Shown piece by piece: positions 1 to 42,838 of a DNA stretch of 42,838 nucleotides; position 1 is the first letter of the stretch; each line of letters opens with the position of its first letter. Made by a program: the position numbers and the translations under genes. The stretch comes from Gemmatimonadota bacterium (GTDB taxonomy: Bacteria; Gemmatimonadota; Gemmatimonadetes; Longimicrobiales; Gaopeijiaceae), in contig JAPPGM010000080.1 in NCBI GenBank assembly GCA_028874995.1, positions 1-42,838 on the forward strand, read 5' to 3'. Under the pieces are notes generated by a model. The model made no database searches. It was not told the origin of the DNA and saw nothing but the letters and a program-made list of their open reading frames with translations.

Positions 1-1861
1 TCCGCTGCACGTCGCTCTGCGCGTACATGCTGATCCAGTTCATCGTCCCGGCGCCCGAGCTGATCGCCTTGAAGCGGTCGGTCTGGGTGAGAATCCAGTT
101 GGACCAGTGGCCGCCGGCGCTCCAGCCCAGCGCACCCATCCGGTCCCCGTCCACGATGCCCTGGTCGATCAGGTAGTCCACGCCGGTCATGATGTCCTCG
201 TAGCCGAGCGTGAAGTAGTCGCCGACGATGTCCGTGCGGTGCTCGTTTCCGTAGTTGCGCGAGCCGCGGTAGTTGGGCTTGAGGACCGCGTACCCGGCCC
301 CCGCGTAGACCTGCGAGCTGTAGCCCCCGTTGAAACGCAGCACGTCGGCCGACGCCGGTCCCCCGTGGATCGCGACGATCAGCGGATACCGGGTCCCCTC
401 CACGTAGCCGACCGGGTAGACGAGGACGCCCCCGACCATCTTCCCGTCCGACGAGCGCCAGTTGATCTCGACCTCATCGCCCAGCGCGATATCGCGCACC
501 TGCGGGTTGACGTCCACGAGCTGTGTCCACGCCGAGCGGTCGGGCACGTCGTCCACCCTCGCCACAGTGAACACGGTGGGCGGCGTCTTCGGGTCGCTGT
601 AGCCGATGAGGATCGTGCCGGTGTCGTCATCGCGCGACACCGACAGCGCCGCCCGCTCCTCCGTGAGCTGGCGGACCGCGCCCGTCTCGATGTCGAGCGC
701 GTGCAGCTGCGTGGTCACGGTGACACCCGCGTTGAAGTAAATCGTCTTCGAGTCGCCGGACCAGAAACCGACGCTGGAGCTCTGGTCGAAATCGGCCCCG
801 AGCTTGCGGAGCGCGCCCCCGCGGTCGGCGACTTCGCGGATGTACACGCGGTTATCGGTCATCGTGTAGCGCTCCATGTTGTCCGGCGCCGAAAAGGCGA
901 TCCAGCGGCCATCGGGCGAGAAGCTCAGCCCGCCCTCGCCGACCTCGTAGTTGTCGGTGAGGCGCTCGATCTCGCCGGTGGCAACTTCCATCAGGTAGAG
1001 GTCGGCGTAGAGCCGCGACGCCGTGATGTTGCGCTCGTACCGCGCGGGCGAGCCGCCGGTGATGCCGATCCAGCGGCCGTCATCCGAGATCGTGAAGTTG
1101 TCGACGCTGTAGGACGGGTCGTCGTTCTCGCGCCTCTCGTCGGCCGTGGCAACCTCCACGCTCCACAGGCTCGACAGCGGCGTGACCGCGTTGCGGATGT
1201 CGACGGTGAAGCCCTCTTCACGCCGTTTCTTCTCGTCCTCGTCGAACGAGTCGGGGCGCGTGAAGTAGATGCGGCTGCCGTCGGGGGAGAAGTCCCATCG
1301 GGCGACGCCCGCCTCGCCATCGGTGAGCTGCTCCGGCTCAGCCCCCGCTAGGTCATCGGCCGCAAGCCGGTAGAGCTGCTGCTGCCCGCTCTCACCGGAG
1401 CGATAGACCAGCCAGCGCCCTCCGGGGCTGAACGCGTAGCCCGAGACGCCTTCCTTCGCGTCGGTGATCTTCCGGGCCTCCCCGCCGTCGTGCCGCATCA
1501 TGTAGAGCTGGTTCGAGTCCCCGTCGCGGTTGGACGAGAAGACGAAGAACGACCCGTCCGGGGCCCAGGCCGGACTCGTTTCGTTCTTGTCCTCCGTGTA
1601 GGTGAGCCGCCGGGCCGACGGCAGGCCATCGCGCAGCGACACCAGGTGGATGTCGGTCTGGGACTCGGCCTTCTCCCAGTCGGGGGTGGTGACGGTGTAC
1701 AGCATCCACGTCCCGTCCGGACTCGGCGTCCAGGAACCGGCGCGCCTGAACTCCTGCACGTCCATGAAGGTGAGGGGCCGTTGCTGGGCGGTGGCGGGCG
1801 CGTGGAGCGGTGCCGCGAGGGCCGTGGCGGAGAGGGTGAGGGGGATGAGAATGAGACGCAT
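1..1861 (-). CDS. Secreted S9-family (prolyl oligopeptidase/DPP-IV-like) peptidase, 3' end outside window
   Basis: Serine exopeptidase or oligopeptidase, probably periplasmic and used to break down peptides. The ATG at 1861 opens a signal peptide (MRLILIPLTLSATALAAPLHA, then a TAQQ region). A long beta-propeller with PD40/WD40-like repeats follows (for example SPDGRWIAFSAPDN and SPGGRWLVYRSGE). The alpha/beta-hydrolase part has an HGGPAS oxyanion segment and the nucleophile motif GWSAGG with Ser581. The frame stays open to base 1, so the catalytic Asp and His lie outside. The start is supported by AAAGGAA at 1868-1874, six bases upstream; this site sits inside the end of the preceding toxin gene, whose stop is only 3 bases away. 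Co-transcription with the toxin-antitoxin pair is therefore likely. The family is clear; the exact peptide specificity is not. Confidence 0.9.
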   Translation of the reverse strand, partial: MRLILIPLTLSATALAAPLHAPATAQQRPLTFMDVQEFRRAGSWTPSPDGTWMLYTVTTPDWEKAESQTDIHLVSLRDGLPSARRLTYTEDKNETSPAWAPDGSFFVFSSNRDGDSNQLYMMRHDGGEARKITDAKEGVSGYAFSPGGRWLVYRSGESGQQQLYRLAADDLAGAEPEQLTDGEAGVARWDFSPDGSRIYFTRPDSFDEDEKKRREEGFTVDIRNAVTPLSSLWSVEVATADERRENDDPSYSVDNFTISDDGRWIGITGGSPARYERNITASRLYADLYLMEVATGEIERLTDNYEVGEGGLSFSPDGRWIAFSAPDNMERYTMTDNRVYIREVADRGGALRKLGADFDQSSSVGFWSGDSKTIYFNAGVTVTTQLHALDIETGAVRQLTEERAALSVSRDDDTGTILIGYSDPKTPPTVFTVARVDDVPDRSAWTQLVDVNPQVRDIALGDEVEINWRSSDGKMVGGVLVYPVGYVEGTRYPLIVAIHGGPASADVLRFNGGYSSQVYAGAGYAVLKPNYRGSRNYGNEHRTDIVGDYFTLGYEDIMTGVDYLIDQGIVDGDRMGALGWSAGGHWSNWILTQTDRFKAISSGAGTMNWISMYAQSDVQR

Positions 1862-1864
1862 TGC

Positions 1865-2302
1865 CTATTCCTTTCGCCAGGGATTGACCGTCTTGACACC
1901 TGTGTTCCGAAAGTCCCCATCGTTTCGGGTCACGATCGCCAGGCCGTGGCTCACCGCCGTACCGGCGAGCATGGCGTCCGGCAGGTGATGGTCGAGCGAT
2001 TCGCCGCGGCACCGCTTTTCTTCCATGATGCGGGCACCCTGGGCGGCATCGGCGGCGCTCCAATCGAGGACCCGGTCTTCGAAGATGCTGTTTACGAGAT
2101 CCCGAAAGCGCCGGGCCAGGTCCTCGCGCCGGTGTTCGTGGTCCAGACGGCCGATCCCGTTGAGGATCTCCCAGACCGTGATGGCACTCAGATGCAGTCG
2201 CTCGCTCGCGACACCGTCAAGGAATCGTGCGACTCGCGGCTCCGGGTGCGGGCGCATCATTTCCGAGACGACGCTCGCGTCCAGCAGCCAGGCCACCGGC
2301 AA
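1865..2302 (-). CDS. vapC: PIN-domain toxin (VapC/FitB-like ribonuclease)
   Basis: Predicted Mg-dependent endoribonuclease toxin of a type II toxin-antitoxin module. A 145-residue PIN domain fills the whole protein: acidic residues D8 (LLDAS), E45 (ITVWEI), D109 (LPDAMLAGTA) and the TRNDGDF block at 125-131 match the PIN active site. The FitB-like ending (TRN-DF, then NPW) is typical. The start is a TTG directly abutting the TAG stop of the antitoxin gene; a GTG two codons later (2296) is an alternative. Translation is thus coupled to the antitoxin. Which RNA it cuts cannot be told from the sequence. Confidence 0.9.
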   Translation of the reverse strand: MPVAWLLDASVVSEMMRPHPEPRVARFLDGVASERLHLSAITVWEILNGIGRLDHEHRREDLARRFRDLVNSIFEDRVLDWSAADAAQGARIMEEKRCRGESLDHHLPDAMLAGTAVSHGLAIVTRNDGDFRNTGVKTVNPWRKE

Positions 2303-2554
2303 CTACTCCACTTCCCGGAATTCGACCGGCCGAGACCCGTAACCCCTGCGCAAGGGCAGTTCAACTCCGTGTTCCGGGCCGAAGTATCGGCTGAAAGCCT
2401 CGGAAGGGCGCATGCGGCGGCGGGACGCCTCTCTCCGGTCGCGGATCATCCGGCGTACGAATTCCTCCATCGAGACGCCGGCGAGCCGAGCCTCGCTCTT
2501 GAGCCACGCCTTGTCACCCGGGTCCATCCGGCGAACGGTGATCGCGGCACTCAT
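2303..2554 (-). CDS. Ribbon-helix-helix antitoxin (FitA/VapB-like)
   Basis: 83-residue antitoxin expected to bind the adjacent PIN toxin and repress its own promoter. The N-terminus (AAITVRRMDPGDKAWLKSEA, then GVSMEEFVRRMI) has the beta-strand then two-helix pattern of Arc/FitA-type ribbon-helix-helix proteins. The basic, proline-containing C-terminal tail would wrap the toxin. The ATG at 2554 has GAAGGGA about 12 bases upstream, a long but usable spacing. A strong promoter with palindromes in its spacer lies at 2652-2680. Confidence 0.85.
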   Translation of the reverse strand: MSAAITVRRMDPGDKAWLKSEARLAGVSMEEFVRRMIRDRREASRRRMRPSEAFSRYFGPEHGVELPLRRGYGSRPVEFREVE

Positions 2555-2651
2555 CTGGGCGGCATCCCTTCAAACTGGCGATCCCGGCACCCCGGCGGGG
2601 GTCGCGGCGGAGAATCCGTGGCGGTTTGCGGAAAGGATCCGGAGGGAACCT

Positions 2652-2680
2652 AGAATAGTGCTAGCACATTGTGCTGTCAA
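2652..2680 (-). promoter_or_regulatory. Promoter of the FitA/VapC-like operon with operator in the spacer
   Basis: On the minus strand: TTGACA (2675-2680), 17-base spacer, TATTCT (2652-2657). The spacer consists of two overlapping perfect palindromes, GCACAATGTGC (2664-2674) and GTGCTAGCAC (2658-2667). A dimeric repressor bound here would cover the whole core promoter. Predicted transcription start is near 2645, giving a leader of about 90 bases. Autorepression by the ribbon-helix-helix antitoxin is inferred; the TGCTAGCA core resembles the reported FitA operator half-site. Confidence 0.75.
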
Positions 2681-2715
2681 TGTGGGAATAGCCGCCGTGC
2701 GGGCTCGCCGGCGGT

Positions 2716-3813
2716 TCAGTCGTCGTCCTCCTCCCCGAGCCGCCGCGCGATCCGGTTGAGCTTCGGCCCGATCGACGACATCACCGCGGCGAACAGGACG
2801 ACCGCCCAGCCCGCCGAAAGGATGAGGTGGGCGCCGACGAGTACCCGTGCGCCGACCGAAGCCGGCACCACGGCAATGAAGTCCTGGCCGAGCGCGGTGA
2901 AAAACGAGAAGGACAGCCAATCGGTGATCCCGGCACCCTCTGCGGCGCCGTCGAAACCGGCGGGGCTGAAGCGCCCCAGCATTCCGTAGAATCCGGCGAA
3001 CAGGACAATGATCGTCAGGTAGCCGATCGCGAACCCGCCGATCGGGACCCACATGACGCGCAGGTAGTCGGCGAGCTGGCCGTACACCTGAAGGCGCGGG
3101 CGAAGCCAGGTGATCGCGGTGCGCCCAAGGAGAAACGCCGCCGCCGGCAACACCAGCAGCGCGAGGGGCACGAGCAGGACCACGTCCCATATCGTCGCAC
3201 CTTCATCCGCCACCCCTAGCGCGAGCAGCACGATCAGGACGACCGGCAGCGCGACCGCACCCAGGAACAGCAGCCGAGGCGGCCGCGCATCGCGCCATCC
3301 TTCGCGGCGGTGGCAGAGAACGCCGACGAGCAACGTCGTCCAGGGCACCACCACGACCGGAAGGAGCATCGCGAAAAAGGCCTCCCGGACGCCTTCCGGA
3401 AAGGGTTGCGACACCAGCACGGAGGGACAGAGCCCCAGTGAAAGCAGGACCGCTACGACTAGCACCTCCCGGCGCACGTCCCGGTACCCGGAAAGCGATG
3501 ACCCCCCGATTCCGTCGATCAGACCGACCGCCAGTGCAAGGACAGGCAGGATGAGAAAAGCCCACCCGTCGTAGGGGAGGATGCTGTCGATCAGCACGGC
3601 GGCAACGCCGACGATCGAGCCGATCAGGATGCCGGTCCACGGGCCGCGCCCCCAGCCTCCGCGCAGCCCGACGCCCGCACCGACCGCGATCCCGTAGCCC
3701 GCTCCCAGCAGCACATCGGCATGAGCCCCGGTGATGGCGTAGCCGAAGGGGACGACGACGAGGGTCACGGCGGCCGCAATCCGGAGGACCAGCCAGATCG
3801 ACCGTGCCAGCAC
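2716..3813 (-). CDS. Multi-pass membrane protein with degenerate channel-like C-terminus (paralog 2)
   Basis: Unrecognised inner-membrane protein of about 365 residues with roughly eight hydrophobic segments. It is a clear paralog of the gene immediately upstream (shared blocks: VVPFGYAITG, GSSLSGYRD, LCHRREGWRD, YLRVMWVPIGGFA, ASVGARVLVGAHLILS). The last ~100 residues read as outer helix, re-entrant FSFFTALGQDF segment and inner helix, as in two-helix ion-channel modules, but the GYG filter is absent. The start chosen is GTG 3813, because VLARSIW aligns with MLNHSIW at the start of the paralog; it lies 4 bases after the paralog's stop. A GTG at 3864 with GGAAG upstream would add 17 residues. 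Channel function is not shown. Confidence 0.75.
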   Translation of the reverse strand: MLARSIWLVLRIAAAVTLVVVPFGYAITGAHADVLLGAGYGIAVGAGVGLRGGWGRGPWTGILIGSIVGVAAVLIDSILPYDGWAFLILPVLALAVGLIDGIGGSSLSGYRDVRREVLVVAVLLSLGLCPSVLVSQPFPEGVREAFFAMLLPVVVVPWTTLLVGVLCHRREGWRDARPPRLLFLGAVALPVVLIVLLALGVADEGATIWDVVLLVPLALLVLPAAAFLLGRTAITWLRPRLQVYGQLADYLRVMWVPIGGFAIGYLTIIVLFAGFYGMLGRFSPAGFDGAAEGAGITDWLSFSFFTALGQDFIAVVPASVGARVLVGAHLILSAGWAVVLFAAVMSSIGPKLNRIARRLGEEDDD

Positions 3814-3817
3814 TCCC

Positions 3818-4936
3818 CTATCCACGGGAAGTCGCCCCGGTCGGGGAGTCGTCGCTGCCCTCACCGTCTTCCACTGCGAGGCGCCGCGCGATCCGGTCCA
3901 GCTTGGGTCCGATGGATGACATCACCGCCGCGAACAGCACCAGCGCCCACCCCACCGAGAGGATCAGGTGGGCGCCGACCAGGACCCGCGCACCGACCGA
4001 AGCCGGGGCGAAGTTCGCGTAGTCCTGGGCAAGGGCGTTGAAGAAGGAGAAGGACAGCCACTCCGTGATCCCGCCTCCGGCGCCGGCAAACGCACCGGGT
4101 TGAAAGCGTTCCAGCATGCCGTAGAACCCGGCGAACACGACGATGATCGTCAGGTAGCCGACTGCGAACCCGCCGATCGGGACCCACATGACGCGGAGGT
4201 AGTCGGCGAGGTGGCCGTACACCCGCAGGCGCGGCTGGAGCCAGGTAATGACGACTCGTCCCAGAAGAAACGCCGTCGCGGACAGCGCCACCAGCCAGAT
4301 GGTCGTGAAACCCGCCGCTTGCAGGATCGGAAGGAAAGCCCGGGTCAAGCGACCATATCGGATCTCCTCGGAGAGCATCAGGAAGAGCAAGGGGGCCAAC
4401 GTTGCAACCGCACCGAGGACCAGGAGCCGGGGAGGACGCGGGTCGCGCCATCCCTCGCGGCGGTGGCACAGAAGGCCGGCGATGAGCGCCATCCAGGGCA
4501 TGCACCCGAGGGGAGTCAGGGCGAAGCGCACCCCGCCGGACGCGATCTGGACGGGGAGCAGCCCCAGGGTGAGGAGCGCGGATGCGATGAACGTCTCGCG
4601 GCTGATGTCCCGATATCCGGAGAGGGATGACCCGCGGAGCCCGTCGATCAGGCCGACCGCCAGGCCAAGCGCGGGCGGGACGATGATTGCGAACCCCGTG
4701 ACGTGGCCCGCGATCAGCGAGGTGGCGATCCCGACGATCGTGCCGATCAGGACGCCGGTCCACGTGCCGCTCCGCGAACCTCCCCGAAGGCCGACGCCCA
4801 CGCCGACCGCGAGGCCGCAACCCGCTCCCTTCAGGACATCGGAGTGGTCCCCCGTGATTGCGTAGCCGAAGGGCACGACGATGAGGGCGACCGGGGCCGC
4901 AATCGCGAGCGCGCGCCAGATCGAATGGTTCAGCAT
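3818..4936 (-). CDS. Multi-pass membrane protein with degenerate channel-like C-terminus (paralog 1)
   Basis: 372-residue membrane protein with glycine-rich early segments (GAGCGLAVGVGVGLRGG), about eight hydrophobic stretches and a short acidic cytoplasmic-looking tail. The C-terminal third (GYLTIIVVFAGFYGML, then WLSFSFFNALAQDYANFAPAS, then VLVGAHLILSVGWALVLF) aligns without gaps to Ion_trans_2 pores; the filter positions GYGD become DYAN. The conserved CHRREGWRD loop between helices is charged and shared with the downstream paralog. The ATG at 4936 lacks its own ribosome site but overlaps the stop of a 23-codon ORF (ATGCTGA), so translational coupling is likely. Function unknown. Confidence 0.8.
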   Translation of the reverse strand: MLNHSIWRALAIAAPVALIVVPFGYAITGDHSDVLKGAGCGLAVGVGVGLRGGSRSGTWTGVLIGTIVGIATSLIAGHVTGFAIIVPPALGLAVGLIDGLRGSSLSGYRDISRETFIASALLTLGLLPVQIASGGVRFALTPLGCMPWMALIAGLLCHRREGWRDPRPPRLLVLGAVATLAPLLFLMLSEEIRYGRLTRAFLPILQAAGFTTIWLVALSATAFLLGRVVITWLQPRLRVYGHLADYLRVMWVPIGGFAVGYLTIIVVFAGFYGMLERFQPGAFAGAGGGITEWLSFSFFNALAQDYANFAPASVGARVLVGAHLILSVGWALVLFAAVMSSIGPKLDRIARRLAVEDGEGSDDSPTGATSRG

Positions 4937-5001
4937 TCGTAGCCGGAGATGGCGTTGCCGGGGCCGCGAATCGGCAGGTCCAACTGTGTGGCGGGTGTCA
5001 C
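4930..5001 (-). CDS. 23-residue micro-ORF, translationally coupled leader or peptide
   Basis: A GTG at 5001 follows a perfect AGGAGGT (5009-5015) by 7 bases. The ORF encodes a 23-residue peptide ending LDLPIRGPGNAISGYEC, and its TGA overlaps the ATG of the channel-like membrane gene. No homolog is recognised. The ribosome site is the best in the window, which argues for real translation. Either the act of translating it controls the downstream genes, or the peptide itself has a role; its single Cys is C-terminal. In the same frame an upstream ATG at 5058 would give 42 residues, but it lacks a ribosome site and lies within the predicted -10 region. Confidence 0.55.
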   Translation of the reverse strand: MTPATQLDLPIRGPGNAISGYEC

Positions 5002-5008
5002 GGTTGCC

Positions 5009-5015
5009 ACCTCCT
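5009..5015 (-). promoter_or_regulatory. Perfect Shine-Dalgarno sequence of the micro-ORF
   Basis: Minus-strand AGGAGGT is fully complementary to the usual 16S anti-SD. It lies 7 bases before GTG 5001. Most other genes in this window have weaker sites or none. Confidence 0.7.
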
Positions 5016-5055
5016 CCACCCTTGCTGGAACGGAAAACGGAGAAGCACCAGGTAG

Positions 5056-5084
5056 CATATGGGATGCATGGTCTGTTCCGTCAA
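5056..5084 (-). promoter_or_regulatory. Predicted promoter of the micro-ORF/channel-like gene operon
   Basis: On the minus strand: TTGACG (5079-5084), 17 bases, CATATG (5056-5061); TATGCT (5054-5059) with a 19-base spacer is an alternative -10. The start site would be near 5048, leaving a leader of about 47 bases that contains the AGGAGGT site. The order promoter, ribosome site, micro-ORF, membrane gene is coherent. Confidence 0.5.
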
Positions 5085-5188
5085 TGGTGGGGGCTTCAGG
5101 CGGACGGTCGGGCGCCCGGGGGCTGAAGCGTGGGACGGTGCGGACGGTCACGCCAGCGCGAATCGCGGCGAACGGCTTATCTTCCAGA

Positions 5189-6727
5189 ATGGTGTCTTCC
5201 TTCTACCTGACCACACCCATCTACTACGCGTCGGGCGAGCCCCATCTGGGCCACGCCTACACCACCATTCTGGCCGACGTGATCGCGCGCTACCGGCGGC
5301 GCGCGGGCCAGAACGTTCTCTTCCTCACGGGGACCGACGAGCACGGGCAGAAGATTCAGGAGGCGGCCGCCGAGCAGGGGATGTCGCCGCTGGAGCTGTG
5401 CGATCTCATGGCGGGGCGCTTCGAGGAAGCGTGGGAGGACCTCGGCATCTCGCACGACCGCTTCATCCGCACGACCGAGGCCGAGCACCGCGCGGTGGTC
5501 ACGGCGCTGCTGGAGCGCCTGCACGACAACGGGCACATCTACGAAGCCGAGTACGCCGGGTGGTACTCGGTGGGGCAGGAGCGCTACTTCACCGAGAAGG
5601 AGATCGGCCCCGACCGCGTGGACCCGATTGCCGGGGGGCCGGTGGAGCGCATCCGCGAGACGAACTGGTTCTTCCGCATGAGTGACTTCCAGGAGCGGCT
5701 GATCCGGCACATCGAGGAGAACCCCGACTGGATCGTGCCGGCGACGCGCCGCAACGAGGTGCTGGGGTTCCTCGCCCAACCGCTGGCCGATCTGTCCATT
5801 TCCCGGCCCCGCTCGCGCATACACTGGGGCATTCCGTTGCCGTGGGACTCCGGACAGGTCTGCTACGTCTGGGTGGACGCGCTGACCAACTACGTGACCG
5901 CGTCGGGCGCCATCGACCCGGCGGCCCCCAGGGAGAAGCGCGGTTTCGGTGATCTGCGGCCGTCTCGCTGGCCCGCCGATGTGCACCTCATGGGCAAGGA
6001 CATCCTGACCACGCACGCGGTCTACTGGCCCACGCTGCTGATGGGCGCGGACCTGCCGCTGCCCCGCAGGATCCTGGCCCACGGCTGGTGGGTGGTCGGC
6101 GACACCAAGATGTCCAAGTCGCTCGGCAACGTGGTGGACCCTCTGGACCTGCGGGAGCGGTTCGGCACCGGCGCCGTGCGCTGGTACCTGATGCGCGAGA
6201 TGGCCACCGGCCAGGACGCGTCGTACACCCCCGACCGATTCCTGACCCGGTACGACGAACTCTCCAACATCCTGGGCAACCTCGCCCACCGTACCCTGTC
6301 CATGGTGAAGAGGTACCGAGGAGGTGTCGTCCCCGATGCGTCCGCCGACGGGCTCGCCGCCGAAACGGAGAAGGCGCTGACGGCCTACCGCGACGGATTG
6401 GAGCGCTACCGTCTGCACGAGGGCTTCGCCGCGGCGATGAATCTGGCGAGGGCAGCCAACGGTTTCGTGGAGGCGAAGGAACCCTGGGCGCTGGCGCGCC
6501 ATCCGAAGGGTGGAAACGAGCTCGACCGCACTCTCGCCACGCTCGTTCGAACGCTGGCGGTTCTGGCGGCAATGTTCGAGCCGGTCACCCCGATCAAAGC
6601 CGGTAAGTTGGCCATCCGACTGGGTTTAGGCAGTGTCCCTCTCTTCACCGAGCTGGACGGTTTGCAGGTCGGAGGATGCTCGGTTACCATCGGGTCGCCT
6701 CTCTTCCCCCGGGTGGACCCGGACTGA
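5189..6727 (+). CDS. metG: Methionyl-tRNA synthetase
   Basis: Charges tRNA-Met with methionine using ATP, in the cytoplasm. 512 residues: class Ia Rossmann core with the HIGH-type motif HLGH (19-22) after TTPIYYASGEP, the FLTGTDEHGQK block, the KMSKS motif at 307-311, then an anticodon-binding helical domain. There is no C-terminal tRNA-binding (Arc1p-like) domain, so this is the short form. The connective peptide that usually carries zinc-binding Cys pairs reads YAGWYSVGQERYFTEKE here and has none. The ATG was chosen because homology begins at VSSFYLTTP. No Shine-Dalgarno is visible; TATCTT at 5178-5183 lies where a -10 would produce a leaderless message. Confidence 0.96.
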   Translation: MVSSFYLTTPIYYASGEPHLGHAYTTILADVIARYRRRAGQNVLFLTGTDEHGQKIQEAAAEQGMSPLELCDLMAGRFEEAWEDLGISHDRFIRTTEAEHRAVVTALLERLHDNGHIYEAEYAGWYSVGQERYFTEKEIGPDRVDPIAGGPVERIRETNWFFRMSDFQERLIRHIEENPDWIVPATRRNEVLGFLAQPLADLSISRPRSRIHWGIPLPWDSGQVCYVWVDALTNYVTASGAIDPAAPREKRGFGDLRPSRWPADVHLMGKDILTTHAVYWPTLLMGADLPLPRRILAHGWWVVGDTKMSKSLGNVVDPLDLRERFGTGAVRWYLMREMATGQDASYTPDRFLTRYDELSNILGNLAHRTLSMVKRYRGGVVPDASADGLAAETEKALTAYRDGLERYRLHEGFAAAMNLARAANGFVEAKEPWALARHPKGGNELDRTLATLVRTLAVLAAMFEPVTPIKAGKLAIRLGLGSVPLFTELDGLQVGGCSVTIGSPLFPRVDPD

Positions 6728-6765
6728 CGCCGCCACTCGGAATACAAATCAGGATACACCGATAC

Positions 6766-6794
6766 TTGACCCCGTGGGCATCGATGTGTAAGCT
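6766..6794 (+). promoter_or_regulatory. Candidate promoter of the M23 peptidase gene, near-leaderless
   Basis: TTGACC (6766-6771), 17 bases, TAAGCT (6789-6794). The start codon at 6804 is 9 bases after the -10, so the transcript would carry almost no leader. No ribosome site is present. Confidence 0.4.
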
Positions 6795-6803
6795 ACCGCC
6801 GTA

Positions 6804-7745
6804 ATGAAGCGCGAGAGATGGACCGTCCTGTTCCTGAGGGAAAAGGCGAGCGCCGTGCGGCAGTACTCGCTGCCGACACGCGCTGTTCGCCCGGTATTGG
6901 TGTGTGCAGGTATCATGGCCACCCTGCTGCTGAGCGCCACCGCGTTTCTCGCCTATGATTCCAGCGCGCGGGTTCGCGCCAGCCTCCTGGCACGCGAAAA
7001 CCGGCTTCTGGAGCAGGAGTTGGAGGAGTTCCGCACAAGGGTCGGCAGCTTCGAGACGCAGATCGCCGACCTGGCGGAAAAGGACCGGCAGGTACGGTTG
7101 CTGACGGGACGGGTGGGCATCGACCAGGAAGTGTTCGAGGTGGGGGTGGGCGGTCCCGGATTGCCGGATCCGAGCGAAGGAGAGCTCTGGTCCCTCGATC
7201 CCCAGGCTTCGGAGTTGGCCTACGCGAACCGCTACGATCTCGATGTTCTTGAACGCAAGGCGGATCTGCTGGCGACGAGCTTGGGCGAGACGTTCGCCAT
7301 GGTGGACGACCAGTTGGACCGCCTGGAGGCGATGCCGTCCGTCTACCCGGTCGGCGGGTACCTTTCAAGCCGTTTCAGCCACAGTCGGCTTCACCCCATC
7401 CTCCAGGAATACCTGCCTCACCGGGGCATTGACATAAGCGCAGTCTACGGCACCCGGATCATCGCCTCCGGGCCCGGGATCGTCACCTTCGCCGGCACCA
7501 GGCAGGGTTACGGATACATGGTGGAGATCGACCACGGGTTCGGTGTGATCAGCCGATACGCGCACGCGTCGAAGTTGCTGGTGTACAAGGGCCAGCGCGT
7601 CGAGCGCAAGGAGGTGATCGCCCAGGTCGGGAGTACCGGCACCAGCAGGGCGCCCCACCTTCACTTCGAGATTCACGAAGACGGCAAGGCGGTCAACCCG
7701 ATGAAGTACATGCTGTCGAGTGCCCCGCCGAGAGTGCCGCGCTAG
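6804..7745 (+). CDS. Membrane-anchored M23 (LytM-type) metallopeptidase
   Basis: Predicted peptidoglycan endopeptidase or division/envelope regulator, 313 residues. One transmembrane helix at about 32-52 (PVLVCAGIMATLLLSATAFLAY) is followed by a coiled coil (ENRLLEQELEEFRTRVGSFE), a linker, and a C-terminal LytM domain. Zinc ligands are visible: H206 and D210 in HRGID, and the HLH motif with H285/H287 in APHLHFEIH. The catalytic site therefore looks intact and the enzyme is probably active in the periplasm. A promoter-like element lies just upstream. It stands alone between metG and a lipoprotein gene. Confidence 0.92.
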   Translation: MKRERWTVLFLREKASAVRQYSLPTRAVRPVLVCAGIMATLLLSATAFLAYDSSARVRASLLARENRLLEQELEEFRTRVGSFETQIADLAEKDRQVRLLTGRVGIDQEVFEVGVGGPGLPDPSEGELWSLDPQASELAYANRYDLDVLERKADLLATSLGETFAMVDDQLDRLEAMPSVYPVGGYLSSRFSHSRLHPILQEYLPHRGIDISAVYGTRIIASGPGIVTFAGTRQGYGYMVEIDHGFGVISRYAHASKLLVYKGQRVERKEVIAQVGSTGTSRAPHLHFEIHEDGKAVNPMKYMLSSAPPRVPR

Positions 7746-7955
7746 GAGCGTGCGCCGCAGAAGCGGAGCCGGCGGGAAACCCCGCGACATTCGTCGGTAG
7801 TCTGAACCCACCCGACCAGCCCCAGCGGCACCCCCGCGGCCCACCGGTCTTGAATCCATCCTTGCCGGTCCTTACCTTGGGCCACTGTGACGTCCAGGCT
7901 GCCCGATCGAGCGGGGCCGGCCACCACCGGGACAACTTCAGGGAGTAGATTCACC

Positions 7956-8729
7956 ATGAGACGCAGAACTCGTTTCGGCTTGGCGGGACTTATCGCCACT
8001 CTGGCCCTCGCGGCTTGCGGGCAGGGCCAGGTTTCAATCGTTGTCGAACTCGAGGACGAGGGCGGCGGGGATGCCAGACTTCTGGAGGACATCGCGGTCC
8101 GTCTCCTTCCCTACGACCGGGACCAGGTCTTCGACTCCCTGACCGGGGCCGCGCCCACACCCGAGCCCGAGATTCCCGCGGATCTGCTGGCGGCACGAGA
8201 CGAGATCGCCGCGGCGCAACGCGCTTGGACCGATGAAGTTACCCTCGTGGCAAACCTGCGCGAACAGATCGACACTCTGAACAAGCAACTCGAGAGCCTG
8301 AATCCGGCCATGAACGAGTACAACAGGATCTTCCGGCAGGTAGACCCGATGATCACCGAGTGGGAGCGCCGCGAAGCGAACACGGAGACCCTTTTCGCGC
8401 GATTCAATGAACTTCAGCAGGCGAACATCGCGCAGATGAACGAGGTCAGGGACGCGCGCGATCTCTGGGCCGACCAGGCCTACAGGAATGTCGGCGAAGT
8501 CATCGACGCCCTGACCGAAGCCTCGGGCCTGGAGGAGGCGGCGGACACGACCGGCGTTGAGGGCGCGATCCTGTTCGACAACGTCGCTCCGGGGCAGTAC
8601 TGGATCTTCGCCCGCTACGAGCTGGTCTACGACGAACTCTACTGGAACATCCCGATCACCGTCACGAGGGAGGAACCGGTCGTGGTTCGGCTCAACCGCG
8701 CGAACGCCCAAGTGAGGGCCATCTTCTAG
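7956..8729 (+). CDS. Orphan lipoprotein with coiled coil
   Basis: 257-residue lipoprotein of no recognised family. The signal peptide MRRRTRFGLAGLIATLALAAC ends in a lipobox (LAAC) with Cys21. The first domain (VSIVVELEDEGG, then DIAVRLLPYDRDQVFDSL) reads as a beta-sandwich-like stretch. A long helix rich in Gln/Glu/Asn follows at roughly 85-180 and is probably coiled coil. The C-terminus (GAILFDNVAPGQYWIFARYEL) resembles the end of a carboxypeptidase-regulatory or transthyretin-like fold. GGGAG lies 10 bases before the ATG. Probably an envelope protein; the role is unknown. Confidence 0.75.
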   Translation: MRRRTRFGLAGLIATLALAACGQGQVSIVVELEDEGGGDARLLEDIAVRLLPYDRDQVFDSLTGAAPTPEPEIPADLLAARDEIAAAQRAWTDEVTLVANLREQIDTLNKQLESLNPAMNEYNRIFRQVDPMITEWERREANTETLFARFNELQQANIAQMNEVRDARDLWADQAYRNVGEVIDALTEASGLEEAADTTGVEGAILFDNVAPGQYWIFARYELVYDELYWNIPITVTREEPVVVRLNRANAQVRAIF

Positions 8730-8820
8730 CGGGAACGCGTGGTCGTGCCGGCGCGGATCGAATGAACCGGCGATTCCTGCCGCAGCCTCTCACTGACCGC
8801 CGGACTCCGGTCGTCTCCCG

Positions 8821-11040
8821 GTGAACCCACGCTTCGAGATCGACGCGGACGGCGTCGGGACAGTCACTTTCGACGACCCCGGCCGCGCCCACAACATCCT
8901 GTCCGAGCAGGTTTTGGAGGTTCTCGAAGGGGTCATCGCACAGGCGGGCGGCGCTGCGCGCGATGGGACGCTGCGGGCACTCCTGGTCGAGTCCGGCAAA
9001 CCGGGTTCGTTCATTGCGGGTGCCGACTTGACGGCCATCGCCGCCGTCGCCGAATCAGGGGACCGGGAGACCGCGGTCGAGGCCGTGCGCGCGGGGCAGG
9101 CGCTCTTCGGCCGAATCGCCGCGCTCCCTGTCCCCACCGTGGCGGCCATTCAGGGGATTTGCCTCGGTGGCGGTACGGAGTTGGCGCTGGCGTGCGACTA
9201 TCGCGTCTGCGACGACGACGACCGCACACGAATCGGCCTGCCCGAAGTTCAGCTGGGGATACTGCCCGCGTGGGGCGGCACGACGCGGCTGCCTCGCCTG
9301 ATGGGTCTGCGTGCGGCTCTGGGCCTCATGCTGACCGGAAAGCCCGCCCGCGTCTCCAAGGCCCGGCGCATCGGCCTGGTGGACCGGGTGTTTCCGCGGC
9401 ATCAGTTTCGCCACCGGAGCCTGGAGTTCGTGCGTTCGCTGGCGGTGGAGACGGGGAGTGGCGGTGTCGGCGGGGGGCGACAGGGGGTCCGGGCAAAGCG
9501 GAGGCGAGGGATCTCCGGGTGGCTGCTGGATGGCACCATCCCGGGGCGTGCCATCGTGCTGCGCACCGCGCGCAAGCAGGTCCTGAAGCGCACGAAAGGC
9601 CATTATCCCGCCCCACTCAAGATCCTGGACGTCGTGCGGAAGGGGTCGGGGCGCCCTGTTGCTCGAAGTCTGGAGCTCGAGGCGAGGGCGGCGGGGGAAC
9701 TGGTGGCGTCCCCACAGTGCAGGAACCTCCTCTTCCTCTTTCAGTTGCGTGAAGGCGGGCGCAAGGGGCCGTGGGCAAAGGGGGGGAGTGCCGCGCCGGT
9801 GGATCGGATGGCGGTGATCGGGGCCGGGCAGATGGGGGGCGGCATCGCCCAGGTGGCGGCGTACAACGATCTTCACGTGCGGATGAAGGATGTGCGGCAC
9901 GAGGCGGTGGCGGGGGGGCTGGCGCACGCGCGCTCGATCTTCGACGGGGCGGTGAAGCGCAGGTCGCTCCGGCGCCGGGACGCGATGCGGAAGATGGGCC
10001 TGATCTCCGGGGGACTTGACTACGCCGGGGTGGGGCGGGCGGACCTCGTCGTGGAGGCGGTGGTCGAGCGCATGGACGTCAAGAAGGCCGTCCTGAAGGA
10101 GGTCGAGGCGGTCGTGGGGCCGGATGCCGTAATCGCGACGAACACCTCCTCGCTCCCGGTCGACGAGATGGCCTCGGTTCTCGACCGTCCCGCCCGCTTC
10201 GCCGGCATGCACTTCTTCGGGCCGGTGCACCGCATGCCGCTGGTGGAGGTGGTCAGGGGGGAGAAGACCGACCCCGACACCATCGAAACGATCGCGGCGC
10301 TGGTGGTCCGCATGGGCAAGGTCCCCGTGGTGACCCGCGACGGCCCGGGCTTCCTCGTGAACCGCATCCTGGGACTCGCCCTGAACGAGGCCGGACACCT
10401 TCTCGACGAGGGATGCGACGTCGAGGCCCTGGACCGCATCTGGACCGACTTCGGGATGCCGATGGGACCCTGCCGCCTGATCGATGAGGTCGGGATGGAC
10501 ATCGCGCGCCACGCGGGGGACACGCTGGCCGAGGCCTTGGGCGAGCGCATGGCGCCGAGCGCGTCGCTGGTTGCGCTGGCGGAGTCGGGGCGGCTGGGAC
10601 GCAAGGGCGGCAAGGGCTTCTACCTGTACGAGAACGGGAAGAAGAAGGGCCTGGACAGCGGCGTCTACGCGGACATGGGGCAGTCCTCGCGGCGCGTCTC
10701 TCCGGACCCGAAGCGGGCGTGCGACCGGATCGTGCTGGCCATGGTCAACGAGGCCGCGAGGATCCTGGAGGACGGGATCGTGGGTTCGGCGGCCGACGTG
10801 GATCTGGGGATGGTGATGGGGACGGGATTCCCGCCCTTCCGAGGAGGTCTGCTCCGGTACGCAGACGACCGAGGGCTCGGAGAGGTGCTGGACATCGTCG
10901 AAGGGTTTGCCGGCGAGGTGGGCGGCCGTTTCCGGCCCTGTCCGCTGCTGGTTCGGTTGGCGCGGGAGGGGGAGACTTTTCATCGCGCGTTTCCGGCCGT
11001 GCGCGCGGATTCGCACCCGGAAGAGAACGGGCGGGGGTGA
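8821..11040 (+). CDS. fadJ: Bifunctional enoyl-CoA hydratase / 3-hydroxyacyl-CoA dehydrogenase (FadJ/FadB-like alpha subunit)
   Basis: Beta-oxidation multienzyme, 739 residues. The N-terminal crotonase domain has the oxyanion loop FIAGADLTAI and both catalytic glutamates, E120 (GGGTELAL) and E142 (LPEVQLG). The central NAD-binding fold starts at residue 334 (GAGQMG). The dehydrogenase signature HFFGPVHRMPLVEVV has the catalytic His near 474 and Gly where FadB has Asn. A second helical domain repeat follows (KGGKGFYLYENGKK, then PPFRGGLLRYAD). The start is GTG. A stretch at about 213-233 rich in Gly and Arg is a non-conserved linker. The thiolase partner (FadI/FadA) is not in the window. The next gene begins 3 bases after the stop. 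Confidence 0.92.
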   Translation: MNPRFEIDADGVGTVTFDDPGRAHNILSEQVLEVLEGVIAQAGGAARDGTLRALLVESGKPGSFIAGADLTAIAAVAESGDRETAVEAVRAGQALFGRIAALPVPTVAAIQGICLGGGTELALACDYRVCDDDDRTRIGLPEVQLGILPAWGGTTRLPRLMGLRAALGLMLTGKPARVSKARRIGLVDRVFPRHQFRHRSLEFVRSLAVETGSGGVGGGRQGVRAKRRRGISGWLLDGTIPGRAIVLRTARKQVLKRTKGHYPAPLKILDVVRKGSGRPVARSLELEARAAGELVASPQCRNLLFLFQLREGGRKGPWAKGGSAAPVDRMAVIGAGQMGGGIAQVAAYNDLHVRMKDVRHEAVAGGLAHARSIFDGAVKRRSLRRRDAMRKMGLISGGLDYAGVGRADLVVEAVVERMDVKKAVLKEVEAVVGPDAVIATNTSSLPVDEMASVLDRPARFAGMHFFGPVHRMPLVEVVRGEKTDPDTIETIAALVVRMGKVPVVTRDGPGFLVNRILGLALNEAGHLLDEGCDVEALDRIWTDFGMPMGPCRLIDEVGMDIARHAGDTLAEALGERMAPSASLVALAESGRLGRKGGKGFYLYENGKKKGLDSGVYADMGQSSRRVSPDPKRACDRIVLAMVNEAARILEDGIVGSAADVDLGMVMGTGFPPFRGGLLRYADDRGLGEVLDIVEGFAGEVGGRFRPCPLLVRLAREGETFHRAFPAVRADSHPEENGRG

Positions 11041-11043
11041 GGG

Positions 11044-11694
11044 GTGGATGGGGGATCGGTGGCGGGGGTGGTTCTGGCGGCCGGGGTTTCGGGGCGCATG
11101 GGTGCGCCGAAGGCTCTGCTGGACGCAGGCGACATGACCTTTGTCGCGCGCCTGGTCGAGACGCTCGCCCAAGGTGGCTGTGACCCCGTCGTGGTGGTGG
11201 GTGCGTCGGGCGCCGGAGCATTGGCGGAGGAGGTCGGCCGGGGTGCCGGAGTGCTGGTCGTGAACCCGGGTGGCCGGGGCGGGCAGATCGGTTCGCTACG
11301 GGTGGCGCTCGACCACCTGGAGGGCATGGCCGATCCCCCTGCCGCTCTCGCCTTTACGCCGGTCGACAATCCGTTCGTGGCGCCTGCCACCGTTCGCGCC
11401 TTGATCGCGGAGTGGCGCGGGTCCCGGGCCGCCATCGTGCTGCCCCGGTTCCGGGGTGTGCGGGGTCATCCCGCGCTGGTGGACATGAATGTGGCCGCCG
11501 AGTTACGAGCGGAAGGGTTGCGGGAGGGGGCCCGCACGGTGGTGCGGCGCGATCCGGGCCGGGTGCTCGAGGTGGAGGTGGCGGATCCCGGGGTGGCGGA
11601 TGATCTGGACACGCCGGGTAGGTACCGGGCGCGGCTTTCGGGGATTGGCAAGGGCGAAACCGTACCGCGCCGTTCGGGAGAGACACACTCGTGA
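11044..11694 (+). CDS. MocA/MobA-like molybdenum-cofactor nucleotidyltransferase
   Basis: 216-residue NTP-transferase, expected to add CMP or GMP to molybdopterin in maturing Mo enzymes. The family motif VVLAAGVSGRMGAPKALL lies at 9-26, PVDNPFV corresponds to the metal-binding PxDxPxV segment, and RGHPALV is the conserved C-terminal block. The CTP-using MocA type is more likely than MobA, given the neighbouring xdhC genes and the RGHP block, but this is not certain. The start is GTG, 3 bases after the fadJ stop. Its stop overlaps the next start (GTGA). Confidence 0.85.
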   Translation: MDGGSVAGVVLAAGVSGRMGAPKALLDAGDMTFVARLVETLAQGGCDPVVVVGASGAGALAEEVGRGAGVLVVNPGGRGGQIGSLRVALDHLEGMADPPAALAFTPVDNPFVAPATVRALIAEWRGSRAAIVLPRFRGVRGHPALVDMNVAAELRAEGLREGARTVVRRDPGRVLEVEVADPGVADDLDTPGRYRARLSGIGKGETVPRRSGETHS

Positions 11695-12557
11695 ATCCCT
11701 CACCCGCGCGGATAGCCGCCCGAGTCCTCGAGGCGCTCCGGAAGGGGGAGCGCATCTACACCGCGGTCGTCACCGATTCGGCCGACCCGGGCCTGATCGG
11801 GCGGCGGTGGTGGAGCTCCGGCAGGCGACACGGGGGCACGCTCGGCAGCCCGTCCCTCGACGCGGCGGTGGCCGCGGCGCTGCCGGCGCTCTTCCCCCCC
11901 GGGGAATCACGCGGAGCGCTGAGCCGCGACTTCGAGTACCGTGACGGCGGCCGCGCGGGCAACGCCCGGGTCTATATCGAGCTGCACGGCCCCCCGGCCA
12001 GGATGGTGATCGTGGGCGCTGGGCACATCGCCATCCCCCTGGCGCGGCTGGGCGACATGCTCGGCCTGCGCGTCGAAGTACTGGACGACCGTCCCGACTT
12101 CGCGGCCCCGGAGCGGTTTCCCGAGGCCACCGCCGTGCGGGTCATCGATTTCCGCGATCCCTTTGCGGACACGCCGCTGGCCCCGCACGACCACGTCGTC
12201 CTGGTGACCCGCGGCCACAGCTTCGACTACGAGTGTCTGGTACGGCTATTGCGCATGGCCCGTCCACCTCATTATGTCGGCATGATCGGTAGTCGGCGCC
12301 GCGTGCGCGCGACCCACGAACAGCTGTTGCGCGACGGGTTCACCACCGAGGAAATGGGGCGGGTTCGCGCGCCCGTGGGGTTGGATCTGGGCGGGCAGAC
12401 GCCGGTCGAGATCGCGGTTTCGGTGGCCGCGGAGATCGTTATGTTTCACGCCGGTGGTTCCGGAGTCCCGCTGGTCGAGAAGGAGCGGGTCGTGGAGCGC
12501 TTCTTCGGGCACCGGAGCCCCGGCACCCCGTCACCATCAACGCGGACAACGGAATAG
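11691..12557 (+). CDS. xdhC: XdhC-family protein with degenerate N-domain
   Basis: Chaperone and cofactor-insertion factor of xanthine dehydrogenase-type Mo hydroxylases, 288 residues. The C-terminal Rossmann domain is well conserved: VIVGAGHIAIPLARLGD at about 102-118, YVGMIGSRRRV, and GLDLGGQTPVEIAVSVAAEI. The N-terminal XdhC_CoxI part is recognisable only weakly: the usual GT-GGGC segment reads GTLGSPSLDAA, so its Cys is lost. An intact N-domain is encoded by the very next gene. The start GTG overlaps the preceding stop. No Mo-hydroxylase subunit genes are in the window. Confidence 0.88.
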   Translation: MNPSPARIAARVLEALRKGERIYTAVVTDSADPGLIGRRWWSSGRRHGGTLGSPSLDAAVAAALPALFPPGESRGALSRDFEYRDGGRAGNARVYIELHGPPARMVIVGAGHIAIPLARLGDMLGLRVEVLDDRPDFAAPERFPEATAVRVIDFRDPFADTPLAPHDHVVLVTRGHSFDYECLVRLLRMARPPHYVGMIGSRRRVRATHEQLLRDGFTTEEMGRVRAPVGLDLGGQTPVEIAVSVAAEIVMFHAGGSGVPLVEKERVVERFFGHRSPGTPSPSTRTTE

Positions 12558-12564
12558 GGCGCGC

Positions 12565-12894
12565 ATGGACGAAAAGGAGTTGATGGCCCGGCTGGCGGCG
12601 CTGGAGGAGCCTGCCGTGCTGGCCACGATCGTGGCCGCGAAGGGGTCCACACCGCGCAAGACCGGCGCCAGGATGCTGGTCGGAACGGGCGGGGTCATCG
12701 CGGGGACCGTGGGCGGCGGCTGCGGGGAGGGGGAGGTGATCGAGGCGGCACTGGAGCTTTTTCGGGGCGGCGGCCCGAGGACCGTCCGCGTGGACCTCAC
12801 CGATGAACTGACTTCGTGGAGCCCGGCAGTGTGCGGTGGCATCATGGATGTCTTCATCGAACGCGCCAACCCGGATCACTTTGGCGGGTCATGA
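12565..12894 (+). CDS. Stand-alone XdhC N-terminal (XdhC_CoxI) domain protein
   Basis: 109-residue protein made only of the XdhC_CoxI domain. It contains KGSTPRKTGARMLV and GTVGGGCGEGEVIEAA with C53, the conserved glycine-cysteine motif that the preceding gene lacks. In ordinary XdhC this domain precedes the Rossmann domain in one chain; here it is a separate gene placed after it. It probably works in trans with the preceding protein in Mo-cofactor sulfuration or insertion (inference). The ATG follows the preceding stop by 7 bases, and its own stop overlaps the next start (ATGA). Confidence 0.85.
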   Translation: MDEKELMARLAALEEPAVLATIVAAKGSTPRKTGARMLVGTGGVIAGTVGGGCGEGEVIEAALELFRGGGPRTVRVDLTDELTSWSPAVCGGIMDVFIERANPDHFGGS

Positions 12895-13469
12895 CGGTTC
12901 CGTCGCCAGCCGGTTTCGCGCTCTCCCCGCCCCGCTCCGGAAGCCTTGTCGATATTCGCTACGGCCGAATCGGCCGGCCCACCCAGGTCTACCGCCAGCT
13001 CGTACTGGAGGCCGGACCGGACCTGGTCGTCAGCTTCCAGCCGCGCACGCCCATCGACGAACCCCTTGTGGTCGACGGCTTCACGATCCTCGAGCCCCGG
13101 TCGCCGGTCATCTGGTTCAGCTTCCCGGGCAAGTGGCACGATATAGGTCTCTTTCACCGTACCAACGGCGCATTCACGGGGCGCTACGGCAACATCGTCA
13201 CCCCGCTTCAGTTCGTTGACGGCCGCCTCTGGGCGACGACCGACCTGTGCCTGGACGTGTGGGTGCCGCGATGGGGGCCGGTACGACTACTCGATGAGGA
13301 CGAACTCGCGAGCGCCGAGGAAGAAGGCCACCTCGACAGGAAGCTGGCCGACCGCGCGCGGGAAGAGGCGAGAGCGGTGATGCACGCGTGTCACGCGGGT
13401 ACCTGGCCGCCGGCGGTGACCGCCGAGTGGTCGCTGGCCCGGGCATTGGAGGTCTGCAGTCGAATGTGA
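12891..13469 (+). CDS. DUF402-domain protein (FomD/Ntdp-like)
   Basis: 192-residue protein. The C-terminal half matches the DUF402 pattern: TTDLCLDVWVPRWGPVRLLDEDEL, then a charged helix (RAREEARAVMHA). Characterised relatives hydrolyse nucleoside diphosphates or cytidylyl phosphonate (FomD). The start ATG overlaps the stop of the XdhC N-domain gene, so it belongs to the same operon. A link to the CTP-using nucleotidyltransferase two genes upstream is possible but is inference. The acidic DEDE region provides candidate metal ligands. Confidence 0.75.
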   Translation: MTVPSPAGFALSPPRSGSLVDIRYGRIGRPTQVYRQLVLEAGPDLVVSFQPRTPIDEPLVVDGFTILEPRSPVIWFSFPGKWHDIGLFHRTNGAFTGRYGNIVTPLQFVDGRLWATTDLCLDVWVPRWGPVRLLDEDELASAEEEGHLDRKLADRAREEARAVMHACHAGTWPPAVTAEWSLARALEVCSRM

Positions 13470-13492
13470 ACCCGGGTGCTCGGGCAGCGGAG

Positions 13493-13705
13493 TCAGCCCT
13501 CCTGTCCCTCTCCCTCCACGACCTGCGCCGAACAAAGCCGGGCGGCATCGATGTAGCACTCGGCCGCGACCGCCGGATCCTCACGGATGAAGTCGATGAG
13601 GCGGTCGTATTCCTCTGTGCCGCTCCCGGGAACCGAAATGGTTTCCGAGTGATATCCGCCCCTGCCCGCGTACAGAACCCGGACCCGGATCCGTTCACTG
13701 CTCAT
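13493..13705 (-). CDS. Small protein co-encoded with VKOR
   Basis: 70-residue protein of unknown family (starts MSSERIRVRVLYAGRGGYHSE; two Cys in the second half). Its ATG overlaps the VKOR stop (ATGA), so it is translated as part of the DsbA-VKOR unit. A beta-strand-rich N-terminus and an acidic tail are all that can be seen. It could be an accessory protein or an unrelated passenger. Confidence 0.6.
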   Translation of the reverse strand: MSSERIRVRVLYAGRGGYHSETISVPGSGTEEYDRLIDFIREDPAVAAECYIDAARLCSAQVVEGEGQEG

Positions 13706-14196
13706 GCTCCCATCCCCCTCCGAATTCGTTTCAGTTCGGGGAGCGTGGCAACGAACACGATGGTGATGATGATGGCCGACGCCACGCAGTAGCGGCACCA
13801 CGCCTTGATGACCGCCGCCTCCAGGTAGGTGAGGTATCCGCTGAAGAGTACCCCGACAAGCGCGCCACCGAAAAGGAGGAAGGGGATCAGCCGCGACCTG
13901 CCAAGCCGGTCCTGCAACCCCGCCAGCGCGAGGGCGAGGAGCGCCACATACCCGGCCAGCCCGATTCCCGACACGGGCACGGGACCAACCTTGGCGTACT
14001 TCGACGACTGGACCGTGGCGCAATCACCGCTCCCGCACGGGACCGGCGGGGTCCAGCCCATATTGGCCGCGAGCAGGTAGAAGGCTACGAAGGCACCCAC
14101 CAGAGACAGAATCGCGACGGCCATTCGGTTCCTGGGGGGGGGCGTGCCGGTGAAGGGAACGGATCCCGGTTCTCCCCGCGGCTCCAGCCACTCCAT
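13702..14196 (-). CDS. VKOR-family disulfide oxidoreductase
   Basis: Inner-membrane enzyme that reoxidises a periplasmic thiol oxidase and passes electrons to quinone, the functional counterpart of DsbB. 164 residues with about four transmembrane helices. All active elements are present: C54 and C59 with following serines (CGSGDCATVQSS) and the quinone-side pair C134-x-x-C137 (WCRYC). It lies directly downstream of a DsbA-like gene. Start choice: ATG 14196 keeps coding-like codon use, but ATG 14124 (MAVAILSLVG) has a good AGGAA at 5 bases and begins just before helix 1, so the shorter form of 140 residues is a serious alternative. Confidence 0.9.
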   Translation of the reverse strand: MEWLEPRGEPGSVPFTGTPPPRNRMAVAILSLVGAFVAFYLLAANMGWTPPVPCGSGDCATVQSSKYAKVGPVPVSGIGLAGYVALLALALAGLQDRLGRSRLIPFLLFGGALVGVLFSGYLTYLEAAVIKAWCRYCVASAIIITIVFVATLPELKRIRRGMGA

Positions 14197-14219
14197 CGCG
14201 GAGGGGCGATCCGGTTGGG

Positions 14220-14900
14220 TCAATTCTCGTCGCCGGCGGATTCCACGGCCTGCTTGACGTCCAGGAACCTGGAGCCCCCGAGGCGGTAGACCGGCGGGCC
14301 ACCCCTGTGTACGAACAGCGTCGGCGTGCCACTGACCTGGAAAGCCTGTCCGAGCATCATGTTCGCGCTCACGACCCTGGCGTGCTCGTCGCTGTCCAGG
14401 CAGCTGTTGAAGGCGCTCGTGTCCAGCTCGAGCTGTGCCGCCAAGTCCTTGAAGTACCCGGCGGCGCTGGCCATCGGGGACCAGTCCTCCTGCGTGTCGA
14501 AGACCAGATCGTGATACTCGGGGTAGCGGTCCTGATCGCCAGCGCAACGTGCGGCCCTCGCCGCCAGGAATGCGTGGGGATGCAGGTCCAGCATCGGGTA
14601 GTCGTGCAGGACTAGCTTGGCCTGGCCGCTGCTGATGAACTCGGCGTCCACCTGCGGCTTGTCGAACAGGCCGAATCTCTTGCACACGGGGCACTGATAG
14701 TCCGCGAACTCCATGATCGTTACCGGCGCATCGTCATCGCCGAACACGTAGGCCGGCTGCGCCAGTTCGATCAGCTCCGCGTTGTCCAGCTCGCCAAGCT
14801 CGACGGGTTCGAGCGTGGGAGTGCCACCGCTCATGGCGTAGTAGAGTACCCCGCCGCCGACCACGGCGACGGCGACGATGATGATGTAGAAGTTCTTCAT
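14220..14900 (-). CDS. DsbA-like thioredoxin-fold thiol oxidase, membrane-anchored
   Basis: 226-residue periplasmic protein with an N-terminal anchor (NFYIIIVAVAVVGGGVLYYA). The thioredoxin_4/DsbA fold has the redox motif C70-P-V-C73 (DYQCPVCKRFG), preceded by the DAPVTIMEFADY strand typical of DsbA/DsbG/BdbD. The cis-proline loop is SGTPTLFV. Two further Cys (ARCAGD and NSCLDS) could form a structural bond. The ATG at 14900 is backed by GGAG at 5 bases. With the VKOR downstream it forms a complete disulfide-introducing pair. Confidence 0.92.
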   Translation of the reverse strand: MKNFYIIIVAVAVVGGGVLYYAMSGGTPTLEPVELGELDNAELIELAQPAYVFGDDDAPVTIMEFADYQCPVCKRFGLFDKPQVDAEFISSGQAKLVLHDYPMLDLHPHAFLAARAARCAGDQDRYPEYHDLVFDTQEDWSPMASAAGYFKDLAAQLELDTSAFNSCLDSDEHARVVSANMMLGQAFQVSGTPTLFVHRGGPPVYRLGGSRFLDVKQAVESAGDEN

Positions 14901-15012
14901 GCTCGCTCCACTCCATTTGTCCGCCGGGTCTTGCCCGGCACCGATGGTCGGGCGCTTCCGGTTCCCGGTGGCTGTGTTCCGCACTCGCCAGAAATCGGTG
15001 CGGGGGCTTTCA

Positions 15013-15042
15013 AGTATGGGTAGGGAACTGAGCGAAGATCAA
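15013..15042 (-). promoter_or_regulatory. Candidate promoter of the DsbA-VKOR operon
   Basis: On the minus strand: TTGATC (15037-15042), 18 bases, CATACT (15013-15018). Each hexamer matches 4 of 6 consensus positions. The start site would be near 15006, about 105 bases before the dsbA-like ATG. A run of ten G (15051-15060, C on the minus strand) lies 8 bases upstream of the -35. Confidence 0.35.
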
Positions 15043-15134
15043 GACTGAGTGGGGGGGGGGCGACTGGTGCCGTCCCTGTCGGCCCGCGGACAGGCCTGGG
15101 TGAGCAGCGGGGGATTGGCGCCGTTGCCGCCGGG

Positions 15135-15515
15135 TCACAACTGGAAGCCAAGGGCGGAAGCGACTGCCTCCTGACGCTTGTCCCCGGTCACGAACGTTAC
15201 ATCGTTCGGATCTTCCGCAAGGTAGAGCGCGGTGGCGACGTGCCACAGGTCGGCGCCTCGGAGACAGCCGGCTTCCAGAACCTTCGTGAACTCGGGTCCG
15301 AGTGGGCGCTCCGGCAGAACCCACTTGACGCCGACTAGCAGATCCCGCCTGTACACATGCCCCTCCCGGTGCATGACCGACCGGATTTCCGCTTCAAGCA
15401 AATTCGAGGAAACAACATGGGAAAACTCGTCCAGCCGAGTTCCCAGTGCCCCGCCCCCCGGCTCGTCGAACATGACGGCAACCAGCGCGGACGTGTCGAC
15501 GTAGGCGACGCTCAT
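15135..15515 (-). CDS. vapC: PIN-domain toxin (VapC-like), second module
   Basis: 126-residue predicted ribonuclease toxin. PIN residues visible: D7 (YVDTSALVAV), E41/E43 (NLLEAEI), D89 (RGADLWHVATAL) and D112 (FVTGDKRQ). It differs in sequence from the PIN protein at 1865-2302 and pairs with a different antitoxin class (Phd/YefM). Its ATG overlaps the antitoxin stop by 4 bases. Confidence 0.9.
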   Translation of the reverse strand: MSVAYVDTSALVAVMFDEPGGGALGTRLDEFSHVVSSNLLEAEIRSVMHREGHVYRRDLLVGVKWVLPERPLGPEFTKVLEAGCLRGADLWHVATALYLAEDPNDVTFVTGDKRQEAVASALGFQL

Positions 15516-15796
15516 CGGGCGCGGTCCTCGCGATCCTCAAGGAATCGGGCCAGGGCGCCGGGCCGTCGATCGATCGCCCGGTAAGGGCCCTGGCGCTCGC
15601 CGGTGTCCACCAGGACTCCTCGCCGCTCGAGGTCGCGAAGACGGTCCTCGATGCTGCGGGGACCCGTTTGGATGGCGTGGATCTCCGCCACCGGCTCGCC
15701 ACGATAGGAAATCGTGACGGTCCTTCCCTCCCGCACGTGCCGCAGCACCTCCGAAAAACGGGCCTTGGCGTCGTAGGTCGAGTAGATCAAGGTCAT
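15512..15796 (-). CDS. Phd/YefM-family antitoxin
   Basis: 94-residue antitoxin. The N-terminal DNA-binding Phd fold has STYDAKARFSEVLRHV, then GRTVTISYRGEPVAEI. The C-terminal part is Arg-rich and would contact the toxin. No Shine-Dalgarno precedes ATG 15796, and the promoter -10 ends 5 bases upstream, so the message appears to be leaderless. The operator-like repeats inside the promoter suggest the usual autoregulation. Confidence 0.87.
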   Translation of the reverse strand: MTLIYSTYDAKARFSEVLRHVREGRTVTISYRGEPVAEIHAIQTGPRSIEDRLRDLERRGVLVDTGERQGPYRAIDRRPGALARFLEDREDRAR

Positions 15797-15801
15797 GCGG
15801 A

Positions 15802-15830
15802 TATGTAACTAGTCACACTAGTCATGTCAA
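15802..15830 (-). promoter_or_regulatory. Promoter of the Phd/PIN module with repeats in the spacer
   Basis: On the minus strand: TTGACA (15825-15830), exactly 17 bases, TACATA (15802-15807). The spacer TGACTAGTGTGACTAGT is a direct repeat of TGACTAGT, each copy holding the palindrome ACTAGT. The -35 overlaps the stop codon of the HAD phosphatase gene. Transcription would begin at or next to the antitoxin ATG. Confidence 0.65.
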
Positions 15831-16543
15831 TCGTGAGTGCCGACCGGACGGGCGCCGCCATGGCCGGAACCGAGGAGTGCAGCCAGTGCCGCGACCAAAT
15901 CCGCGAACCCCGGCAGGATCCGGTCCGCACCCGCACGTTCGAGCTCCGTCGCCGAAAATCGGCCTGTCGTCACGGCCACCGTCGCCGCGCCCACCGCCTT
16001 GCCGCACGCCACGTCGCGGGGCGTGTCGCCGATGACCACCGCGTCCTCGCCACGGAATGTGCGGCCCCAGTGGGAGCGGGCGCGCTCCAGTGCGATCGGA
16101 GGCAGCTCATTGCGCACCTCGCGGTCGCAACCGAAGGCGCCGATCGGGAAGTGCCGCCACAACCCCACGGACTGAAGCTTCAGTTGCGCACCGGCGCGAA
16201 CGTTGCCGGTCACCAGGCCGAGAAAGACATCGCGGCGCTCTGTCAGGGTCGCGATCAGCCTGACGACTCCCGGCAGCGCCGTCACGGGATCGGTGGCAAG
16301 GTGGGACTCCAGTTCCGCGAGGTATGCCTCCCAGAAACGCCCCCGCCCTGCCTCGATCTCGTGAGGGGTGCGGCCGGCCGCGTTAAGGAGTTCCCGCAGC
16401 AGGAGCGGGTCGGTCTTGCCCGAAAAGTCGTGGTTGACGATGGGCCCGGATGTGCCGTAGGTGTGTTCCAGCGCGATTCTGAAGGCCGTCTTCCCGGGGC
16501 CTCCGATCGTGAGGGTGCCGTCGATGTCGAAGAGAAGGAGCAC
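15827..16543 (-). CDS. HAD-superfamily phosphatase (phosphoglycolate phosphatase-like)
   Basis: 238-residue cytoplasmic hydrolase. Motif I FDIDGTL has nucleophile D6 and acid D8, motif II is LVTGN, and motif IV is VVIGDTPRDVACG. The helical cap is of the small C1 type (HTYGTSG, then GKTDPLLLRELL). The substrate is unknown; phosphoglycolate, pyrophosphate and nucleotides are all possible. The start is GTG 16543 with no clear ribosome site, 62 bases after the dehydratase gene. Its 3' end overlaps the promoter of the next toxin-antitoxin module. Confidence 0.85.
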   Translation of the reverse strand: MLLLFDIDGTLTIGGPGKTAFRIALEHTYGTSGPIVNHDFSGKTDPLLLRELLNAAGRTPHEIEAGRGRFWEAYLAELESHLATDPVTALPGVVRLIATLTERRDVFLGLVTGNVRAGAQLKLQSVGLWRHFPIGAFGCDREVRNELPPIALERARSHWGRTFRGEDAVVIGDTPRDVACGKAVGAATVAVTTGRFSATELERAGADRILPGFADLVAALAALLGSGHGGARPVGTHD

Positions 16544-16605
16544 GGGAGGCTCAGCCGTCGCGCGTGCACGCCGGGAGGGATTCCGCCACGGTCTACGGGT
16601 CCGTG

Positions 16606-17584
16606 CTACTGCGCGGGCTGGTCCGACGTGCCAAGGATCTCGGCGAGCAGCGACGTGTCCAGATTGCCGCCCGAGAGGACGGCGCAGACCTTGCGGCCCG
16701 CCACCGGGACACGGCCGGCGAGGAGCGCGGCCACGGTGGCCGCGCCCGAGTACTCGACGACGAGCTTGCGGCGGGTGATGAGGTGGGCGGCGGCGCGGCG
16801 GATGTCGTCATCCTCGACGAGGACCACGTCGTCCAGGAACGCGGCCGCGTGGGCGAAGGTGAGGTCGCCGGCGCGGGTGGGGGCGAGGCCGTCGGCGATC
16901 GTGTCGATGCGTTCCAGGGTGGCGGGGGCTCCCGCGTCGAGTGCCCGCCGCATGGTGGGTGCTCCTGCGGGCTCCACGCCGATGATCGTGCTCCGCGGCT
17001 TCAGCCGCCGAAGGGCGGCCGCGCAGCCAGCCATCTGTCCTCCCCCTCCGATCGGGACCAGCAGCGTGTCGACCTCCGGCCAGTCCTCCGTCACCTCCAG
17101 CGCCACCGTTCCCGCACCCGCAATGATCCAGGGGTGGTCGAAGGGGGGGACCATCACCTGTCCTTCCGCGGCGGCGATCTTCTCGGCGCGGGCGCGGCGG
17201 TGCTCGGAAGTCGTCCCGGCGAACTCGACGCGGGCACCCAATCGGCGGGCGCCTTCGCTCTTGACCCTGGGCGCGGTGGTGGGCATCACCACGACGGCGC
17301 GGGTACCGGCGAGCCCGGCGGCGAAGGCCACGGCCTGCGCGTGGTTGCCGGATGAGTAGGTGATGACGCCGCGCTCGAGTTCGTAGGGGGACAGTTGCGC
17401 CAGGAAGTTGCAGGCGCCGCGGGCCTTGAAGGCGCCGGCCTTCTGCAGCGACTCGCACTTGAGGCGGACTTCGGCGCCTACGGTCTCCGAAAGATCGAGG
17501 TCAGGGATCAGAGGGGTGCGGACGACCGTGCCGCGGATGCGTTCGGCCGCCGTCCGGATGTCCGCAAGCGGGACGAGATTGTCG

Positions 17585-17604
<20 letters not shown>
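16606..17604 (-). CDS. PLP-dependent threonine/serine dehydratase-like enzyme
   Basis: 332-residue fold-type II PLP enzyme. Lys60 ([11 protein letters not shown]) is the Schiff-base lysine, SSGNHAQ (84-90) is the substrate loop, the phosphate-binding glycine loop reads GGGGQMAG, and LSGGN lies near the C-terminus. There is no C-terminal ACT regulatory domain, so it is the short, catabolic threonine dehydratase or serine racemase type rather than the long biosynthetic IlvA. The ATG lies within the last codons of gyrA (20-base overlap), which points to translational coupling. Substrate choice is not certain. Confidence 0.88.
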
Positions 17605-20047
<2,443 letters not shown>

Positions 20048-20407
20048 GGATTAGCAGTGAGGGGAGCGGCTGGGCCGTGGGGCCGGGAGGGGGCTGCCGG
20101 GGGTGTTGGCAAGGGACCTCGGACAGCCATTAATTATAGCGGTTTTCGGGGGGTCTTTCAAGATGAAAAACGGGGGGTGGAAGGGGGGCGGCGGGGAGTC
20201 AGGGAAACGCGTTTGGTCACCCGGTCGGGAGGGTGACGCCGAGGGGTCGCGTTGATCGGCTGGGAGTACCCTTCGTGCCCCGGTTGGATCCGGGGCCAGG
20301 CGGACAGGCCACCGGCCGGATGTCTTCTGTACATTGTGAACGAGTTAAAACGTGGTCCGGCATGGACGCGCCGCCATTCGGTTGCCTCGCGGGTTTTTCG
20401 TGAGCCG
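20048..20407. other. Intergenic region between gyrA and the glycosyltransferase
   Basis: 360 bases without a supported gene. It holds the gyrA promoter and, at 20278-20295, a GC-rich 6-bp hairpin (CCCCGG, loop, CCGGGG) with no T-tract. The stretch 20320-20360 is AT-richer but gives no clear promoter. Nothing else was recognised. Confidence 0.6.
20133..20161 (-). promoter_or_regulatory. Strong promoter of gyrA
   Basis: On the minus strand: TTGAAA (20156-20161), 17 bases, perfect TATAAT (20133-20138). The predicted start is near 20126, giving a leader of about 79 bases. It is the best sigma-70-type -10 in the window, fitting a highly expressed housekeeping gene and its downstream dehydratase and phosphatase. 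Confidence 0.75.
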
Positions 20408-21517
20408 TCAGGCCATTGAGACGAAATCGGCACCGTCCTTCAGGCCGGCCTCCCGAGCCGCGTTCCGCACCGCTTCCCGGCCCGTTTCCCGCGCCACCGC
20501 CCCCACATGGAGCACGGTCGCCAACGTCCGCGCGGCGTCCGCCCCGCACACCGGCGCCCCATGAATCACCTGCCCGATCTTCCGCGGGTCGACCTCGATG
20601 AAGGCCGCGACCCGCACTTCCTGGCGCTGGAACTCGATCGCGAGACTCTTGCCTGTCGGCCCCGCACCCCACACGACCACCCCCTCCCGCCCCACCAGCA
20701 TGCTCCGGCGCAGGTGGTGCACCCGGCATGCCCGAAACGCTGCCAGCGAGTACGCGGGATGGTTCCGGCTGAGCCGGCCCTGATCGTTGCCCCAGTCGAG
20801 GAGGACGCGCGGCACCGAGACGAAGCGGTGGCCGCGCCGCCACAGGCGAAGCAGGAGGTCGTAGTCCTCGGGCCAGGCCCGGTCGCGGTAGCCGCCGATG
20901 TCGGTCAGCGCCTCTCGCCGGAACATGAAGGTGGGGTGGGCGAGCGGGCACTCGACGAAGATGTTGGCCGATACGGTTGGCCAGTCGGTCATGGCGTTGA
21001 GCCAGGCGGCGTAGTCGGCGGAGCGGGGGGTGACGGTGGAAGCGGGGACGTAGCGCACTCCGGTTCCGCAGCCGGCGAGGCCGGGCCTGCGTTCCAGCAG
21101 GTCGAGTTGGGAGGCCAGCCGTTCCGGGTGGCAGCGGTCGTCGGCGTCCATGCGCGCGATGTAGTCGCCCCGCGACTCGGCAAGGCCTCGCTGGAGGGCG
21201 GACACGATCCCGTAGCCGACCCGGTGGCGTGGGCCCGGGCGCACCGGCGACGGTGGGCTGTCGCCCAGGCCACCGAGAGACGATCGCCGATCGCCGCCGG
21301 AGCCACTCCGCACCAGTCGGAAGCGATCGTCGCGCAGCTCCCACGCCCGCGCGATCCGCGGGGTCGAGTCGCGGGAACCGTCGTCCACGACGAGCACTTC
21401 GAAGTGGGGGAAGGTCTGTGCGTGAAGGGACTCGAGCGCCGCGTCGAGGGTCGCCGTCCCGTCGCGGACCGGCAGGACGACGGAAATGAGCGGGTGGGCG
21501 CGAGTGGGTGCAGTCAC
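20408..21517 (-). CDS. GT2 glycosyltransferase with C-terminal Rossmann-like domain
   Basis: 369 residues. The N-terminal GT-A fold starts ISVVLPVRDG with VLVVDDGSRDST, and the metal-binding DxD-type motif is in YIARMDADD. The acceptor region includes AWPEDYDLLLRLW. It probably transfers sugar to a cell-surface glycan. From about residue 285 a second fold begins: VVVWGAGPTGKSLA, then VAAFIEVDPRKIGQVIHGAPV, reminiscent of the PglD N-domain or other Rossmann sugar-enzyme domains. The start is GTG 21517, overlapping the UvrA stop (GTGA). Confidence 0.85.
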   Translation of the reverse strand: MTAPTRAHPLISVVLPVRDGTATLDAALESLHAQTFPHFEVLVVDDGSRDSTPRIARAWELRDDRFRLVRSGSGGDRRSSLGGLGDSPPSPVRPGPRHRVGYGIVSALQRGLAESRGDYIARMDADDRCHPERLASQLDLLERRPGLAGCGTGVRYVPASTVTPRSADYAAWLNAMTDWPTVSANIFVECPLAHPTFMFRREALTDIGGYRDRAWPEDYDLLLRLWRRGHRFVSVPRVLLDWGNDQGRLSRNHPAYSLAAFRACRVHHLRRSMLVGREGVVVWGAGPTGKSLAIEFQRQEVRVAAFIEVDPRKIGQVIHGAPVCGADAARTLATVLHVGAVARETGREAVRNAAREAGLKDGADFVSMA

Positions 21518-24384
21518 CCGTCGCCCCTCCCCCCCACCACCCCCCCCAGAAACCGCCCGGTCACGCTCTCGGGCACCGTCGCCACATCCTCCGGCCGCCC
21601 CATCGCCACCACCTCCCCACCCCCCGCCCCCGCCCCAGGCCCCATGTCGACCACCCAGTCCGCCTCGCGGATCACATCCAGATCGTGCTCGACCACCACC
21701 AGCGTGTGCCCCGCCTTCACCAACTTGCGGAGCACCCTGTTCAGCTGGGCGACATCCTCTCCCGAAAGCCCCGTCGTCGGCTCGTCCAGGATGTACACCT
21801 TGCGCGCCCCCTTCCGCGCGACCGCGCCGATCAGCTCGCGCGCGATTTTGAGCCGCTGCGCCTCCCCGCCGGAGAGGTGCGTCGCCGGCTGCCCCAGCCG
21901 CAGATACCCCAGCCCCACCTGCTGCAGGTGCCAGAGCGCCTGGCCCAGCTTCGGTTCCCGGACAAAGAAGCGCATCGCGCGGTCCACGGTGAAGTTGAGC
22001 ACCTGGTTCACGTTGTGGCCCCTCACCATGACTTCGAGCACCTCGGGACGGTAGCGCTTCCCCCCGCACACCTCGCACGGGACGTGGATGTCGGCCATGA
22101 AGACCATCTCGACGCGCACGAACCCCGCGCCGGCGCACTCCTCGCAGCGCCCGCCCTTCACGTTGAAGGAGAAGCTGCGCGCATCCAGGCCCGCGGTCCG
22201 GGCAGCGCGCTCGTTCGCGAAGATACGCCGGACTTCGCCCCACGCCTTCACATAGGTGACCGGGTTCGAGCGGGGAGTCTTCCCGATGGGGTTCTGGTCG
22301 ACCAGGACCACGTCGTCGAGGTGCTCGAGCCCGGTGAGCGCCGTGTACGCCCCCACCACCTCACCCAGGTGCTCCTTGGCCGAGGTGCGTCCGCCCCGCA
22401 ACTCGCGCTCCAGGGCCCGGTAGAGGATGTTGTGCACCAGCGTCGACTTGCCCGAGCCCGACACGCCCGTCACCACCGTCATAGCCCCTACGGGGAATTC
22501 GGCCTCCGCCCCCCGCAGATTGTGGAGCGTGGCGCCTTCGAGCCGGATCCGGGCTCCGTCCACCGGCTGGCGCCATTTCGGTGGCCAGACCCCGTTTTCC
22601 GTCCCCCGCGACAGATTCCTGGACAGATACTGCCCGGTATTCGTCACGGAATCCGTCAAAGCGGTGGGCGAACCCTCGTAAACGACCTCTCCACCTCCTT
22701 CACCGGAAGCGGGGCCGAGCTCCACCACATGATCGGCGGCCATGATCGCCGCCGCGTCGTGCTCCACCACCACGACGGTGTTGCCCCCGTCGCGCAGCCG
22801 CCTGAGGAGGGCGAGGAGGGCGTCCATGTCCTGGGGGTGCAGCCCGATCGACGGTTCGTCAAGGACGTAGAGCGTGTCGACCAGCCGCGAGCCCAGGGAG
22901 TTTGCCAGCGAGATGCGCTGCGCCTCCCCGCCCGACAGGGTGCGCATCTGGCGGCCGAGGGTCAGGTAGCCGAGCCCGACGTCGACCAGGAAGCCGATCC
23001 GCGCCGAGAGCTCCCTCAGGATCGTGCCTGCTATGGCGGCCTCCATGTCGCGGAGATCGAGCCGGGACAGCCAGCGGGGCAGCTCGCCGATGGGCAGGCC
23101 GGAGACGGCGCCGATGTCCAGTCCCCCAACCGAGACGTATCCCGCCTCGGGCCTCAGCCGGGATCCGCCGCAGGCCCGGCACGGAAGGGGGCGCTGGTAC
23201 CGCCTGAGGAAGATGCGGATGTACTGCTTGTACCGCTTTCGCTCCTTGGAGACGAGAAAGTCCACCACGCCGCGGAATGAACCCTTGCCGTAGAGCACGC
23301 CGCGGCGGAAGGACGGGGGCAGCTCGTTCCAGGGCGCGTACCACGACGCGCGTTCGCGGGACGCGAAGCGGCGCAGGACTTCGCGCTCGCGGGCGTAGCG
23401 GGGCTTGGCCCATGGGTCGACCGCGCCCTGCTCCAGCGAGAGGTCGCGGTCGGGCACGATCAACGCGGGGTCGTATTCCAGGGTGGCTCCGAATCCGGTA
23501 CAGACCGGGCAGCTGCCGTAGGGGTTGTTGAAGGAGAAGAGCTTGGGCTCCGGCTCCTGGAAGGCGGTTTCGGGGTGGCGCGGGCAGCGAAACGCCTCGG
23601 AGAAGCGGAGCGGTTGCCTTGCTCCGCTGTCGGCCGGAACTACCATTGCTTCGCCCTCCCCTTCCCGAAAGCAGGTCGCCAGCGAGTCGGCGACCCGGTC
23701 GGTCCAGCTCCGATCCGGACTCTCCGTCACCTTGATCCGGTCCACCACGACGAGCACCTCGCGGCTGGCGGCCAGGTCCGGAACGGTGTCGCCCGGTTCG
23801 GCCTCCGGCGCCAGCAGGTCCGACAACTCCGCCGGGACGCCGTCGGCCAGCACCCGTGCGAACCCCGCCGAGCGCAGGTTTTCCGCGACCAGCTGGTGCG
23901 ATACCCGGCCGCTCCGGGACAGCGGGAAGCCGATCATGGCGCGCGTGCCGGGGGGTAGCGCTGCGACCCGGTCCGTGGCGGCGGAGACGGTGTCCGGACG
24001 CACTTCGTTTTCACACTCGGGGCAATGGGTGCGGCCGACGCGCGCAAAAAGGAGTCGGAGGAAGTCGTGGACTTCGGTGGCGGTGCCGACGGTTGAGCGG
24101 CTGGTGGTTGTCGGGTTGCGCTGCTCGATGGCCACTGCGGGTGAGAGTCCCTCGATCCGGTCGACGTCGGGTTTCTCCAGCCGGTCGAGGAACTGCTTCG
24201 CATAGGTGGACAGAGCCTCGACGTAGCGGCGCTGGCCTGCGGCGAAGAGCGTGTCGAGCGCCAGGGAGGACTTGCCGGACCCCGAAGGACCGGTGATGAC
24301 CGTGAGCGCGCGCCGGGGCAGATCCAGGTCGATGTCCTTCAGGTTGTGCTGGCGAGCACCCCTGATCCGGATCGGTTGGTCCAT
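21514..24384 (-). CDS. uvrA: UvrA-family excinuclease ATPase (possible UvrA paralog)
   Basis: 956-residue DNA-damage sensor ATPase of nucleotide excision repair. The first Walker A is GPSGSGKSS (32-40) and the second GVSGSGKST. There are two LSGGEAQR signatures, and Walker B LDEPSIGLH and LDEPTTGLS. Zinc modules: the first reads CPRH...CPVC, with His for the usual second Cys; the C-terminal CEECAGAG...CEVCGGKRY is intact. The EQRNPTTTSRSTVGTATE segment and divergence in the second half suggest a paralogous branch, not necessarily the main UvrA. Start ATG 24384 was preferred over GTG 24420 because AGGAA sits 5 to 6 bases upstream. Confidence 0.92.
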   Translation of the reverse strand: MDQPIRIRGARQHNLKDIDLDLPRRALTVITGPSGSGKSSLALDTLFAAGQRRYVEALSTYAKQFLDRLEKPDVDRIEGLSPAVAIEQRNPTTTSRSTVGTATEVHDFLRLLFARVGRTHCPECENEVRPDTVSAATDRVAALPPGTRAMIGFPLSRSGRVSHQLVAENLRSAGFARVLADGVPAELSDLLAPEAEPGDTVPDLAASREVLVVVDRIKVTESPDRSWTDRVADSLATCFREGEGEAMVVPADSGARQPLRFSEAFRCPRHPETAFQEPEPKLFSFNNPYGSCPVCTGFGATLEYDPALIVPDRDLSLEQGAVDPWAKPRYAREREVLRRFASRERASWYAPWNELPPSFRRGVLYGKGSFRGVVDFLVSKERKRYKQYIRIFLRRYQRPLPCRACGGSRLRPEAGYVSVGGLDIGAVSGLPIGELPRWLSRLDLRDMEAAIAGTILRELSARIGFLVDVGLGYLTLGRQMRTLSGGEAQRISLANSLGSRLVDTLYVLDEPSIGLHPQDMDALLALLRRLRDGGNTVVVVEHDAAAIMAADHVVELGPASGEGGGEVVYEGSPTALTDSVTNTGQYLSRNLSRGTENGVWPPKWRQPVDGARIRLEGATLHNLRGAEAEFPVGAMTVVTGVSGSGKSTLVHNILYRALERELRGGRTSAKEHLGEVVGAYTALTGLEHLDDVVLVDQNPIGKTPRSNPVTYVKAWGEVRRIFANERAARTAGLDARSFSFNVKGGRCEECAGAGFVRVEMVFMADIHVPCEVCGGKRYRPEVLEVMVRGHNVNQVLNFTVDRAMRFFVREPKLGQALWHLQQVGLGYLRLGQPATHLSGGEAQRLKIARELIGAVARKGARKVYILDEPTTGLSGEDVAQLNRVLRKLVKAGHTLVVVEHDLDVIREADWVVDMGPGAGAGGGEVVAMGRPEDVATVPESVTGRFLGGVVGGRGDG

Positions 24385-24463
24385 GGGATTCCTGCCGCGG
24401 GCTGCCGGGATTTGTTTCACGGGCTGACGGCCCCCCCGTTGCCATGGGGCGCGATTCTGCCGA

Positions 24464-24480
24464 CCGTGGAACGGCCACGG
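24464..24480. repeat. Inverted repeat in the uvrA / aminotransferase divergent region
   Basis: CCGTGG, five bases, CCACGG: a perfect 6-bp stem in the 152-base gap between two divergent genes. It could be an operator or a hairpin. No matching second copy was seen. Confidence 0.3.
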
Positions 24481-24536
24481 TTCCCGTATGTGAGCGGGCC
24501 GTAACCGTCAAATCTATCAACACGACGCGACCCCCA

Positions 24537-25604
24537 ATGGACATCTACCCTCGCGCGGACTACCAGGGCCTCGCCCGCTACCTCCCCGACAGGTCGCCGA
24601 TCGCGGCCGATCTGAGCGACAACCGCAACCTCTGGGGCGCCCACCCGGCCGCACTCGAGGTCCTCGCAGGCTTCGACACGGCGGCGGCCTCGGAGTATCC
24701 GGGCAGCTACTCCGATCGGCTGGTCGGCGCCGTCGCGGCCCGGTTGAACGTTGCGCCGGAGAACGTGACGACGGGGGCGGGGGGGACGGGGGTGCTGGAC
24801 GCGCTGATGCGGGCGGTCGCGCCCACCACCATGCGGTACCTCGACCCGGGGTGGCCCGCCGCGGGGATGCTTGCGGTCATGAACGGGCACCGACCGGTGG
24901 CGGTCGAGTGGCGGGAGGGGCTGGACGACCCGGTGCATTTCGCGGGGGACGAACCGTGCATCGTCTTCCTGGCCAACCCCGGCAACCCGACCGGCGAGGC
25001 CGTCCCGGACGAGTGGCTGCGGGCAGTCTACGAGCACACCGAGGCTGTGGGCAGCGTGCTGATCATCGACGAGGCGTACGGGGAGTACAACCGCGATCCC
25101 GCGGACATGACGCCCTACGAGCTGGCGCTGGCGGGAGAGCGCACGATCTGCGTCAAGACGCTCTCGAAGGCGTACGGCCTGGCGGGGCTGCGGGCCGGCT
25201 ACGGCGTGGGGAGCGCGGCGATGGTCCTCGAAGTGGACAAGGGGCGGGGTCCATTCGTGGTCACGAGCGTGACGAGCGCGGCCGCCGCGGCCGCCATCTC
25301 CAGTAGGTCGTCGTGGCTGGCGGACACCATCGCCGAGACGCGGACCAGCCGTGAACGCGTGCGCGACAGCCTCCTCCACCGCGGTTACCGGGTGCCCCGC
25401 TCGGCGGCCAACTTCATCTTCATCCGGCTCCCCGTGGAGGAGCTGGGCGACACCGCGGCGCGTCTGGAGCGGTGCGGCGTCCGGGTACGTCCCTTCCACA
25501 GCGCGTCACCCAGAGGCGATGGACTGCGGGCCACCGTAGCGCCGTGGGACCAGATGCAGCGTCTGCTGGACGGGATGGACCTGGTGGCGTCGGGAGCGGT
25601 GTAA
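24537..25604 (+). CDS. hisC: Histidinol-phosphate aminotransferase-like (class I/II) enzyme
   Basis: 355-residue fold-type I PLP aminotransferase. Visible: GAGGTGVLDAL (cofactor phosphate loop), NPGNPTG, DEAYGEY (Asp to the pyridine nitrogen), and KTLSKAYGLAGLRAGYG with Schiff-base lysine K211. Overall pattern and length fit HisC, which converts imidazole acetol phosphate to histidinol phosphate; HisC-like enzymes acting on aromatic amino acids or threonine phosphate cannot be excluded. No other his gene is nearby. The ATG was chosen at MDIYPRADYQGL, where homology begins. The ABC exporter starts 13 bases after its stop. Confidence 0.82.
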   Translation: MDIYPRADYQGLARYLPDRSPIAADLSDNRNLWGAHPAALEVLAGFDTAAASEYPGSYSDRLVGAVAARLNVAPENVTTGAGGTGVLDALMRAVAPTTMRYLDPGWPAAGMLAVMNGHRPVAVEWREGLDDPVHFAGDEPCIVFLANPGNPTGEAVPDEWLRAVYEHTEAVGSVLIIDEAYGEYNRDPADMTPYELALAGERTICVKTLSKAYGLAGLRAGYGVGSAAMVLEVDKGRGPFVVTSVTSAAAAAAISSRSSWLADTIAETRTSRERVRDSLLHRGYRVPRSAANFIFIRLPVEELGDTAARLERCGVRVRPFHSASPRGDGLRATVAPWDQMQRLLDGMDLVASGAV

Positions 25605-25617
25605 GAGCCCGTCCATC

Positions 25618-27438
25618 GTGAGCGGCGGCTACGAAGAGGAGGTCCTCGGCAAGGCCTACGACTCGCGGCTGATGGCCCGGCTGCTGCGCTATCTGCGCCC
25701 CTACAGGCTCCAGGTGGCGGGAGCGGTGCTCCTTCTCATGCTGGCGTCGGGACTCGCGGTCGTCGGCCCCTACCTGACCAAGATCGCCCTCGACGAGGCC
25801 ATCCCGCAGGGAGACGGCGGCCAACTCGCCTTCCTGGCCATCCTCTTCCTCGCAGCCGTCGTGCTCGGCTTCGTTTTCGAGTATGCGCAGGCTCTGCTCA
25901 CCACCTGGCTGGGGCAGCGGGTCATGTACGGCCTGCGCACCCAGATCTTCGCGAAGCTCCAGCGCCTCGATCTGGCCTTCTACGACCGCAACCCGGTCGG
26001 CCGCCTGATGACCCGGATCACCTCCGACGTGGAGACGCTCAACGAGCTCTTCAGTTCGGGGGTGGTGACGGTCTTCGGCGACCTCTTCACGCTGCTCTTC
26101 ATCGTCGCGGCCATGATCCAGATGGACGCGGAGCTGGCGCTGGTCACCTTCAGCGTGCTTCCGTTCGTGGCCTGGGCCGCCTTCGTCTTCCGGTCGCGGA
26201 TACGGGGCGCCTACCGTGACATCCGGGTGCGGCTGGCCCGCATGAACGCCTTCCTGCAAGAGCGCTTCACCGGAATCCGCGTCGTCCAGCTCTTCAACCG
26301 CGAGGACGCCGACCTGGCGCGGTTCAAGGGACTCAACAACGATTACCTGAGCGCGCACCTTCGGTCGATCCGGTACTACGCGCTCTTCTTTCCGGTGGTC
26401 CAGCAGCTTACGGCGGTGGCCCTCGCGCTGATCATCTGGTACGGGGGCGGGGCAATGGTCAGGGGAGCGGTCACGGTCGGGGTGCTCGCGGCCTTTCTGG
26501 ACTACGCGCGCCGCTTCTTCCGCCCGATTCAGGATCTGTCCGACAAGTACAACCTGCTGCAGGGGGCGATGGCGTCTTCGGAGCGGATCTTCCGCCTTCT
26601 CGACCGTGAGCCCACCATCGAGGACCCGCCGCGGCCGTCGCTGTATCCCATCGGCGCCCCCGGTGAAATCCGCTTCGAGAATGTGTGGTTCGCCTATGGC
26701 GGCTCCGACGCCGGCAACGGGGAGCCTGACTGGGTGCTGCGCGACATCTCGTTCACGGTCGCCCCGGGCGAAAAGCTGGCGATCGTGGGGCACACCGGGG
26801 CCGGCAAGACCACCCTCATCAACCTGCTCATGCGGTTCTACGAACCCCAGCGCGGCCGAATCCTGGTGGACGGCGTCCCCATCGGAGAACTCCGCATGAA
26901 GGACTTGAGGGGGCGCATCGGGCTGGTGCTTCAGGACATCTTCCTCTTCAGCCGGTCGGTTGACTACAATGTGCGGCTCGGGTCCGGATCGATCGATGCC
27001 GAACAGGTTGCGGGTGCGCTGGAGGCCGTGGGCGCAGCCCCGTTCGTGGAACGCCTGCCCCTACGTGCCACCCAGGAACTCGGCGAGCGCGGCGCCAGCC
27101 TTTCCGTGGGGGAGAGACAGCTCCTGTCCTTTGCCCGTGCGCTGGCCTTCGACCCCGGCATCCTGGTGCTCGACGAGGCCACGAGTTCGGTGGACTCCGC
27201 GATCGAGGCCCGCATCGAGGAGGCCACCGACCGCCTCATGCGGGGCCGTACCTGTCTGGTGATCGCGCACCGGCTTTCGACCGTTCAGGGGGCGGACCGG
27301 ATCCTGGTCATGCATCACGGGGTACTGGCCGAGGAGGGAACCCACCGGGAGCTCCTGGGGGCCGACGGACTCTACCGCCGCCTGCACGAGTTGCAGTTTG
27401 CCACCCGATTCGATGATGAGCCCGTGACGAGGTCCTGA
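25618..27438 (+). CDS. ABC exporter half-transporter (MsbA/LmrA-like)
   Basis: 606-residue inner-membrane protein. Six-helix type I exporter domain (about 30-320) precedes one ATPase domain. Walker A is GHTGAGKTT (391-399), the Q-loop lies in LVLQDIFLF, the signature is LSVGERQ (495-501), Walker B is ILVLDEATSSVD, and the switch His is in VIAHRLSTV. A half-transporter must dimerise; no partner gene follows, so a homodimer is likely. The substrate could be lipid, peptide or drug. The start is GTG. Confidence 0.93.
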   Translation: MSGGYEEEVLGKAYDSRLMARLLRYLRPYRLQVAGAVLLLMLASGLAVVGPYLTKIALDEAIPQGDGGQLAFLAILFLAAVVLGFVFEYAQALLTTWLGQRVMYGLRTQIFAKLQRLDLAFYDRNPVGRLMTRITSDVETLNELFSSGVVTVFGDLFTLLFIVAAMIQMDAELALVTFSVLPFVAWAAFVFRSRIRGAYRDIRVRLARMNAFLQERFTGIRVVQLFNREDADLARFKGLNNDYLSAHLRSIRYYALFFPVVQQLTAVALALIIWYGGGAMVRGAVTVGVLAAFLDYARRFFRPIQDLSDKYNLLQGAMASSERIFRLLDREPTIEDPPRPSLYPIGAPGEIRFENVWFAYGGSDAGNGEPDWVLRDISFTVAPGEKLAIVGHTGAGKTTLINLLMRFYEPQRGRILVDGVPIGELRMKDLRGRIGLVLQDIFLFSRSVDYNVRLGSGSIDAEQVAGALEAVGAAPFVERLPLRATQELGERGASLSVGERQLLSFARALAFDPGILVLDEATSSVDSAIEARIEEATDRLMRGRTCLVIAHRLSTVQGADRILVMHHGVLAEEGTHRELLGADGLYRRLHELQFATRFDDEPVTRS

Positions 27439-27636
27439 CCGTACCCGCGTACACTTCGACGTGATCCGCGAGCGTTTGAACCACCCACACCACGAACCAC
27501 CCCATTGCGTCCCGGACGACGAGGTATTCATATGAGAGGCAATCACGGTCGCTCGGGACAATTGTGGATATTCCGCTCCCGCCGCCCACCCGGGGCCGAA
27601 GTCGCTTAGTCCATCCGAACCGGAGTCAGCCGAACC

Positions 27637-28902
27637 GTGCGCAGGAGTCGCCGCCGACCCGCCGCCACTGTGGGAAACACGGCACCCGTCCTGGAGTTCG
27701 AGCGGTGCATTCGGGAAGACGCCACGCTCGACGACCTGGATCTCGAGCTGGCCGAAGCCTTCCTGCGGCCTACTCCCGTCGGGAACAAGCCGGTCCTCGA
27801 TTCGCTGCAACACTACGGACTGATTCGGCGGGAAGGCGACGCCTGGCGAATCACCCACGCCGGCCTCCTCCTCTTCTGCCGCCCTGAGCGACGGCACTGG
27901 TATCCCCGCGCCGGACTGCAGGTCCGTCGTGTGGCAGGGACTCAAACGATGGTGGGCCGGAGCCAAAACGTGACCATTGTCGGAGGGGTGGGCCCTCCGC
28001 TGGCCGTTGCGATCGCGCAAGGGATGACAATGGTAGCGGGACAGATTCGCATTTCCGATGCGCTGCGCGACATTTTCTTTCGGGACATGCCCGAATACCC
28101 CGACTTCGCGTGGCGGGAAGTCGTCGTGAACGCCGTGGCGCATCGGGACTATCAGGTCGGTGGCCTCGGAATCGAAGTCACCTTCTTCGACGACAGACTG
28201 GAGGTATCCAGCCCCGGCGGACCCCTCGCGCCCGTAACCGTGGAGGCGTTGAATGCGGGAACGGCCGGACGCGCCACGCGCAACCCGATGTTGGCACACG
28301 TTCTCGCGGATGTCGGGATCATGCAGGGCTCCGGCACGGGGTTTGCACGAGTTCGCGATGAGATGTCGAACAGTTCCCTGCGGCCGCCCAATGTTGTGCA
28401 TCAACACGGGATGTTCCGGGTTACACTGCGCAACGAGCCCGAGTACACCATGGCGGGACCGGGATGGAAAAACGTTGTGCGCTCCCTTCCGGTCTCTCCC
28501 GATCAGAAGAGAATCCTGCTTGCCCGGCCCGATGGATTCACTCACGAGGACTATGGCAGGCTGAACGCGGTCGTGGAAAGCGACGCGAAGCAGGGCGTGC
28601 ACGACCTGGTGAGAAAGGGCATCACGACGTGTGCCTTCAGGGATGAGGACGACATGCCCATCTACTACCTTACGCCCGATCTGGACGACACCCGCTACTT
28701 TCTCGAGGATCGGGTACCGGAACTGCTCAATTTCTTCCGACGCCACCCGAAGCTGCGCCCGGCCAACTACCGGAAGCTCTTCGAAGCGGCTCCCGCCCAG
28801 GCCTCCCGTGAACTGCGGCAGCTGGTCGAGCTCGGTTTCCTGCAGGTGGAGGGCCGAGGGCGGGGAAAGGGCTATCTGCCGCTGGCGGGACTGCGGAAGT
28901 GA
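27637..28902 (+). CDS. HATPase_c_4 (RecG-like) ATP-binding protein lacking AlbA_2
   Basis: 421-residue protein. The middle holds the HATPase_c_4 fold: WREVVVNAVAHRDYQVGG (N-box), LEVSSPGGPLAPVT (G1) and GIMQGSGTGFARVRDEM (G2). A winged-helix pair lies at both sides (LDSLQHYGLIRREGDAWRITHAG; LRQLVELGFLQVEGRG). In usual family members an N-terminal Schlafen-like AlbA_2 domain precedes FERCIREDATLDDLDLELA; here the protein begins right at that point. An in-frame stop at 27607 excludes simple extension. Likely a transcription regulator or defence-associated ATPase; the role is not established. The start is GTG; an internal start is possible. Confidence 0.7.
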   Translation: MRRSRRRPAATVGNTAPVLEFERCIREDATLDDLDLELAEAFLRPTPVGNKPVLDSLQHYGLIRREGDAWRITHAGLLLFCRPERRHWYPRAGLQVRRVAGTQTMVGRSQNVTIVGGVGPPLAVAIAQGMTMVAGQIRISDALRDIFFRDMPEYPDFAWREVVVNAVAHRDYQVGGLGIEVTFFDDRLEVSSPGGPLAPVTVEALNAGTAGRATRNPMLAHVLADVGIMQGSGTGFARVRDEMSNSSLRPPNVVHQHGMFRVTLRNEPEYTMAGPGWKNVVRSLPVSPDQKRILLARPDGFTHEDYGRLNAVVESDAKQGVHDLVRKGITTCAFRDEDDMPIYYLTPDLDDTRYFLEDRVPELLNFFRRHPKLRPANYRKLFEAAPAQASRELRQLVELGFLQVEGRGRGKGYLPLAGLRK

Positions 28903-29085
28903 TCTGGCGGGATTCGGTCGCCCGGCAGAAGATCCATCCGGTACGCTTCGTAGCGGAATCGTGCGGCGGACGACCAAAGGAGCCATATATTGGGCGTCGG
29001 GGACAGCACACTTGAGTCACCATCGGCGCATGCCGTGTAGCAGAACGCGGACGCCATCAACCATTCACGAAAGGAAAGCTTGCAA

Positions 29086-29973
29086 ATGACCTTCCTACCA
29101 ATCGCCATCGTCCTGATCGCTCTGGGGGCGATCGTCTACAGCCTTCCCAAGGGGACGGCCAAGATTCCCACCAAGCTGGCAGGCTACGTCCTCTGGTTCA
29201 TGGGCGTTGCCGTCATCTTCCTGAACGCCGTCGTCCTGATCGGTGTCGGGGAAGTCGGGGTCAAGCACTTCCTGGGCAATGTCGACCCCAGACCGCTCGA
29301 ACAGGGCATGCACGTCATCAATCCGCTGGCTTCGGTGGAGCGGATGTCCGTGCGCGAACAGTCGTTTCCGCAGGGGGGCAGCGTGGAGCAGATCGAGGCA
29401 CAGACCTCGGAACAGCTGAATCTGACGCTCGAGGTGTCGATCATCTACAAGATCCTCGGCTCCAACGCGCCGGGACTCTACGAGCGAATCGGAAGCCAAA
29501 CGCAGATCGAGCGGCAGTTCGTCCTCAGCGCGGTCCGCAACGGAGTGCGCGATGCGGTGGCCACCAAGTCGATCAACGAGATCTTCTCTCCCGACCGGCG
29601 CGACGTTGCGAGCGCCATGAAGAACGAGATTCAGGCCAAGGCCGGGGACCGGTTCGAGGTCGAACAGGTCTTCCTGCGCGACGTCCAGGCCCCGGACCGG
29701 GTCCGCGAGGCGATCGAACAGAAGCTGGAGCGGGAGCAGCAGGTCCTCGCCGAGGAGTTCCAGACCCAGATCATCCAGGAGCGCGCACGGCAGCAGGCGG
29801 AAGAGGCGAAGGGGATCGCCGAGGCCCAGCGCATCATCAGCCAGGGGCTGACAAACGAGTACCTGACCTTCTTCTACATCCAGCAGCTCGCGGAGATGCC
29901 CGAGGGGTCGCTGGTGTACGTGCCCACCGAGGGCGGGATACCGCTGATCCGGAATCTGGGCGGCGGAAGGTAG
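29086..29973 (+). CDS. SPFH/prohibitin-like membrane protein
   Basis: 295-residue band-7 protein. Two hydrophobic segments (LPIAIVLIALGAIVYSL; YVLWFMGVAVIFLNAVVLIGV) precede the SPFH domain (VGEVGVKHFLGNVDPRPLEQGMHVI). The C-terminal coiled coil is Gln/Glu-rich (EREQQVLAEEFQTQIIQERARQQ cut across two helices), ending in YVPTEGGIPL. Such proteins form ring or cage scaffolds in the membrane and often regulate FtsH-type proteases. AAGGAAAG lies about 8 bases before ATG 29086; a TTG two codons earlier is less likely. No NfeD or protease gene is adjacent. Confidence 0.9.
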   Translation: MTFLPIAIVLIALGAIVYSLPKGTAKIPTKLAGYVLWFMGVAVIFLNAVVLIGVGEVGVKHFLGNVDPRPLEQGMHVINPLASVERMSVREQSFPQGGSVEQIEAQTSEQLNLTLEVSIIYKILGSNAPGLYERIGSQTQIERQFVLSAVRNGVRDAVATKSINEIFSPDRRDVASAMKNEIQAKAGDRFEVEQVFLRDVQAPDRVREAIEQKLEREQQVLAEEFQTQIIQERARQQAEEAKGIAEAQRIISQGLTNEYLTFFYIQQLAEMPEGSLVYVPTEGGIPLIRNLGGGR

Positions 29974-30065
29974 GCGTGCGGCGCATGGACTGCGTGCTCG
30001 TCGGGGTGGCCGCTCGCGGTCATCAGATGATCGAGCGCCGGAGCGCTTCGCATCCCGTGCTTCGG

Positions 30066-30087
30066 TATGTAAAGTAGACATTACATA
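30066..30087. promoter_or_regulatory. Inverted repeat abutting the metallopeptidase start
   Basis: TATGTAA (30066-30072), eight bases, TTACATA (30081-30087): perfect 7-bp arms in an AT-rich island. The repeat ends 5 bases before ATG 30093. The arms also look like -10 hexamers. An operator for a repressor is the simplest reading. Confidence 0.5.
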
Positions 30088-30092
30088 TTGTC

Positions 30093-31217
30093 ATGTTGAG
30101 TGTACATTTGGCCAAGCGACGGCCTTGGCTGAAGAGGGTCGTTGTCGCCGGAGCCGCCGTGTTCGTGGCGACCGCCGCCGTCTCGGTGGGAACCGGTTGC
30201 TCCCCGGTGTACGTCATCAAGGCCGGGTGGGCCGAAGCCAAGATCCTCAAGGCCCGCCGGCCGCTTCCCGAGGTTATCCTCGCGCCGGAAACCGACGAGC
30301 GAACCCGGGGCAAGCTCACCCTGGCCCGCGAAGCGCGCGAGTTCGCAATCAACGCCCTGAAGCTCGATGTGGGCGACAGTTACACGACCTACACCGAACT
30401 CGACCGCGATACCCTGGCGATGGTTCTATCGGCCGCCTACCAGGACCGGTTGGCGTCGCGCACCTGGTGGTTCCCCATCGTGGGCCGCGTTCCCTACCGG
30501 GGATTCTTCGATCTGGAGGAGGCGCTCAGGGAGCAGCGCAAGCTCGAGGACGAGGGGTTCGACACCATGCTGCGGCCGACCTCCGCCTTCAGTACCCTGG
30601 GCTGGTTCTCCGATCCGCTCCTCTCCACGATCGTCAGGTACGACGAGGTGGAGTTGATCACCACGATCATCCACGAGCTGTCGCACAACCATCTCTTCAT
30701 CCCGGGGCAGGTGCGTTTCAACGAGAGCTTCGCCACCTGGGTGGGCAGGGTCGGCGCCATCGAGTTCTTCTGCACGCGGCCCGGCGGGGGCCCTGACACG
30801 GTGTGGTGCAACCGGGCCCGCGACCGCTGGCACGACGTGATGCTCTTCTCGCGGTTCATCGACGGCCTTGTCAGGGAGCTGGAGGCCGTGTACGGGGACT
30901 CGGTCACCACGCGGGAAGACAGAATCGCCCGCCGCCAGGGGGTCTTCGAGCGGCACCAGAGACTTTTGCGCGAGGAGGTCCGGCCCCGCCTCCTCTCGCT
31001 CACCTTCTCCAGCTTCGACGCCCTGCCCCTCAACAACGCCATTCTGCTCAGCCGGATGCTGTATTATCACCGGCTGCCCGATTTCGACGCGCATCTCGCG
31101 GTCAGCGAGGGGACGCTCGAGACGGCCATCCAGGCGCTCGAGGCCGGGATCGACACCGTTGAGGACCCCTTCGAACTGCTGCCGACCACCGGAACGCCGA
31201 CGACACGCGGACTGTAG
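30093..31217 (+). CDS. Lipoprotein zinc aminopeptidase-like protein (PF10023 family)
   Basis: 374 residues. An N-terminal signal with lipobox-like GTGC (VGTGCSPVYVIKAG) suggests an outer-membrane or periplasmic lipoprotein. The gluzincin motif HELSH is at 194-198, and NESFATWVG supplies the third ligand glutamate. Upstream blocks WWFPIVGRVPYRGFFD and FSTLGWFSDPLLST are typical of the predicted aminopeptidase family (COG4324). The active site looks intact. No ribosome site precedes the ATG, and the promoter-like inverted repeat is immediately adjacent, so a leaderless message is possible. Confidence 0.87.
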   Translation: MLSVHLAKRRPWLKRVVVAGAAVFVATAAVSVGTGCSPVYVIKAGWAEAKILKARRPLPEVILAPETDERTRGKLTLAREAREFAINALKLDVGDSYTTYTELDRDTLAMVLSAAYQDRLASRTWWFPIVGRVPYRGFFDLEEALREQRKLEDEGFDTMLRPTSAFSTLGWFSDPLLSTIVRYDEVELITTIIHELSHNHLFIPGQVRFNESFATWVGRVGAIEFFCTRPGGGPDTVWCNRARDRWHDVMLFSRFIDGLVRELEAVYGDSVTTREDRIARRQGVFERHQRLLREEVRPRLLSLTFSSFDALPLNNAILLSRMLYYHRLPDFDAHLAVSEGTLETAIQALEAGIDTVEDPFELLPTTGTPTTRGL

Positions 31218-31301
31218 GACCATCCCGTGCTTTCCGAACGGTCCGTGGACATCCCCACGGCATTCGGGCGAGCAATGTATCCGGGCCTGCTCCTCTCCGC
31301 T

Positions 31302-31334
31302 CTCGGTGCTCGCGCAGACTCGGTGCTCGCGCAG
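31302..31334. repeat. Tandem 17-base direct repeat upstream of leuS
   Basis: CTCGGTGCTCGCGCAG occurs at 31302-31317 and again at 31319-31334 (period 17, perfect 16-base identity). It lies in the 209-base gap between the metallopeptidase gene and leuS. No further copies were seen. Confidence 0.8.
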
Positions 31335-31426
31335 GCTTGTCCACCGACTGTGTGTGTTACCTTATTCGGTTGGCGACCGCCCCCCAGTCGCACCGCACCG
31401 CGAGCCTCCAGCAACCTCACCGTCAC

Positions 31427-33916
31427 ATGTCCTCCCCAGCCGACCGGACGTACAGCCCCAGCGCCATCGAGCGCGCGTGGCAGGCCGCCTGGGACCGCGA
31501 CGGCACCAACTCCTTCACGCTGGACGAACTCCGCGCCGCCGAACGCCCATTCTACAACCTGATGATGTTCCCATATCCCTCCGCCGAGGGGCTGCATGTG
31601 GGAAACATCTACGCGTTCACCGGGGCGGACGTCCACGGCCGCTTCAAGCGCATGCAGGGCCACGACGTCTTCGAGCCGATCGGGTTCGACGCCTTCGGGA
31701 TTCATTCCGAGAACTTCGCGCTCAAGGCGGGGGTGCACCCGATGGACCTGATCCCGGCCAACGTGGCCAACTTCACCCGCCAACTGCGGCGCATGGGGGG
31801 GATGTTCGACTGGGACCATACCGTCGACACCACCGCACCCGAATACTACAGGTGGACGCAGTGGCTTTTCCTGCAGTTCTTCAAGCACGGGCTGGCCGAG
31901 CAGAAGGAAGCACCGGTCAACTGGTGCCCGTCGGACATGACCGTGCTCGCCAACGAGCAGGTGGTCGTGGGGGCGTGCGAGCGGTGCGGCACTCCGGTCG
32001 AACAGCGCTTCATCCGGCAGTGGTTCCTGAAAATCACGGAGTACGCGGGACGCCTCCTGGACAACCTGTTGGGTATCGACTGGTCGGAGACGACGCGGAA
32101 GGCGCAGCGAGCGTGGATCCGGCGGTCGCGCGGGGCGGAGATCCGGTTCCCGGTGGCGGTCGACGGGGCGGAAGGGGACGAGGTCGTCGTGCCCGTGTTC
32201 ACCACGCGGCCGGACACGATCTTCGGGGCGACCTACATGGTGCTCGCGCCCGAACACGCGATGGTCGACATCGTCACCAGCGATGCCTGCCGCGAAGAGG
32301 TGGAAAGCTACCGCGCCCGCACCCAGGCCAAGGACCTGGTGGCCCGGCAGAAGATCGAGAAGCACAAGACGGGCGTGTTCACCGGCGGGTACTGCATCAA
32401 TCCCGCGACGCGGCAGCCGATCCCCGTCTGGATCGCCGACTACGTGCTCATGGGGTACGGGACCGGCGCGATCATGGCGGTGCCCGGCCACGACGAGCGC
32501 GACTTCGACTTCGCCACCAGCTACGGTCTTCCGATCGTGCGGGTGGTGGCCGACGAAGGGGAGGACAAGGACACCCCGCTCGCGATCGCCTACGAGTACC
32601 CGCAGGGAAGGCTGGTGAATTCGGGCCGCTACGACGGCCTGTCGCCGGAAGACGCCATGCAGGCCATCGTGGGCGACCTGGCGGCCAGGGGTCTTGCCGA
32701 AGCCCAGGACAACTTCCGCCTGCACGACTGGTGCATCTCGCGCCAGCGGTACTGGGGACCGCCCATCCCGATCATCCACTGCGACGAGTGCGGCCCGGTC
32801 GCCGTCCCCGAGGAGGACCTGCCCGTCGTGCTGCCCCGGGTCGAGGACTTCCGACCCGACGAGTCCGGGGTCAGTCCCCTGGCCCGGGTGCGCGAATGGT
32901 ACGAAGTCCCCTGCCCCTCCTGCGGGCGCGACGCCACCCGCGAAACCGACGTGTCCGACACCTTTCTGGACAGCGCGTGGTACTTCCTGCGCTATCCGTC
33001 GACCGACTTCGAGGACCGCCCTTTCGACCCCGAGATCACCCGCCGCTGGCTGCCCGTGGACACCTACATCGGCGGGAACGAGCACGCGGTCCTGCACCTC
33101 CTCTACGCGCGCTTCGTCGCCATGGCGCTGCACGACATGGGGTGGCTCGACTTCGAGGAGCCCTTCACGCGGTTCCGCGCCCACGGACTCATCATCCGCG
33201 AGGGCGCCAAGATGTCCAAGAGCAAGGGGAACGTGATCATTCCGGACCCGATCATCGAGCGGTACGGCGCCGACACCTTCCGTGTCTACCTCATGTTTCT
33301 CGGGCCGTTCATGGCGGGCGGCGACTACCAGGACAAGGGGATTTCGGGCCCGCACGGCTTCCTGCACCGCCTGTGGGAGTCGGTCGTTCCCCGCGAAGGC
33401 GAACTTGGGGACGGGCCACCCGATCCCGCGCTGGAACCGAAGCTGCACCGCACCATCAAGCGGGTGACCGAGCAGATCGCGGCACTGCGCTACAACACAG
33501 CCATCGCGGCCATGATGGAATACCTGAATGCGGCGCGTGCCGGCGGACGGATTCCGGTCCGGTCCGAGGTGGAGCCGCTGGTGAGGCTGGTCGCTCCCTT
33601 TGCGCCCCACATGGCCGAAGAGCTGTGGCGCAGGTTGGACAACCGGGAGAGCATCTTCGAGGGGGCCAACTGGCCCGCCTTCGATCCCGCCAAGGCAGCC
33701 GAAACTCAGGTGAAGGTGGCCGTGCAGGTCAACGGCAAGGTGCGGGGCACGGTGCCGGCCCCCAAGGGCGCGGACCGGGAAACCGTGACGGCACTCGCGC
33801 GCGAGGAGGCCAACGTGGCCCGCCACCTGGAAGGGATGGACATCCGCAGGATCATCCACGTTCCCGACCGGCTCCTCAACTTCGTGGTCGCGAGGGAGGT
33901 GGCCGGGGTCAAGTGA
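31427..33916 (+). CDS. leuS: Leucyl-tRNA synthetase
   Basis: 829-residue class Ia synthetase that charges tRNA-Leu. HIGH motif HVGN at 57-60 (PYPSAEGLHVGN); CP1 editing domain with TTRPDTIFGATYMVLAPEH and GYGTGAIMAVPGHDERD (the T-rich region and the hydrolytic Asp); a leucine-specific region; KMSKS at 595-599; an anticodon-binding domain; and the C-terminal tRNA elbow domain (VQVNGKVRGTV). The proof-reading site is intact. An in-frame ATG 30 codons upstream would add a non-conserved leader, so ATG 31427 was chosen. No T-box-like leader was recognised. Confidence 0.97.
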   Translation: MSSPADRTYSPSAIERAWQAAWDRDGTNSFTLDELRAAERPFYNLMMFPYPSAEGLHVGNIYAFTGADVHGRFKRMQGHDVFEPIGFDAFGIHSENFALKAGVHPMDLIPANVANFTRQLRRMGGMFDWDHTVDTTAPEYYRWTQWLFLQFFKHGLAEQKEAPVNWCPSDMTVLANEQVVVGACERCGTPVEQRFIRQWFLKITEYAGRLLDNLLGIDWSETTRKAQRAWIRRSRGAEIRFPVAVDGAEGDEVVVPVFTTRPDTIFGATYMVLAPEHAMVDIVTSDACREEVESYRARTQAKDLVARQKIEKHKTGVFTGGYCINPATRQPIPVWIADYVLMGYGTGAIMAVPGHDERDFDFATSYGLPIVRVVADEGEDKDTPLAIAYEYPQGRLVNSGRYDGLSPEDAMQAIVGDLAARGLAEAQDNFRLHDWCISRQRYWGPPIPIIHCDECGPVAVPEEDLPVVLPRVEDFRPDESGVSPLARVREWYEVPCPSCGRDATRETDVSDTFLDSAWYFLRYPSTDFEDRPFDPEITRRWLPVDTYIGGNEHAVLHLLYARFVAMALHDMGWLDFEEPFTRFRAHGLIIREGAKMSKSKGNVIIPDPIIERYGADTFRVYLMFLGPFMAGGDYQDKGISGPHGFLHRLWESVVPREGELGDGPPDPALEPKLHRTIKRVTEQIAALRYNTAIAAMMEYLNAARAGGRIPVRSEVEPLVRLVAPFAPHMAEELWRRLDNRESIFEGANWPAFDPAKAAETQVKVAVQVNGKVRGTVPAPKGADRETVTALAREEANVARHLEGMDIRRIIHVPDRLLNFVVAREVAGVK

Positions 33917-33955
33917 CAACCGCTTTGTTGACATCCGAAAAGCGAGGCTGAAGCC

Positions 33956-35980
33956 ATGCCCCTGGCCGCGGGCGCATCCACCACCATCGAACAACTTGCA
34001 ATCGACACCATCAAGGTCCTGGCCATGGACGCGGTCCAGGAGGCCAACTCGGGGCACCCGGGTACGCCCATGGCCCTGGCACCGGCCGGCTACGTCCTCT
34101 GGACCAGACACCTGCGGCACAATCCGCGCGATCCCGGCTGGGTGGACCGCGACCGCTTCGTTCTCTCGGCCGGCCACGCCTCCATGCTCATCTACAGCCT
34201 GCTGTACCTGACCGGCTACGACCTGACGCTCGACGACATCCGCCAGTTCAGGCAGTGGAGCAGCAGGACGCCGGGTCACCCCGAATACGGTCACACCCCC
34301 GGTGTCGAGACCACGACCGGGCCCCTCGGCCAGGGCGTGGCAAATACCGTCGGGATGGCGCTCGCGGAGCGCTGGCTGGCGCATCGCTACAACCGGGGCG
34401 GGCACCGCGTCGTGGATCACCGCACCTGGGCGATCTGCTCCGACGGCGACCTCATGGAGGGGATCTCGCACGAGGCGGCCGAGATCGCCGGACACCAGAA
34501 GCTCGGCAAGCTGACCTGGATATTCGACGACAACCGGATCACCATCGAGGGCGCGACCGACCTGGCCACCGCCACCGATCAGCACCGTCGCTTCGAGGGG
34601 TATGGATGGCACACCCTTGGCGTCGAGGACGGCACGGATCTGGAAGCCATCAACGGCGCGCTCGAGGCCGCGAAGGCCGAGACGGAGAGGCCGACCCTGA
34701 TCGTGCTCACGACCACGATCGCCGAGGGCAGCCCCAACATGGCAGGCACTGCGGCAACCCACGGTGCGCCTCTCGGAGCCGCCGAGATCGAGGCCACCAA
34801 GCGCAACATCGGCTACCCGTCGCTGGCGCCGTTTCATGTGGAGCCGGCGGCCTTGGAGCACTGGCGGCGGAGCACGGGTGCATGGGCCGGGGCACAGGAT
34901 GACTGGGAGCGCCGTTTCGAGGCGTACCGCGCGGATCACCCGGAGTTGGCAGCCGGCTTCGAGGCGGCCGCTACGGGCGAACTGCCCGCCGGTTGGGAGA
35001 CCTCGCTTCCCGATCTGGCCGATGCCCCGGCAACCGCGACACGAAACCACTCGGGCAAGGTGCTTCAGGGCGCCGCGCGGGCCATCCCCAACATGCTCGG
35101 GGGATCGGCCGACCTGGGCGGCTCCAACAAGACCGACATCGCCGGCGGGGGCGACCTTGCCGCGGAGACCCCGGGCGGGCGCATCATCCACTTCGGGGTG
35201 CGCGAACACGCGATGGGCGCGCTGATGAACGGCATGGCACTCCACGGCGGCGTGCAGCCATTCGGCGGAACCTTCCTGATCTTCTCGGACTACATGCGGC
35301 CCGCGATCCGTCTGGCGGCGCTCATGGGACTGCCCGTCATCTACGTCTTCACCCACGACAGCATCGGCTTGGGCGAGGACGGTCCGACCCACCAGCCGAT
35401 CGAACAGCTGGCCGCGCTGCGGGCCATCCCCGGACTCCTGGACCTCCGCCCGGGAGACGGTCCGGAGACGATGGAGGCGTGGCGGGCCGCACTTCGGTAT
35501 CGGGCGGGGCCCTCGTTTCTTTCGCTGACCCGACAGACGGTGCCTGTGATCGACCGGGGTCCGGGCCAGCCATCCGCGAATGGTCTGCACCGGGGCGGCT
35601 ACATCTTGCGCGAGCCTCCCACCGACAACCTGGACGCAGTGATCATCGCTTCGGGTTCCGAGCTCGGTGTGGCGCTGGCCGCCCGCAGGGCGCTGGCCGC
35701 TGACGACATCGGCGCGCGGGTGGTCAGCATGCCCAGTTGGCGCCTCTTCGCCGCGCAGCCCGCGGGGTACCGGGACGAGGTGCTGCCCACCGGCGTCCTC
35801 AAGGTATCGGTCGAGGCGGGCGGCACGATGGGCTGGGAGCGCTGGGTCGGTGACGGCGGCATTTCGATCGGTATCGACCGCTTCGGCGCATCGGCGCCCT
35901 GGCAGGAGATGTACCTGCAGTACGGGATCACCGCCGGGCGGGTCCGGGACGCGGTTCACGCAGCGCTGGCAACCAGGTAG
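33956..35980 (+). CDS. tkt: Transketolase
   Basis: 674-residue TPP enzyme that moves two-carbon units in the pentose phosphate and Calvin-type pathways. The N-terminal TPP-binding part has [16 protein letters not shown] and SDGDLMEG with DDNRITIEG (metal ligands). The pyrimidine domain has [10 protein letters not shown] and [14 protein letters not shown], and [15 protein letters not shown] is the conserved substrate loop. The C-terminal domain is present, giving full length. It starts 39 bases after leuS, so the two may be co-transcribed. A GAGG lies about 11 bases before the ATG. Confidence 0.96.
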
Positions 35981-36306
35981 CCCGCCGAATCGGTCCGGTC
36001 GACCGTCCGGAACTCACCGCCGGGCTCGACCCCGCTCGCGCAACCCTTTTCACCGCAGGAACGGGTCTGCACGGCCAGGTCGCGTCCCGGTATCGATGGC
36101 CAGCCGTCCGGGTAACGGTTCGCGTATTTGAGGTGTCCCTGAACCGGAGGCGCGAGATGACCGCAACCCGGCCCGATGGCCGCACTCGCGGTTTTTCCAC
36201 CGGCCCCGAGGAACAATTCGCTTTTGCCGGAGTTAGATTGTACACAGTTCGGAACTACCGAATCCGTCACTTCGCCCCGGAAAGAGGCAGGGATGGCAAC
36301 ACGGAA
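35981..36306. other. Intergenic region before the TonB-dependent receptor
   Basis: 326 bases without a supported gene. Short open frames on both strands lack homology or ribosome sites. TAGATT at 36234-36239 is a possible -10, but no good -35 partner is seen. I compared the stretch by eye with cobalamin and TPP riboswitch boxes and found no match. Confidence 0.5.
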
Positions 36307-38463
36307 ATGACCGACCAGGACCTGCCCGGGGCGAGCCTGCCGTGGTCAAATCCGCTAGGGCACCGAAGGCGGCGAGGGGCCCGGCTGGCTGCCAGGGTCT
36401 TTCGCGCAGTGGGGCGGGTGTGCACCGCCGTCCTGGCGCTGGCGTTGGTCGTGCCGGCTGCGTACGTCTCGGCCCAGGATACAACGAGGGTCGTCCGGCT
36501 TCGTCCCATGAGTGTCGAAGTGCCGCGGCCCATCGCGACCACCGGCGGGACGAGCGCCGTCGAGATCTCCCTCGACTCGGTCGGGACCCTGGCGGCGCCG
36601 ACAATGGAGGAGTTCCTTCGCCGCGCGCCCACCGTGCAGATCCGGGCCAATTCGCGCGGCGAAGCCCAACCCGACCTGCGCGGCGCCGAAGACCGCCAGA
36701 TCGCGATCCTCGTCGACGGCATCCCCCTGACCCTCGGCTGGGACCACCGGACCGACATATCGGTGATTCCCCTGACGGCCGTCCGCAAAATGACCCTCTA
36801 CCGCGGCCTCTCTTCCATGCTGCACGGGCCGAACGTGCTCGGCGGCGCCATCGAGTTCGACGTGGGTCGCGGGACTTCGCTCGAGACGCGGGTAGCGCCA
36901 TTTGTGGGGGCGGTTTCCGTGGACCAGGAGGGGGGGGTCAGCACAGCCGCCACCACGGGTGCTGCTGTTGAGAGCGACGGCGGCGGCTGGGTTTTTCGCA
37001 GTGGGGCCGGGTACCGTGACAGCCCGGGGGTCACTCTCCCCTCGGGGACGACGGATGACAGGCGCTTGCGGACCGATCTGCTCCGTGACTCGAACGGCCG
37101 ACGGCTCAACTCCGACCGCCGTATGGCCGACGGTTTCGTCGCGGCCCGGTATCACGGAAGCGGGGGCGGTTGGCTTTCCACCCTGGCAACCGTCTCGGAT
37201 ACCGAGCGCGGAGTGCCACCCGAAGCCCATGTCGACGACCCGCGCCTGTGGCGCTATCCCCACCAGGCGCGGCAGCTCGTAACCATTTCGGGCGGTACTG
37301 GGACACGTGACACGCGCTCAGGCCAGGGTGATCTCGAAGTCAGCTTCGGCTTGGACCGTTCCACGAATCAGATCGACGAATACGCGACCCCCGCGTACCG
37401 TACCGTGGTGGACGGAGAGACCGGCTCGACGATGACGTTGACGGGGCGCGTCCTCGGGGACCACAACTTCGAGTCGGGCCCCGAGGTGTGGACTGCTCTC
37501 ACCGTCTCCAGCGTAAGCCACGACGAAGGATTCATGTCCGGCGACTCGTTCGAGTACCAGCAGCGCCTGTGGAGTCTGGGAGGCGAGGTCGAGGTCGGCA
37601 GCGAGGACATCCTTCGCTCCGGCCAGGGGGCCACGCGCTGGACGGTAGGCGCTTCGGTGGACGGGTCCGATACTCCCCGCAGCGGCGACAAGGATCCCCT
37701 GGGGGCCATCTGGGACTGGGGTGTGCGCGCCGGTGTGAGCCGGGCAGCGGCGGGTGGCAACGTGCTCATGCACGCGGGATTCAGCCGCCGAACCCGCTTT
37801 CCGTCGCTGCGGGAACTCTACTCAGGAGCCCTCGGACGCTTCCGGCCGAATCCGGACCTGCGGCCCGAAAGCCTCAAGGCGGGCGAGGCGGGCATTACAA
37901 TCACCGACGGCGACAGCCAGTTGCAGGTCGTCGGCTTCCACCACCGGCTGACCGACGGAATCGTGCGCGTCAGTACCGTGACTCCGGGCGGCGCCAAGTT
38001 TCAGCGCGTCAATCGCGACCAGGTCCGTTCCACGGGGGTCGAAGTGCTCACCGCGGGGAACCTGGCGGCCTTCACCTACGGCGGCAGCTTCACCCTGCAG
38101 CGAGTCCGCATTCGGGATCCCATCGCGTCGGGACAGGACGAGATGGCCGAGTACGCCCCGGCGCTCTCCGGCACCGCCAACCTGGGTGTGGTGGTGCCCG
38201 GCGACGTAGCCCTGACCAGCTTCTTCCGCTATCGGGGCGTTCAGTACTGCCAGAACTTCGAGGTCGCCGGCCTGGACAGGATGGACGCAAGCGCAACGGT
38301 CGACCTGGAGGCACGGCGGGCACTGTACGGGGGGCGCGACGGGTCGAGTTGGGCGCTCGAGGCCACAGTGGGGGTGGCCAACCTGACGGATTCGACTGTG
38401 CTGGACCAGTGCGGATTGCCCCAGCCGGGGCGGACGTTCCGGATACAGGTCAGTATCCGGTAG
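36307..38463 (+). CDS. TonB-dependent outer-membrane receptor
   Basis: 718-residue outer-membrane transporter. A long signal region with an Arg-rich start (GHRRRRGARLAARVFRAVG) and hydrophobic core (VLALALVVPAAYVSAQ) leads into the plug domain: TMEEFLRRAPTVQIRANS, DLRGAEDRQIAILVDGIPL and SSMLHGPNVLGGAIEF. The 22-strand barrel follows, with RFPSLRELYSGALGRFRPNPDLRPES, and it ends in an aromatic-rich last strand (GRTFRIQVSIR). The substrate is not evident. The start is uncertain: ATG 36307 gives a sensible signal peptide, while the frame is open further upstream without homology. Confidence 0.9.
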   Translation: MTDQDLPGASLPWSNPLGHRRRRGARLAARVFRAVGRVCTAVLALALVVPAAYVSAQDTTRVVRLRPMSVEVPRPIATTGGTSAVEISLDSVGTLAAPTMEEFLRRAPTVQIRANSRGEAQPDLRGAEDRQIAILVDGIPLTLGWDHRTDISVIPLTAVRKMTLYRGLSSMLHGPNVLGGAIEFDVGRGTSLETRVAPFVGAVSVDQEGGVSTAATTGAAVESDGGGWVFRSGAGYRDSPGVTLPSGTTDDRRLRTDLLRDSNGRRLNSDRRMADGFVAARYHGSGGGWLSTLATVSDTERGVPPEAHVDDPRLWRYPHQARQLVTISGGTGTRDTRSGQGDLEVSFGLDRSTNQIDEYATPAYRTVVDGETGSTMTLTGRVLGDHNFESGPEVWTALTVSSVSHDEGFMSGDSFEYQQRLWSLGGEVEVGSEDILRSGQGATRWTVGASVDGSDTPRSGDKDPLGAIWDWGVRAGVSRAAAGGNVLMHAGFSRRTRFPSLRELYSGALGRFRPNPDLRPESLKAGEAGITITDGDSQLQVVGFHHRLTDGIVRVSTVTPGGAKFQRVNRDQVRSTGVEVLTAGNLAAFTYGGSFTLQRVRIRDPIASGQDEMAEYAPALSGTANLGVVVPGDVALTSFFRYRGVQYCQNFEVAGLDRMDASATVDLEARRALYGGRDGSSWALEATVGVANLTDSTVLDQCGLPQPGRTFRIQVSIR

Positions 38464-38472
38464 GCGTTTCGC

Positions 38473-39246
38473 TCAGACGACTTCCAGCACCTCCAGCGGC
38501 AGCCAGCCAACCTTTCCGTCCGCCAGGACGATCTCCACCCATTCCCCCGCCCGCCGGTCGATGCGCACGGTGGTGCCCTCGTGCAGGGTGAAGACAGTCA
38601 GCCCACCCTCCTCGGACGGGGCGCTCAGCACCCTGGCTTCGCCCGCCATGACGACTGCCTCCTCGGGCCGACCCAGCCCCGTCTCGCGGATGAGCAGCGT
38701 CGCCCCCAACAGGACCGTGGCCACGGCAGTGCCATAGGCGAATCGGCGCAGTGGCCTGCGCCATCCGGACGGGCGCCTGAGCACGACCAGCACAACGGAC
38801 GTGCCGAGAAGCAGGTAGCAGGCGGCGACGAGGGCTTGGAGCAGGCCACCGGGGATCAGGCTCATCCACCAGTCGAAGACGGTCAGGAGCCAGAAGCGGG
38901 GCAGCGGTTCGATCCGGTCCTGAAGACGCTGGCTGACCAGCGCGAGGTTCGCCCGGATGTCGTCGTTCCCGGGGTCCAGACGGGCGGCACGCCTGTAGTT
39001 GAGGACGGCGCGCGCGGTCTCCCCGAGGCGGAAGTGCGCGTTGCCGAGGTTGTAGTAGACTTCCGCGGACTCGAAGCCGCCCTTGATGACGGCGACGTAG
39101 CTGGCCGCGGCTGCGGCGAAGTCGCCCTCCTGGTAGAGGCGGTTGCCCTCGGCGAAGAGGGACTCCTGGGGCACGTCATCCGCGGCCACACCCCCGGAAA
39201 GGAACAGCACACCCAGCGTGGCCAGACCGAACCACAGGTGCCTCAC
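38473..39246 (-). CDS. batE: BatE-like TPR and SH3 protein
   Basis: 257 residues. The signal peptide ends near GGVAADD. TPR repeats cover about 27-110 (LFAEGNRLYQEGDFAAAAASY; VYYNLGNAHFRLGETARAVLNYRRAARLDPGN, two units). Two transmembrane helices follow at about 130-185, then a C-terminal SH3-like domain (EARVLSAPSEEGG, TTVRIDRRAGEWVEI, GKVGWLPLEVLE). This is the architecture of BatE in MoxR-Bat clusters linked to aerotolerance and envelope stress. The start overlaps the batD stop by 4 bases. Confidence 0.85.
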   Translation of the reverse strand: MRHLWFGLATLGVLFLSGGVAADDVPQESLFAEGNRLYQEGDFAAAAASYVAVIKGGFESAEVYYNLGNAHFRLGETARAVLNYRRAARLDPGNDDIRANLALVSQRLQDRIEPLPRFWLLTVFDWWMSLIPGGLLQALVAACYLLLGTSVVLVVLRRPSGWRRPLRRFAYGTAVATVLLGATLLIRETGLGRPEEAVVMAGEARVLSAPSEEGGLTVFTLHEGTTVRIDRRAGEWVEIVLADGKVGWLPLEVLEVV

Positions 39247-41117
39247 GACGACAGCTCCTTCGCGAGATCTCCCATGATGCCCGCGGCGCGCCCGAGCACG
39301 CGTTCAGGCGGCTCGCGCTCCGCCCCCGCCGGGGCGAATCGCTGCAGGTCGCAGTCGTCGAGGCAGGCGAAGAGGCGTTCCAGCGTCTCGTCGGTCGCGC
39401 CGCGCCGCCGAGCTAACCTGCCGGCCTCCTCACGCACCAGGCCCGCCTCCGCCACATTCAGCTTGTCGGCCAGGAACCCCTGGAGGGCACCCGCGACCTC
39501 GGCGTAGAAGTCGCGCGGGTCGCCCACCGCCAGTCCCTTCGCCCGGGCCAGCCGCTTCCTGGCCATTCGCCGGGCCCGCCGGACGCGCGCGTAGGCCACG
39601 TCACCCTCGATCCGGTCCCGGTGGCGCCGCACCGCCACCGCACCCGCCACCACCGCCACCGGCAGGAGCAGAACGATCCAGAACCCGGCGGTCGAGTGGA
39701 GCGGCACTCCGGTGCGCCGGAAGTCGGGCGTGCCGACGTGGATGAAGCGGATCTCCTCCCGGATCGACTCCACCACCGACGGGACGGCCCCGGTCTCCGT
39801 GCTCAGGGCTGCCGCGTCTCCCGTGACGGTGATCTGGACAGGCTGCGAGCGGGCGGTGCCGTATGAGCGTGCCCGCGCGTCGAAATACGAGATCTCGACC
39901 GGCGGGACGGTCACGCTGCCGGGTGCGCGCGGGATGAGTACGTATTCGTAGGTGCGCGTTCCCTGGATGCTGCCGCCGCCCGGCGCGATGCGGTCGGTCG
40001 TCTCGGGGGGGAAGGTCTCGAACTCGTCCGGAAAGGTGATTGCGGGCGGGGTGAGGGCGCGCAGGTTGCCGGTACCGGTGACGGCCAGGCGAAATGTGAC
40101 CGCCTCGTTGGCCGCGACGGAAGGCCGGTCCACCGTGGCGGAGATGTCCAGCTCGCCGACATGACCGGTGAAGGAACCGGGACGGCCTTCGGCAGGCAGT
40201 GGCTGCACCTCGATGGTGACCGGGCGGGAGGCCACCGCCACCGGGACACGGCGGTCGAAGGGGCTGGCCCCGCCGAAGAAGTCTCCGAAGATGTCGCGAC
40301 GCCGCCGGTCGGGCACCCGCACCTGCCCCTCGATCCCCAATGGCTCGAGGGTTTTCTCGCCGGGTCCGGTCGGGAAAAGGGCAACGCGCCGGAACGTGGT
40401 CGCGACGTATTCGCTCCCATTCCGGATGACTCGCTCCTCCTGCGCCGCCTCCGGCTGCTCCAGCTCCTCGGCCCAGAAGCCGGTGGCCTGCGGAAGGGTG
40501 GTGATCCTGGCGGATTCCACGGGAACCCGCGTGAAGAACCGGTACGAGACCACGACGGGCTCGTTTTCGAAGGCGGTGGTGCGGCTGACCTCCGTCTCGA
40601 TGAAGACATCCTCGGGAGCGACTCCGTCGGCGGGGTCACCCGAGTCGGCGATCCCGCCTTGCGGCGCCGGCGTGTCCGCCACGACCAGGGAGACCGGCTC
40701 CGTCTCGTATGTGCGCCCTCCGGCCGTGACCTTCACGGGTCCTATCTCGAAGACCCCGTCCCTGATGGCCTGAAAGCGGTACTGGTAGGTGAGCGTGACG
40801 CTGGTCCGGCCGTTGGCGATCTGCATCGAGGTAGAGGTCCCCGAACCGAGGTACTGGCCGAATTCCTCCATGTCGGGAAGGACGGGGTCCGTGTCGGTCT
40901 GCTGCGTGCCGGAGACCTCGACGTTCAGCACGAACTGGCCGCCGAATCCGACCCTCTCCGACGAGAGGAAGGCGCGGACCTGGATGTCCTGTGCGTGGGT
41001 GGGGGTGGGGAGGAGGGGGAGGGCGAGGAGGGGGATTGCCAGCCGGATCGGGGTTCGCCGTGCCGGGCGCCCCGGACTGCGGGTGGGGCCGCGAAGGAGT
41101 GCGATTGACACGCTCAC
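39243..41117 (-). CDS. batD: BatD-family membrane protein
   Basis: 624 residues with signal peptide (AIPLLALPLLPTPTHAQD), several Ig-like beta domains in the periplasm (VRAFLSSERVGFGGQFVLNVEVSG; IETEVSRTTAFENEPVVVSYRF; ISATVDRPSVAANEAVTFRLAVTG), one transmembrane helix near 485-505 (FWIVLLLPVAVVAGAVAV) and a basic, helical cytoplasmic tail. This is a complete BatD. It is expected to act with MoxR ATPase and BatA/BatB (VWA proteins), which should lie beyond the right edge. The GTG start overlaps the stop of the BatD-like gene before it. Confidence 0.9.
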   Translation of the reverse strand: MSVSIALLRGPTRSPGRPARRTPIRLAIPLLALPLLPTPTHAQDIQVRAFLSSERVGFGGQFVLNVEVSGTQQTDTDPVLPDMEEFGQYLGSGTSTSMQIANGRTSVTLTYQYRFQAIRDGVFEIGPVKVTAGGRTYETEPVSLVVADTPAPQGGIADSGDPADGVAPEDVFIETEVSRTTAFENEPVVVSYRFFTRVPVESARITTLPQATGFWAEELEQPEAAQEERVIRNGSEYVATTFRRVALFPTGPGEKTLEPLGIEGQVRVPDRRRRDIFGDFFGGASPFDRRVPVAVASRPVTIEVQPLPAEGRPGSFTGHVGELDISATVDRPSVAANEAVTFRLAVTGTGNLRALTPPAITFPDEFETFPPETTDRIAPGGGSIQGTRTYEYVLIPRAPGSVTVPPVEISYFDARARSYGTARSQPVQITVTGDAAALSTETGAVPSVVESIREEIRFIHVGTPDFRRTGVPLHSTAGFWIVLLLPVAVVAGAVAVRRHRDRIEGDVAYARVRRARRMARKRLARAKGLAVGDPRDFYAEVAGALQGFLADKLNVAEAGLVREEAGRLARRRGATDETLERLFACLDDCDLQRFAPAGAEREPPERVLGRAAGIMGDLAKELSS

Positions 41118-42838
41118 CGCGCCTCCGCTCCTGCGGGGACCACCGTGACGGTGAAGGGATGGGTCCGGGTTGTGCCGTAGGACTCGGTTTCGGGGTCGAA
41201 GTAGGACATCTCGACAGCGGGGATCACGTAGGTGCCGGGGGTGGTGGCGGTGAGGTGGTAGGTGTAGGTGCGGGTGCCCTGTAGTTTGTAGTTGTACTCC
41301 GCAAGCATCGTGTCAATCTCCGCCTCCGCGACCGCGAATCCACTCGGGAAGTCGATTTCGGGATCCAGGAGTCCCTCGACGTATCCGTCCACCGCCACCT
41401 TGACCTCCAGCGTGACCGACTCGCCCACGCCGATCCGGGTTCCGTTCAGCCTGCAAGTTGCCTCCAAGGTGCCTACGTGGCCACGGAACGAGTCGGGGCG
41501 TCCGCCCTCGGGCAGCGGAAGTACTTCAATCGTGAACGGATCGGAGGTGAGGACATGGGAAACGAGTTCCCGTTCGAATTCGTCCAGACCGGTCCACATA
41601 TCCCATGGCTTTTCCACTCTGGCCTCCACGGTGGCGGCACCCACACTGAACTGGCCCGGTCGCAACGGAAAGAGTGTAAAGCGGTCCGCCGTGATCTGTT
41701 CGACTTGCGATCGGGCAGACCTGCCCGTGCGTTCCTGTCTGCGATATCCGAGATGCTCCACCACGTCGAAGTCTTCGAACGAGGGCCACGACTTCGTCCC
41801 GATCCGTGGCCATCCATGGTGCTCGTCATGCGCAACCGTATAAGTGACGATGACGGGTTCGCCGACATGGGCCTGGGACTTGGCGGCAACCTCCGTGAGG
41901 AAGAGGTGGTCCGGGGGCTCGGCGCTGCGGGTCGGCACAGGGTCGACGACAAGGCTGACCGTGTCCGTCTCGAAGGCATGGCCATCGACCACAATCGGCA
42001 TTGGCGCAATTACGAACCGACCCCGACGAATGGCTCGGAACCGATAGCTGTATGTGATCTCCTCCCCCCCACTGCCCCACGAGATCCGGGGCCCGTCCGA
42101 TCCCAGGAACTCGGCAAGGCCTCCCATTTCCGGAACCGAAGGCTCTTCGTCCAATTCGTGGGTCCCCGCGACATCGAGCCTGAGCTTGAACTCGCCACCA
42201 ACCCAGATCGACTCGGATTCGAGGGTGGCCTGGACCTCCACCTGGGGAGGCTTGTCGGTGACCACCAGCGTAACCGCGTTGCTCTCGTAAGTGGTCCCCT
42301 GGTCGACCACCCGGACCGGTGCAATCGTGAACTCTCCCGGAGCGCGTGCCCGTATTGTGCACCGAAACTCTCTACCGCTCCCGTGACAGAAGCTGCCGAA
42401 CTCAGCCACATCAAAGAGACCGGGTCCAATGAACTCGGGGAACTCCGATTCCAGGCCGAACACCTCGGCCACCAACTCGAATTCGTCCCCCACATTCACC
42501 TGGTGCGGTTCAACCCGGGCCTCGACCCTGACATCGGAGCCACCTACCAGTACCGCCAACGATTCGGTCTCCAGAGTGCGGCCATCGGTGGTGACGCGGA
42601 AAGGTCGCATCTCGAAGAACCCCTTCTGCGAAGCCACAAACACATAGGACAGGGTGACCGTGTTCGCTTCAGCGCCCGCCTCCGCATCCCCCACAGTAAC
42701 GTGGACATCCGGGTCGTAGGGGTTGATGCAATACGCGAAATCGAAGAACTCCGGGATGACCACGCTTTCCACCGTCCGCGCACCCTGGGGTGGTCCTACT
42801 TCTTTGGACAGTCCGAGGGCAAAGCTAAGGTGGATTCC
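41114..42838 (-). CDS. Second BatD-like protein, no membrane anchor, 5' end outside window
   Basis: At least 574 residues, with the frame open to the right edge. It consists of repeated Ig-like BatD domains: VRVEARVEPHQVNVGDEFELVAEV, VEVQATLESESIWVGGEFKLRLDV (each a repeat start), VAAKSQAHVGEPVIVTYTV and TCRLNGTRIGVGESVTLEVKV, with TYSYRFRAIRRGRFVIAP strands between. It ends at VTVVPAGAEAR and lacks the transmembrane helix and tail of BatD. It is probably a periplasmic partner or duplicate of the batD product that follows by a 4-base overlap. Lower GC wobble than its neighbour suggests a different age or source (impression only). Confidence 0.82.
   Translation of the reverse strand, partial: GIHLSFALGLSKEVGPPQGARTVESVVIPEFFDFAYCINPYDPDVHVTVGDAEAGAEANTVTLSYVFVASQKGFFEMRPFRVTTDGRTLETESLAVLVGGSDVRVEARVEPHQVNVGDEFELVAEVFGLESEFPEFIGPGLFDVAEFGSFCHGSGREFRCTIRARAPGEFTIAPVRVVDQGTTYESNAVTLVVTDKPPQVEVQATLESESIWVGGEFKLRLDVAGTHELDEEPSVPEMGGLAEFLGSDGPRISWGSGGEEITYSYRFRAIRRGRFVIAPMPIVVDGHAFETDTVSLVVDPVPTRSAEPPDHLFLTEVAAKSQAHVGEPVIVTYTVAHDEHHGWPRIGTKSWPSFEDFDVVEHLGYRRQERTGRSARSQVEQITADRFTLFPLRPGQFSVGAATVEARVEKPWDMWTGLDEFERELVSHVLTSDPFTIEVLPLPEGGRPDSFRGHVGTLEATCRLNGTRIGVGESVTLEVKVAVDGYVEGLLDPEIDFPSGFAVAEAEIDTMLAEYNYKLQGTRTYTYHLTATTPGTYVIPAVEMSYFDPETESYGTTRTHPFTVTVVPAGAEAR

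Follow-up and report, generated by a model that had tools for sequence, protein, structure and literature searches.

The membrane protein gene mem1 of an uncultured Gemmatimonadota lineage probably obtains its ribosomes through translational coupling from a 23-codon leader ORF (uORF), whose peptide would be a by-product. This leader ORF is real and probably translated, in an ordinary role; both its translation and the coupling that would drive mem1 are inferred from the DNA of the window, i.e., the whole stretch of 42,838 nucleotides analyzed here, and from related genomes. Most likely, the leader is a rather commonplace instance of translational coupling, and the channel-like protein family encoded behind it is the more interesting subject. 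The features concerned are listed below, where G018 denotes a close relative carrying the homologous locus.

5051..5084, minus strand: promoter-like region; CATATGCTACC within it is unchanged in the three genomes with the module, TANGCTACC occurs twice in the window, and the region fails a strict sigma-70 scan
5009..5015, minus strand: AGGAGGT, Shine-Dalgarno (SD) sequence of the leader ORF, with an SD:anti-SD energy beyond that of shuffled leaders
4930..5001, minus strand: leader ORF encoding VTPATQLDLPIRGPGNAISGYEC, 23 codons, GTG start, TGA stop; frame kept in G018, peptide not
3818..4936, minus strand: mem1, 372-aa multi-pass membrane protein with a predicted C-terminal K+-channel-like TM-P-TM pore; no significant Pfam/NCBIfam match
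2716..3825, minus strand: mem2, tandem paralogue of mem1 (64% identical); its GTG at 3825 overlaps the mem1 stop (alternative GTG at 3813)

Layout and ribosome site of the leader ORF

All elements of the leader given in a preliminary description of this DNA were found on the minus strand where they had been placed. AGGAGGT (5015-5009) lies 7 nt from the GTG start codon (5001-4999), 23 codons follow, and the stop codon TGA (4932-4930) overlaps the mem1 ATG (4936-4934) by 7 nt (ATGCTGA). The predicted SD:anti-SD energy, calculated with a generic bacterial anti-SD that may not be the host's 16S 3' end, was -16.8 kcal/mol for the leader ORF and -1.7 kcal/mol for mem1, consistent with the earlier statement that mem1 has no ribosome site of its own. 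The leader site had also been called the best in the window, which is nearly right, as its duplex energy ranks 6th among 3,082 start codons. The C-terminal Cys that had been pointed out in the peptide is present, but it is dictated by the stop/ATG overlap GAATGCTGA, which forces this residue.

To gauge the role of chance, the 152-nt leader was shuffled 3,000 times with its dinucleotides preserved. Of the shuffled leaders, 61% contained an ORF of 9 codons or more that ended at the mem1 start, whereas only 0.13% had such an ORF together with an SD energy of -14 or below, and none of the 3,000 reached -16. The ribosome site is therefore the meaningful part of the layout and the ORF alone is not.

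In the reading we favor, ribosomes would bind the strong SD (5009-5015), initiate at GTG 5001, terminate 23 codons later at TGA 4932-4930, stay on the mRNA and restart at the overlapping ATG 4936 of mem1. The promoter/SD/GTG module would thereby provide translation initiation for the mem1-mem2 unit, in which mem2 is probably also translationally coupled to mem1, and the leader peptide would be unimportant. Two features that coupling calls for are present, namely an initiation site of its own upstream (SD of -16.8 kcal/mol, 7 nt, GTG) and a stop codon overlapping the downstream start. Against it, the overlap measures 7 nt, whereas overlaps of 4 or 1 nt are favored and coupling in E. coli is less efficient with larger overlaps (PMC12548453); 7 nt is nevertheless within the range where coupling occurs.

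Homologues of the membrane proteins put the weak mem1 site into context. An SD of their own at or below -5 kcal/mol was found in 40 of the 52 other homologues with a scorable start (median -9.0), a comparison that is somewhat biased in that start choice favors strong SDs and a few homologues are partial matches. What sets the copies of the window and G018 apart is a weak SD at mem1 combined with a strong one situated a leader ORF farther upstream. Since most of the 52 homologues have their own SD, the mem1 locus looks like one with an exchanged initiation region. A frameshifted N-terminal extension of mem1 was ruled out, as homologues share the start position of mem1 and G018 shows an identical frame offset. 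Three related homologues (L011, L014, and L020) are likewise without an SD at the mem start, which in each of them is overlapped by a very short ORF (ATGAAGTGCAG...) whose SD is itself weak (about -3 kcal/mol).

Conservation of the leader in a close relative

Conservation was judged from a single comparison, that of the window with G018 (L003, RHO3_bin_73), the only relative with both the module and mem1; the two are approximately 95% identical (about 5% diverged) over the locus. The frame, the GTG, the strong SD (-13.0 kcal/mol), the weak mem1 SD (-2.5 kcal/mol), and the GAATGCTGA overlap are all kept in G018. Hence, the reading frame and ribosome site that had been proposed, and the layout of coupling with them, are retained in the one close relative where leader and mem1 occur together. 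The leader ORF of G018 has 25 codons compared with 23 in the window, owing to a 6-nt indel (an insertion in G018) that leaves frame and overlap intact. Nevertheless, frame retention is weak evidence because random sets of 14 substitutions leave the leader ORF free of new stops in 67% of cases, and an indel of a multiple of three is expected by chance in about 1 of 3 cases by our own estimate. The persistence of frame, SD, and overlap in G018 is thus suggestive only.

The peptide behaves differently. Apart from the indel, 14 of 66 sites of the leader ORF (21%) differ between the window and G018, spread evenly over the codon positions (5/5/4), and dN/dS is 0.64-0.93, depending on gap placement. 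In the stretch between the -35 box and the SD, 11 of 72 sites differ. For comparison, pS was 0.079 and pN 0.012 for mem1, pS was 0.102 for mem2 (first 300 codons, ungapped comparison), and pS was 0.138 for the S9 peptidase gene. The leader peptide evolves at least as fast as nearby synonymous sites and faster than those of mem1 (21% vs 8%), which leaves it without visible constraint. The synonymous excess that would mark conservation at the peptide level was looked for against G018, and no such excess was found. The idea of a conserved regulatory or bioactive peptide accordingly found no support, given the change in length from 23 to 25 aa, the even substitutions, and the dN/dS values. Because the peptide is not conserved between close relatives, the leader ORF most likely just passes ribosomes to mem1.

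Distribution and genomic arrangement of the module

The window belongs to a metagenome-assembled genome, placed in the Gemmatimonadota by the resemblance of its locus to records of that phylum. Of the 154 genomes of the order, leader DNA comprising promoter, SD, and GTG was present in three, which belong to a single genus: the window's own genome, G018, and G003 (L087). The module appears to be lineage-specific. It is single-copy in the window's genome and was not found on plasmids; its single copy, its restriction to 3 of 154 genomes, and its absence from plasmids ruled out a repeat or mobile leader.

In G018, the homologous locus follows an ArsP_1 permease gene, in the order permease, module, mem1-mem2. 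Homology of the window to G018 starts abruptly at approximately 5088, just upstream of the -35 box (counterpart in L003, 1991-2056), and divergent metG lies beyond this point in the window. The abrupt start of homology and the different neighbors (permease vs metG) indicate a putative rearrangement near 5088. The permease copy of the window's genome is on a separate contig. G003 has the same permease, but the promoter, the SD, and GTGACACCCGCCAC behind it lead into a vapC fragment instead of mem1; the SD energy of the module is -14.6 kcal/mol there. With vapBC located behind mem2 in the window, the most plausible reading of the G003 arrangement is a deletion that would have joined the module and vapC.

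The toxin-antitoxin genes offered some further observations. The truncated vapC of G003 (L087 2474-2659, minus strand) forms an in-frame fusion with the promoter, SD, and GTG of the leader. An intact vapBC-like pair lies directly behind mem2 in the window (1865-2554, minus strand) with TTGACAGCACAATGTGCTAGCA upstream; TGCTAGCA is a palindrome upstream of this pair and likewise upstream in relatives. An antitoxin gene fragment appears to be left over in G018. An antitoxin remnant as the ancestral gene of the module was rejected, as the intact vapBC of the window (2554-1865) stands behind mem2 with a separate promoter-like region.

Promoter-like region and possible independent translation of mem1

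The promoter had been described as TTGACG-17-CATATG. The letters are in place (TTGACG 5084-5079, 17 nt, CATATG 5061-5056, minus strand), but the combination did not pass a standard sigma-70 scan, and TATGCT (5059-5054) followed by ACC, i.e., TATGCT(ACC) 5059-5051, looks like a better -10 than CATATG. This reading is preferred because TANGCTACC was observed twice in the window against 0.13 expected, each time just ahead of a gene start, the second copy preceding the M23 peptidase gene at 6804. Furthermore, CATATGCTACC is invariant across the three module-bearing genomes. As a side observation, TAAGCTACC is found at 6789-6797 (plus strand), a few bases 5' of the SD-less start of the M23 peptidase gene. 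This gene may possibly have a leaderless transcript, with TANGCTACC as a lineage-specific -10 motif.

Alternatively, the leader could be incidental, with mem1 translated independently (leaderless or SD-independent) and the SD and GTG left from another gene or arrangement. We regard this as unlikely, although it is the strongest of the alternatives. The module also stands without mem1, ahead of the truncated vapC in G003, and an overlapping ORF by itself is the 61% chance event noted above. Several genes of the window score as SD-less, among them metG and the M23 peptidase gene, so mem1 might start without coupling as well. On the other hand, SD, GTG, and overlap were kept in G018 though the surrounding leader diverged by 15-21%, and no promoter-like site was seen just ahead of ATG 4936 when the region 4900-5300 was scanned.

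RNA structure and a possible role for the peptide

The leader yielded no terminator, no Rfam match or known RNA family, and no unusual fold, the 169-nt leader being no more stable than its shuffles (z = -0.28); no riboswitch or attenuator was found. For the window, a small hairpin (CGAAUG-CUGAAC-CAUUCG) is predicted whose stem includes the mem1 AUG. This hairpin is not conserved, as the AUG of G018 is predicted to have its first two bases unpaired, and RNA unfolding is at most a possible coupling step.

These results bear on a regulatory leader peptide, in which stalling or arrest in the micro-ORF would sense a condition and alter access to the mem1 start, in the manner of toiL-topAI or of antibiotic-resistance leaders. 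The layout is compatible with it and the predicted hairpin of the window would provide a structure holding the AUG. However, that hairpin is not shared with G018, neither terminator nor Rfam family accompanies the ordinary fold, and peptide and codons diverge freely (dN/dS again 0.64-0.93, from two sequences only), which makes such regulation improbable.

A function of the leader peptide is altogether unlikely. A small protein of 23-25 aa acting with or on the channel-like membrane protein would suit the strong SD and the tight linkage to the membrane gene, but it is very improbable in view of the same dN/dS range, the changed length, the terminal Cys forced by the overlap, the lack of an evident hydrophobic segment (by eye), and the finding of a convincing peptide relative in G018 only among 23 genomes of the genus. 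Equally improbable is the idea that the peptide is a recently arisen, rapidly evolving partner or regulator of a new K+-channel-like family, produced at a fixed ratio to it through coupling. The striking micro-ORF may thus be explained without a functional peptide.

Comparison with known leader ORFs

Leader ORFs whose sole role is ribosome delivery have been described, both as uORFs (PMC12548453) and as ORF-11 of integrons (PMC8876359). ORF-11 (and ORF-17/18) of the class 1 integron attI1 site is a short ORF with its own SD and a non-functional peptide that boosts the downstream gene by coupling; its initiation signals matter and its amino acids hardly do (PMC8876359). Like the present leader, ORF-11 terminates near the start of a following gene that has no initiation region, whereas the present leader occurs at one locus in one genus and its stop overlaps the ATG directly. 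The leader ORFs of mycobacterial MIRU elements and the bicistronic design similarly have a short upstream ORF that hands ribosomes downstream via overlapping stop and start codons (PMC12548453), but MIRU elements have a 4-nt overlap and are repeated, while the module described here has a 7-nt overlap and is single-copy in its genome. toiL, a regulatory stalling uORF upstream of topAI in E. coli, is also a short ORF ahead of a structural gene (PMC12121999). There, RNA structure occludes an existing ribosome binding site, whereas mem1 is without such a site and no unusual structure was found in its leader. The mem1 leader is likely a naturally occurring example in which, apparently outside integrons, a leader ORF replaces a gene's own ribosome site.

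A membrane protein family with a predicted channel-like pore

The membrane protein family, with its predicted K+-channel pore and unusual filter, is probably a more useful lead than the leader. Many Gemmatimonadota genomes and some from Acidobacteriota contain members of it, and no viral relatives of mem1 were found. No significant Pfam or NCBIfam match was obtained for mem1 or mem2, and neither Pfam nor the PDB gave a sequence-level match. Copies are often multiple per genome in Gemmatimonadota (alignments A2 and A3; window 2716-4936).

The C-terminal 134 residues of mem2 were modeled by AlphaFold2 as helix, pore helix, and helix (mean pLDDT 76.6). The top PDB matches of this model in Foldseek were mostly K+ channels (the best being Kir and others), with some glutamate receptors, at a probability of 1.00 but a best E-value of only 6e-3. 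The pore of glutamate receptors has the same general fold as that of K+ channels. Structural alignment gave VIA Z values of up to 12.7, several of them at an rmsd of 2.0-2.3 over 95-101 residues, where a Z below about 13 for helical models may mean merely a common arrangement. With the full-length mem1 model, the structure search returned weak matches only, and K+ channels were matched by the C-terminal domain alone. The prediction for the C-terminal domain of mem1 and mem2 is thus a K+-channel-like TM-P-TM pore whose filter is non-canonical, and the earlier label of a channel-like gene is backed by the fold comparison of this predicted model.

This domain resembles Kir/KcsA-type K+ channels in its predicted TM-pore helix-TM arrangement. 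The mem proteins differ from these channels in an N-terminal extension of about 220 residues that contains several helices, and in their filter, which is mostly TAL[GA]QD[FY] where Kir/KcsA-type channels have TVGYG; no TVGYG-type selectivity filter was encountered among 42 members of the family. The filter position reads [TNA][AG]L[GA][QH]D[FY] in 38 of 42 members and SAIADP in the four divergent ones.
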